Below are positions 1-64,000 of a stretch of DNA of 64,000 nt, piece after piece. Under the pieces are notes generated by a model, which had not been told where the DNA came from, did not search any database, and saw only the letters and a program-made list of their open reading frames with translations. The stretch covers positions 71,373,377 to 71,437,376 of the forward strand of contig CM026426.1 in the NCBI GenBank assembly GCA_014871385.1, read 5' to 3'. The position numbers and the translations under genes are program-made. How positions within the stretch are numbered: position 1 is the first letter of the stretch; the number at the start of each line of letters is the position of its first letter. The stretch comes from Ceratodon purpureus. Taxonomy: Eukaryota > Streptophyta > Bryopsida > Pseudoditrichales > Ditrichaceae.

Positions 1-526
1 GCTAGGGAGAATCAACCCCCACACTGGTACCTTACTCGATGAATGACGGGGATGGTCCCTTCGTTTTATCATCCGTCATAATACAAGTAGGTAACCCATG
101 GTTCGAACCCATGGTTACCTTGACATGTGGATGAATGGGAGCGTTTTGGCATTATTGTGCAATCATTCTTATGAACCCACATCCATTTAAAGGAACAATT
201 GCAACTTGAAATTGCCATCCAATGAAATGAGAGGACCTAAAAATTTTTGTGGACATAAATTGAAGTGGATATCACTTGTTGTTTCAAAGGAGATTTGTAA
301 GTCAAACACCATTGAAGTTTTGAATGGGGTATGTTTTAAATCTTTAACTCATAGTTTTAATTGTTTTTATTCTAATGCATGCATTAAAAATATATGCACA
401 TTTGAATGGTTTATATTTTAAGAGCATGTTGTTGTAACAATTTAATAATTTTTAATTTCCTAGGTTTATAGGTGTTATGGAATGATTACACAAAGCAGAG
501 ATATAATTTTTTTGTAGAAATGCCAT
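1..526. other. Non-coding DNA with a small hairpin
   Basis: I see no credible gene here. The longest frame (206-421) starts at TTG, has ordinary AT-rich composition and no recognisable motif. The one structured item is at 91-120: arms GGTAAC-C-CATGG and CCATG-GTTACC pair perfectly apart from one bulged C, closing a TTCGAAC loop. The loop and its flanks look like a tRNA T-arm, but there is no cloverleaf around them. Confidence 0.5.
91..120. repeat. 30-bp hairpin with T-arm-like loop
   Basis: An 11-bp stem with a single bulged C encloses TTCGAAC. The same bases also form a direct repeat of AACCCATGGTT. It may be a remnant of a tRNA-derived SINE or just a local palindrome. Nothing upstream pairs as acceptor, D or anticodon arms. 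Confidence 0.5.
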
Positions 527-1240
527 CATGATGGGTATGGCTTAAAGAGTTGTGATGTATTATAAAGTATCTCTATGATGGGTATTTCTTCCATGTGGTT
601 GTGATTTATCTCATATGTAGTCCATGATGGGTATCTCCTAAAAGACATGATGCATTTCAAAATCTCTATGATGGGTATTTCTTAAAGATTGTGATGCGTT
701 TAAAATTGCTCCATGATGGATAATGCCAAGATGAGTAAACTCTAAAGATGGCGATGGATTTCAAATTATGTTCATGATGGGTATTATCTAGGGACTTAGG
801 AGGTATGTTCAAGTGTGCTTCTTTTGATGATTGTTTCAAAGATTTGTGATATAACTCCATTTTGGCCTATGATGGGTATTGGCTCCACTTTTTAGTGAGG
901 TATTAGAAGTTGTTGTGTGCTTGCAATTCCTCATTTTTCTTCTTTTTAAAATTTTCATTTTTTTATATCATAGAGTCATTAGGAATCCATGAAGGAAAAT
1001 CAGAGATAAATCTTTTTGCTTAAAAACTTGAGTATGATAGGTATTGTCTATAGAGTCATGATTTAATTCAAAATAAGCTTCTGATGGGTATTTTTTAGAG
1101 GTCATGATGTAATTCATAAGGTCTCAATAATGGGTATTATATAGAGAGTTATGAGAGTTGTCTATGTATGCTTCTCTAAGGATATTTTCAAGTTCTCATA
1201 ATACATCTTATTTGTGCTTTGTGATGGGTGTTGCTCAATT
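527..1240. repeat. Degenerate ~50-bp tandem repeat (core ATGATGGGTAT)
   Basis: The core (c/t)ATGATGGGTAT recurs at about 527, 574, 622, 667, 711 (variant), 772, 866, 1032 (variant), 1082, 1128 (variant) and 1223 (variant). In the first half the spacing is close to 45-50 bp and the spacer is also shared, of the form tcttaaagattgtgatg followed by a T/A-rich stretch. This is a decayed minisatellite. No reading frame runs through it. Confidence 0.75.
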
Positions 1241-2930
1241 TTTGAAGATGCATGTTTTTGCTTGTCCATGATTGTTCTTGTATGGTAACTCCCTCCACAT
1301 TATTCCTTAGGCTTGTTAGATTATACTCATGAGGTTTTATATGATATACTTTGTATTATTTTGATGTGTAAAGTATTACAAAGGATCCCATTCTTGCTCA
1401 AAATCCTCCCTTGAGACCAATTTCGTTTTGCAAAATTCAAAATTAAAAAGGATTGCAAACATTTCAAGACCACTCCAAGGTTTAATGAAATTGCAAAGAA
1501 TCTATGATTCAACAACTCACATTTTAAACACAAAACCATAAGCATACAATGAACACTCAACCTAAACCTAAACCTCAATGTCATCTATGTTACACTTGAA
1601 GAAGTCCATACAATGATCAAAATATCTAATTCACTAATTCTCTAATTCTATCAAACCCTAATTCTCCAAACTCAACACAAACTTGGAAATGTGGATACAA
1701 TCCATACATTTCTTCAACACAATCCATACATACAAAAATTGAATGACTCTAAATTAATGCAAGATCAAACATAAGGTAAATGTAGAAAATAACTTGAATC
1801 AATACACATTAGAAATTATATGTTACAAATGTAGGTCTTTTATTTTTTCCTACCTTACACTAACCCAAACTTCCAAACTCCTTCCTTTCTTCTTCTTGAA
1901 CCTACATTTTAACTTGCAAAAACATAACATGGAATCATCTTAAAAAAAAAAAATGAAAAGCATAGAACCCTGAATCCTAAAACATGCTTAATTAAAAACT
2001 GCAATTCCAAGGTGAAAGCTACGAAAGCAATAAAAACAGAGTACAAAACAATGAAGAAGTGAAGCAGTGAAGAAACAAAATCTTTCAAGGAACAGTACAA
2101 ACCGGTACCTGGAGGAGGCGACGCTGGGCTCTGAGGGAGGGCTTGCTGGCGAGGGCAGGTTGCAGAATTGCTCCACCGACGGGAGACTCCACCAAAGGCT
2201 CCAGCGACAAATGCTGCAGGGCAAGTCGGAAGGGTCGGAAATGAAATCATTCATAGTATCTGTTGTTACCTCTTCCGTAGATAGTGCTGCTTGCTCCTTC
2301 AAAACCTGTAAAATACCATGCAGTTAAGGTGAAAAAGGGTTCTGGAAGGATGACGACCAAATCAAAGCAAATGGCTCTTGAGTTCATGTGCAAAATTTCT
2401 TACCTTAGTAAGCTTGTGTCAAGCACTTCAGAACTTCGCATACTGGAGCCACTGGCTATGTAGCTGAAATATTTTCTTGTTGGAAACACCTTGCACATCG
2501 TAAGAAAGGTTCGGTCAAGAGAAACCAACACTTAAATAGGGTCACTAGAATCCTCGGATGTACATGTTTTTGAACAGGATAGCAATACCAAAACCTATGA
2601 AAGAATTAAATTGAATTAAAGTTGAAGGAGGGTAATGTAGAGGAGAAGCTCTTATTCCAACGACATGAGTACACGGGAGCATGGAGGCGGGGCTGCAAGG
2701 GGCGATACGGAGCCTCTAGCTATGTATGCAGGGAGGCGAGGTTGAAAGGGACAAGGCGGAAGGGAGGCGGGGCTGCTGTGGGCAAGAGAAAGGCAACAGG
2801 GACAGGAACAAGAGGCGGGAAATCAAGAGCAGCGGGAGCGCGAAGTGGGAACTGGGAACCCAACCATGGGTTGGGTTGGATGAAGACCCCATACTCCATC
2901 CCACGAGGGTACGAGTGTGGGGGCTGATCC
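1241..2930. other. Intergenic, no supported gene
   Basis: Short frames on both strands (for example 1909-2302 minus and 2622-2927 plus) overlap one another, lack motifs and look like chance openings. From about 2640 the sequence becomes purine-rich and GC-rich on the plus strand, leading into the promoter-like segment near 3 kb. Confidence 0.4.
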
Positions 2931-2939
2931 TCCCCAGGC

Positions 2940-3060
2940 TAGTGCCCACGCGCGCTCGTAGGGTCTCTGCTCGCGCTCGTAGCAAAATGCTCGCGCCCGT
3001 CCCCTGGCGCCCGTGAGTATAAAAGGGTGATCCGCCCCCCCATTTTGCACTCCCACCTTT
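2940..3060 (+). promoter_or_regulatory. Probable TATA promoter upstream of the RING-like ORF
   Basis: A clean TATAAAAG lies at 3018-3025 just after a short GC-rich block in which gctcg(c/t) recurs several times (2950-3000). It faces the reading frame that opens at about 3.5 kb. The roughly 470 bp between box and frame would be 5' UTR, possibly with an intron. A plant LTR promoter is the alternative, but I could not find a matching LTR downstream. Confidence 0.45.
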
Positions 3061-3491
3061 GAGGACCTTGCCTTCAACAGCCTTCGGGTAGTTGATTGCT
3101 TGGTACTCAGGTGGGTCCCAACACATTGACACGTGTCCGCATTTTTTCTTGAAAATCTATGGTGGTTGTGTGGTTTCTTTGAAAATCTTGTAAATGTTTA
3201 ATATTTGTAAATATGATTCAGGTATTGGGGTAATCGTAGGCTTTTAATTTTGCGGTTTCGGAAGACTTTGAAGAACGATCTACCTCGAGCTTAGATGGAA
3301 TAGCAACGACAGAATCCACCCTCGGCGGCAGAACAAAGGAGGCGGGAAAAGGATGCCAAATGGAAAAGGCATGGAAACAACCAACGTAAGGGGGTTCACG
3401 TCCTAACGAATCCTGCAAAGCTGGCATTTCGAGGGTAGGAAACCGCACTGCAACAGTGGACTCTAGCTTCGTGTGAAGAATTAATTAACTG

Positions 3492-5657
3492 GTGCCACAT
3501 TGGGAAGTGTTCCCGTTGTTTTGCCATACTCGCAATCGTGCTACAAACAAGGCGAACATGAAACGGTGCAAGAACCGTCAGTTCGGGCAACGGTGTTTGG
3601 AGGTGTACCAGGTTATATACAGGGAGGAGATCAACATGAGAAACAAGATTCCTCTCTTTATTTGTAGAATGGTATATGCCAAGGTTGCGCTTCATAGGGA
3701 GGTGGATTGGAGGACCATACGGTTGACTCCTGGCATCAACAAGCGTCCCCGAGAGATGGCTATACCTACAGGGGTTCTAACATTTCTAAATGTGGACTGG
3801 CTATATTGGGATGATCTCGAGGAAAGAGGTGCAGTAGTGCCACTTGTGTGGAGTTCTTCAGAAGAAGATAATGATTATGATGGTACGCCAACACGTCCCC
3901 CTCAGTCGCAAACAAGAGCGGCCGCTGCAGCTAGAATCACACGGATTAAAAAGAAGGACTCTGATCTCGCTGTGTGTTTGTTGACGAGGAATTGTGCTCC
4001 GCCAGCAAATCCTAGTGGGGTGGGTATTGCTAATCAGGCTCCTCTAGAAATCGTTGGAGGCCCAAGCAATGTTGATGTAGCTCCTCCTGTATTAATTCCA
4101 CAGATTGTGGGCCCGAGCAATGTAAGTGAAGATGAGAACGCTAGGTTTGCAAATGAGTTGGAGGCTACAATAACATGGGATGATGCCCAAGACCAGCAAG
4201 GCGACACATTGCTTAATCACCTCAACGGAAAAAATGCGATAATTGCTGAGATGGAGAAGACAATCCTAAACATGGTAGAAGAAGCTGATAGGATGAATAA
4301 GATTATTCAGAGGCAGAATGAAGAGATTGAGCAACTTAAAGCTGCGAGGAATCCGATTGAAGTACCCGAGGAAAGCCAGGTTCCACTCCCTCGTAGCCTT
4401 AGAATGAACGAGGCTCAAATGAATGCCATCATTGATTCGGCCACGCACGGTGTCTTGGAAGATACCCCAGTTCAAGTTCCTTGTAGGCCAATGATCCCAT
4501 TCGCATCAACAAGTCAAGTGATGCACCCCCCCAAGCAGCATGTCATGTTCATGGATTCTCAAGAGACGGAGGATTCTTTGTCATTTCACCTATCAGCGAT
4601 TCCTTCCATGGTCCTCTCTGTACCTAATGCCTCTATATTGCAAGCTACCAACAAGATGCTCAAGACGTATCTGATCTAGATGAGCAAACAATACTACCAA
4701 TGGAAGATTGCATGCATTTTCAGCGTTGACCGTCACAGACAGATATACAATGAGTTCCAAAAGATTGACCATGACTACCTCAAGACGAATTCAAAGAGGG
4801 AATTTGGACTTACTTCGTGGGCACATGAAGATGATATGTTTCCTGACGACTTACCGATGAATGGTAAAGATATAGATTGGATGCAGTTGAGCTGGGAGTA
4901 CAAGACCGCAACATCCAATGAGAGAATCCCTGAGAATGCAGAGCGAAGATTGCTCTGGCCCAATCCACAGAAGTATGTGTTGGATGGAACCAAGTGTCCC
5001 ATTTGTACCAATCCATTTGGGCCAGAGCGAGGTTGGTCATTGGGATCCTGTCAATGCATGTATCATCCACTGTGCTTGATTTCACGTGCCATGATACGTC
5101 GGTGGTGTTCAATATGTAAGTCCCCCTTCGACAAGCGTTTTTATAAGCAGTTCGGCTAGGAGACCTACATGCCACCGCATTGGGAGCAAAATAAGGAAAA
5201 TACTCCTAAGTATCCGAGCACGTGGGGTTAGGAGACCACGGGGTTGTGGATCAGCACAAGGACCTACATCAAATGACAGAAAGGAAACTCTACATCCCTA
5301 GTGCCCTGAACATGGAGGAATCCAGATGAATAAATATGTTCTAGGGAGAAGCCGTGGATTTCCTATGCAAAGAACATAGTCCGGAGACCCTTAAAGTGCT
5401 CCGTCGAATGCGGGAGACATGGTTCATGGAAGCAGTACTTGGAGCAGATGACCCAGCTAAGAGAACTTGTTCTGCCAAGCGGAAACTCATCGCTGGGGAT
5501 GGGGCAGAACGTAGTGCAGCGGGAAGCTCTCCTGCACGACAGGATGAAGGTGGATCGAGTTCCTCTACATGTGACGTCGTGGAGATCGATGAATGAAGAC
5601 TACGTTCTTGTGAAAAGATATCGAAATATAAATACGTGTAGAAGGCATAGGGAATAA
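3492..5657 (+). pseudogene. Decayed coiled-coil protein with RING-like zinc motif
   Basis: One frame runs 3492-5657, interrupted only by stops at 4677 (TAG), 5157 (TAG), 5229 (TAG), 5274 (TGA), 5307 (TGA) and 5331 (TAA). Each is one C-to-T change from CAG, CGA or CAA. The first ATG is at 3558, so the true start may lie in an upstream exon. In order: a basic N-terminal region, an acidic Ser/Asp stretch, a coiled coil at about nt 4215-4345, and a cysteine motif at 4995-5117 with spacing C-x2-C-x14-C-x-C-x2-H-x2-C-x10-C-x2-C. A Gln-rich helical tail follows after 5331. The cysteine motif matches the one encoded at 59.8-59.95 kb in a different element. I do not recognise the family; its setting suggests a transposon accessory gene. 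Confidence 0.6.
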
Positions 5658-5925
5658 GATTGGTTTAGGGTTACATTGATACGTTTAATGTTTGTTAAAC
5701 TGAAACAATGGATGCTAATTTTCATTCCGGATTATTTCATGATTTCCAAGACGCTATTATTCTCCTTGCATAGGTCCCCCGTTTTTTTGGTTGCCAAACA
5801 CGTCGTTCATTTCATTAGTTGTCTCATCTACCTTCCATAGTATGATAAATGTTTATATAATTCTGGTGCACACAGAAATCTTTTGCATGGTAAGTGGATT
5901 TAAGTTAGGAAAGTGGATTTAAGTC

Positions 5926-7034
5926 ATGGCAGGACATGACATGTACTCATTTCTGGACGGGTACTCGGAGTACCACCAGATTCAGATAGCACCAGAGGAC
6001 CGGTACAAGGCTGCCTTTGTGACAGACTGGGGGGCCTTTGTCTGGGTGGTGATGCCATTCAGGCTGAAGAATGCTCCACCAACCTACCAGAGGGCAGTAC
6101 ACCGTGCTTTTCGTGATTTTATTGGTGAATTCATGAAATTGTTTCTGGATGATTTCAGTGTTTATAGTGACATAGTAAGTCATCTGGTCAAGTTGAGGCA
6201 GTGTTTCCAGAAATGTCGGCACTATGGCATAAGCCTAAACCTTGAAAAATGTGCTTTACTGGAGTTTTCTGGTATCATCCTGGGCCATATTGTGTCAAGG
6301 AAGGTAAGTTTCCGGACCCCAAGAAAATTGAGGCCATTGAAAAAATGCCTAGACCCCAGAAACCAGTTAATATCCAAGTTTTTAATGGTTTTGCCCAGTT
6401 CAACAGGTGTTATATCAAGGCCTATGCTCAGATCATGGAGCCCATCACTAGACTCATGAGGAAGACTGAGGACTTTATCTGGTCCCACCAGTGTGAGCAG
6501 GCCTGGTTGAAGATTAAGGAGCAGTACAAGAATGCACCGATCCTGATTGCCCCTAGGTGGGACCTGGAGTTTCATGTGCATATTGATGCTTCGAATATCA
6601 CAGTGGGGGTGATGCTGGCCCAAGACCAAATAGGGAATTGTGACCAGCCGATTTCATATGCCAGTAGACTTTTGAATTCTGCTAAGAAAAATTATAGTAC
6701 TACTAAGAGAGAGGCCTTAGCCATGGTTTATTTTCTGAACAAGTATAGACATTATTTGCTAGGCAATAAGTTTGTTTTTTATGTTGACCATATGGCACTA
6801 GTGTACCTAGTCACTAAACCGCAAGTGTTGGGCATGATTGCGAGGTGGCTGCTGTTGTTTCAGGAGTACAATTTCACTGTGGTGTACAAGCCAGGGAAGA
6901 ACCATGGAGTAGCAAACGTGCTGTCCAGATTGCTTAATGGAGAACCAGCAACTGGTGTTGAGGACCAGATAAGAGATGCCAGTTTGTTTTATGTGAAGCC
7001 AAAATGGTTAGAGGATTTCAATTCTTACCTTTGA
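5926..7034 (+). pseudogene. pol: Gypsy pol fragment: reverse transcriptase and RNase H
   Basis: The frame 5926-6300 encodes RT from the conserved SFLDGYS segment through YHQI and a KNAPPTYQR motif to the catalytic box FLDDFSVYSD (about 6140-6170) and the ISLNLEKC segment. A one-base slip near 6300 moves reading to the frame ending at 7034. That frame carries the connection region (VFNGFAQFNRC), RNase H with the HIDAS active-site segment, the TTKREALAMVY glutamate motif, YVDHMALVY, and the terminal VLSRL segment where DALSRL is usual. Reverse transcription of element RNA is the family role. Part of the fingers subdomain and everything before it is missing. Confidence 0.85.
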
Positions 7035-7099
7035 ACTGGAGTTGTACGGCAGGATCTGACCAAGGAGGAGGAGCGGAAACTGGTCCTCAAGGCACTGCC

Positions 7100-8286
7100 A
7101 TATACCCTGATCAGGGGGGTACTGCACAAGAAGGGCCAGGATCAGGTTGTCAGGAGGGTATTGGACCCGGTCCAGGCAGAGACGTTGATGAAGGAGATGC
7201 ACTATGGGGCAACTGGTGGTCACTTTTCTCAGGAGATAACCACCAGGAAGATATTGGATGCCGGGAACTGGTGGCGAGCAGTACACAGGGATGTGTCTCA
7301 GTACTGTAAGGCCTGTGACAGGTGCCAGAGGGTTGGAGGAATGGCAAATACTGGACTGGCTATAGTGGTGACTAGTATACCAGCAGAGCCATTCATGAAA
7401 TGGGGGCTGGATTTTATAGGACTTGTCAAGCCCATGGCAAACAGGACAGGAAACAAGTATATACTGGTAGCTACAGATTATGCCAACAAGTGGGTGGAGG
7501 CCAAGGCGTTGAGGACGAATTCAGCAGCAGTGACTGCTAATTTTTTATATGAGCAGATACTTACCAGGTACGGTGTGTCCACTAACACTGGTCAGTGACC
7601 AGAACTCTCATTTTATCAATAAGGCCATTGAACACCTGGTGAAGCATTTTCTGCTCCAGCATCGGACTTCTACGACTTATTACCTCCAAGGTAATGGCCA
7701 GGCAGAGTCAACCAACAAGGTAATTGGCCAACTGCTCAGCAAATTGGTCAATGAGAAGAAGATAGACTGGGACGAACACCTGCATACAGTGTTGTTTTCA
7801 TACAGGACTAACTTCAAGGTGACTACAGGCTATACACCCTTTCAATTGGTGTAGGGGGTGCATCCATTGATGCCCACGGAATACTTAGTTCCGACCAAGA
7901 AGACCAGTCTAGACATCGAATATACACCAGCTTGGGTGTTGCAGGCCACGGTAGCAGACTTGGAGCAGATGGACACCGCTAGGCAGGATGCATAGGAGGT
8001 GGGGGGAGCCAGACAGTGGAACAGGTTGCTTTATAGCCAGCAGCATTACAAGAGGAAGGATTTTCAGATTAGGGACTATGTCCTGTGGTACCCCAAGGGA
8101 CACAAGGAGCATGTGGGTAAATTCAAGAGCAGGTGGTTTGGGCCTTACAGGGTCCAGTACAGACTGCCTAACAATACCGCTCTGTTGGTTTCAGTGCAGA
8201 ATTTCAAGTCTGACCCACTGATTGTAAACATCAACAAGCTAAAGCCATACAGTTGTTCTACGACCAGGACCAGCTTGTCACTGTGA
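7100..8286 (+). pseudogene. pol: Gypsy integrase
   Basis: The frame 7161-7598 gives the HHCC zinc-binding region (HYGATGGHF, then CKACDRC) and the first two catalytic aspartates ([12 protein letters not shown]). A slip near 7580 moves reading to 7549-8286, with the second-Asp-to-Glu region (SDQNSHF, GNGQAESTNK) and the C-terminal GPY/F-type motif RWFGPYRVQY. TAG codons at 7852 and 7993 interrupt that frame. The latter is one C-to-T step from CAG. I see no chromodomain after GPY/F. Confidence 0.85.
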
Positions 8287-8333
8287 CAACAGGAGATTCG
8301 ACCTAGGGACTGGTTGAATAGCAAAAGGGGATA

Positions 8334-8872
8334 GTGCTTACGCAGGCCAGGAAGGGACCAGTTTGGGTGGACATGGTAGTCCCAGCACTAGACAGAGCCA
8401 GATACCAGGACCACAGGACCAGGGCAACAGACAAGACAAGGACGAAGCACAAGACTAGATGGACAGGAGCAGAGAAGCCCAGGGCGAAGATCAAGACCGC
8501 AAGAACAAGAACAGACAGGAGCAGGGCAACAAAGAAGAAGCACAGGAAAAACAACAGAAGCAGCAAAACTAGTGGGAAAAGGAACAGGGGTTGGAAAAAG
8601 AGGATGAAGGCAAAATAGTGGAAAATATTATAGAAAAAAGAGGAAATAATCAAAAAGAAAAAATAATTAAAAAAGAGGAAGGAATCAAAAAAAGGGCAGA
8701 AGAGAAAGAAAGGAAGCAGCCAGCAGTATTCTGTGGGGTTGTGGGAATTATTTTTGTGAAACAGGAACAAGATATAGAGCAGCTAAGGGAGCAGTTCAAC
8801 TGTGGTGGACCAGGACAAAGTCTCTCCAACAGGGGGATTTCATCCTCTGTGGATGGAAACAGACGAACATGA
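8334..8872 (+). other. Low-complexity Lys/Arg/Gln/Glu-rich post-pol segment
   Basis: Purine-rich DNA follows integrase. Two plus-strand frames are open: 8334-8618 (Arg/Thr/Lys-rich) and 8591-8872 (Lys/Glu-rich, then FVKQEQDIEQLREQF). It could be the start of the post-pol ORF or decayed spacer. The Phe/Leu-rich minus frame at 8303-8770 is only its shadow. Confidence 0.4.
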
Positions 8873-9034
8873 GGCTTGTCCACTAGAGAAGGAACACCAG
8901 AACTTTCATCCATCAGGGATGAAAGTCGAAGACGAGGGTTTTCATCCAATAGAGATGAAAGTCATATAACAGGACGATCATCCACTGTGGATAAAAATCC
9001 GCCTGCAGAACATTCATCCAGGAGGGATGAAAAC
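8836..9034. repeat. Five short palindromes TTTCATCC-N-GGATGAAA
   Basis: Imperfect palindromes centred on TTTCATCC and GGATGAAA, with 5-7 bp between arms, start at about 8836, 8903, 8938, 8976 and 9011. Spacing is 35-67 bp. Spacers between copies are not uniform, so this is not a CRISPR-type array. The same GGATGAAA half-site recurs in the LTR at 10683-10790. Confidence 0.8.
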
Positions 9035-9481
9035 TGTTGGGCAAGGAGAGGGCCGAGGGGATATCATCTCCAAGAGCCCTCCGACCCCGGCCTTTATAGC
9101 TGGTCAAGTAAGGTGAGAGGTTTAGAGGGGCGGGGAGAGTATTGGTGGTGTGAGACGAGATTTTTAGGCTGAGAAGGAGCTACACCACTAGAGCGCAGCC
9201 ATCGTGAGCAAGTAGGAGAAGACTATGGCAGTAAAAGGAGGAGGGAGCGGCTAGGGTTAGGAGGGGCTGAAATCCTAGGCCCAGAGCAAAAGAGACAGCA
9301 GAATGAGTTTGAGGGCGGCAGTGAGAGAGATAGACCAAGGGAGTGTAGCGGCAAGGGTTTGAGCGCAGCCATAGAAGGGAATAGGCAGGATGAGGAAGTC
9401 GAAGGCCGTTGCCCAACACCGAGAGAAGCACTGTAAGAGGATTTCAGAGGGAGACAGTACCAAGGCAGCAGTGGACAGCCC

Positions 9482-10422
9482 ATGAGCACCAGCCAGCTGC
9501 AGCAAGAGAGCGGCATCAGAAAACAAGATCACGGTGGGAGAAAAGAGCTCGACAACAGCGGCCAAGACCAGCATGAGGGCGGCAGTAGAAGAGAGTCGCA
9601 GGATGCCGCGGCAGAGTGCGACAGAAGCAGCAAGGCACAGCAAGTAGCTAGGGAAGACCAGGTAGATGTCACCAAGGAGATAGACCAGTTGGTTTAGAGT
9701 TTACAGGTGGCATTGGCACAGGCTTCTCGGGTGTAGGTGTTACAGTTTCAGGGGGACCGGTCTGGCCCAAGTTACTTGGTATTGATGAACACAAGACTTG
9801 GCCAGGAGGAGCAGATTTGGGTCTTGATTGCCCAGCTTCAACGAGCCCAGCAGCAGTTGGTGGCACTCTAGCAGGACCGGGAGAGGGAGAGACAGGCTTG
9901 GGTGGACGAGGGGTCTAGACAAAGGAAGTCAGGACTAGGAGGATGGAGTTGGAGGACAAGACCAGTGCTAGGTTCAAGGATTTCGACTGGTTTGTCGTGG
10001 AGAACCAGCAGCTCAGGCAGAGGGTGGAGGTGGCTGAGGCCAATTCTTCTCAGGCTTCTAGGGGATTGACGAGGCATCTGCTGTCTAGCTCCAAGAAGTA
10101 GGTGCTAGACCAGATTCAGGCCTACACGGAGGACCAGGCCAGGTACTCCAGATACTTGATGAGGTTTGCTGAAGCTTACCCATCTTTTGTTTACTGGTGT
10201 GAGGATGACCAGGATGACGGGGCAGACCAGGAGATGCCTGATGGGGGGCAGATTGGGGACATGGGGGGCACTTCAAGCAGTGGCTTGGGGACTACTTCGG
10301 GTGTTGATGGGCTAGTAGATTTTGATCCTACTGCACCATCAATACCAGCGGTATCAGGACCAGAGGCAGCATCAGGGGGACGAGCATCAGTAGTAGGAGG
10401 GGCGGCACCAGTTAGTGGCTAG
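9482..10422 (+). pseudogene. Gypsy post-pol ORF, coiled coil with acidic tail
   Basis: The frame opening at 9482 gives a Gln/Glu/Arg-rich helical protein (QLQQESG, then LIAQLQRAQQQL). It changes frame near 9930 and continues through FVVENQQLRQRVEVAEA to the frame 10102-10422, with a Tyr/Asp-rich segment, a run of acidic residues and a Gly/Ala/Ser-rich end. TAG codons at about 9695, 9736, 9871 and 10100 break it; most sit where CAG (Gln) would fit the coiled coil. An extra ORF between integrase and the 3' LTR is known from Tat/Athila-like gypsy elements. I do not recognise this protein. Confidence 0.5.
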
Positions 10423-10543
10423 ACAATAGTGTTAGGCCAAGGTACTGGTAGGACGAGTAGAACTTTTATTTTTTATTTTTTGATACCTTTCTCAGTTAAC
10501 TACAAAAAACTCGGACACGAGCATCTGAGGGCAAATGCTGACT

Positions 10544-10551
10544 AAAAGGGG
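10544..10551 (+). other. Polypurine tract
   Basis: AAAAGGGG lies four bases before the TGTTAAC start of the 3' LTR, the expected place for plus-strand priming in a gypsy element. Confidence 0.65.
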
Positions 10552-10555
10552 CTAT

Positions 10556-11305
10556 TGTTAACTGGGGATTTAAGGTAGTAGAATAGAGGGGTAATAAAAC
10601 TGTAGGGGAACAGTAAAACTGCAGTTACTGGGAGGGACAATGATCTGTTAAGTTACTGTCCTGTCCTGTAGTAACTCTGTTTTGGATAAATTGTTAGTTT
10701 TGGATGAAAACTGCTAGATGGATGAAAATTGTCGGATGGATGAAATCTAGTGGTTGGATGAAGTCTGGTGGTCGGATGAAAATTGTTAGGGTTTAGGGCG
10801 GCGGCTAGGGTTTTGGATGGGGTTGTGAGGGAGGGGGCTGCGAAGCTCATTCTCTCTCTCTTCTCTAGAGCTTTGGAGCTCTCAGATTGTAGTCTGTGTA
10901 GAATGTGTTGTAGGATTGTAGGAGAGTTGCTCCTAGGACAGTTTGAGGATCTTGGAGGGTCTAGGGAGTGCCAGCAGTAGGGAGCAGGATGATGTACTGA
11001 TTTATAGTGAGTAAAGGAAAGGAATTGATTACATTTGTGTGTACATGCTTAGATTTGCAGTAATGAGTGGTTGAGGAACCAAATTGGTTGATTTGCCTGG
11101 TGGGTCTTGTAGATCTGGTGTTTAAACGAGTGGGTATTGTAGATCAGACCAAGGGGAGTAGGAATATGTGTCAGATCTGAGAAAATACCCCGAGGAGTTG
11201 AGTAGATCTAAGTTGGCAGTTTCAGATCTAAGGCCAGGATTTGGGGCAGTTTCAAAGACAGTACAGGATTTTTTGCAAAATTTCAGAGAGTTTTAGGACA
11301 ATATT
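10556..11305 (+). repeat. 3' LTR of the gypsy element
   Basis: It begins TGTTAACTGGGG directly after the polypurine tract. The left part carries about six GGATGAAA-type half-sites (10683-10790) and a ctctctctcttctct stretch (10850). I place the end near 11305 (ttttaggaca) because AT-rich sequence of different character follows, but without a 5' LTR the end is a guess. Confidence 0.55.
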
Positions 11306-13190
11306 CGTTTTTGAAGGAGTAAGAAAAATATTCCTTTTATACAAATTTACAAAGCTTTGCATTATTATTTTATGGAATATAGATAAAATTGGAAAATAAT
11401 AGTATCATTATAAATTATGAACATTATAAATGATTAGGAAATTTAAATAAGTTAAATCCATATGCATCTCTTTTGAATAATTGGGGGGGGAGGAGGGGGG
11501 ATGATCAATCTGAAAGGTTCATCTGCTAAATTATATTGACACTATAATTGATGTAATTAATATTTTCTTTTTGGAATTTGAATTTAGTAGGCGTAGTATA
11601 TTACCACAGCAAGATATCATTTATTTATTTATTTTAGTAAACAGAGTTTGTGACATTTGATTGAGACCATCCAATAAATCATTCACCTAAAAGATTGAGA
11701 TGTCTATATGTATATAGATGATGATTGAGAAAATTTATAAGAATTATTTGTTTGTTGAAGATTAAATCATTATTTAAGAAGTCGTGGACTTTAAAATTCT
11801 ATTATTACTTATCCAATGGAGGTCCTCCATAGACACAATGTGTTTTTTTGTAGTAAATAACATAAAATCATCAAAAAATCAAATAGAATTTATGGTACAC
11901 ACAATAAATTAGTGAATGCTTTATAAAATTCTCGAGAATAAAAAAATCAAAGATGCACCATTGTGGAATTTGTGACTCCATCAATATAAAAACAATGAAT
12001 TCTAGGCCAAAAATCGATTTTCAAGCACTATTATCCATGAAATCAACACATGTTTTTTTTCATACCCCTATAAGTTTTTCCACACGTATTTTATATGTAA
12101 CCCTAAGGTAATTTTGTTTTATTTTTTGAAATGCTATGTTACATATAATCATGTTTTACAATCCCGGAGCACCCTATACTACATCCAATAATTTCAAATT
12201 TTACTCTGAATGAATATATAAGACCCTACATTTTATTGCACGTAGTTCCTACTTTTATTGCCAGTGCATCCACCAAGAAATGACTATATGTGAGCACATT
12301 ACAATCATGAACTTTATTATAATTACTTGTATGTTGAGAATTCAATCTATATTTAAGCAATTGTGGACTTTTAAAAATTCTATAATTAGTTATCTAATTC
12401 ATGTCCTCCATCAACACAATGTCTTTGTCGTATATAACATTATATCATCTAAAATTTAAATAGAAAATAGGATACATTCATTAAATTAATGAATGTTTTA
12501 TAAAATACAGAAGAATAAAAAATTCAAAGATGCACAAATGTGGAATTTGTGAAGTCTCCATCAAAAACAAAACAATGAATTAAAGGCCAAAAATTGCTTT
12601 TCAAAGCATATACCGATTGAAAAAAAACCAAAAAAAAAAAAACGTTGTTACAGCCCTCCTAGTTTTATGGACGGCCCTAGAAGAAATAATACGCAGTCCA
12701 TAATTAGTCATTTTATCCATAAATACTTAAATATGGAATGTCATATTAATACAATCATAAAACTATATTTGAGTAGATTTCCCAAAAATATAGGCAACAC
12801 ACTCTTAGAGTTTTTACTTTCTAGGGTGTTATTAATGGGTCTAATATAATATATAATTATTCATTCAATTCAACGTCAACCGATCAATGATAGATTACAC
12901 GGATTAAAAAATTATATGTGCTTTGGATTTGTATTAAATGAAATTACTAGTTGAAATAACACACAATTATTGTGAAATTTATCACACCATTTAAAGAAAA
13001 CAATTGGCGTGTTTTAAGGTGTGAATATAATAAATCAATAATTTGTAATAATACTTATATTGTTAGTGTATGAGTTTCATATTACTGTGCACTTTAACGT
13101 TCATTTTGAGTGTTATGACAAAGGATTGGCCAACTTTATAGTAACAATTCTTTTAAATGATTATGCACATAGATTTGGAAGTTCTTTTAT
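11306..13190. repeat. AT-rich non-coding DNA with a diverged ~300-bp duplication
   Basis: About 11742-12031 and 12320-12610 are clearly related over their whole length, offset by about 578 bp. Shared landmarks in order: tgttga, aattctat, tgtcctcca or ggtcctcca, acacaatgt, atcaaagatgcac or ttcaaagatgcac, tgtggaatttgtga, and aggccaaaaat before tttcaa. Numerous substitutions and small gaps mark it as old. No gene is supported; the frame at 12667-12849 is short and AT-rich. Confidence 0.75.
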
Positions 13191-13214
13191 TATATTAAAA
13201 AATCAGCTTAAATG

Positions 13215-13800
13215 CAATAGGAATTAAACCATAATTAGAATCCATGGTTTTGATAGGAAAGTGAATATGTTCTCCATGAGGGAGGGGTGTGCAGGGTGTG
13301 GGGTGAATGAGTTGCAGTGTAATGTGGGGGAGGGTGGGAATATGAGGAGGTGGGGGTGGGAAGTGGGGTGGGAAGTAAGTAAAGGATAATGTAGCAGCTT
13401 CGGCGAGGGGCAGAGCAAAGGGGCTAGCGTCGACAGGGGGGGGAATAGCTGTAAGCAGATACAAAGGGTCGGGGGGTAGGGGGAGTTAGCTTGGCCATGA
13501 TGTCTCGGTAGATCTTGGGGCGGGGAAACGTCGCAAAGGCGAGCAAATGATTGCGGATAGTAGTACCCTGGGAGGTTGTAGAGCTCAAGTTGTGAGCAGT
13601 TGAAAGGGTGTATAAAAACACCATTGTTGAAAGTTTGTGAAGCGGGGAAGTCTTGGATCCAGGGTACTACATTAACACAGAATGTGTTGCTACAAACTCC
13701 TAAGTTCAGAAAGCCCAGCAGTACGCAGGTGAGCAGCGCTGCAGCGGGGCAAAAAACCAAGCAAGGCAGCCACAGGCTGACGAGCGGCCGCCCCATCTAA
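13215..13800 (-). other. Inverted C-rich block, possible 5' end of the LINE
   Basis: The minus strand is open in overlapping frames (13224-13796, 190 codons; 13424-13624) and has the Pro/Thr/His/Leu codon bias of the LINE coding strand just to the right. One minus frame reads TIRNHLLAFATFPRPKIYRD, which looks like ordinary protein. Twin priming during LINE insertion gives this geometry: an inverted 5' piece joined to a forward 3' piece. No match to a full-length copy could be made. Confidence 0.4.
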
Positions 13801-13856
13801 CCGTGAGATGCAGAGCTCCAAACCCTACCCATCACTCTATGCCGTGATATCCAATT

Positions 13857-14553
13857 ATGGAACTTCACAACACCCCCCTCCAACCCCACCTCATCCTCAA
13901 CCTCTATATGCCATCACATGACCAAGACTTACCACTCCTTCCCCTCATACAAGCCACCATAAGCTCAACAATAGCCGCCAAACCCACACATACCATCATA
14001 TTACTAGGCGACTTTAACCGAGATATCAACCTTCAAGGAAGACATAATAACACCTCTTGGTCCCCCCCCCCCCCCCCCCCCCCACCCCCCAGGACCTTGC
14101 CTGGCACCACTTCACCTCCTCCCTCCAACTCACATACATCCAAACCAACACCCCCTACACCAGACAAGGTGGCGACAACTACACATCCACTAGCCTCATC
14201 GACGGTTTCTACATCAAAACTACTTCCCTACCCTCACACACCTCCACCACAATCACTACACTTAATCTTAACTCAGACCACTTCCCCATCTCACTCCACA
14301 TACCTCCGAACACTATCATTGCACGCCACCCCCTCCCCACTCCCATTGCTACTCCCCGCATTCCAAATGTTATCACCCCCTCCAAATTAAGAGAATTTCA
14401 CCAACACTTCCTTGCCGAAAACTCACATCACATCCAAACACTTATAACTCTCCTAGATACCCCCCTCACGCTATCCCCTCAGGAATGGAATGAGGCCATC
14501 CGCCAAATGGATACCATCATTCACAACCTTTCCACCACATTTATCACAACCTG
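13857..14553 (+). pseudogene. LINE APE-type endonuclease domain
   Basis: The frame 13857-14061 contains LYMPSHDQD and the metal-binding motif LLGDFNRDI (GDFN at 14007-14018). At the 22-C run (14062-14083) reading moves to another frame that continues with a LIDGFYI segment and the catalytic LNSDHFPI motif (SDH near 14273), up to the 21-C run at 14564. This domain nicks target DNA to prime reverse transcription. The N-terminal third is missing from this strand, consistent with truncation or inversion. Confidence 0.75.
14062..14083 (+). repeat. Poly-C run (22 C) with frame change
   Basis: A homopolymer of 22 C, then A, then 6 C, at the exact place where the endonuclease frame changes. Replication slippage or an assembly length error would both give this. 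Confidence 0.85.
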
Positions 14554-14563
14554 TGCCACCCCA

Positions 14564-14584
14564 CCCCCCCCCCCCCCCCCCCCC
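14564..14584 (+). repeat. Poly-C run (21 C) with frame change
   Basis: It separates the endonuclease frame from the RT frame. The length is likely unstable or mis-assembled. Confidence 0.85.
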
Positions 14585-17319
14585 ACCTCTAACCCACCGC
14601 ACTACCAAACAAGGAGGATTCCTCCCTCGCAAGTTAAACCGCCCCTGGAAGAAACACCTCCGACATTACCATCTCCTCCAGAAACTTATCTACATCGTAC
14701 AACATGATACCAACTGGCGCCTCCATCATATACTCCAAAACCTCCCCCCCAACACCCCTACCCCTCCTCCTATGACTCATCTTTTACCGGAGTGGATAAA
14801 AAAACTCGCCAAATTTGGCAAACTAGCCAAGAAAGAAGCCCGCACCATCGTACAAAAACAAACCACCACAAGTGTCCAAAAAGCCATCAAACACTATCGC
14901 CATACCCTAAACACCAAACCTAAACACATCCACAAAGCCATCTTTAACGAAACAACTAGCCCACCCCTAGACTGCATCCGTGCCCGAAATCAAGCTATCC
15001 TCACCCACCCCTCAGACATCTCCACTGAAATTCACGCTCAACAAACTCTCAACTCCCAACCTCTGGCCCTTCTCTGCCTTCACCCAAATACACACAATCC
15101 CTCCTGCACATGTGAAGTCAAAAAGTACCCTTGGCATGACCTCGACGGCTTCTGCCTTGACAAACGCGGCACCCCTACCACCCCCCTCCACACATATTTC
15201 ACCCGTGAAACCTATGATCTCTGTAAAAAACACCTCGCCAATGCAAAAGCACCAGGCCCAAATAAACTCCCCAACGCTGCCATCAAACACATGCCTGAAC
15301 AATTTCACAACCTCCTCTACTTGTTCTTCTCACAATGTTACAAACAAAAATCCATCCCTCTCTCCTGGAAAACAAGCCACACCATCCTCCTCTACAAAAA
15401 AGGTGACCCCCTGGACTTACCCAACCATAGGCCAATTGCCTTGGCCAACACTATCTACAAATTTTTCACAAGTACCCTCACTAACATCCTCTCCGCCTAT
15501 GGCGAGAAACACCAAATCCTCCATAGTAGCCAAGAAGGTTTTAGACCCGAACGCTGCACTACCAGACAAATCCAAAAACTTATTGCCGCACTTGAGGACT
15601 CCAAATTCACTAATCAAGACATATATCTCATCTACATCGATTTCAAAAATGCCTTTGGCTCCATAGACCACGCTAGGCTCCTTTCCATTATGGAAGACTT
15701 AGGCTACCCAGTTGACGCTGTACATCTAGTCGGCAACATCTACACACACTCTACAACATCCTTCACTAGCGAACATTTTGGAACCACTGACCCCGTCCAT
15801 ATCCAACGTGGCACAATTCAAGGTGACACCCTCAGCCCCTACCTATTTATCCTATTTCTTGAACCTCTCCTCCGATGGCTCCAACAGGATAACCTTGGCT
15901 ACACCTTTAAAACCTCTAACACACAGGAAAGCACTTGCATACGCCGATGACCTTGCCATTTTCTCTAACAACATCAAAGCCCTCCAACTCCAACTCAACA
16001 AACTACAACGCTTCAACACTTGGGCCGGCATGGATCTTAGCATACCCAAATGTGCTATCACGGGTTGCCCTAAAAAATCACACCTTACCCCAACCGCCTT
16101 TAATGCCTTCATCCAGGCCCACAATATTTTCTACAACAATACCCCCCTCCCCGTCTTATCCCAAAATGAACCATACAAATATCTTGGACTCCAACTTGTC
16201 CCCTCTCTAAAATGGACTCTCCAACGTGACCTCTCCACCAACAAACTCCTTAAACAACGACAACAACTACACCTCTCTCCCGCCACACTCCGCCAAAAAC
16301 TCAAAATTGTAAATACTGTTCTTCGCCCCGGCGTCGCTTATGGCTTTCATGCCGTCCCGTACTCCCTACCCGATATCCGCAAGCTAGACAAAATCATCAT
16401 AGCAACCACCAAAACTATCTGTAAACTCCCCCGTAGCACCCCAAACCTTACCACTCAACTTCCCACCAAACTCTTTGGCATTGAAGCCTTCTCATTTACC
16501 AATGACTATATCAAATGTATCGGTGAACAACTCCGTGATGCCCTTAATGACACTGGACAACTTGGCATCATCTATCGCGGCCTTGTCCGTTTTATCATGG
16601 CCATCCACCAAGGCTCTACAAACCTCAACACCATCACCACCCGTGCCTGCCTTCACTCCCCAACCACCTGCACCATTGCCCTCCTCCATCAAGCCGAAGT
16701 ACAAATCCGAAGTCTTGATGATTCCTTCCCCCATTCCACCACCCCACTTGAATTCCTCTGGACCGCCAACAAACATAAACTCCCACCCCCTCAACTCCAC
16801 GCTAGTCCCAAATTACTCCACAAACTTTATACCACAGGAATTCAAATCCTTACCCACCTCACTGCCCCCCTTGGGACCACCCTCCTTACCCACACACAAT
16901 TCACTCATCAATACGGCACTTGTACCCGCACACAACAAACTGCTTTAATGTGCTGCCAAATCATGTTCTGCCACCCCGCCCCCTGTCACTCCCGTTGTGC
17001 CACCCCTTGCTCTTCTCACCACCTCACCAACTCCCTCCTCCCCGAATTCCACCCTCCCCCCACCGAATTACCCGCCACTCCCCCAATCCCTCCACCCCCC
17101 TCCATCCTCCCCCGCTCTACTCCCACCATCATCACTCCCCCCCCCCCCCCCCCCCCCCCCCCCGCCCTCTCTCCCGCCCGCCTAAAACGCCTTCCCCTCA
17201 CCCAGATCCTTCACCTCACCCCCTTCTCACGCGTAGACAAAGCCTTTGGTACCAAATACCTCTTCCACAAATATCACTGCTCTTGGACCCTTCCCACTCA
17301 ACACACCTACACCCTCTAA
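14585..17319 (+). pseudogene. LINE reverse transcriptase
   Basis: After the second poly-C run the frame reads through a basic linker and HLANAKAPGPNKLPN to the RT core: ILLYKKGDP, NHRPIAL, QEGFRPERCT, the first catalytic Asp in YIDFKNAFGSIDH (about 15635-15673) and IQRGTIQGDTLSP. A one-base slip near 15925 moves to the frame carrying YADDLAIF (15940-15963) and continues through the thumb (YKYLGLQL) to 17319. The 27-C run at 17137-17163 encodes a proline stretch in frame. Both catalytic boxes are intact; only frameshifts disable it. Confidence 0.9.
17137..17163 (+). repeat. Poly-C run (27 C), in frame
   Basis: It encodes nine prolines inside the post-RT linker; the same reading frame is open on both sides. 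Confidence 0.85.
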
Positions 17320-17600
17320 CTCTTGGAGAAACATCTTTTTCCATACAACAACCCCACCCTCACCAACCACAACATCAACATTCTCCGTACCTTCTACCTC
17401 GCCCGCCAACACAACCATTACCACACCATCCTTTCTAAACACTTTTTCCAAACACAATTCACTGACTCCCGTCACCGCTAGACCACGTCCACGTCTCCAT
17501 AGCTGAATGCAATCCCGACACAGACATCCTTACCTCTCGCCCCCTCATCATTACACATTCCAACCAATCCCACCTGTACGACAACACCGGTAAATACCTC

Positions 17601-18900
17601 TTGGCAATCCCAACCCCTCGCCTACAATGGCTTTGGTCACATTACCACACATTTCTCACCAAACAACTCTCCATCACCCCACCCCTCCAAGATTTTGAAA
17701 CTGAGGTTGTACACCTCTATCAACGCTACACCAATTACAATCCCAGAGACGAATCCCACAAACTGAGCCAATACCACATCCACCCTGAAATCCTCAGCTC
17801 CCTCATCTCTACCTTTGGTATCACGCACTCATACTTCTCTTCTCCAATCACATGCCCTCTCCAAATCTCCCAATACAACTCCCCCCACCCGCGTGACCAA
17901 ATCTTTGGATCCTTAGGTCCTGCTTTCACCCATCGATGGCAAACTGTCAGCTTGGCCCACCCTCCTACACCCAAATTAGCCACACAAGCTCTCCACTGGG
18001 CCCGTCTTGCTGCCCAAGAAGATCCTAACCACTACACCATCCTCCTCACCTCGGACCTCCAATGGTACACAAACCAAACCCCGCTCTCCCACCACTACAA
18101 CGATACGCACGTCCTAGCCTACCTCCCTGCTGATTCCCTCCCATATGATACTCCTCTCCTGCCCAAACACCCCACCAAACCATCACCAACCCCAAATGAA
18201 CCTTTTGCCTTCCACATCCTCTGCGTCCACCGCCTCTCCACCCGCTTCCCTCATCCCGCATTCAAAATCCATTTCCGTACTAGCCTCACCACACTTCTTA
18301 AACTCTCCCAACCCCCACACACCCGCAATCCCCAAATCACCACATCCCCCACCACACTCAACCCACCCTCTCATGGACAAATGCCCCTAACCTATCCATC
18401 CTCCCCCCATCCCCCCCCTCCCCCACCCTGCCCTCCCTTCAATCATACACCACCAAACAAATTTCCGCTTGATAGTTACTTCACCGATGGAGCTTTTACA
18501 CCCCCTGAAGATGACGGGGGCGGAGATGAAGCTGGCTATGGCATTCACAATCCGGCCAGAAACATAAACAAAATTTACCGCCTCCCAGGCCTCCAAAACA
18601 TCCTCCATGCTGAACTCACCGCCATCCATACACCCTCACCCTCACCGTTTCCCAAACTGAACCCATTTACATATTCACGGAGAGTCTTAACTCCCTCTAC
18701 TTAATTAGCACCCACATCACCCAACCATCCCTTTAAAACAACCACCATGACAAACTCTTCCTCCAAGCCATCCTGTCTCTACTCCAACAAAATCCTACAC
18801 CCACCTTTCTTCACAAAGTCCGTGCCCACATGAACATCACTGGCAATGAAAAAGCTGACAGTCTTGCCAAAGCCGGCACACTACACCCACACCTCGAACA
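17601..18900 (+). pseudogene. LINE RNase H domain
   Basis: The frame 17601-18704 ends in an RNase H start: DSYFTDGAF (about 18471-18497), GYGIHNPA and the glutamate motif HAELTAIH (about 18607). The domain is completed in another frame by VRAHMNITGNEKADSLAKAG (about 18816-18875), with the final catalytic Asp in KAD. The slip lies near 18640. RNase H removes template RNA from the hybrid. The region before it, 17320-17600, shows no clear domain. Confidence 0.8.
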
Positions 18901-19912
18901 AACCAAACCATACCACCACGGCCACAGTGCCCCTTTCTGGCTCCATAGAGCCATCCCCAAACAAGCTGACCATCCATTCAAAGACCCCATACGCAACTTC
19001 CAAAAATACCTCCAATCCGAAGAACTAATCCAACAAAGAGACACAGCCAAAAACCTCACATACATAGACAAATGGCTCAACAATGAAAACATAGATACCA
19101 CATATTCCAACCACTTCTGGGAAAACCCTGAGATCACAGATGCACAGATATCCCAGCTCCTTAAATTCAGATACGGTCAATACATGGGCAACGCCCGCAA
19201 ACATCTCTTCTGGCCCACACAACATACATCCATTAATTGTTCCCTCTGCCCTGCTCAATCTATTGATACTTGGCCTCATCTCCTCCTAGCTTGCCCCGAA
19301 CAAAACATCCACAAACTTCGTATCAAACGACATAACACAGCCGTCTGGGACCTACACAAAATGTTTCTTTCTAATACGAAAACTCGCTACTATAACCTGG
19401 TCAATGCCGGCAAACACAACACCCGCACCTCCGAAAACACTGTCCCTTCATGGCTCCTCCCTTGCATTTGCCCCACACAACCTTGCCATTGCCCTGCACG
19501 CCTTCGCCCTGACATCCTCCTCGTTCTCAATCACCCCCTTGATGCCCCTCCCCCCTTAGAACCCTACCCCCATCTCACAATCCAATTCATTGAATTCACC
19601 TATTGTCATGATCGATTCCCCCCCGGAGGTATTACTAACAAAACCACCAAATACGCCCCATTCTTACAACCTATCACTGACCAAGGCTGGAACGTTGCAC
19701 CTCTCCTTGTCCTCACGGCCGGCGCTCGTGGGGCTATTCATGCCAACATCAAAAACACCCTCTCTAAATACCCCCAACTCAAAATCAACGACACACTCAT
19801 TAACCGAGCCCTCAAAGCAATCCACACTAACGCTATCAAGTGCTTACACCATATCATCCTCACCAAGAGACGCATTGAGAACAAACAATCCCTACCCACG
19901 CTTCCCGACTAG
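18901..19912 (+). pseudogene. LINE CCHC motif plus restriction-like endonuclease
   Basis: The frame 18830-19912 is uninterrupted. It has a zinc motif C-x2-C-x9-H-x4-C (CSLCPAQ to HLLLAC, about 19237-19293), then a PD-(D/E)XK-like order: RPDILLVL (RPD at 19505-19513), a glutamate in FIEFTYC (about 19592) and lysines in NKTTKYAPF. It closes with GWNVAPLLVLTAGARGAIH, close to the RLE tail of R2-type elements. This would be a second nuclease in an element that already has an APE domain. Assignment rests on motif order and spacing; I could not run a profile. Confidence 0.7.
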
Positions 19913-19980
19913 CTCTACCCCCACATGCTCGTAATAAACCTCCCTACCACACACATATACCTCTCTATACATACCCCTAT

Positions 19981-19984
<4 letters not shown>

Positions 19985-20032
<48 letters not shown>

Positions 20033-20112
20033 ATATACATACATACATATATACATACATCTATACATACATCTATACATACATCTATACATATATATCT
20101 ACATCTATAATT
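19985..20112. repeat. (TA)n and TACA/TATC microsatellite, LINE tail
   Basis: About 45 bp of alternating TA is followed by TACA and ctatacatacat units. It lies just after the LINE stop codon and an AATAAA (about 19931), the normal place for a simple-repeat LINE tail. The MYRC-type frames here are repeat translations. Confidence 0.8.
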
Positions 20113-20219
20113 ACCTATATATACATATACGCCCATCCTTCAATCATAACCCTACACCCAATCTACTCCCCCCCAACCTCCCAACTCTTCTCATATCTCT
20201 GTTTTCTGTGTCTATAGTC

Positions 20220-21720
20220 CCTTCCGTGTCCATAGGGTTCACCTTCGAAAGAAAGCATCAAGGGTAGCCCGCCCCAGCCTGGTCCTGGTGACCATACTGG
20301 TAGCACTTCCCCCAACGAATCCTTAATTCACGCTGGTCCTTCGGGCCAGAGTTCCTCTCTCTCTAAAGTCCACAATTAAATTTCCACAATTAAATCACTT
20401 TCTTCGCTCTCCGTTTGCAGGCGGCTTCTCCGAGCTCAATTCATCGCTTGCTTCGCCGGCCCCGAGATTTCCTCCTCTTCTCCACACACAAACCCGTCAA
20501 AGAATTCGGGTCACTATAATAAAATTTAGGTTGGTGGGTTGCAGCCTCTGAGACATATTTGGAACATCTTTGTAACACCTCGGAGCATGAATTTGTTGTG
20601 GATTTGGAGTGACGAGGAGCTGTGGTAATTTGTTGTGGATTTGTGTATGTCTGGAGAGTCAGCTTGGAGCTTAAACTTAGGGCTGGAGCTTCACTTGTCG
20701 GTGTTCCTTCAGCCTCCGCATTCTTCCATCTGCAGTGCTGCTTTAGAAGGAGAATAATAGCTTTGTTACAGGTGAGTGAGTTCTTCCTATTTCATTTCAG
20801 CTCTTGGGTGTTCTTAGGAGAAGTTGCATTGTTGGGTTTTAGGGTTTCTGGATTGCTTTGTAAGAGGCTGAAGGTGTTAATCCAGGTGAAGAAATCAGCC
20901 TCTATGGCTTTGGTTATGGGAAGGGTTTCGATTTCTCCTAGGATTTAGTGCTAGTGATTGTTGTCGGTTGATGATTGTGCGAATTCAGAGTTGGGTTTGC
21001 TTAGGTTTTCGTAAGTTTGTGTGACGGATATTGTGAGGGTGGGATAGGCGGTGCGAAGTGTGCTGTGCGTGAGGGTGAGGCAGGCGTTCGGAAGTGTGGT
21101 TTGCGATGACGGGATTTAGGGTGGCGGATGATTTGGTATTTCGGTTGAGCTTTTGGCTTCTTCGGAGGAGGGTAAATGTTGAGATGGCGTGGGGATGATT
21201 GCTCGTGTGAGGATTATGGGTTTGCGTATGTTAAGGTTTGGTTTGGTGCGTGGATCTCTTCTCGCACTGGATTAGTGAAAAAGCTTGTGTGTCGACTTTA
21301 GAGTCCGTGAATTAGATTGGTTTAGAACGAATTATCTAGGTTTGGTTGACAATATGGGCAGAGTGTATGTGCACAAAAGACAGGGCACGAGAGTTTGTGT
21401 CACGCATCAGCGTCGATAGCGATAACCCAAGTTTAGGTGGTAGAGAGTTGGTTGCCGGGCATGCTTGCTTGGTCATTCAGGGTGCTCATTGATGAGTTGC
21501 GAACTAAGGTTTAGGTAGATAATTATGCTTTAGAATTAACAGAAGAACTCTCTTATGAATTGCAGGTCGTCGTTTCTAGGAGACCTGCAATAAGATTTGA
21601 AGCTTGGTGGAGTTTAGCGTCTTGAGTCAACAGAAACGTAGGTACAGACTATACCTGAAATTAGGGTTTAGGACGCAGAATTAGGGTTTCGGGTTCAAAA
21701 GTACCTCTCACCTGCGGTGT
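20220..21720. other. Intergenic, no supported gene
   Basis: Mixed sequence with only short frames (20622-20948 is the longest; Leu/Ser/Phe-rich, no motif). It probably includes the junction between the LINE and the split element marked by the TATCGTCG palindrome. I found no end sequence. Confidence 0.35.
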
Positions 21721-21722
21721 GG

Positions 21723-21852
21723 TTATCGTCGTGTCGACGATACTAGGGAGAGCTCATACAATATTTTTTGTCTTGAGAGGTTCCCATCGAGTAAGCATAT
21801 TCTTTCCCCTCCTCTGCAACTGTGTGATCAGTTATCGTCGACACGACGATAA
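21723..21852. repeat. Inverted pair of a 20-bp palindrome-like motif
   Basis: TATCGTCGACACGACGATAA at 21833-21852 is the exact reverse complement of 21723-21742, and each copy is itself nearly palindromic. A third copy (22806-22826) is diverged but keeps the same left flank, tgtgt(g/t)(a/t)tcag. Shorter variants lie at 22985-23010 and 39917-39935. Confidence 0.8.
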
Positions 21853-23074
21853 GAACCTTATGCGTGAGAGCATTCTAATCATATCCCAGTAAATTCGCAA
21901 TAGTCCAAAGCGGAGCAATCTAGAACATAATGCAAAAAGTGTTTGAAACAACGCTTGGAACAATAAGGCATAATAGCTAACTGAATCTTATGCAAAACAT
22001 TTGTTATTAAGTTCTCAACTGTAAAGCTTATTCAAAAACCTCCAAAAATACCAGCTGCAAGCTTATTTGCGGATAATTTGAGAAGATTTAGTAACCCACT
22101 TCTGGCTAGATAGTCATTGATAATGCGCTGATGATTTGTGATTGCTTCTTATTTATCAGGTCGGGAGAAGAACGAGGTCAAATCCAAGTTGAAATCTTTG
22201 CTAGGGCTTCAGCAGTAAGTTGCTTAAAACCTCTAGATTATGGAACATGCAAAACTCTTACAAAATAATCCCCTCTTACTTAACTGTGAGAAGTGTGAAA
22301 TATTTATTGAAATGAACTTATCATCGTGTCGAGGACAAGTACTACAATTTATAAAATATATTTTAACATACTACTGCAAAATTGTGCATGATAATGTAGG
22401 AAGGTAAAAATCATCTGATCGGCTTATCAGTTTTCCATCGGACAAGAGAGCCAGATCATAAGTAAATTAAAAGTCTCTTGTAACAAAGAGTGTCAAGATC
22501 TGGTTCACTTGTGTGACTTGGTGGTGAGTGACAGTCGCTTGTTTCGAATCAATCAATTCACAGTGTGAAAGATGGTTCCATTAACTTGTTCGAAAAAACT
22601 AGACTTGTATGCCGAAAAGCCAATCCCCGAGCTTTGGATATAAGCAAATTTCCACAAAGATGTAACCATTACGACAGAGGTTCAGATGACAGCAGCTGAA
22701 GTGTATACTAATTGTGATATGAAATCAAATTAAACACCACAACCATGAGATTACTGTATGTAGATTGCCGGCATACTGTTACCTTCTCTGCTTTTGTGTG
22801 TTCAGTTATCCTCGATACAACGATAATCATTTAAGAAGAGATTATTTAATAACAAGATCACGGAAATTGAAGCTGATTAAAAAGAGTATAGATAATGTTG
22901 CCTTGCCACATATTTTCCCCTCCAAAGATGATCATCAACAATATCTCAAGAGAATTCAAAATAACAGAAGATCGTAGTCCTCGATAAAGTTATCCTCGAG
23001 TCGATGATTAAAAAAAATCCAACAAGCATAATCTAATAGTACTTTGTCGTTGACCCTAGGTACTCAATCTCAAC

Positions 23075-23623
23075 ATGACGACAAATGCCAACTATGATTA
23101 TTCACTTACAGCCCACCATCTACAGCCATTTGTTGAACCCAATCCTAATGCACCGCTCATCACTGAAATGGAGGAGACGTATGGGACATTGTGGGAGTTC
23201 AAAGAGCACATCGAAACATGGAGTTTCGGTGTGAGTCGTTGGCACAACTACGTGTATCTCCGCTATTGTGTCACGGGGCAACCCAATTATCTCCTGTGGA
23301 ATTTATGGGAGAAGATCATCTTCATCGAAGATCACCAAGAGGACTACATAGTGATCCGGCTTAAAGCAATGAATGAAGATGCGAAAGTGATTGACCACAT
23401 CCATTCGATTGTCATCAATGTGAATTCCCATCATGGCAAATTTGATATTGAGAACTTGAAGACGTTGCTACAAGGCTCGCAAATGGAGCCTTTGGTTGAA
23501 GAGTTTGAGAAAATCGGCTACATCCCATGGTTCGATGGATCTGCCAAATCGAACGCAAGAAGACTCCAACAGCTCCATCTCACGTTGGACCGGTATGCTC
23601 TCGAGAATGTCAAGACATCCTGA
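23075..23623 (+). CDS. Uncharacterised 182-aa protein
   Basis: An intact ATG-to-TGA frame with protein-like composition: about 40% charged plus aromatic residues and many Trp, His and Tyr. Landmarks are MTTNANYDYS at the start, ETWSFGVSRWHNYVYLRY near residues 47-64, LLWNLWEKIIFIED near 74-87 and a helical C terminus. No signal peptide, membrane segment or catalytic motif is visible. It sits between TATCGTCG palindromes, so it probably belongs to that element rather than to the host. A short diverged frame with related style follows at 23742. I do not recognise the family. Confidence 0.55.
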   Translation: MTTNANYDYSLTAHHLQPFVEPNPNAPLITEMEETYGTLWEFKEHIETWSFGVSRWHNYVYLRYCVTGQPNYLLWNLWEKIIFIEDHQEDYIVIRLKAMNEDAKVIDHIHSIVINVNSHHGKFDIENLKTLLQGSQMEPLVEEFEKIGYIPWFDGSAKSNARRLQQLHLTLDRYALENVKTS

Positions 23624-23741
23624 GACTTAATTTGAGGTGAAACACAGACAAATTGTCAGTTTGAGGACTTAGTAGCCGCCTCTACTTCTACTGGTGCTGT
23701 GAACGGGGGGAACGGAGTCTCTGAACATAAATCAATGCATC

Positions 23742-23963
23742 TTGACAAAGGACCAGTACGTTATTCGAACATTGCAGAGGGACATTCTGGACTTTGTGAA
23801 GAAGGAACTGATCCAACTCATCAATGTCTCGCAGCGCCAGAAGGTGTGCCTTGCACCAATTGATGTGAAAGGCAATCTGTTGAAAAAGAAGCCCGACAAA
23901 TGGAAAGACATCCAGCAAGGCCGTTTCATGATCATAAATAGTCAGCAGAGCATAATCGCATCC
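23742..23963 (+). pseudogene. Fragment of an uncharacterised coding region
   Basis: The frame starts without ATG and reads DQYVIRTLQRDILDFVKKEL, VCLAPIDVKGNLLKKKPDKW and a short end. It looks like an exon of the same element gene. Its continuation would lie beyond the CACTA insertion at 24003. Confidence 0.35.
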
Positions 23964-24002
23964 TAAGAGCTTCAGGTAACAGGATGCGGTGAGACAAGAA
24001 GA

Positions 24003-24018
24003 CACTACTAGGATTTGG
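24003..24018 (+). repeat. CACTA left terminal inverted repeat
   Basis: CACTACTAGGATTTGG. The outermost CACTA and the next eleven bases match the reverse complement of 39635-39650 apart from two or three positions. Confidence 0.8.
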
Positions 24019-25075
24019 AGGTATATGCAAGGTCAGTGCCGTAGCATATTACAATGTGAGTCGATGGTCCACGGCCCCTAACCGTTGCTGCCACTAAAGC
24101 GCTGTGTGGAGTGTAATGCAAGCAACGCCAATGACATCCATTTGAACGGGCGTTCTCGAACGAGTTTGCCGACGTGGATTGAATCTCTGATAGCGCCATG
24201 TAGCAACTAGCACAAAGACCGAGGTTAGGAGGCACTTTATAAGAGCTTCGCGTTTAGGGTGCCATTTTTTAATTTTTTAATTAAGCATCTTCACCATGCA
24301 TGCTAGCCATGCATCCCCATCTTCCATGGCGGAGGTCCCATCTCTCTACCAAGATGCAACGGCTTGGATTCCAACACAGGATCTCACATCTGAATTTATT
24401 GTGAATGCACCTGCCGATTTAATAATTGTTGATAAACTAATATCTAATGTTCTTATTAACATTCTACGTGGCGCAACTAGAATGGCGAAGGTTCTATCAA
24501 GCCGTGGTGAAGTGTAGCGTGGTTGCATTGGTTTAGGGATATGTTCAGAATGTGAGATTAGGGTGACCGTATAATACCGTGTGGCACGGTGTACTATATT
24601 TGCATTTTGTATTTTTTGAGCACGAATACTCTCATTTGGAATACAAACATACAGGCTATTACAATTCAGAAAATCATAATCACAATCAATATTACGCTGC
24701 AATTGGATGACTAATAAAAACGGAGAAATACAATTAAAGGTGTAAAAGTCACAAAAATGGCTTCTAAATAGTTTGATGTCTCTCAGTTTAAGGTCTGTAC
24801 AAGACTGCACTAATTGAAGGGATCAACTGTGTCAGAATTAGTGAATTCACTCTCTGCCATTTGGAAGTTCGGTAGCAAGGGTAAAGGAGAGAAAATCAGC
24901 AACTGCGGAATACAAAGTGGACAGAGACATGCTAGTCTTCGTCTTCCTCGTCTTCGGAGTCGCTAACGGATCCGGAGCCTTGTAATGGGGCGGTCTCCTC
25001 CTCGTCTTCATGGTCCCCTTTGGATATTGAATTGAGAGCCTCCTCTGAACTCGTGTTCCCAGCGTCTCGGCTCCC

Positions 25076-27915
25076 CTATGTTCCACTTTCGTCCTCGCTG
25101 TCACTACTTGTATCCTCTCCTTTTGAGTAGCTGGAGTCAGATCCATCGTCTTCATCGCTCTCCTCTTCCTCCAAGCTTGTATCTTCTTTTTGTTTCTTTC
25201 CCTTGTCCTTCAATTCCTTGGTGATTTCCTTTGCAACTTGTACTGCTTCTTGCAATTTATCGCTGACATTACCATGGCGCACGTTATCTAGTGTGGCAGG
25301 GATTCCATTTTGCTTCGCAAAGATAATCTCATCTTTAGTTGGTGCCCTCTCAAAATCATCCATCTACGACATATTACACAGACTTGAGAGCTGCGGTGAA
25401 TAGTACTATCGAGACAATTGACTATGCCGTGGGTTCTAAAGAGGATGAGAGGGGTGATTCTACCAAAAGACGACGAGAGTTTTTGTGAAATCAAAACAAA
25501 GGAGAGAAAGTGCTTACAAAGACAGAGATTAGCCCTTGCACTCCTCTTGGGCCTAGCTTATGGGTGAAGCCCTTCCTCCTGGTGCGCTCATCGGCAGCCA
25601 CCTTGCATTTGTCAGATTTAGCTTGGAATTTCAGGTTAGATAGTGAGTCATAAATAGCATTCTAAGAGTTTAGAGTTACACCACCAGCCACCTGGACACT
25701 ATTCTTATGGTTAGCCCTAGCAAAAGTCTTCCTTAATTGCACACGCTTCTCCCTAATGTTATTTCCAAACAGCTGCATAACATAAGCATCATCCCAATCT
25801 ATAGGGTACAATTTCTTCAATCTCAGTTTAAATCTCACTTTTGTTAGAGGATTGTGTTGGGACCAGTCAAGGTGCCATGGGAAGGTATACGCTGCTGTTT
25901 CAAAATTAAAGTCCTTCATGTGCCTTTAGAACTAGCCTATGGGTTGTGCCATAGAATTCACCTTGCATGGAGGCACATCCATCACAGCGTCCCACGTCCC
26001 TACAGAGGCAGGGTCAAGAAATAACATGCTACCAGATGCTGACAGGAATACAACTAGATTACTTGAGTCACTCGAAGGGTCCCTAGCACCACCTTTTTAG
26101 CCACCCACCTGCTTTACTTTGACTGCAGTAGGTTGGTTTGCTCCTCTGATCCTCTTGCCTTTCGAGCTTTCCCGTGGGCTGTGATTCAACTTCATAGTTA
26201 GCTTGTTTTTTTGCTCTTGTAATTCCAGAAGCATCTTATCAATATGAGCTACAATGCTGAGGTCGTATCACCTTCCTTCTGAACCGGCCCCGTTCCATTC
26301 CTCTGATCGAGACTGTCTTTCTCCTTGCGTTTCTTCTCCTTGGTTTTCTTGGTTGGGACATTCAAGGCCTTGCAACCTTCTAAGCCGCAGCCAACACCGC
26401 TTTTTTTACATGAGCACTTGGCATTCCGTTTCGGCTGCTTAGAGGCCCCCCCCTGTACAACGACCAGATCCTCGCACAATTGTTCTACACAGGTGGCGTC
26501 AATTTTTCAGAAGCATACAAACAGAAGAGAGTGAAAGCATGGTTTGGGAAAAGGGTGATGGGAATGTGAGGGAAAAGGCCCGTACCTTTGGGTTAGTGTC
26601 GATGAATCCGCTTTGCGATGCTGGGAGAGATTTCCTTTGGTGCCGCATCTAGAGTGACGTCCGCACGTCTCGTGGTAGGTTTCTTGGGGGGCCGGTTGAT
26701 GGGACAATTTTTTATTTTAAGCTGCAGGCCTAGGGAAAGGTTGAGGACGAATGCAGCAAGGATGATCAGGGGATGGGGGGTGACGAGGGAGGCAAGCTTG
26801 GGGGAGTCGGTGCCAAGGGGTATCAAGGTTACTAGGTACTATTTCTCCACTCCCGGTGTACGATGTGACGATGTTCATGCAGCTTGGTACTAATTCATTG
26901 TTCACAGGCTAGGATGTGAGAGTCTGAGGGTGCATCCTATCGATGGGGGCGAGTGTTCTCAATTCTGGGACATTTGAAAGAGGTGAGGTTGGAGGAGGGT
27001 TAGACTCGGTCAATGCACACTCTGGCGGAGCATAGGGATCTGCCAGATCCGGGAATTCGGCGAATTCAATTGGTAGGGGTGGATCGTCCTCTAACATTGC
27101 AGGAGGGTTTAGGGGTAGAGACTGACTTAGGGTCTGAGCTCGGGGAAGTGACGGGATTGTAGGAGGGCATAGGGGAGGTGATGGAGAATCAGGTTAAGTG
27201 ACAAGGGGTTCTGAAGAGGAGGAAGCCGGTACAATTTTCTTGGCAAGGGAGACGAGGAGGGGAGATGGAGAAACCGGTGAATGTGAGTTTCCCACATTAG
27301 GGGAAGGAGCGAGAGGCGGTTTAGATGGAATTGCTGGGCCTGCACAGGCAGGGGCCGGATCTGCCATGGTGAAGAGAGGCAAGTTCAGAGATTCTATTGG
27401 GGTCGACTCCGAGGCAGTGCTAGGGCAGGGTGCTGAGGTTTGCGGCAGAGCTTGTTTTGGGAGTACCAACGCTCTTTGGGTGCTGGGGGAGCATCACCAA
27501 CACCGCGAGGGTAAAGCGGTAGGAGCGGCGCTCTAAGAGTTGTGCAGTCACCGAGTTCTGGAACTGCATCGACTTGGTTCTCCTCAGCTTCAGTGCGCAC
27601 CATAGGTAAGGTGGCGCTTTTTGGTGAGAGCAGCGCAGTCTCATTTACAGAGTGTGTACCCCTACTGTTGGCCCGATTGCTTCCACTACGTGAGCGTCCA
27701 GTGGGGTTTGGTCCTCCACGGTTCGAGTGAAAACTACCTATTGGAGCTGGAGATTCCTCACTACTTGCGTCTCCTTCCACTGACGGTTGAGGCTTCCTTT
27801 GCAATTCACGTGAAAGGTTTTCCTCCCGTCTCAAGGAAAGCGTCTTCTTCTTCTTCGCTAGAGAAGTTATCACCAGCCTGATTTTGCGAGTCTTCGAGTT
27901 GATCTTCATCTCCAT
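25076..27915 (-). pseudogene. TNPA-like accessory gene of the CACTA element
   Basis: Transcribed away from the transposase gene. An ATG at 27915 opens a basic then Ser/Pro-rich region (27394-27915), followed by proline-rich pieces (26909-27469). A Lys/Arg segment with a CXC-like cluster follows (KCSCKKSGVGCGLEGCKAL, about 26350-26430). A helical exon (25662-25919: DWDDAYVMQLFGNN, REKRVQLRKTFARAN) and its continuation (25540-25640: ADERTRRKGFTHKLG) resemble the plant En/Spm Transposase_24 type. An acidic coiled end (25076-25363: DDFERAPTKDEIIFAK, then Glu/Asp/Ser) closes it. Stops such as the TAA near 26593 break it. Exact exon joins are not all resolved. The family binds subterminal repeats. 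Confidence 0.5.
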
Positions 27916-27950
27916 ATTCTTTGCGGCCGCATCAAATTGTCCTCCCTCCG

Positions 27951-27992
<42 letters not shown>
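27951..27992 (+). repeat. Poly-C run (42 C)
   Basis: Forty-two consecutive C, the longest homopolymer here. On the minus strand it is a G tract 36 bp upstream of the ATG of the TNPA-like gene, so it lies in its 5' leader or promoter. Confidence 0.85.
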
Positions 27993-27994
<2 letters not shown>

Positions 27995-28356
27995 GTCCTT
28001 TCCTCTGTGTCGCTTGCAAGGTGCAGGCTGTGGAGTCACCGAGTCTTGCACGGGAGAGCTCTGTTCAGCTGCGCCTTTGATAGGGGACAGTATCGAGGAA
28101 AGGGCTTTTGGTGGGCGGTGTGGTGAAACTCCCGCCAAAATGTAATTGGTAAAATTTACAAATAGTGGTAAGTCACGGGAATAGGTCTTTTCGTTTAACT
28201 TTTATCGTAACTAAAGGTCAGTGTAGTAAGTAAAGAACTATAGAATTAAAGTATTTCCTTAAAAGAATCTTTTTAAAACTCTAATGTCTTAATTACCCCA
28301 AGTCTCTCATTACACAAGTAATTCATACTTCTAATTGATTTAAGGGTCATTGGAGT

Positions 28357-29681
28357 TCAATTTGACAAGTACCATCTCTCGGTTCATTGCCATCAATTCC
28401 TTCCAAGTTCAATTAGACAATGAATTTTTATGCATATGCAAGTTCATTCATTACTAGATTAGAATCTAGTGTTCTACCTATATGTGCCTAGGAATGATGC
28501 TTTGGGATATGTTATGATAGATTAACTTATCTCAAGCAACTCTTTGCTTGTCTTCATCTTTTTCCTCCCATCCATCCCATTTCAATTAGACATGTAATCA
28601 CTGTCTATTCATTGACATTCAATCTTACTCCAAATCTATCATTCATCTCAACTATACTTCTCAATTGCATTACTCAATCATACTACAATGACTGTACTAT
28701 GTTCTCCAATGGAATACATTCAAGTTTTATTACAATGAAAACTAATAATCATCAAGGTTGATCACTCCTTAACAATTAATTCCACTTTTGTCCATCAATG
28801 TACTCAGTCTATTCATCATGCTTTAAGTCATTCTCAGTCTTCCATTTCAAATGGCTAATATAAATTAAGAGACTATCAAGTAATGCTCAAGTTACTGTTT
28901 CAACACTCACAAGGAATTCTCACTTTTCCATAACACTCATTTACAACAATACAATGTCAATTGGACAAACTGTTGTATTAACTATGTGGGATTCCTGTCT
29001 TTCTATTTACTCAGTAAATCTCCATTCACTCTCAGTTCAAATAGACAGATACATACACTCTTCACTTTGCTCCATAATCATCTCCATTATCAAATAGACA
29101 GTATCCAGGTTGAGCCACCACATGCACTGTAACTCCCACCCACTCTCCACTGTATCAATTAGATATGGGTCATGTGAGTCAATTTGACAATGTATGTGTG
29201 CACATGGATGCATGCTGGACCACCATCTTGTTCATTTGACCAGTTTCAACTATACATTATGCAGTATGCAATAGAATCCAATTGTCAATTAGACAGTAGC
29301 CAGTTTAATCAGACTTTCCATTCTATTTTCTATAGTGTACATATGAATTCACAATTCAGCAGAACTATAGTTTCAATTTAACAAAGAGCTTTGCAAATCA
29401 ATTAGAGAGTGAATTCCTCATATTCAAGTTGACAATCAATTAGACAATGGAATTCTATTTTTTATAATTTTTACAAAATGTGACTATCACTCACACAGTG
29501 TTGTGTGGTGTGGTGAAGTTATTCCTTCTTCTTCCTTGTTTCCTAGTTATGCCTTAATTTCCAAAAGGTGTGTCCATAGGTAGAGTCAAATTGACAAGTC
29601 GTGTCCCCTGATTTCTACACTATGTCTATTTGACTCTCAATCAGATTTCTACAATCACCAACTACATGGAATTCAAATAGA
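28357..29681. repeat. Array of ~15 copies of TCAA(A/T)T(A/T)GACA
   Basis: Copies or one-mismatch variants at about 28357, 28409, 28582, 28957, 29037, 29089, 29156, 29179, 29231, 29285, 29398, 29423, 29435, 29587 and 29670, all in plus orientation, set in AT-rich non-coding DNA between the divergent TNPA-like and TNP2 genes. Spacing is irregular. En/Spm TNPA binds a repeated 12-bp motif, which makes a protein-binding array a reasonable reading. Confidence 0.7.
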
Positions 29682-29740
29682 CTTAGTAAATTAGTCATAT
29701 TTATGTTGTATTTCCCGAAAGGAACTTTTCTCAAAAAAAG

Positions 29741-30001
29741 TCAGCTCACAACGCTCTGCTGTCGGCTCGCTTTCCCCGTGGAGGTACTCATGACTTCCAA
29801 TTTCCCCATCCGCGTCTTTACCTTCCTGCGCCGCCGACGTCTTGATGTTTCCAATGTTGGCATACTAGGGTCACAGGTCGAGGTAGGTTTTGGGGGGTCT
29901 TTGTGCTTTGGGACCTCCTGGCGGCGACTCCGCTTGGGCATTGCGCAGTGCACCCGAGCTTCCCACAAGGCGAGGGAGCGCTGTACTCTGTAAAAACGCA
30001 A
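29741..30001 (-). other. Short Arg/Lys-rich frame
   Basis: An 86-codon minus frame with MPKRSRRQEV and a run of six Arg. It could be a 5' exon with a nuclear localisation signal for the minus-strand accessory gene, or chance. No other support. Confidence 0.25.
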
Positions 30002-30639
30002 TGCCCTAATTAGCCCAAATTAGCTTACTTTCGAAATGTTGCTCAAAGTCATGTGATCTTAGAGGGTTCGCAGCAATGTACTCTGGAGGGACAGAGAACT
30101 TGCAGGAGTATAATAAAACTTACTTCGCAATGTACTGAATGTGCGTATGGAATAACTTACCGAGGTTTTAGGATGGCTGGAGACGCCCTCGAGGAATACG
30201 CGACCTGAACTCCTATGGAAGAACCTGAGCAGCCCATAGTAAGGTCAAAAATTAGTAATGCGACATAGAGCCGCATAGTACAAGAGTGAACTTGGGTAAT
30301 GTAGCATCTATCCTATGACATCCAGTGTCGGAATCTGATTTTTACGGTTGCATTTGGAGAGGATCACTAACACAGTGGCTATGGCAAACAGTTCGAGCTC
30401 GGGGCATGGTGGAGATCAGGCTCTAAGTATACTTTGGGAGTTCTTGACTACTGCGAGGAAACAAAAGACGACAGCAACACATCAAAGCAAAGAAGGACGG
30501 GGCTTACTTGGTATTGGGCCCAGCGTCAAACGGAATTGCTGGCCGATCAAGGAAAATGGGCGATCCCAGCGACGCTGTAGAGAATCCCGCCACGATCACG
30601 CTGCAGTTATCTTAGTATGTCAATTTTAGGAGAGTGTTT

Positions 30640-33600
30640 TTAGCATTCTTCTGCAGATCATCTGGCTTCATCGTCTTTCGGAAGAGACCAGCAAGACAAA
30701 TCGCACTAGCGCAGGAAGAGTACAAGGAAATTGAGCTAAAAAAACACATCTGTGCGTGCCTAAGGGAGCTCAGAATTCGAAAGTACAACATACGGTTTGA
30801 CAAAGAAGGAGTCCTCTCTCGGGTGGAAGAAGAGGTACGTGTCAACTCTAACCAGAACTGTACATGATCTGTTTCCGAAATGTACAACTGTCGTACATGG
30901 TATTGAGCTCGATGATCTAAGAAGACTCCAAAATGTACAGACATTTCCGGAATCTTCTCGACATGTACAGTATGGTTGAATACGGATCATTCTCTTGTAA
31001 GCGTAAGTGGATCACAAAAGTGTCTACCAATGTATTCTGGAAAGCACAATGAATCCAGTTGGCCACAAACTTTTGTACAATAAAAATTGACTACTAGGAC
31101 CAAACTAAATTCTAGTGTATTGCAGGAATATTTGGTAATATTCGTTGCATGTCCACCCCTTCGCTAAGGCTCAGTTTGAATGTAACTGAAATAGGAAATT
31201 CATGAGGACGCATAGAACCGTGCAAGCCACAAACCGTGTACTCGAGGAAGAACTACTTGGCAAAGGGGATTTACGAGAAGGCATTGCAAGGGCAGAACCT
31301 ACACGGAAGAGAAGGAGGATCCATTTTGCCAGAATTGTCAACCAGTAGGGACCAGAGTTCAAGGTTTATTGCCCATATCGCAAGTGTGATCTGAAAGTGA
31401 CGCCCACACTGAAATGAAAGAACATTTGTGATGACCACATTGCACTCCATGGTTACGTTGTGAGGTGGAAGGTGAATTTCCCGACTCACATATATTAGTG
31501 TGGTTAGTACTGTATATGATATTGTAGGATGTGAATAGTTGCAAAAGTGATTTATGATTTCTTATGCACACAAGATTTAGATATCTTAATCATTAATATA
31601 AAGCGATAACCCACTAAGGATTTTGTGACACATCTTACTAACTACTTGATGAATCAAGAGCTGAAAGGACTCTACAAGCGAAACAAATTGATGGTGGTAA
31701 CTGATTTTTTAGTACCCTTAGTCACTGCCACATCATATGAATTAAATTTGGTCCCGAGGATGAAAGAGTAGCCCTATTATGTATACACTTTGAGTTCCAA
31801 GGGTCGTCAATATAGATAAATGCTCACAGTTATATTGATCACCTTTGAGGAGTCATTACCCTCGTAATTTTTTTGCAGCTACCATGAAGTGCCCTGTAAT
31901 GCAAAGTATTTAATATACCAAAATTTTGATATGTCCTCAGGATCGTTGGATTTTTAGTTGAGCAATAACGAACTCCTTCCATTCATTACATGTGCCGTTG
32001 ATTAGCACATTTGTGGGTGAGAAATTAAAGGCAGTGACATCATGTGGCATTTATGTCATGTCGCATTAAGGAGGGATGGGTATGGAACAGGCCGTGTATG
32101 ACAGCCAAATGCTAGAAATCACGGGAGGGCAGGGCCAAGAGAACTTTGTCGAGGGTGTTAGTTCGCCCAATGCAGCGGAGGCACCTGTCGCTGACCCCAC
32201 ACACGACCTCCCCACTGCCACAGGGGACAAATCTGCGTGGCAAGATGACCTCACATTTGAAGACATGCTTGCCCACCACGGCACCTGTGACCCTGCTGCG
32301 ATCAGAGTGGAGTTCTCAGCCGGTCCAGATCCAGAGATGACATTCCTAGAGAGAGAAGCCTCAACAAAACTGTACGAAGGGGCAACATCATCCAGACTAA
32401 AAATTATAGTTGAGTTCCTAAACATACAAGCTCGTCACGAATGGTCAAACCTAGCCATGGACGATATTCTTTCTACAGTTTCAAATCTGGTTATTGCCCC
32501 GCATCTGAATTCCAAGATGCCTCGTACTCGACAAGAAGCCCGCAAGGTTATTACAGATGTTGGACTTGATTATACAGTAATACATGCTTGTCCATGTGAT
32601 AAGACACTTTACTTCGGTCCATTGGAGGCCGCAACATTCTGTCCAAAATATAAACTTTCTCGTTACGGGAGCACGATGCAGAAGGCCACGGTTCCTCGCA
32701 AGGTATCACCCTCTTCCACTATTGCAGCCAACCCTCATTAGGAATACACTGATTTTTCCAATATGCTTGTTAAGCGAACTCAGGTACTAACTCTTTTTTT
32801 TAATTCCAGAAAATGTTCTTCTTCCCTGTCATACCTAGGCTTCTTGCTCACTTCAGAAGCATGGAACTAGCCCCGTTAATGACGTGGCATTCCAAGAATT
32901 ACAGCGACGATGGAAATATGAGAGTCCCAGCAGACAGCCTGACATGGCAAACAATATTAGAGAACCCCAAGTTCACCTGTATGGCTAAAGAGCCAAGAAA
33001 CGTTTGGTTAGGTTGCTCCATGGATGGAGTGAATCCATACTCCAACAACTCAGCAAGTCATTCTACATGGCCAATCATGTTAGTCTATACAATCTTCCCC
33101 CCTGGCTGACAATTGAGAACCGCCACATCATGTTGTCAGCCATCATACCAGGTACTATCGTACATCATATTAGTACTTGTTAATTGCTTGGTTTATGATC
33201 AACCATTGTTTTAATTTTCCTCTTCTCACTTCCGGAGCTCTGTCATGATTTCATAGGGAAGAAGAAAGTTAAGGACATGAACACGTATCTACAGCCCATG
33301 ATCAGTGAATTGCTTACTTTGTGGAAAACAGGGGTAGACGCTGTAGATGTGTCAGCGTCGCCTACCCAAAAACACTTCAATCTGAAGGGCATGTTAGTGT
33401 GGACAATGCATGATTTCCCCAGGTAAGGGGTCTGTTCTTCTTTGCAAACTCAAGGACACAACACTTGCCCTCCCTGCGGACCGGACGAGTTGGAGTCACA
33501 CAGATTTAAAGCCTTGAAAAAGGTAATCTACATGGAACATAGGAAGTATCTACCCTATGGCCACAAGTTATGCCATAGACGTCATGATAAGGAATTTGGC

Positions 33601-36511
33601 CAAAAGAAGGCTGGTAGGCTACATGTTTGTACAACTGCAGACTTCTGGAAGAGGAGGTGGCGATTAGTAAAAAAGAAGGAAATACCCATCAAGCATGCTG
33701 AAATCCTTTTTTTATAAACTTCCCTATTATAAGGTATGTACCTCATATATAAGTGCATGTATCACCGTCCACGAATATGCACCACCTTTTTAAACTCAAT
33801 GTACTGTAATAACGTAGATGTAATAATATATGATACCTGCTCAATAATATATCATACATGTTTAACAAGATCCAAATGGAACTTCCCTTCCTCGTTTGTT
33901 AATTCTAATATTCCGTAATACAACGTACAAGGAGGTGCTTTGAGGAATTAATGCTAGATTTTATTGACTCATTTTTTGGGCGACCCCCTAGCAGTCTCCA
34001 CATCTACCCTCCTTGGACACCCTGTACATGGATAATCATAGCTCTTTATAAACGTAATTAAGGCTTGAACTTTCTCCAATCATGAGATCGCACTAACAGT
34101 AGTGCCCTGAACTTACCATCTATCCGTTTTCACTAATTACCCTGAACATGTTTTTCACTAACCACTCTGTGTATGTTTTTCACTAATCACCCTCTCAGTG
34201 GCTATTATTTTCCTTCCTGTGGACTTCTTTTTTTCTAAGCATTTTTCTTTGGTTTATTTTTATCCCATCTGTTCTCTCCCTTTATTTTCAAAATTTTAAT
34301 CTATCTCCCTTTGCTCTGGCCGTATGTTGTCTTTCTAAGTCGCTCTTCTGATATACTTTAGAGCTACTCCACTTCTTATATTTGCCATGTTAACCCCCTA
34401 AACCTTATTAAAATTCTTTATGAATGTGATACTTGAAGTGATCATGCAATGTATGGTCCTCCCAGCATCTTCAATTCCTAGTTGCACACCCAATGCACTG
34501 GTCCATTGATCTAACTCGATGCTACATCTTGCAGGATCTGCCTATTCCACACCTGTTAGACCTGATGTACATAAAAAAAAATATGTGTGCTCCCCTTTTT
34601 AAAACCTTCTCAAACTGCAAGGGTACGAAGGCATATAGCCTTGGGGTGCGAAATGCCTTCAAGGAGAACGAAATGCGTATGGATTTGCACCAACAGGAGG
34701 ATGGACGGGACAGCAAGGGCAATTTGAAATACAAATATGTGAAGCCCCCTGGATTCGGACTGCAGAAGAGTACAATCTAGTCATAGAGACCCTCACCTCC
34801 ACCAGAACTCCTACCAAGTATGGTTCATCGTTTTCCTCTAAATTCAGTGATCAAAAAATTGTTGGCATGAAAACCCACGATTATCACAACCTTCTTCATG
34901 ATCTCCTTCCAATAGCTATACAAGGTACTTTAACCAAAGAAATTTGGGACATTGTATATCAGATGGGGTCTCTGTTCAAGTGGATTTTCTCCAAAAAATT
35001 TAAGAAGTCAGAGATTATGGACAAGAAGGTGGAAGCGGCAGAGCTCTTATGCTTGATGGAGCTACATCTACCGCCCTCCCTCTTTGATATACAGTTCCAC
35101 TTAATTGTGCACCTCGTTGAAGAGGTAGAGCTTGTAGGCCCCGTCTCAGCCCGCTTGATGTACTTTCTTAAAAGATATATGAAAACGCTGAAAGGGTTCG
35201 TCAAGCAAAAGGCTCGTCCGGAATGAAGTATGGCGGAAGGTTACATAGTCTCAGAAGCCATGGTTTATATCACAGAGTATGTGCAACGTCTCTACACCAG
35301 AGCCCCTAGGCTGTGGGAACTGGAACAAGATGTGCGATTGTCTGGAATTGTCTTGCCCAAAAAGAAATCTTAGAAAGTTCTCAAGACTGTCCTAAGAGAA
35401 CAAGTGCACAGATTCCTAATGAAGAATTCTCCCACATTTCAGAAATGGCGTGACCGGTAAATTTCCTCTCTTGTTTTTCACCTTCCTCTATTTTTTTTGA
35501 CTCTCATCTTGGATGGTGCACAAGTTGTTATCCCACATTCTTAATCTTGGCATTCCGTTGGATATAACCCCTTAACCAGTTCCCTCTTGCTTCCGAAGGT
35601 ATGCCGCTGAACAAATGGGCGATCCCAATTTCCCCATCTTTAAGGACTGGGCCTTACTAGCTTTACAAGCAGCTCAGGGAGGGGGCGAGGAGATATCGGC
35701 CCAAGAGTTTGACATAGCTACAGACCCTAGGATAAAGGCTGAATTCTTCTCTGCTAAGTGGGCTTATTGGCAGCACTTCCAGATTATAGACAGAGGCATG
35801 CGCAAAAAAAACACTTTCGACTATGGCATTTCATCCATGTACGAGGAGGATGGGGAAGGTATAGAGTACCACGGATATGTTGACAGTATAATACGATTCC
35901 AGTACGAGAGCTTTGACATTGTCCTAATCAAGGGGAAATGGTACAATTCCATTATATGGCGGGGTACATCCGGTACTCTCGTAGAAGACGAATGTGGAGT
36001 GGTACAAATTAAGGCTGGGAGATTCTTGTCTCAATCCTCCGTTATAGACGAACCCTTGGTTTTTCCAAAAGATGTCGCTCAGGTGTTTTACGTAGAGGAT
36101 ACCATCAACCGAGGTTGGAAATTAGTGGTCCATGTGAATACATGGTCCCGGCGTGTTTTCTATCAGAGAGAGTGGGAGGCTTTTGAAGAATCTAAAGATT
36201 CTGACGTCGGAGGATTCCATGGGCAAGAGGAGCCTCTACTGGCCCAACGCCGCGGAGATACCCTAATCGCTGTTGAAGCGGATGACGCGGCAGGGGAAGA
36301 CAACATCCCTAGCAATAGTGATAGCGATTCTGGAGCAGACATTGAATATGAGTACAATCCTATGGTTGGAGGCAACATCCTCAAATCAGACTCTGAAGAG
36401 GAAGTCGCGCGGAGACATTTAAATGGCGGTGTGATCTTTCCTCACTTGGAGGCACACGAGGTCGCAGAGCTAGAAAGCGATGGAGAATTCGAGGACCCCA
36501 TTGGACCCTAA
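30640..36511 (+). pseudogene. TNP2-type CACTA transposase
   Basis: Exons in order: 30652-30833 (REE/ELR-rich, donor GTACGT); about 31172-31500 with the Transpos_assoc-like zinc region (YCPYRKCDL, then DHIALHGY); 32076-32705, starting at ATG, with SSRLKIIVEFLN, EWSNLAMDDIL, HACPCDKTLY and CPKYKLSRYG; 32812-33151 with FFPVIPRLLAHF, CSMDGVNPY, HSTWPIML and IIPG; 33258-33423 ending MHDFPR; 33450-33717 with KVIYMEHRKYLPY; 34521-34780 with HLLDLMYIKKNMC; 34855-35226 with MKTHDYHNLLHDLLPIAIQG and FHLIVHLVEEVELVGPVSAR; 35615-36511 with a DUF4216-like QVFYVEDTINRGWKLVVHV and acidic tail. These follow the usual TNP2 order. A one-base slip near 33085 and several stops inactivate it. Confidence 0.85.
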
Positions 36512-39500
36512 GGATTGTTAGCTGCAACACCTCTGCCTTCAGCGTGGGCCTCGATTTTCAGGTACCCATGGTTTCTCATTGCTGTTTTGGAGTTTAGATT
36601 CTCTGCCATTTTGCTGCTCTGCTGCTACGTGCACCCGTCTCTGCTATGTTCCTTTTCCCCCGCAGTGCCCTTGTTTTTATTCCCTAACATTACTGCGTGA
36701 CTCCGACATCAGACACTGTAAGTCCAGCAATGATGGGTGTCGCTCCTAGGGTTTTGAAATGAGGAGTTATGGCCATTTCCATTAATCCTTTACAATTTTT
36801 ACGTATGTGGCATGTTTCGATTAAGTGAATTAGGTCCCCGAAGCTTGTTGGACTTACAGTTTTTCAAGTAGGCCCCGTTTTCCTTGCGGCTGCATATTTC
36901 GGTTTCTTCCGATATCGCGGAGATTTTCACCAGAGGCATCCTGCTTTGACTTGGTAATACCACCCTAAACCTTATTCCCTCTAGTCGAATGTAGCTGAAA
37001 TAACAGTTAAGATTCTCCTTTGATTCCGGTAGGAGGAACAAGCATCATACTAACCAAAAATTCCACGGCTTAGTCCTCGGCCCTTGTTCATTCCTCCTGG
37101 TGTTTCAAATCCAAAAAGGCGTTGCCCCCTCACTTCCAGTTTTGTCACCAAGTCGGTTTTATGATGGCTAGACATGGAGGACAATGTCCTGCCCGGAAGC
37201 GAAGAAGGAAATTGGGGCTGAAGATGTCATTCAAGAGGCGTGTGGATAAGCTTCTCCAGGGCTGCGATCAGCTCTTGCAAGAGCTAGAAGAATTAGAGGC
37301 TTCTTTCATGGAGTTCTGGCGTTCAAAGCGTCCGTTCATGGAACTCACAATTTTCTTGGCGCCTCCCATTCACTCCATGTAAGCCAATCAAAACTAAATT
37401 CATTTTGCATCTCTTTGAAGCATTCTTTATCACACATCTCTCTACCAAGATCAACTAACCTTTCTTCTACAGAAACCCAGACTCTCAGGCAATTGACTCT
37501 CAGGCGGAGTTACTCGGAGCAGAGTCCGATAGCACCCTCGATTACACAACCACGCATATCATCACATTCCGGTCCACTCATTCGAGGATCCTGGAGCCTA
37601 AAAACGTTCACTAAGGTGAAGCACCCTCTCCAATTTAAATCCCCACCTGATTCACTGCACTGTATTCTCATGCATTTTGCAATCACATGGATCATTAACA
37701 TATCCTTGCTTATCAGTTTGAGAGGACGGGATGTTCAACGGATCGTGACATTGAGCCCCTTCTGGCACCCTAAAGGAGAGAGCATAAAGTAGTCTACCAC
37801 AACCGGTTACTGGATTCTCTTGCTGCTCGAAGGTTACTGCCAATTTAGTCCTATTTGGCTATGTAGCTCGCTCACACATGAGTGAAAACTTTTTTTGCTT
37901 CTCCCGAGAGTTTTAACACCCTTCTCGGTCCAACTGCACTGTTAATTCTCCTTATTCTTCCCCACGTTGCTAGGGGTGATGCTTCACATCCCAAAACACT
38001 CGTTGCTTCCTCTTCGCATTCTCCTCCTCAGTCTTTTGGTTTATTCATGCGCACCCTCTATTATCACAAGACAGTGTCATTTGTTTTTTTAGCGCTACAT
38101 AGTCCTGTTTGAGTACAAGCATTCCGTCCAATTTTTGATTACTAATCTTGTTTCTTCTGTTCCTGTACAACCACTCCCGAATTATTTATTACTAATCTTA
38201 TTTTCCTTGAACGAATACTCTGCAATTTGTTATCACCAATCTTAATTACTCACTGAGAGACTCCAGCACTTCTTGTCAGCGCTCCCAAATTTTTTGTTAT
38301 CACTCGGAATATTATGAATGCCACTCAAACCAACCCCAATTCAATTCTGAACTAGCATGAACCCTTTTTCTAGCCAATCTTGTTTTTCAATTCACACTCT
38401 CTATTATCAGAGTTCAACTCATTCATATCACGATTACAAATTTTACATAACATGCTATCCACACTCTTGCATGAACTAGCACAATTTTAGAATGGTTTAA
38501 AAAACTCAACTCCGTATCTTCTAATTCATTCCCCTTCTTTAATGATCTCACTCTTTATTCTCGGGTCAATAGAGGAGTTTCTCATAGTAGCACTCCTCAA
38601 TTTCTAACACCCACTCTGCATTTCTTGATTATTTCTCTTATTGGTTTACTAGGGAAGGGTATTTTTTAAAAGTCCTACTCGTGATTTTCTTACTAGGGAA
38701 TTTTAAGTTTCTAAATATTATTCTTCATTCTAAGAGCACTAAATTATTACTGTCCATTTTATCAAAATTGCTTTGAATTCTTCATAAACACTCTCCACTT
38801 TGTGATTGTTAATATTCTATCATCCCTTATTACTTTGTGTTCTCAAAATTCATTTTCGTTTTCTAATTTTTACACTTTAATAACTATCAATATATCATTA
38901 CAGATGTTAACTATTGCTATTCGTTTCCGGAGAAATAATTAGGACTGATATTTATTTTCTTATCATTGATCCTCACTCTTTCCTTATATTCCCATAACAT
39001 ATCCATTAAGCTATTAGGCTAATCTCCACTGTTTAAATGGTTCACCCTAATATCCAGAAGCATTCAAGCACAAGTATTCAATGTTTAAATGTAATTAACT
39101 CAGTTCCTGCTGGCTTCACCCATATGGAAAAACATTGGTCCACATCTCGAATCAAGTTATCTTCTTTCAGTTTTTTACATACGTAAAAGTTTAGTGCAAA
39201 TTTTTCCTTCTATATTTTAAGTCTTCAACATGTTAGATTGCCATATCCTTTACATTCCCAGACTACAGAGATCTTAGTCTCATGGTCCACTATGCTTACA
39301 CATTCATCGCCATTACATCCCTCCATCGGATGCAAATAATTATAAACAACCATATTAGACTACATCTTGGAAGTAATAGTGGAACACACTTGCACATTTT
39401 AAAAACCATGGTCCGCAATGAGAACATGTGTCGCGCCTTTTTGGAACCGGGTTAATCTTATGACAGCATGTCCAAAGTAAAATCCGCGGCGCACTTCTAC

Positions 39501-39600
39501 TAAGGGGAACACCACTGGGAACGGCAAATATAGCTTAGCCGTGGCATCGAACAGAAAACTACAATCGAGACAGCATTCACAGAAAAACGTGGCTTCGTTT
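36512..39600. other. 3' non-coding part of the CACTA element
   Basis: Long and AT-rich, with no convincing gene. Frames at 37122-37382 (basic, then LLQGCDQLLQELEELEASF) and 37415-37792 are short; the first may be a small exon. From 38100 on it is T-rich with recurring att(a/c)ct and cac(t/a)ct words but no clear unit. Confidence 0.4.
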
Positions 39601-39634
39601 AGGGGACGTAGCTTATTTGCCGTAGCTTACCCCC

Positions 39635-39650
39635 TCAAACCCTAGTAGTG
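39635..39650 (-). repeat. CACTA right terminal inverted repeat
   Basis: Read on the minus strand it begins CACTACTAGGGTTTG. The subterminal GCCGTAGCTTA lies 21 bp further in. Confidence 0.8.
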
Positions 39651-40189
39651 AGGATTGAGTTGCAAAATTGGGATGCGTACATCGTTTGGTCTCTTGATCA
39701 CAACAAGCTAAGGAACATCTCCAAGTTCTATAACTGAACAAATCACTTGGACCACGCACATCCGTCATGCGGCAACCAAATTATCAGTTGCCGAAACATC
39801 TGGTTAGCATATGGTCGACGAACCGACTTGCGGGCTAAGGACAGTTCAAGGAAGAATAAAGCAGTGTTCAACATGAACAAGTAGAAGGTAAGAATTCTGC
39901 CCAGCCTCCACATATCATCGCGTCGATGATACTGCTTGCTTTCATTCCTCGTAACTCCTGAATTTATTTAAAGTAAATGTTATTGATTTCTATTTAAAAA
40001 TGTACTAAATAGTATTATGTAATCGTATGAAAAAAATAATGTTGGTAGGATAAGACTGCCGTTAATAAGGTTCTAGGTGAACTCGTTTTGTACGAGTGCA
40101 CAACTTCCAGAACTCCGTCATTGAGAGGTTCCATAATATAAATTCCGAGAAGGATGGCGCATCTATCAAGGGATTATTTGACCTGAAGA

Positions 40190-40620
40190 ACGAAAACTAA
40201 ATCATAACACTCTCGGATAAACTGTGGCTATTCTGGGAACAGTTCTTGGAAAAACACAGGGAGGAGGATGTTATTGACCCTTGTTCATTGAAGAAGTCTT
40301 AGGAAACCAAGGGATTCAAGACTAAGGATAAATTCCTAACTAAGGAATTCATCAAGCCCTTCAGTCACTTCACGGACACGGACCTTGGAGCCTATGCGCA
40401 GCACCTTCTTGGTGAGACACCAAATCGTAGAGCGCTATATCCAAAGGTGTCTGTCAGGAAATCCAAAATCCTGCTACCCGACAACATGGCCCACAGGGAT
40501 TGGATAGAGCAGAGGAAGCGCAAAAAAAATGTGCTTCAGGACTTCATGGCAATTAAGCCTACCTTGAAGATCATTAAAAGTGCGGGAGATGTAGACAACA
40601 AAGTCTAGAAGTCCTGGAAG
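40190..40620 (+). pseudogene. Decayed coding fragment
   Basis: The plus frame reads LWLFWEQFLEKHREEDVID, a TAG, then KFLTKEFIKPFSHFTDTDLG, AQHLLGETPNRRALYPKV and DWIEQRKRKKNVLQDFMAIK before another TAG near 40606. Composition is protein-like and both stops are one C-to-T step from CAG. WLFWEQ resembles the LLWNLWEK segment of the 23.1-kb protein, hinting at a duplicated or shared domain. Family unknown. Confidence 0.4.
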
Positions 40621-41565
40621 GCTAGGCATCGATTCTTGTCAGCATCATAGATTAAATATATGTAGTCTGTGTCGATCTTGGTCGCAGGAGGTGAATAAGA
40701 CTTCGAGCACACCAAATCACTCTACCGCGGCTGTTGTGAACCATACCAAGAGCGATCTTGTAGGCAAGTCTTAGATCCAAGAGGTTGGAACCGTTACAAT
40801 CCAAGTGCAATCAATTACTAAGAGGATGGACGTCGTAGAGAGACACATGACAAAGAACGATCAGGACATGGCGGAAGTTCAAAAGAAGTAAGACCTATTA
40901 CTAGGCTTCATCATACCAACTGGGGCGCAGAGACCTCCGTCCGCGACTTATGTAACACCCAAACGACAGTTTATCCATTAGCAGAACTCGAGCAGAGAGC
41001 TACGAACATAAGCGTTCCTGATTCCACTTTACCTACAGAAATAACGGTAGTCAACGTCGTTTCTTGCTCGGGATCAAGAGTCTCAAATGACGTCAACGCA
41101 GATCTCCACATCCGATCGGAACCAAGCATGTAAAATGCATTAGGATTTCTGCAATATCGCCTCTCATAATTTGTAGGGAATAGAGATGCAATGTCTAACC
41201 TGAACATCTATTCTGGATAACTATAAACAAACGTCGCTGTGTATGTTTATTCATAACAGACTCCCCCTTTTTATGTAACGGTCGACGTAAACACAGTCCG
41301 ATCCCATCAAGAAAGTCACAATAGACATCGAGGGGGGAAGGGGAAACCCAATGATTGGTCTGTATGCAGCGTTTGGGCTACCAGACAGTGGGGAGACTTT
41401 GAGATCATTAAAGCGATCTTCTGAGACTAGTGAGTTTGCTCTGATCGCATTACATATCTCGTAAATTATGTACAGCGTGAAGAGCATCTACCACACATCT
41501 CTAGCTTCTAGGCATGTCTGACTTATAATTCTATACGGAACTATGTTACTGTAGGCACAAAGGAC

Positions 41566-42213
41566 TTGTTCGAATTTGCATTAGCGCAGAAACGGAAGAA
41601 AACATGTGGCAAACCTGCACTCCTTGTCACATCCATACGAACGGGGGTACAAGTTATTCAAGATCCAAAGTCCGTACCGGATACCGTGTCGATTCTAAGA
41701 CCAACAAGGAATCGGGAAAGACCGTCGAAGTTCTTGGATTACGTTCCAGCGTTCGAAAACAAGCCACGCGCGGAGGGGGTAAGCCAAAGTATCTTCTCCT
41801 AAACCATCTCATTTATGGTCTCCGGATTTTTGTACAGTACTGACATCATTCTTTCCCTAACCTTTCTATGTTTACAGTGTCTACCCGTGCCGCTGAACAA
41901 GGCAGTGTGGGTTCTTCACCAAGACCGCCCCAACACTACTGTCACACTAGGACGATGTGGTTCTTTTCGGCAATCATACAAGAAGAAGCTTGTTCCCAAT
42001 GTGAAGGGTATTTCATGGGAGTATAGGATGCAGCAGGTGAGTTTGGAACATATTTACCCGGAGTTAGCCAATTTACCAGTGTTGTATCTTGATCACCAAC
42101 GTGAAGGAATTGTTGCGATATCGGATTCATTGAAGGGTGATTTCTCTGAAGATTTAACTATTCTCTGGCAGACACGTTACCTTAATATTATTGAAGTCAG
42201 CAAAGTGAACTAA
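41566..42213 (+). pseudogene. Two-exon coding remnant, unknown protein
   Basis: 41566-41779 reads FEFALAQKRKKTCGKPALL and RNRERPSKFLDYVPAFENKP up to a GTAAGC donor. After tatgtttacag (acceptor near 41878) the frame continues to 42213 with AVWVLHQDRPNTTVTLGRCG and a helical end closing in EVSKVN. The splice sites are good, but the start is missing. No family is recognised. Confidence 0.4.
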
Positions 42214-44400
42214 ACAATGGGTAAGTACATGACAATCCTATACCACTCGGGAATGCTCTATTTTAGTGTTGATGTGTATTGCAGTTAGCATCATCTCTTG
42301 TAAAGCCACAAAATTAATGGTGTGTACTGTAGTATTGGATGATTGAATCATCAGGGTAATTACTTCGTACCACCACATTTGATCACTAGTTCAGGAACTA
42401 ACATTTGTCTGTGCAGAGGTCCGCTTCTTTAATTGTTATAGGGCATTGATGTTGGACATGAAATTGAAAGGAGTTTTTGTCCAAGTATAGCGAAGGGCAT
42501 ACGGGTGAAGTCGAGTTCTCTTAGGGACAGGATTTGAATTGGCTTCGACAACGGATTGTGCTAATGTATGGATGTGGCTACTACAAGGTGCCATCGTTCG
42601 TTCAGAGGCATAGTTATTGATGTCAAGGTCGGACTAGGTATACAAAAGAAGAATGGCCGCACTGTGGTATGAAAAGTGCATTCAGCATTACAAGACCATC
42701 CTCTATTGACAAACGACAATCCGGCCCTACGCAACTTCATCTGCTCCACTGTCGATAAGGAATTCCGTTTTCGAGTTAACGAGTCCGGATTTCATAGCGT
42801 TGTTTTCAACCACCCTCCGACCGGAATCGTAGTTAGAAATTCATTTTGCTTCCTTCACTAGCGTGGGTTTATACTGCAATGTGTTATTTGTTGGAGAAGT
42901 ATATAGATTCTGTTTTACTATGTATGAATATGGCGTTCATATCTTTGACTACTTTAAACAGCCATGCTCTTCTTTCAGTTCACACGATATGACTTGAAGC
43001 ATTGGCAGTGCACATTTACAATTCATGTGCATTTGGTTATGTCGTATTTACTTGAATTATCATTATAGTCAATTATATCAATTTACTAAACCATCATAAC
43101 AATATCGATGAACAAACAACCGTATAAATAAGAATGAAATTCCGTCTCCGACGCTAATGGTAGTGAACAGACTATTTTACTGGACCATGTGTCGGCCTCG
43201 GAAGGACTGCTCGATGGAGAATTCAGCATCTTGAACCACATTCTATAAGAAATAGTGAAGATTACAACCGGTAATGCGTGAGCGATGGTAGACAATCTAA
43301 TGGCGTATAAGCATTGGTAATCTACCGAAGACATCCTAGGTATAACACGAGATAGGCGCACAAATCGGAAAATCCATTAGTCCAGGTCAGTGATTCCCAA
43401 ACAAAGTCAAATTTCCCCGTTCCACGTCAGGTCGCGATGAACTCCCATCCCACATCAGAACTTCTTCTTAGTTGAAGACCATGCGATGAAGGTGATATTC
43501 ATGTCGCCCTGTTTTGTTTCTTAAAACCCGGAGTACTCAGGATTTCACAGACACCAATGTCAACCCTCATGACCTCCAGAGCGTGAAAACCATGTCGCTA
43601 CGGGCCCTTTTATACTATTCCGGGGAGTATAAAAACGACAGCCTTGCTAGTAGTGTGACCAGATGCTTAGTAGGATCAAAAGAGGACAGTAAGCCATTCT
43701 GGATCCTTCGAAACGGCAATAGCATCTACCAAACAGGAGAGAGGCCATGATGCACATCCAGACATCACAGCCACTATGCTGAATTCAGAATTTTATGCCT
43801 CTGATTAGACATAACCCTGAGGAAGGCAACGCAGATGACCACCGACGCAGCAGACGACAGTGACGACATACGGCTGAGAAAAATCAGATACGAGTTACGA
43901 GTGCTGCGCATGCTTGTCACACATGCGTGTACTATCCTGTACCGTACAGGCTGGAGAACCATAGACCGGGAAATCCTGTCCAGTTCTACATGGACATTTT
44001 TACGCCCGCGGCCTCAGACGCCTACCCACCTCTCACCCCCGGGCAAAAATTCTTCAAGCTGCTAATCAATCACAGCCCCCTGCATCACCGCTGCCACGGA
44101 AAGGCCATATCCTGTGGGACACTCGAGTAATAGATGACGGCGCCTGGGAAGAGCGACTTCGTCTGCTCCAAGAGCCTCCTAACTTGGTACCGGTACATCG
44201 TCCCCCAACTCGCCAGCATGAATAGTTGCACTCTGCGCAGAAACGGTGCCGCTGGAGTGACTTACCTCCCACGCCGACGCTACGTCCAGCTACTCGGGGA
44301 GGGAGCCGGCACCATGCTAGAAGCCTTCTTCGACTCCTTATTCGAATTCCCTCTGATATACTTAACCCTAATCCAACCAATATACTCCCCCGAATCCCCT
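42214..44400. other. Intergenic, no supported gene
   Basis: Short frames only. GC content rises from about 43.5 kb. The segment just right of 44.0 kb must include the 3' UTR of the galactosyltransferase. An open plus frame near 44000-44220 (GHILWDTRVIDDGAWEERL) looks protein-like, but I could not attach it to anything. Confidence 0.35.
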
Positions 44401-45588
44401 CTACAGGAATGCCGTACTCCACACCACGTCGTCGCCCTCCCCGCACCTCTGGTGCACGTCCTTCAACCTCTCCACCGACTTGCAGATCCCGCTGCACGTC
44501 CAGTCAAACGACGCCACGCACAAGTTGCCCGCTTGCGCCTTCCACTCGCAGTCCGGCGGCGTCCCGCAGCACATGCTCCGGTCGTCGATGTGGTCTGCGT
44601 CCAGCCCGATGATCCACGCCCCCAGCGACACATCCTCGTTCGCGTACCGGTGCAGCAGCGGCCGGTTTACGTCGATGTACGCCGCCAGGTCTCGCGAGAT
44701 CGCATAGATCTGCCCCGTCGCGTGACGGAAGTACTTATTCCCCTCCTCCCCGAACTTCCAGTACTCCGGCTCGTGGTACTTCACGCCCTTCTGCGCCAGC
44801 ACCGGCCCCGACTTCATGCACCCGATGTACACCCGCGGCTTCGCCCGGTGCCGCGCCAACGTCGCGCCCAGCATCGCCACGTTCACGTGCACGTCGTCGT
44901 CCACCTTCACGTAAAAGTCCGCGACCCACATATTCACCGCCGTCGCGAAGTAGATCTTCGTCTTCATCGACAGCTCGTGGTATCCCTCGACGTGGTCCAG
45001 CCGCAGGAAGTCCCCGTGCTGCGCGTCCTCCGCCTCGATGGCGCGGTCCAGGATACCACCTGGCGTCGCGCTGTGCCCGATGACGAACCGCATCACGATC
45101 CCCTTCTCCTCCAGCCTCCGCAGCTTCTCGCCCTGCGGCATCCACGTCTCGCGCACCGAGTCCCTCCGCTTGCGACTGCTAAACGCCGTGTTGATCCCTA
45201 TCACCACGAACGCCTTCTTCTTCGCCCCCGCGGGCTGCTGGCCCTCCCCCACCCTCACTGACGATTGCACCGAAAGGCTGCCCCCGGAGCTCGCCTTCTG
45301 CGCCCGAGCAGCTGCCAGCTCCGCCTCGAGCGACGAGATCGTCTTGTCCAGCGTCTGGATCACGTGGTGCGTCCGCGACACCTCGTCCAGGATCTCAGCG
45401 GCCCCGTTGTCCGACCTCGGCTTCGGGTCGCACTCCGTCCTCGCAACGTCATCACCGAACTCTGGACCACTCCACATGCGATTCGTGAACAGCGACCCCA
45501 CGCAGAAGCTCGCCACCCACAGCACCACCACACCCTTCCACGTAATCCCACCACCACTCCCCACACCGATCCTCCCCCTCATCCGCAT
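44401..45588 (-). CDS. Beta-1,3-galactosyltransferase (GT31, DUF4094-type)
   Basis: Intact 395-codon, single-exon gene, ATG at 45588 and TAG at 44401. Residues 17-36 form a hydrophobic signal anchor ([15 protein letters not shown]), followed by the DUF4094-like NRMW segment and a short coiled coil (about 64-97). The GT31 catalytic domain starts near 124: [10 protein letters not shown] at 141-150, the metal-binding VDDDVH with Asp 230-232, [10 protein letters not shown] near 254-263 and the acidic EDVSLGAW at 318-325. A Cys-rich end ([19 protein letters not shown]) is typical of the plant family. The expected role is a type II Golgi enzyme adding beta-1,3-galactose, for example to arabinogalactan or N-glycan chains. 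Length is normal. Homologues I know have introns; this copy has none. It is the only clear host gene, and codon GC3 is very high. Confidence 0.93.
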
Positions 45589-46400
45589 TCTTGCTCCCTC
45601 CTCCTTTCGTTAGAACAGAGGACGCAATCTCACCGCTTTCGTACCTTGCTATGCTTTGAATCGCGTGGCCTGGATCATTTCAATATGTTATCGCTAACCC
45701 CAACCCACCGTACCCTCGCAATTACTCCTCGCAACTCACACTGCAATGGCTCGCCAAACCTGGCATGATGAGTCCCTGCGAGGAAGAGAACTAGGGCTCA
45801 CAATTAACCAAGTAGCCGAAAACCTAAAGAGGAGAGCACGTCATTTTATGTCATGCCACTAACTCCTAAGTAGAAACACAGAAGATTATGCAAGCAGGCT
45901 CTGTCGTGCAGATGGCGGAAGTACGAGGTCCCGTAAGTGCAATCATGCAATGCATCAGAGAGTGGAGCAACAGGTTTTATGCCGAGGTCCAACAAGCCTG
46001 AAGATGAATTGCTTCCCAAGCTCCAAGAGACCACGCAATGTCAAAGCCAGACGCAGACGATGTCAAGCACCACCAACAACAATCTACGTCATAACCATCC
46101 AATAGCCTCTACATGGAAATCGAATCGCAAATCCTTGATACCAAACATTGACTGACGCAGAACTCTCCAGCAAGCTTTTCCGTACTACACATTGTGACAC
46201 ACAGAGGAACCACACTCGAGACCGCAAAACGTCCTCAAGGTCCCACCTTCGATGCCAAATCAGCGTCAACAAAGCTTCAAAGCCGACTTACAATTCTCAG
46301 AACGAATAAACACTATTTTATCTTTCGACTTCGCGCACACCCAAAATCCTCACAACACACACTTTAACTCCCTGACTATAATCCTCGCCCTCGTCTTAAT
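45589..46400. other. Upstream region of the galactosyltransferase gene
   Basis: No gene. It holds the presumed promoter and 5' UTR of the minus-strand gene; I see no obvious TATA box. The GAGAC/GTCTC words characteristic of the MULE start at its right side (46027 and 46215 are isolated, dense from about 46440), so the transposon begins within about 0.8 kb of the start codon. Confidence 0.4.
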
Positions 46401-47890
46401 GGCGTTCGCTATTTCTGTTCCCTTCCGCGGCGGTCACGCGAGACAGGGCCCACGGCGCGAGACCCTTCTTTCGCTCCAGAATTCTTTCCGTCGCTCCCCC
46501 CTCTCGCGATCCGTGCCCGGGCTCAGGATGCCACGTCGGACCCCGTCTCGAAGCCCTCCTGCCACGTCCGCATCCTCCACCTTGTCTCGTCTCGGAACCC
46601 AGAAAGACGAGACACCCCCTGCATGGGCTGTCTCGCGAGACAGCCTCATGGCAGCATGGCCCATGGGCATGCATGGAGATTTTCATCCATCCGAGACGGA
46701 CAGAATTCGTCACGTCCTGTCGAATGACCTTCCACGTTTTAGGGTATGATGTCTCATTTTCGTGGGTGTCACTTCTGCTTTCTCCTGTCACTTCTGCTTT
46801 AGTCTGTCTCGTCGGAGCTATTTCGGGTGTTGAGGTGATGATGGGGTTCTGTGGGTGGACATCATGCGCCGTCTCTTGCAGCCTTTTCCTCAATTTTGAT
46901 TTCTGAGGTTTTATAGGTGTGATGATGGCGTCTCCCCCCTGCTCTGTGTATAGATTGGCAGCCTCCTGGAAAAACGGACTCATTTTATGCCATTGCCTGA
47001 GGAGAGTTGCGAGAGTTGTCTCGTGGGGTGGTGAGAGTGTTCCCTCGAGAGGAGGTGCGAGGGTTTATATGCGCGCGTTGTCGAAGTTTGCTAATTTCTC
47101 TGCCAATTTCTCTCCGTTTCCTTCTCCGCTGTCTCGCGCCATTCTTAGATGTGTTCCGCTTAGTGTTTGTGAGGTGGAGAGTGTTGTGCGAGAGGCGCTT
47201 TCATGGGCGGAGAGTGTTGTGATAGAGTTTGAGAGTGTTGTGAGAACTAAGGAGTCGGAGTCTATTGCTGGAGCCGCGATCCAGGAGTTTGTGCGATTTG
47301 CTCGGAGGAGGAGTGCAGAGGCAATTTCGCAGAGACAATCGAGGTATGTATACGTTGATCATCTTCTATGTGTTTGTTTTTATGGTGTTCCGGAGAGATG
47401 AGAGCGATTTTGTTGCCGGAGTTTGTCACAGAGATTAGTTTTAGGGTTTAGTAGTCATACGTCACGACGTTCTGGGGTTTAGGGTTTAGGATAGACATGT
47501 CTCGTGGAATAGTGTTCAGGTGTATCTTGTCTGCGGTCGTTGTGGGTGGGCTCGCTGATAATGTCGACATGAAATGAGGACGACGATGTCGCCCCCGTTA
47601 CAGGAGTGTCTTGCGTTGGAATTGGGAGGGAGTTCCTGAGGATACCAATTTTGTGCATAGAATCTTAATTTCTGCCCCGATTCGTCGTTCATGTTTTGCC
47701 GAGACAAGGATCCGTCGTAGAGGCTCCTTCCTGTCGTCCACAGTTCCTGCCGAATTCATTGCGCACGGTTTTCGCTTCGCAGCTGTCTCGCAGTCTCGCC
47801 CCTGTGTCTGTGTCTCGGAAGGCCTTATAAACTTCGCATCCAGGTTACTAACCTCCGGCCATGTTTGTTTTAGGTTCAAGTTAGCGAGAC

Positions 47891-50800
47891 ATGGCTCCCG
47901 AGTACAGGAAGAACCTCCAGATCACGGACGATGGCGTCACGGAGGTCCACGAAAGCGACAAGAAGTTGTTCACGGAACACTATACATGGGAGGAGTGGAA
48001 GAGTTTGCTCCTGGAGTGTCATAGCGCGCCGGTGATGTTAGGACGTCGATTGTTCTGCTGCAAGCACGAATGCCGTGGCAAGAATGGGGAGCCCATGTGT
48101 GCTCAGAAGGCGCGTCTGAATACTCATAGGTGGCACGGGTGCCTCCTAAATGTCGACGCGAACGGTAACGTCATCCTGGAGAAGATGTACCCGAATCTGC
48201 TTGAGAAGAACGTTACCATTGACAAGCTGCAAGCGGGTATCTCGCCCCAGAAGTTGGTGGGGGACTACGTGAACGAGACACAAGCTATGTTGCGTCGAGG
48301 TGAGCCGGTTAAATTCCAACAAGGCGTCCCTGCGATTCGTGGTCCGAGTGGTAGATCGCCGAAGAAGCAGACGAAGAAACCCATGAAGGCCGAGACAAAA
48401 ACTGTCCCTGATAGATTGGCTGTGAGGACTTATGATATGATGCTGAGCAGTTCAGATTCCGAGGCAGAGGCAGACAGTGACTTTGAGGCCTCGGACTCGC
48501 CCGTGGTGGAGTGAAAACCCCATAATAGGCCCCCGTTCATCGCCAATCCCGAGACGGCACCGACGCCTGCTGTTGTCCCTATCATCCTCTCACCTCCCCG
48601 GCGAGACACAACTGCAGGCGAAGACGACACCACGGGAGCTGTACCTGATACGTTTGTCGTTGTTCCTCAGGCAGGATTCCCTCCTCGACCGCGAGACAAA
48701 CATGGACGAGATTTGGCGACGAGGGCTTATAAGCCGGTGAAGGAACCCGAGGACAGGGAGTTTAACTCTCGGAAAAACAAAGGCAAGACAACCCCGGCAC
48801 AGAAGATCCCACCGGCAAGGACCGAGACAAACACGACGGCAGCGAAGCGACCGAAACCATCGGACAAGAAACCGCCATCCCCAATCCGGGACGAGACACC
48901 CGGATACGCCTCGGATACGTCTCAGATACGTCTCGGATACGGCTCTGATACGCCCGTCTCCACTCCCACTGTCCACACAGAGGATACTGGAGCGGAGGCT
49001 ATGGTGGTCGACGAGGCCCCGATGGAGGTTCCCCTGAGCCCAATGTCCGCCTTAATGCGAGACAAGGAGAAGGTTGTGGAGGAGGCTCAAGAGGCAGCGG
49101 AGTCCCTATTCATACTAGATCCAATTCGCCAGCCCGAGACACGCTTGGGACACACGGGGCTCACCATCCTAATGGATTACGGGCTTTTTGGGGAAGAGAG
49201 GGAGTTCCACACGTGGGACAGGGGAACTCTTCGGACCAGACTGGGGGAGTTCTTGAAGAAGGAGGGGCGCGAGACAATCATCTCGCTTACCTACTTCCGA
49301 TTCCAGAAGTTGAATCGAAAGGTACGACATCTCCTCCCTGGAGTTCTCAATTTATTTATTTTATAATAACTTGTATTTGTCGTTAATATGTTGCGATATT
49401 TTCATTCTTCTTCGTCTATCTTTCATACTTGTCTCGCACTTCAATCTGTGCGTCAAGGTTGCTAACGGGGAAGGACTGCCGTACTCTCTGAATTGCAGAA
49501 TTCTCTATACTCCGAGAGAGATAGCGGTCTAGCGGCAGATCTTTCTGAAGTGTTGGACACCGGGGAAATGTCCGAGACAGAGATAAACCGTCTCGCGAAC
49601 GCCTCCATGGACTACTACGTCAATGTCCACGACTGGAAGAAACACGAGGAGGCCGTAGATGCCCAGCGCCTTCATAACGCTAGTCTGAAGGAGAAATTCA
49701 TCGCGGACAGGGTTGCAGCGTGGGAGGAGTCCAAGGCTGAGGAGTTGGAGGAAGTGTCATGGGGTTGGAATCCCCAGTACCACATATGCGCGAAGAACCC
49801 CGCTGTCTCGGAGAGGCTACCTCCCATGCCCTAGAAGCACAACGAAATGGAGGCGCGAGACGTGGTCAAGGCACTCGGTACGAGACGGACGCTGCCAATC
49901 GGAGCAGGTCTGGAGCCAAAGATCATTCGCGTTTTCCTCCTCGTCGACAATATTCGGTACAGGTCAGTACAGTGTACTTGTTTATTTTTATTTTTTCGTC
50001 CTGAGGTACTTTATTCAATTCAACCTAATTTTAAAAAAATAAAAACGTCACAAGCCCCTCATATTTTCCTCGTCCTCTGGTATACCAGCTCAGCGGACCC
50101 ACTGCAAGGAGCACTGGACAAAAGTGTCCAGGAGAAGTTGTCTTCGCCTGGAGCTCTAGACACAGCAAGGTGTCTCGTTCAAGCCGCTGGGAGTACACTA
50201 TTCGCTGCTGACCCAGTCGCCGAGACGGAGACATCGGACGCCATTACAGCAGCATGCATGTCCCTCCAGAGCGGTGTCTCGGATGCCCTGCAGGCGTGGC
50301 TCCTGACAGTCCAGGCTCGGGCACTGGAAGACTTTGCAGCTTCCGAAACGGAGTCCTTCATGACGGCGTGGCAGTTGACGGCGCCCGTCTCGGAAGAGGT
50401 ATTCCTAGAGTGCTTGAAGATTTTGCGACGAGCATTAAGTCGACGGGAGGACCTAGATCTCCGTTGGATCCCTCTTGCGGATGGTAAGTTCATATCCAAC
50501 ACAGAGGCCATGTTCTGATGTCTTGTAGTAAGAATGTCTCGGAAACAGTTCAGTGGTTCCGAAGCTAACGGCGTGGACCCTGTATGCAGAGCCGGCCTGG
50601 GCCTCTGGTTTGCTCGGTGCGTTGTCAGTGCGCACTTTCTTGAATGATGTCGCTCAAGACCGGTGGTCCGCTGCCGAGACGGCTGTTGACGGGGTTTCGC
50701 GAGACAGGTTGGTGTATGGCCACTTGAACGTTCATGGTCACCAGATACCTGTCGACAAACCTGCACAAGAGTCCGAAGGGACCGAGACAGCGAGCCCTTC

Positions 50801-52686
50801 ATCCCCATACCACAACGATATGAATGAGGTTGTTGACCTGGCCTCCGTGGATTCGCCTCGCCGGTACGAGAGCCCGCGAAAGGAGACTGCCTCATTCGAG
50901 ACACTGGCATCCGCGAAACCGAGAGGTGAGTGTCCCGGAACATGGACCCAAGAATTGTGAGACGGGTTCAGTTCCCTGCCATTGGGCGATGGCATTCCCT
51001 CTGCATCCCAGATGGACTGTTTCGGATTCTCGCAATTACTTTCTTGCACACCAACTCATCATACAGTGTCTAGAGGGACATTAATTAACGGAGGTTGCAA
51101 TATTGTGTCTTTACTAGACGCAGTGGCAGCGTCCGAGACAGTAGTCGAGGAGGACAACGAGCTCGAGTCAGACGAGGGACACTCCTCTGGAATTGGGTCA
51201 CGAGAGGAAGGACTCAAGATTTGAAACCTCGACTTTGGCGCACCAATACTGCCGAGTAAATTGAAACCGGGGAGCCACTGGATTTTTAAATTCATGGACC
51301 CTGCCAAGCCTGTTCCGAACACAATGGAGCCCCCGAAGGATTTCAAGACGGAGCTTGTCTCGGAGGGAGTACAGATGGATTGGAAGGCAGTGCTTGGCGT
51401 ATTGATGATTCCATTCCACGTTGGGTGCTTTATGTAAGTTCTTAAGTTTGTGAATGGCATGTTTTATTAGTCATGGTATGTTTAGGCTCGTTGTGTCCAT
51501 GTTTTTTATTCTTGAAAATGTTTCGCGGTGTCATATTCTTGAAAATGTTTTGAGATCATGTTCCTATAGCGCTATCTAAGTCGTACCCTGTCTCGGATCT
51601 AACATGATCACTGTCTCGTATTTCAGGCAAGGGCATGTGGACGAGACGGAATATGGGGATTACATCATCTACTTTGGTAACGACCCACGGATTGCCGTGA
51701 AGATCCCTGTCCTGGTCCAAGAGTGGGAGTACGTACTCAGACCACAGGCGTGCATGATTGGGCCATTCGTGGACCTCCTCCTTCGGCACTTGGTTTTGAG
51801 ATCGCCGGACAACGTCGCGAGACAGTACGTGGTGGCAGAATCCAACGTCAATACTGTCTTGGCTGCGCACATCCTGGAGTGCAACGGGGATTGGGAATGG
51901 CTGGGGAGTTTCGGATTCCAGTGGCTCTCAGGTTGCAATGGCGGGGAGAACACGTTGGTGATCCCTTATTGCGATAAGGATCACTGGACCCTGTTTGTTG
52001 TGGAGCAAGACATGACATATCACCTTGGATCGCTCCTCCACATACACGACACGGAGGCTCAAGACAACTTCGTCACGTTGGTGCACATCGCGTGGGCGAG
52101 CTCCAAGGGAATTGTTGCGGGATCGTAGGACTGGTGGAAGGTAGTGTCTCGCGGATGTATCTCGCTCAAGGCCTCGAACCAGAAGGAGTCATGGGAGTGC
52201 GGTTATGCGATGAGTTTCCAGTTCTGGCAATACATGGTCACCCGTGGATCTGCTTGTCGTTTCCCGAAGCCTGCGGAGAAAATGAAGAAGGAGCGGTGGT
52301 TGAAATGGACTGGGCAGCAAATGCAGTTGTGGTTCATTGAGCAGCTGTACATCGAGACAGCCCGTGCGGACGACAGATTACCGAGACCGAGGATCTGCAG
52401 GACTAGTTTGCAGGATTTGCCTAACCTGATGGAGGTGGATATCGTTGTCCCGGACTATGTCACAGTTAAAGGCGGGGTCCAAGTGTTCGGTATTTCGCCT
52501 GCGATGTCTCGGACCGGGTACACCGTGGATGCGTTCCACATCCGTGAACCACGATCACCAACTTCCGAGGAGGAGGAGGACACAAAGAAGAGGCTCGGAA
52601 GCGCCACCAAGTCCAGGAAGTCTAAGCGTGAGAAATTCGAGAAGATGATGCACTCTCCTTCAGGCTCGGCGAGACGACGGCTGTAG
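47891..52686 (+). pseudogene. MULE accessory gene with C-terminal Ulp1/C48-like domain
   Basis: Six exons with GT-AG introns in phase: 47891-49321, 49499-49962, 50089-50483, 50590-50925, 51118-51433, 51627-52686. They sum to exactly 4002 nt, or 1334 codons. ATG at 47891 follows a good context. Exon 1 has a Cys/His cluster (FCCKHECRGKNG, CAQKARLNTHRWHGC) and a Lys/Ser/Asp-rich linker. Exon 6 has the protease pattern: IPYCDKDHWTLFVVE with the catalytic His, HIHDT, and Gln/Cys in NQKESWECGYAMSF. The usual Asp-Ser after the His appears as Gly-Ser (YHLGSLL). A basic Ser-rich tail ends the protein. In-frame stops are at 48512 (TGA), 49832 (TAG), 51222 (TGA) and 52126 (TAG), each one C-to-T step from CGA or CAG; there are no frameshifts. 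Such domains cleave SUMO-like conjugates. Confidence 0.75.
48901..48955 (+). repeat. 11-bp tandem repeat (CGGATACGTCT)
   Basis: Five units of cggatacg(t/c/g)ct with few changes, inside exon 1 of the accessory gene. Eleven is not a multiple of three, so each unit shifts the translated phase. The unit contains or neighbours the GTCTC word. Confidence 0.85.
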
Positions 52687-53276
52687 ACTGCGTTTTTTTT
52701 TTTGGGCAAGACAGGCAGGAGACTTGTACAGGACTGCTGAGTACATATTACCAGTTTTGGGGATGGGAGCGAGACATAGAGTTGTAGAGATGTAGTGCAG
52801 AGTTGAAGGACACAATGACAGTGTATAGATGAATGGTATAGTTCGAGACAGTCCAAGGAAGGGGAGTGACTGTCTCGCCTCTCGTTTGTAGTGGACTCGC
52901 TGTGAGTAGTTGAGAGCTCAGTAACTCGTATGTGGGATGCTTGGCTCACAGGGGTCGGAGAGGAAAGAAGAAATTTTTTTGTACAAAATTTTCCACGGGA
53001 AACCGTGTGACGTATAATTAGAAAACGGAAGATTCTTTTACATACAATACTTGTCTACATTGCGCATGAAAGAGTATCGATAATTTCTAAACTTCTATCC
53101 GAGACAGAACTTCAAAAAATTCGCTACAACACAATCTAGAGCTACAGTTTACGAAGTGCTAATGGTCCTAACATCCTCCTTGACCTAGTGGGGTTCCAAG
53201 GGGTGAGACACATGCCAACGTATGTAAGGGACTCGTAGTCGACCCTGTCTCGTCTCGAGACAGTTGGTGTTCGGGA
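52687..53276. other. Spacer between convergent MULE genes
   Basis: No gene. Probably the 3' UTRs of the two convergent genes. It contains many CGAGACA/TGTCTCG copies, including the compact inverted cluster TGTCTCGTCTCGAGACAG at 53246-53263. Confidence 0.5.
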
Positions 53277-53525
53277 CTACCCGCCAAAGTATTGTCTTGG
53301 TTTAGGGTACACGTCCACCTGATTCCGTTTCGCACAGCTCATTCTCCGAGACGACAATGCTATATCATATGATGCCTCCAAAAACAATTGCTCCAGTACC
53401 TCTAAAGCGTCGGCCTCCAATTCCTGGAGATCACAGCAGTCTATGGCACCCGAGACAAGCCCCTCTGGATGAACTCCCGGGACTGGGTCTTCCCTCCCAT
53501 TGAAGAAGTTAACGTTCATGGACTC
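53277..53525 (-). CDS. Small ORF downstream of the MULE transposase
   Basis: An ATG near 53525 opens about 83 codons (MESMNVNFFNGREDPVPG; LQELEADALEVLEQLFLEASYD; end QYFGG). A Leu/Glu-rich helix is visible. It could be a last exon of the transposase gene, a separate small protein, or chance. No family is recognised. Confidence 0.3.
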   Translation of the reverse strand, partial: ESMNVNFFNGREDPVPGVHPEGLVSGAIDCCDLQELEADALEVLEQLFLEASYDIALSSRRMSCAKRNQVDVYPKPRQYFGG

Positions 53526-53714
53526 CATTCTGCGAACCCAAGTTCTACGCCAAACGCGAACTACGAAAACTGATACCCCGTGACTATGAATCCCACTCAA
53601 CACTAGCAGATATAAAAGAAAGTACAAGTGGTGGCAGGTATACTTATAGGTATAGATCCCGCTGTCTCGATCCGAGACACATCAACTATAGAATTCCGAG
53701 ACAGGGACGTGGGG

Positions 53715-55290
53715 TCACTCCTGCGTGGATCTGGGCGGACGTCCGACGCGTCCCCCGTCGAGGAAATCCCTATTCCGTTTCAGCGAGTTCGGCTTGTTCG
53801 GGTCATTCCTCTCAAATCTTGGGGCGTCTCGCTCCGTTGGATGAAGGAGACCGGCTAGAATCCTCCTTTCCATGGCAGCGTGTCTCGTATTCATCTCTGC
53901 CAATTCCGCCGCCAAGTGCTTCTGAATGATATAGTGTCTCGCAGCTCGTTCTGTGATTTCTCTTCCCGTTTCGTCTATGATGCGCTTCATTCTTGCCACC
54001 TCGTCTTCTTGTCTCGGTGGAGGGTCGTCCGTGGGCACTTCCTGTGTCTCGCTGTTGGCATTCCAGTCTTCGGGCACATCCTGCGACGGTCCGGTTTCAG
54101 TCTCGCTTGGAATTCCCGGTCCCGGGGGATTTAGGAGAGCCGAGACACCGCCTAGCTTGGTACCGTACAGTGTCCCGCAGACCTTCACAACCGTCCCGTC
54201 GGCAAGGTCAGGCCTCATTACCCGAAGAACCTTCAGCTGATGTTTGCAAAGATTTCCTTTCTCGGCCCATACACATTCGCAAACAGCCCACACGGTATCG
54301 GGGTTGTACACAGCGTATCTATTGTGGGCTCGCTTGGACGACGTGACTATGGCGGGGTCACCGAGTCGAGACGGCAGCGAGACAGAGGAGTCCGGGATCT
54401 TGTTCGCCGATATAATAAAGTTTCTAACGATCTGCTCTGCCTTCTTGTTCGGTATGAAGCCATTCTCCTTCATGTACTGGTTGTAGTCGTATTTTGTTAC
54501 GACGTCGTTTGTGAGCTCGTGAATGAGCCAATCGAGACGCCCTCCATCCAACCGACTCTTGTCGGCCTTCAGAGTGGCCTTTGTGTGTCCATGATATGAC
54601 TCAATCCCTGCGTTAGTGTCTTGACCAGCATGCGGCATGTGCCTGTTCCCTGTCACCCACATTTTGGGCTTTATCATCCAGTTCTTTTCAATGTACGCCC
54701 AGAATGCAGCAGCGCCGGACACCAATGTCTTCAGTCTCGCGAACCTAGCCTTCACGTAGTCCAAGACGGACAACCTCGAATCGGGAGACTCCTCGATGTA
54801 CATGAGCGCTCCCATTTCCCGCAGCGCCCACGCTCTGGTGATTATCCCTTTAATTTTGGCACAGGCGTTCTTTTGCCAGGCCCGCCTCACATGCCAGAGG
54901 AATAAGAATACTTTAATCTTGGGCCATACCAACCTATGAAACGCACGAGACATATCAGAGGGACAGAAATGGAGATGCAGTATGTGTGATGGGGAATCAC
55001 GAGACACTAAGTGGAACGGTATGTCACGAGACAGCTTGCAAGTCGGCAAATCACAAGACAATACGCAGAAAGAGATATCAAAATACGTACATTATGGCGT
55101 TAATCTCAGCAAATGCATCATCGACAATGAATGCAATCAGGAGCCACTCTGGCATCTTCGAAACTAGCTTCTGCTTGATTGCGGTGAGCCAGGGAGTGAT
55201 GTCTTTCTCTTTTGTGGATTGCGCGATAATGAAAGCAACCGGGACTCCATTCCGCCACTTGTCGAACAACATCAGAGTGTACAGAGGATA
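53715..55290 (-). pseudogene. Mutator-like transposase, C-terminal two thirds
   Basis: Two exons: 55290-55091 (200 bp, acceptor CAG before it, GTACGT donor after) and 54933-53715. Exon 1 begins YPLYTLMLFDKWRNGVPVAF and reaches the second catalytic Asp segment (FIVDDAFAEINAI). Joined through ATG it continues WPKIKVFLFLWHVRRAW, the canonical MULE order. Then come the conserved GQDTNAGIESYHG segment, a SWIM zinc motif (VCECVWAEKGNLCKHQ) and a charged coiled-coil tail (ITERAARHYIIQKHLAAELA) ending in a basic patch. The exon frame is open without stops. Exons with the first catalytic Asp and the N-terminal DNA-binding domain are missing; an LTR-like sequence starts 23 bp upstream of exon 1. Confidence 0.88.
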
Positions 55291-55312
55291 CTGCAAGAGC
55301 GAGACAGATGTC

Positions 55313-56092
55313 TGTCGGAACACGGAAACACAACTAACATCCGGATAACACCCCGATTGGGCGTAAACTTCCGTATTGTCACTTAGTTCCGAGTATCGTC
55401 CAGGGATTCAATAGTGTTTCACCAAGTAGTTACTTCTAATCATTCCGAGCCTTGCCACTGCTCGGATAGTGTCTTCGGAACGTAACTCCTTGACTATCTC
55501 TCTCTCTCTTTCTCTTTCTCATCAGGTGTTTCGTCCACAAACCCCAACGTCTCGGATCAGTTACCGTCTCACAACTGTCCTAGAATACTCTGGCCAGCAG
55601 GTCACACAGACGATCCTCTCCGATCCGTAAGACTACAACGACAAACCAATCCGGATCTGGGAGAACCAGGATCCGATTATCTCTAGGCGACCCGTACCAC
55701 GTTCCGACTCCCCCTCTCACTGTGCACGGAACCTCTTCAGAAGTTCAGGGAGCCCGACCAAGTAATCCTTGATCCGCTCGACCCTAGCGACGGCTATTCC
55801 GTATGAGGTTGGTTTGGGGATGGAACAGTGAGGCTTCACTCCTACGACAATCCGCTAAATCTTTCCGCTCAATCCCATTACCTTTCCGGTTCGGGCCTCG
55901 TCACAACTCCCATCACCTTCCTATCCGAGCTACAGCGGAACTCTCGTATCCTTCCCGGATAATTCACACTTAGCGGGAAATCACGCACAATACTTGCAAA
56001 ACACGAATACTTTACTGATAAGGAATATAGGGAGAAAACTGCTTCCGGGCCACGCATATCCAAAACTGCTTCCGGGCCACGCATCCTTGACA
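55313..56092 (-). repeat. Probable LTR inserted at the MULE edge
   Basis: The segment starts TGTCGGAACACGG and ends CCTTGACA, so both ends carry TGTC/GACA as LTR ends do. On the minus strand it follows directly from a gypsy RT fragment (56098-56239), compatible with a 3' LTR in minus orientation. The flanks ATGTC and GGTAG are not a target duplication, and there is no polypurine tract. A 23-bp direct duplication (aaaactgcttccgggccacg and three more bases) lies near its right end, about 56035-56085. Confidence 0.45.
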
Positions 56093-56097
56093 GGTAG

Positions 56098-56239
56098 TCA
56101 GCGTTGGATAAGGCCTTCTTCAGCTCCTCGAATGCCTGCTGTCTCCGTTCCGTCCACAAAAACTCTTCTTCCTTCTTTAACAGTTCCGTTAATGGGGCTG
56201 CCAATTTGGCGTACGCAATAATAAACCTTCTATAGTAAC
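56098..56239 (-). pseudogene. pol: Gypsy RT connection-domain fragment
   Basis: The minus strand reads YYRRFIIAYAKLAAPLTELL, then FLWTERRQQAFEELKKALS, the standard Ty3/gypsy segment between RT and RNase H. It is about 47 codons long and is cut off on both sides. It differs clearly from the 6.3-kb element, so it is from another family. Confidence 0.8.
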
Positions 56240-56323
56240 CGACGCATTAGGAGCAGTTTGGGGTCTCCAACGGGCCTTTTCCATGCTTTCCGTGCCAAAG
56301 TTTTGGGCATGCCCGTGCACTTT

Positions 56324-56352
56324 ACCTGCTGGCGCCAACTGTGCCAGCAGGT
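56324..56352. repeat. Perfect 10-bp hairpin ACCTGCTGGC/GCCAGCAGGT
   Basis: Ten paired bases around a 9-base loop (GCCAACTGT). Each arm contains the GCCAGC motif typical of the surrounding element. Confidence 0.8.
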
Positions 56353-57011
56353 CGCCAAAAGCGAGCCAAATCGCGAATGGGGGGGTCCGGCCAATGGTCG
56401 CGCAGGAAGGCTTCCCTCCCCCGCGCGTGTAGTCCCGCAGGTCGAGAACGGAGCCTCTTCGCGCACGGAATTCGAGCATTGCAGAAGGGTGTCAGCGGTG
56501 GTGGGCTTTATGAACGCCTGCGAAACTGACTCCACAGGCCACCTACCGAAATCGAATTGCCGCTCCCCCTTTGAGATGCAACGTGCACAAGGTGTTGATG
56601 TCGAAATGCTGCCAACGGTCATTCCGAACCTCATGCGTTCCCCTGAGAGAGTTGTCGTTGTTGCGTTGTCAAGCAGGATGGAGCGGTGGAGGCCTCCAAA
56701 GGCTGGGTGAAGTTGTTCGATTTGGGTTGTGGGTGGTCACGCATTGTGCAGTAGAGATTTAGGGTTTAGCTGTAGTGGTCTTCCAACGCTGCCAGCGGTC
56801 TGCCATCCACATAGGTTGGAGAGAGTACCTGAGTTGGGAATTGGGGTTTCGGGATGAGGTTTTAGGGTAGGTCGTACCTTGGTTGCGAGGCCGTGGACGC
56901 AGGTTTCAGCCGTTCGTGATGGCGGAGGGTTTGTTGACAGCGTGTAGTTCTGGCGGATGATGACAGCGACGACACCATTTGTAAGTTTTTGAGTTCACAG
57001 TCGAAAATTTC

Positions 57012-58350
57012 ATGCATTCTAGTGGTATGGCTTCACGGCCAAACTCCCTCGTACAGAGTGTCATTCTGCATAATACTCAAGACTTGGAGGGCAACTGGAT
57101 CCCCATGAAGGTGGATCGTGATTCATGGGTTATGCTGCAACCAGCTTCGGATGGGCCTTGGGGTAGAGAGGCAAGGCGACATGGTGGAGAAAATTTTCGG
57201 GGGGCCTTCAAAGCGCAGATCAGAGATTTCTCTTGGATCTCCACGGAGCATGGAGCATGCGACCTCGATAAGGTGCTTGTGCAACATGCATATCAACCAA
57301 GGCATCTGCGCTTGGATCCTGCGGAGGCAGCAACCAAATTGGGAATGGCAAACTACCTGTACGCGTCGGTTTCGGAGGATTGGGTACATCCCGCATCTAT
57401 CCTTGGTCCCATTCTTGTGCTCCATGTTGAGATTGGAGAGGCAACACGGAATCGACAGAGCCACGCGGAGTTGCTGGACATAGGTACATTCTTCCTTGGT
57501 GGTCTGTATTTGCCTCCAACAGGTGACACGCTGTACGGGAAGGTTGAAGCACTCCCGCTTCCAGGGTTCAACGATGTGGAGTGGCCTTTGCCAGACATGC
57601 ACACATCTGAGGCGTTTAGAACAAAGCTCACTCTCGATTTTGCAAATGCTATGAAAGCAACAACTGGTAGCAGCTTCGTCCACCAGCAATGGTTTATGCC
57701 AATCCATGTTATGGTTGATTTGTTTGCGGTAGCTGCTGACAGCATTAGGCGGACACCTACATTGTTTGTTTTGAGTAGTCCATCCGAGGCTCTGCTGAGC
57801 AGTCTAATGAACCCAGGGTGGAACGAGAAGTTCCACATTGGCCAAGATGTCATCAAGTGCGTTGCCAACAGGACCAGCATTGTTTTCCGCTATCACGTGG
57901 GAAGACAAACATTATACACCAGGTTCATGTATACAAGGTATAGGGGGGCTGCCAACAGTCAGTGGGAAGCCTTGGATCACCTACCAGAGGAGGTGATGGT
58001 GGAAGTGTCTTGTATGTTTAGGGGGAACTTGCTGCCAACATCTGAAGTTGGCAAGGGTTGGCCAGTATCCCACCTGCGGCACGAAATTGCAATGGCACTT
58101 GGAGATGACGTACCTGGGCAGTACAACCTGGTTTTGATAGAGGCCAACGGTGTTCGTGAGAAAAAGGTACGAGTCTAGCCGAATTCATGTAGTCGTTTTG
58201 ATGTGTTGGGAATTGGCTGTTCAGAGCTCCTTGCTGCCAGCAAACGAAAATGACAGGATTTGTTGGATGCAGATCAACCAGCGCCATGAGAGACACCTTA
58301 CAGCTGCGGATGTCACGGTTCCCAAAAGGATGAAGATTGTGGAGCTGTAG
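57012..58350 (+). CDS. Uncharacterised 410-aa protein of the TTGCTGCCAGCA element
   Basis: ATG at 57012. Exon 1 is open to 58166 (AAAAAG, then GTACGAG donor); a 106-bp intron ends at CAG 58272 and exon 2 adds 25 codons to TAG 58350, all in phase. The protein is globular, without signal peptide or membrane segment. Landmarks: ASRPNSLVQSVILHN near residue 7, HGACDLDKVLVQHAYQPRHL around 77-96, a hydrophobic core ILGPILVLHVEIGE near 120, FFLGGLYLPPTGDTLYGKVE near 150 and a helical basic C terminus ending in MKIVEL. It is intact and without stops, unlike its neighbours, so this is the best-preserved gene of the element. I do not recognise a domain. The convergent minus gene at 59-61 kb encodes a RING-like protein. 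Confidence 0.65.
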
Positions 58351-59326
58351 GAAAAGTGATTTCGGGGATGGGTAGTCACAGTATGTGGGAAGTCATTAGG
58401 TTCTTCGCGAAGTCGTTAGCGAGTTCAGGTAGTGGTTTTGCTTACCATTCAGGACTTTCTGTGGGACATCCTGTATTAACGTGTTATATGGAGGCAAATT
58501 TGTGATTACCCTTGATCTTCGTGCTGCCAGCGGAAATAGAAAAGAAAAACAGTTACAATTACCAGTGGCGAATCCTAGGGTGCAAAATGAAAAATAGAAT
58601 AAAATACAAGAAGTCTGAAGAATGGCCGGGGTTTCAGAGGGCCTGGGTCTGAATCGCAAAATTGCTTCGAACTTGTGGTGGCGCCATTGACGCTGGAGCC
58701 TGCTGCCAGCGCAAAATAAGAAAAGAAAAACAATTGCATACAATAGAGCACATGACCCTTCAGAGGCACAAAATGGAGTTTGGCACTTGACAAATATGAA
58801 GTAATTAGGAAGGAATGTAAAGTTTGTTACTTCCTCCGAAGAGGCTGGCTCCTTCGTGAACCTGGTGCTCTGAACTGGCAACGGCGGGCACAATGCAGCT
58901 CTTGGTGCCAACAAAGACGAAAAAATGAAGGTTGCAAATAAAAAAAGAACCACGCTCGATTCTAATAGAACAAGATAAAAATAAAAAACAGTTGTACATA
59001 AGAGATGAAGTAGGTCGCAGATGGTAAATAACAACAATGGCCAAAATTGAAAGGGACCATGGTGGCGAATAATGAAAGAAGAAAAAAAAAATGGCGGCTA
59101 AAGAGCAGCCCTTGCTGTCAGCAGTCCACAATAAAGAAGAAATACAGTTGCGAATAAAAAGGAAGGGTTACAAGAATGCCATATCTTTCAAAGAGACATG
59201 GCAGTCCAGAGGCAAATTGTTTTCAAGTTCGGAAAAGTTTAAGAAAGGTGGCCCATAAAAGTCCGGACCAGAAGTCGCTGCCAGCAAACCCCTAACCCGG
59301 CCTACAAAACTATCCAAGGTGGGAAT
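58351..59326. other. Spacer between convergent genes
   Basis: No supported gene. The minus frame 58396-59037 is Phe/Leu/Cys-rich and is the complement of A/G-rich spacer. Four motif copies lie here (58521, 58696, 59110, 59275). Confidence 0.5.
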
Positions 59327-61261
59327 CTACTCCACGTTTGCGTTTGTGGCAATTGCCTCAACAAGGCTCGACAGTCCCTCCATGTTGGTGTCGTCCTCGT
59401 TCTTCTCTGCTTCAGGTGGTCCTTGCGTGGTGGCGGATGAGTCCTTGTTCCCATCTCCAGATAGGGCTGCCTGGGTCTCCTGAGGAGAGCGTTGCGTGGG
59501 ATCGAACGCCAGGGAGTCTGAGTCGGGGAGAGCATCCTCTGTAGTTGCTGCCAGCAAACAAGAATTAGAAAATAAGAATTATTCGGATGTAACAACGAAT
59601 TAGGCAAGATCCAGTTGGGCAGATAGGTTAAGGGGCAACAAACCTTGGTCGCCCTTGGTCTTCTTCCACGGAAGCGCGGCCACAGAGGGGGCAGCGGGCC
59701 TCTTGCTGCGAGCACGTGGTGAAGCAGGCTCGGCCAGGAAGATCTCTTCCGTGAGACGTAACTCCTCCGCGGCCTTGGAGTCGAGGTCGAAGCCCCACTG
59801 CCCAAGCCATCCTCCAGTCATCCCCCGCTCGCATCGACGGCACCGGGCGTCCTGGGAGAAGACTGCCTCAAACATACAATGGGGATGTGCCAAGCAGCCG
59901 CAGAACAAAGGTACGCAGCAGGTGTCAACGAAGTAACGCTCGCAGAAGGGGCATGGGTCGTTCAGGGCTATTGGCAACACCTGGAACTCCAATGGATAAC
60001 GAGCCAGCACCTTCTTCGGGCGCAAGAAAGCTGAAGCCAACTCCAAGGCCGAGATCTCCGCTGTCAGCGCGGAGACCTCGGCGTGGCGTCTCTGCTCATC
60101 GGCTTCCATCTCCTCCAACTTCTTGTAGACCCTGTCAATGCGGGCTTGGGCCTCAAGGAGTGCCTTGCTTGCAAGCCCCAGCTTGTCTTGGCCTAAGCGG
60201 GCCGCGTGATCAAAGCGCCTCTTCTCTTGGTCGTTGCCATCAGCCGCGGCCTTCTTGGAGGCCTCGCGGGCGGAGAAGATGTCGTCATAGAGCTTGGACT
60301 CCTCGGCCTCCTTGGCTTTGATGTAGTCCCGCTGGGTTGCAAGGTCGACCTTCACGCGGTCCCGGCTGGCCTCCACCTTCAGAAGTGCCGCCTCCAAGGA
60401 CTTCTTCTTGAGGCGCTGCTGCTCCAGGACCTGCTTCGGATCCGTTGCCACCAAGGGCTGCACCTTGATGGCAACGGCAGCAAGGGCCTTCACGGCCTTC
60501 TTCTCAGCCACGGCCTTGGCAGGAGGGGGCAGGGATCTAGGTCCCCTGACCTTCTTCGCCTCCGCGGCCGTGATCAAAGCCTTGGAGGTGGCTCCAAGTG
60601 GCTTGGCTCCTCCGCTCGACTCCGCCCCTCCTCCCTTGCCCTTGCTGCCAGCACCGGGGATGTGGCCAGCGAGGAAGTCGATAATGGCTTCAATCTGCTC
60701 CCTCAAGGCCGGGGGAGTCAACTGCGGATTACGCCCTGGCAGCTTCTCACGCCCCTTCACAATTGCCTCCGCCTTCTGGGCGAAGTTGACATCCACGCCC
60801 TTCTCAAAGTAGAGGTGGCAAGCCCGAAGAAAGGAGGTCCCGAATGCCCAGTTGTCGGGGTCACCTCCATAAGTCCACCGGTACATCTCGCAGTATTTCC
60901 TCTGGGCCTCCGGATCCTCACAGTCAGCAACGTAGTGCCGCCCAGAAGAACGCTCTGGCCATCTGTCGATGAAGTCGGCCTTCCTGCAATGCTTGTCGCC
61001 GCTGAGGTCACTGAACTTCAACCCCTTGTTGGAGAGCTGCAAGGTGCGGGCGAAGAAGTCCTCATCGTAATCCGCAGCCTGCCTACCCAGCAGAAATGGG
61101 GCGAGGTGGTGGAGCTGTGCATGAAGTGCAGGGGGTAAGCCGTCCAAGTCGAAGGCGTCATCTTACGGCGTCTCAACATCGTTGCCATCCTCCTTGCTGT
61201 CAGCAACCTCGACGACCTCCTTCTTCACGACGGCCTCCTTTCCCTTCCTACGGCTCGACAT
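59327..61261 (-). pseudogene. Coiled-coil RING-like protein, two exons
   Basis: ATG at 61261 (MSSRRKGKEAVVKKEVVE). Exon 1 runs to 59644 with one nonsense codon, TAA at 61160-61162 (from CAA). Exon 2, 59547-59327, follows a 96-bp intron whose acceptor lies in TTTGCTGGCAG. Domains: acidic start; a folded part with PALHAQLHHLAPFLLG and RACHLYFEKGVDVNFAQKAE; a Gly/Ala/Lys linker; a long coiled coil (about nt 60440-60030); and a cysteine motif at about 59954-59826 with C-x2-C-x13-C-x-C-x2-H-x2-C-x11-C-x2-C. An acidic tail follows. The motif is colinear with that of the 3.5-kb ORF. E3-ligase-type function is only an inference from the zinc spacing. It would be about 610 residues without the stop. 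Confidence 0.65.
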
Positions 61262-61399
61262 CCCTGGCGCTGGTAGTGCAAAAACAACACGTTTTACGAA
61301 AGGGGGATCGCGCATGGCAGCTGAAAAAGGGAAGACCACTGACAAGACATTATTCATTCGGTTTAGTTGAATTTAGTTCTGAAAACATGAAGCCTCACA

Positions 61400-62150
61400 A
61401 CTGAAAGGACCTTCGCGGCCATGGCTGAACGACCTCACCCAACTGTGCCATGCCCCTCTACGCATTGTACAACAACAAAGAGAAATTGCCAAAACAGAGT
61501 TGCAAAAACAAGCTGCTTACCTCTAAGCCGAAGCTCAGTCAGAGCTGTCTTCCGTTGCCGAAGCTCTCTTCGCCGCGCTGTAGCTCTCCTCTGCGCGGCC
61601 TGCTCTTCTCTTCCCCTTCTGCTCCCCTCTGCAGCCCGAACCCGCTCTCTACGCCTTCACTTCCCTCTTCCCCTTCAGCTTCCCTCTGCGCCGCGGCTGT
61701 CCTTCGGCGCCGAAGCTCCCCAACGCCCCGCTGCTTCTCCCCGCTGCTCGCGCTGGCCTTCTTCACTGCTCCCTGAGGCGCCCTAGCTCCTCCCCGCCCC
61801 GCTGGTCGCACCTCCGCGCTGAGCTCCTACCGCTGCAGTGCCAGAGCTGTGGCCGCAGCCTCCCCCCCCCCCCCTGCTGCCCGCGCAGCTGCTGCGGGCC
61901 CGATGCTCGTGACAGCCACCCAGCTCCTCACTCCCCCAACTCCTTCCTCAGAACTCGACCCCGCTCCTCGCGGCTCCGCCGAACTCCGCACTCCTCAGCT
62001 CCCCCAAGCGCACCGCCCTCGCCCCTCCTCCTCACAGGTCCTCCACGGGTCGCACCTCCCAGTACGGCTGCACGGATGAGTCCTCCACGGCTCCCTCTGC
62101 ACCCACAAAATCCTCACACCCCCCTCCGCCTAGTTCGAAATTGCGCTCTT
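61400..62150. other. Pyrimidine-rich, C-rich upstream region
   Basis: On the plus strand this is a CT/GC-rich low-complexity block (including 13 C at 61862-61874) with several overlapping open frames of Pro/Ser/Leu/Arg composition. On the minus strand it lies upstream of the RING-like gene, so it may be its promoter and leader. The plus frames are not credible genes. Confidence 0.45.
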
Positions 62151-63083
62151 CAACGGTAGAAATCAAGGGTATGGAGAAAGACAAAGGATGAAGAAGCCGA
62201 AGCACTACCGTGTCAGTGCAAACCCGAGGCGCCTGCTGGAAGCAAGAGCGCGGCAGTAGAAGAGAGGAGTGAAGCTAACAGTCAACCCCATATCTTTTTT
62301 CGGGAAGAAGGCCCAAGACTGGTGTGAAGGAGACTCTTGCTGGAGTCAACCGCCTGCCACGTGGGCAGCGTCCTTCAAGGGGGGTATGAGACTCTTAAGC
62401 AATGTTAATTAGGGGGGTCGTAAAGGAGGTGTTGGGAAGGTCACAGCAACCTTAATTGTCAATCATTTCCACGGCCTTATACATCATTTCCCCATTTGAT
62501 TTTAATTGCAACAAATTGGCATAGAAATTAAAATTAAAATTTAAGGGTGAGTGACATGTATGATTACTAAGACACATTCATTGAATTCATCATTATGAAG
62601 AGTTATAATCCCTTGGATTGGTCTTTCTAGTGAAATAACCACAAAACAAGTTTAGGGGAGAAACATGGTCTAACTCATCCAAAAAAAACATTGTTGCCAG
62701 CCACATTCTACATAGGTATAAGTTATAACATAATTACCAAGGCACATTGCGGTCAAGTCACACACGGCCATTGCTCGCGTCGTCACTGTCCTCATTGCTG
62801 CCAGCCACCTCACTGTCAGTGGACTCCCCTTCTTCTCCATGGGTGCCTCTTTAATAATTATCGAGATTAACTTAGCAATGGATAAGCCATTTTAGGGAAT
62901 TGCTCGAAAAAATCCTCATTTTTTGATAAATCTATCCGTAAATGGCTATTCTAGAATGAAACCAAAAAACATGTTAAAGAAGATCCACTGTCTACTCCGA
63001 TCAAAAAAATTAAAAAAAATTAAAAACTTGCTACATTATAGATGTCCATCCAATGAGTTTAGAACGCATAATTTGTACTCAAT
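62151..63083. other. Intergenic, no supported gene
   Basis: AT-rich, with motif copies at 62693 and 62793. Frame 62923-63225 has no protein character. It may be the 3' side of the minus-strand gene that follows. Confidence 0.4.
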
Positions 63084-64000
63084 TCATACAGGCTCGTTGC
63101 CAGCGTCATCGCTGTCCACGTTGTTGCCAGCGTCGTCACCGTCAGTTGAGTTGCGTCCTTCCTCAAGATCCACATTGTTGCCCTCCTCCCCGGGGTCATC
63201 TTCGTTGGCAGATCCTCTTGCTTGATCATTGTTGGCTCCATCACCTCCAACGGTGTTATCACACACCCAAGCTTTGCCAACACGCCGTCGCCTTGACCGC
63301 CAATTCTCCAAAGCCCTGGCAGCATTTGATCGATGCCACTGTTCTCGCCTTCTACGTGTAGCCTCCATGCGGGCCTCATCGTCCGGGGTATTTAGAACCC
63401 TGGTGCACTCTAATTTCTTCTTATACCGATGCTGTATATTTCGGTACCAATGTTGGAATTGTTTCAAAATCACACTGATGCGCTCTTTGCCACCACCGTG
63501 AGCTGTATGCGCTTGATTCGCTGCCTTCGCTTGATGATGGGATTTCTCCATACCCTGGCAACTCCATACGGCCAGACTACCGTATTCCTCCACAAACCAA
63601 CTGCCATGCCTGACAATTACATGCTGTCAACAGCCACTCCAAGGTTAGTCCTGGATAGAGAATTGATGAAAGTGAGGTCAGCCATCAACCCCTAATTCAT
63701 CCCAAACCTCGTTCATATAACTCACCATGTAGTGCGACACATGCTCCTCTCCGAAGGCCTCCAAAAATGTTCTCCCCCACGTTTCTATCTTCCCTTTGAA
63801 CTGGAGTCGTTGTTCTGCTGTCAGCACCAAGCCGCTAAAATATGGTAGAACCTCTTCAAAGGCTTGCCACATAGCAGCCCTTGCCCTACGATGTGCACCG
63901 CCGCCACTATTATTGCTCTCTGCTTGACATATGTCTTTCCAGGCCTTGTCGTTTCCAGACCATACGCTTGGTTTAAATAGTCTGCTAGCAACAACCCCAC
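63084..64000 (-). CDS. Transposase-like protein, C-terminal part, runs off the window
   Basis: The exon from the right edge to 63690 reads LFKPSVWSGNDKAWKDICQA, AMWQAFEEVLPYFSG and EEHVSHYMVSYMNEVWDELG. A 66-bp intron (63689-63624, GT-CAG, phase 0) joins it to HVIVRHGSWFVEEYGSLAVW and SCQGMEKSHHQAKAANQAHT. A His-Gly-Gly-Gly segment, a basic helix and an acidic Asn/Asp/Gly-rich repeat tail follow, ending at TGA 63084. The order H..M.SYM, EEYGSL, QGMEK.HH..K resembles the C-terminal signature of several eukaryotic DNA transposases. That is motif similarity only. No stops or slips are seen. Confidence 0.5.

What the first reader, a model, noticed from the sequence alone, without database searches (positions are those of the whole stretch)
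46400..55312. MULE saturated with the short motif CGAGACA/TGTCTCG
I count about 100 GAGAC/GTCTC sites, most of them CGAGAC/GTCTCG, in roughly 8.9 kb. A given 6-mer on both strands would be expected about four times. Copies occur in exons of both genes, in introns, in the convergent 3' spacer and at both flanks, in both orientations. The density drops sharply at about 46.4 and 55.3 kb. Codon choice seems bent to hold it. In Arabidopsis VANDAL MULEs, element-encoded VANC proteins bind short motifs that have multiplied within their own family and lift silencing. This could be an analogous self-recognition system in another plant lineage, with a different motif.
Basis: partly seen in the sequence, partly recalled or inferred. 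Interest (0 to 1): 0.93.

Follow-up and report, generated by a model that had tools for sequence, protein, structure and literature searches.

The report
Moss jumping genes saturated with self-tags
A family of jumping genes, probably from a moss, carries the same six-letter DNA word about once every 100 letters, even inside its protein-coding parts, and a related group carries a different word, which suggests that each group labels its own copies for recognition by one of its own proteins.

Summary
The region is a right-truncated Mutator-like element (MULE), window 46370-55327, holding 82 CGAGAC/GTCTCG; the other 55 kb hold 11. Seven intact relatives in the same genome (11.1 kb, about 315-bp TIRs, 9-bp duplications in 6 of 7) carry 101-114 copies each, 9.9/kb against 0.26/kb in their flanks. 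The core is CGAGACR, on both strands and in all reading phases, with nearly free flanks. Codons are bent to hold it: 57 coding sites against 13 expected with protein and codon usage fixed. A distant relative (55% amino-acid identity in one transposase exon) is also saturated, but only 1 of 10 sites there is shared: density is kept while sites turn over. A sister clade carries another dispersed word, yGTGACACTG, in 5 of 5 sampled loci, with little or no CGAGAC. Best reading: an element-wide recognition word read by an element-encoded protein, functionally like Arabidopsis VANDAL/VANC anti-silencing, but with no VANC domain found, almost no tandem arrays, and motifs inside exons. Binding and anti-silencing are inferred, not shown. 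One prediction fails: older copies have fewer motifs, not more.

The parts
46370..55327 (.). MULE copy, truncated at its right end (lacks the transposase 5' exons and the right TIR); 82 CGAGAC/GTCTCG
   Evidence: alignment to relatives in the same genome; counts
46370..46684 (+). left terminal inverted repeat; TIRs are the most motif-dense part (16 sites in 630 bp of the two TIRs of the intact copy C6_43.4)
   Evidence: matches the inverted right end of 9 main-family copies at 94.9-96.9%; density
47891..49363 (+). gene A exon 1: N-terminal Cys/His cluster (...CKHECRGKNGEPMCAQKARLNTHRWHGC) followed by a low-complexity linker; broken by a stop at 48512-48514 in this copy
   Evidence: ORF list, tblastn to exon translations; relatives P0063, P0064
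49466..51431 (+). gene A middle exons (matches at 49466-50035, 50036-50515, 50532-51431; intron limits not resolved)
   Evidence: tblastn
51446..52683 (+). gene A last exon with weakly Ulp1-like (C48-type) cysteine protease features; premature stop at 52126-52128 in this copy
   Evidence: H-D-Q-C stretch of relatives aligns to PDB 6dg4 (E 0.086)
53718..54953 (-). transposase last exon with SWIM-like CxC...CxH (about 54933-54953 is probably still intron)
   Evidence: the SWIM match in Pfam is below its cutoff
54940..55092 (-). transposase intron (limits inferred by eye from splice signals and the resemblance to P0059), carrying motif copies at 54946, 55000 and 55027
   Evidence: sequence reading, site list
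55081..55302 (-). transposase exon 2 (part of the RNase H-like MULE domain); the element breaks off just beyond
46439..55305 (.). 82 dispersed CGAGAC/GTCTCG sites (47 forward, 35 reverse); the first starts at 46439, the last at 55300

Best explanation
CGAGACR is an element-wide recognition word. A DNA-binding protein encoded by the element itself, most likely gene A (Cys/His-rich N-terminus, Ulp1-like C-terminus), binds the many copies along the whole element and keeps the family's own copies open against host silencing, perhaps by removing SUMO from silencing factors. Selection on density, not on position, keeps adding and retaining sites, even in coding exons through synonymous choice. When a lineage's reader protein changes, the word changes: the sister clade uses yGTGACACTG. 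SHOWN: saturation, sharp core, both strands, codon bending, turnover of positions with density kept, better retention than matched hexamers in six of eight comparisons, a second word in the sister clade, a companion gene in both clades (in the sister clade seen in one locus).
For: Enrichment 9.93/kb against 0.26/kb in the flanks of 7 intact copies. Sharp core; only three one-mismatch neighbours exceed twice expectation, at most 17 copies. 57 coding sites against 13.0 +/- 3.1 (maximum 23 of 1000) under synonymous permutation; in the distant relative's transposase 13 against 1.07 (maximum 5 of 1000). Distant relative: 57 sites inside its TIR-bounded 10.1 kb and 1 in the other 4.9 kb fetched; 1 of 10 positions shared in a homologous exon. 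Retention in a copy about 80% identical: 48 of 106 motifs, 60 of 269 local GC-matched CpG hexamers, p 2.4e-5. Insertions inside elements carry none: 0 in 390 bp and 0 in 636 bp, where about 2 and 3-4 would be expected. Second word in 5 of 5 sampled sister-clade loci; genome-wide GTGACACTG 5,508 against 2,741 for the reversed control. Where it could be compared, the companion gene is more diverged than the transposase (24-36% against 35-53% identity by exon; exons 1 and 4 gave no match), as reported for VANC against VANA (PMC5735166).
Against: No binding or methylation data. Gene A has no Pfam match above cutoff and no VANC domain; its Ulp1-like call rests on marginal matches. One further MULE relative (C8:17.79 Mb) shows neither word (2 CGAGAC, 0 GTGACACTG in 6.5 kb). 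In the sister clade the transposase exons show no clear codon effect. Retention excess is not significant in two of eight comparisons (C1 against C13 p 0.18; C1 against C6_93.4 p 0.66), and the eight share rows. Gains of new sites on the main stem were too few to test (4 of 29 opportunities, 3 of them ambiguous CpG reversals).
Confidence: 0.5

Rival explanations
1. The motif is a transposase-binding site. It is densest in the TIRs because the transposase binds there, and the internal copies are extra landing sites that attract the transposase to its own family.
For: TIR density 25.4/kb against 8.6/kb in coding and 10.7/kb in other sequence. The transposase is the better conserved protein, and the word follows transposase clades in the loci sampled.
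Against: Cut-and-paste needs sites at the ends; saturating exons and introns 5 kb away is unexplained and could titrate the enzyme (reasoning). The VANC precedent involves a companion protein, not the transposase (PMC5735166).
Confidence: 0.2
2. The word is read by a host-encoded DNA-binding protein (activator, insulator or demethylation factor) that the element exploits by accumulating its sites.
For: Would explain the exact conservation of CGAGAC between families whose companion proteins are only 24-36% identical.
Against: The sister clade in the same genome uses another word with little or none of the first, so two host factors would be needed. Genomic flanks are poor in the word (0.26/kb).
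Confidence: 0.14
3. The word acts in RNA (splicing, export or translation signal, or avoidance of small-RNA targeting).
For: Many sites are in genes; gene A shows a weak sense bias, 26 to 14.
Against: Bias p = 0.08; the transposase region is 15 to 16 and the rest 21 to 22. TIRs are the richest part and other noncoding DNA is at least as rich as coding. A double-strand signal fits better.
Confidence: 0.06
4. No function: compositional bias, minisatellite expansion or a mutational quirk.
For: Short words can expand by slippage; one 11-bp array (48901-48954) touches the motif.
Against: Markov and codon-permutation nulls fail by a wide margin. Sites have no shared flanks. Non-homologous positions in a relative show a comparable density. 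Matched hexamers are retained less in six of eight comparisons. A second word of different length occurs in the sister clade.
Confidence: 0.04

Closest known systems
Arabidopsis VANDAL elements and VANC anti-silencing proteins (Hosaka et al. 2017, PMC5735166, parts 1-3 of 6 read; Sasaki et al. 2023, PMC10398659, passages seen)
   Same: MULEs with a companion gene beside the transposase; a short word that is dense in one family and rare elsewhere; related families have different words (YAGTATTAY; AGTTGTCC/AGTTGTAC); the companion protein diverges faster than the transposase.
   Different: VANC words lie mainly in noncoding DNA, often in tandem repeats, arrayed in one orientation; here they are dispersed, on both strands, in exons too, with almost no tandem repeats. 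No DUF1985 or DUF287 match was found in gene A. These elements have TIRs of about 315-417 bp. Anti-silencing has not been shown here. The host is probably a moss, not a Brassicaceae.
ULP-carrying MULEs of flowering plants (KAONASHI/KIULP; recalled, seen here only in a search listing)
   Same: MULE with a Ulp1-like cysteine protease gene.
   Different: No dispersed word is known to me for them (recall). Protein similarity was not tested here.
En/Spm TnpA and its 12-bp subterminal repeats (recalled; search listing only)
   Same: Element-encoded protein binding a short repeated word, linked to demethylation (recalled).
   Different: CACTA superfamily, words in the subterminal regions, not spread through exons (recalled).

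Membership tests
Mutator-like element (MULE) | MULE-type transposase domain | tested here: met
   PF10551 E 5.9e-10, 39.9 bits against cutoff 27.6, on joined exon translations of one copy
Mutator-like element (MULE) | about 9-bp target-site duplication and terminal inverted repeats | tested here: met
   exact 9-bp duplications in 6 of 7 copies with both ends; TIR about 315 bp. The window copy lacks its right end
VANDAL/VANC system | short word dense in the element and rare elsewhere | tested here: met
   9.93/kb against 0.26/kb in flanks
VANDAL/VANC system | different word in a related family | tested here: met
   CGAGACR against yGTGACACTG
VANDAL/VANC system | words mainly in noncoding DNA, often tandem repeats in one orientation | tested here: not met
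   57 of 114 sites coding, both strands; one tandem array touches the word
VANDAL/VANC system | companion protein with VANC domains (DUF1985, DUF287) | tested here: not met
   no such Pfam hit in translations of the five gene A exons of one copy, or in the L041 protein
VANDAL/VANC system | absent or degenerate TIRs | tested here: not met
   TIRs about 315 bp; but PMC6446971 (passages) says some members of the VANDAL group have TIRs
VANDAL/VANC system | companion protein binds the word and removes DNA methylation | not testable with these tools
   needs bench work
Ulp1/C48 protease | catalytic H-D-Q-C arrangement and family match | tested here: inconclusive
   no Pfam hit; best PDB match 6dg4 for both clades, E 0.086 and 0.007, over the catalytic stretch; the Q is not kept in P0062; structure prediction switched off

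The most novel reading that the evidence does not exclude
In this moss, whole clades of MULEs carry clade-specific address words (CGAGACR; yGTGACACTG) along their length, in one clade written into coding exons by synonymous choice, and each is read by the element's own DNA-guided, Ulp1-like SUMO protease that strips silencing from every copy bearing the right word. It would be an independently evolved, denser and coding-level counterpart of VANDAL/VANC, with a set of words that diverge with the element clades.
Probability: 0.28. Interest if true: 0.95.

Novelty: new variant of a known kind. Interest (0 to 1): 0.87.

Why it matters
Self-recognition by transposons against silencing is documented in the Arabidopsis VANDALs. 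A second case in a moss, with two words in one genome, would suggest that such address systems are a recurrent solution and would make their evolution testable: the same word survives in a relative with 55% identity in a transposase exon while nearly every site in that exon has moved. Coding exons that carry a putative protein-binding word once per about 115 bp are an unusual double use of coding sequence. A short word plus its reader would also be a candidate tool for sequence-specific epigenome editing.

Tried and rejected
Rejected: chance or composition; codon usage alone; tandem-repeat origin; RNA-strand signal as main cause; an effect of this one copy. A triple-motif genome pattern was uninformative: 331 hits against 410 for the reversed control. 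Test of site gains on the main stem: too few events. The relative at C8:17.79 Mb shows no dispersed word; its commonest 9-mers come from a 29-bp tandem repeat and AG- or A-rich runs, and about 6 kb of the stretch reads N. Search for the N-terminal Cys/His module in the distant relative: not found. Genome-wide pairing count CGAGACAN{0,30}TGTCTCG and TIR copy number: machine busy, not obtained. DNA of relatives outside this genome could not be read; protein relatives were found. Rows dropped: of 16 fetched loci plus the window, the alignment leaves out C9_14.4 and C6_103.5d (truncated) and the two 65% relatives; C6_103.5d holds 24 sites between 7.7 and 11.7 kb of its 15-kb stretch. The truncated main copies C2_21.1, C11_1.6, C5_13.2 and C9_14.4 hold 103, 101, 92 and 87 sites in their whole 15-kb stretches. 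Paper searches for prior reports; no listed title or abstract start describes this; only the open-licence library was searched and most listed papers were not opened.
Full report
WHAT IS THERE. The region is one copy of a Mutator-like DNA transposon. Its left end is at 46370 and it breaks off at 55312-55327. Relatives in the same genome show the whole element: about 11.1 kb, TIRs of about 315 bp beginning CCCTGACTATAATCC, and exact 9-bp target-site duplications in 6 of the 7 copies with both ends (the seventh, C7_2.7, has none). It carries two convergent genes. The transposase (minus strand) matches PF10551 (E 5.9e-10) and has a SWIM-like Cys/His pattern (below the Pfam cutoff). Gene A (plus strand) has a Cys/His-rich N-terminal exon and a C-terminal domain with an H-D-Q-C arrangement like Ulp1 proteases. 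The Ulp1 call is weak: no Pfam hit, best PDB match 6dg4 at E 0.086; the sister-clade protein independently finds the same chain at E 0.007. The window copy looks dead: stops in gene A, lost transposase 5' exons, lost right TIR.

HOST. The genome held (362 Mb; window on contig C6 of 110.5 Mb) fits the moss Ceratodon purpureus and its giant sex chromosome (recalled). A database protein named from Ceratodon purpureus is 90% identical over 131 residues to a clade-B transposase of this genome. The species name is therefore an inference.

THE WORD. 82 CGAGAC/GTCTCG lie in the element and 11 in the other 55 kb. In seven intact copies there are 772 in 77,726 bp against 7 in 27,274 bp of flank. In copy C1_23.2 (109 sites, 58 forward and 51 reverse) the next base is A in 75 and G in 26; other flanking positions are nearly free (a weak G preference follows); of the one-mismatch variants only CAAGAC, CGAAAC and CGAGCC exceed twice expectation (17, 16 and 14 copies). 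Spacing is irregular (mean 101 bp, coefficient of variation 0.86). In copy C6_43.4 density is 25.4/kb in TIRs, 8.6/kb in coding segments and 10.7/kb elsewhere.

CODON CHOICE. Nine coding segments (6,642 bp) of copy C6_43.4 hold 57 sites. Shuffling synonymous codons within each segment, which fixes protein and codon usage, gives 13.0 +/- 3.1, maximum 23 in 1000. All six phase/strand settings are used. One short segment (201 bp) has none. The distant relative's transposase exons hold 13 against 1.07 (maximum 5 in 1000).

EVOLUTION. Of 37 matches to the last transposase exon, 19, including the window, are full length at 95-100%. I fetched 11 of the other 18, three copies at 83-86% in that exon, and two relatives at 65%. 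Three young copies are 99.7-99.8% alike, and in four copies the two TIRs differ by 0-2 of 315 bases (8 in a fifth; two could not be compared without gaps), so the family moved recently. Motifs are retained better than local GC-matched CpG hexamers in six of the eight comparisons (p 0.046 to 4e-6; for example 48 of 106 against 60 of 269 at about 80% identity); two close ones are not significant (p 0.18 and 0.66), and the comparisons share rows. Gain on the main stem could not be resolved. Two insertions inside elements (a 390-bp MITE and a 636-bp stretch inferred to be an insertion) have no site, where about 2 and 3-4 would be expected.

A DISTANT RELATIVE, SAME WORD. The element at C2:1.24 Mb has its own TIRs (417 aligned bp, 87.5% alike), a transposase 35-53% identical by exon and a gene A 24-36% identical in the exons that match. 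It holds 57 CGAGAC between its TIR ends and 1 outside. In one homologous transposase exon (55% amino-acid identity) there are 10 and 7 sites, and only one is shared. Another relative, L042 (next to a transposase 57% identical with stops), shows 7 CGAGAC plus 15 decayed forms in 3 kb.

A SISTER CLADE, ANOTHER WORD. In L041 (transposase 41-56% identical by exon, Ulp1-like gene 29% over 86 residues) the top word is yGTGACACTG: 14 exact 9-mers and 21 GTGACAC in 7.5 kb, both strands, flanks free, and no CGAGAC. Four more sister-clade loci, all that were sampled (L043-L046), hold 5, 2, 2 and 2 exact 9-mers in 3, 2, 2 and 2 kb; L043 also has 3 CGAGAC. The clade-A loci counted have no GTGACACTG. A further relative at C8:17.79 Mb has neither word. 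Genome-wide the 9-mer occurs 5,508 times against 2,741 for its reversed control; among the first 100 places listed (to 6.4 Mb of C1) it forms islands, and the two sister-clade transposases listed in that stretch (C1:1326821, C1:6394705) both lie in or at the edge of islands; two further island pieces (6.017-6.020 and 6.031-6.041 Mb) have no listed transposase, and one 381-bp-spaced row at the contig start looks like a satellite. In L041 the transposase exons hold few sites (3 TGACAC in 2.1 kb against 21 in the other 5.4 kb, no clear excess over 100 codon permutations), so coding-level saturation is a feature of clade A only, as far as seen.

MECHANISM. A word kept at high density while positions turn over, on both strands, in exons and introns alike, is what selection for binding-site density on double-stranded DNA would give. 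VANC proteins are the precedent: they bind short words of their own family and remove methylation (PMC5735166, parts 1-3 of 6 read; PMC10398659, passages). Here gene A is the likeliest reader, because it is the companion gene in both clades (in the sister clade seen in L041 only; the other four pieces were 2-3 kb) and is more diverged than the transposase. A Ulp1-like protease tethered to the element suggests local deSUMOylation of silencing factors; that step is conjecture. The transposase itself is the main rival, given the peak in the TIRs.

COMPARISON. Works like VANDAL/VANC: the likeliest reading, about even odds. Is a VANDAL: not supported. No VANC domain was found, the word is not in noncoding tandem arrays, and long TIRs are present (though some VANDAL-group members have TIRs: PMC6446971, passages only).

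Noticed in passing
L039:7805-8194: A high-copy MITE of about 390 bp with about 40-bp inverted ends, inserted in the distant MULE; dozens of matching places, most 91-95% alike (40 of 1919 candidates scored); it lacks the CGAGAC word.
   Followed up: partly
window 44404-45609 (-): Beta-1,3-galactosyltransferase-like gene (Galactosyl_T, DUF4094) next to the element.
   Followed up: no
window 55881-56246 (-): Retrotransposon-like fragment (RT_RNaseH_2, below the Pfam cutoff) close to the truncated right end of the MULE.
   Followed up: no
window 56985-58175 (+): Open frame of 397 codons without a Pfam match.
   Followed up: no
G000 C1:2402-3925: Five GTGACACTG copies spaced about 381 bp at a contig start, probably a satellite unit.
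   Followed up: no
window 48901-48954: An 11-bp tandem array (GATACG.CTC.) inside gene A whose units resemble, and one of which contains, the reverse word.
   Followed up: partly
G000 C6: About 92 of the 149 scored sister-clade transposase matches (hand count; 773 candidates in all) lie on the 110-Mb contig C6, which is 30% of the genome and may be a sex chromosome.
   Followed up: no
G000 C1:6016971-6040854: Dense GTGACACTG islands without a listed transposase match, possibly non-autonomous or nested elements.
   Followed up: no
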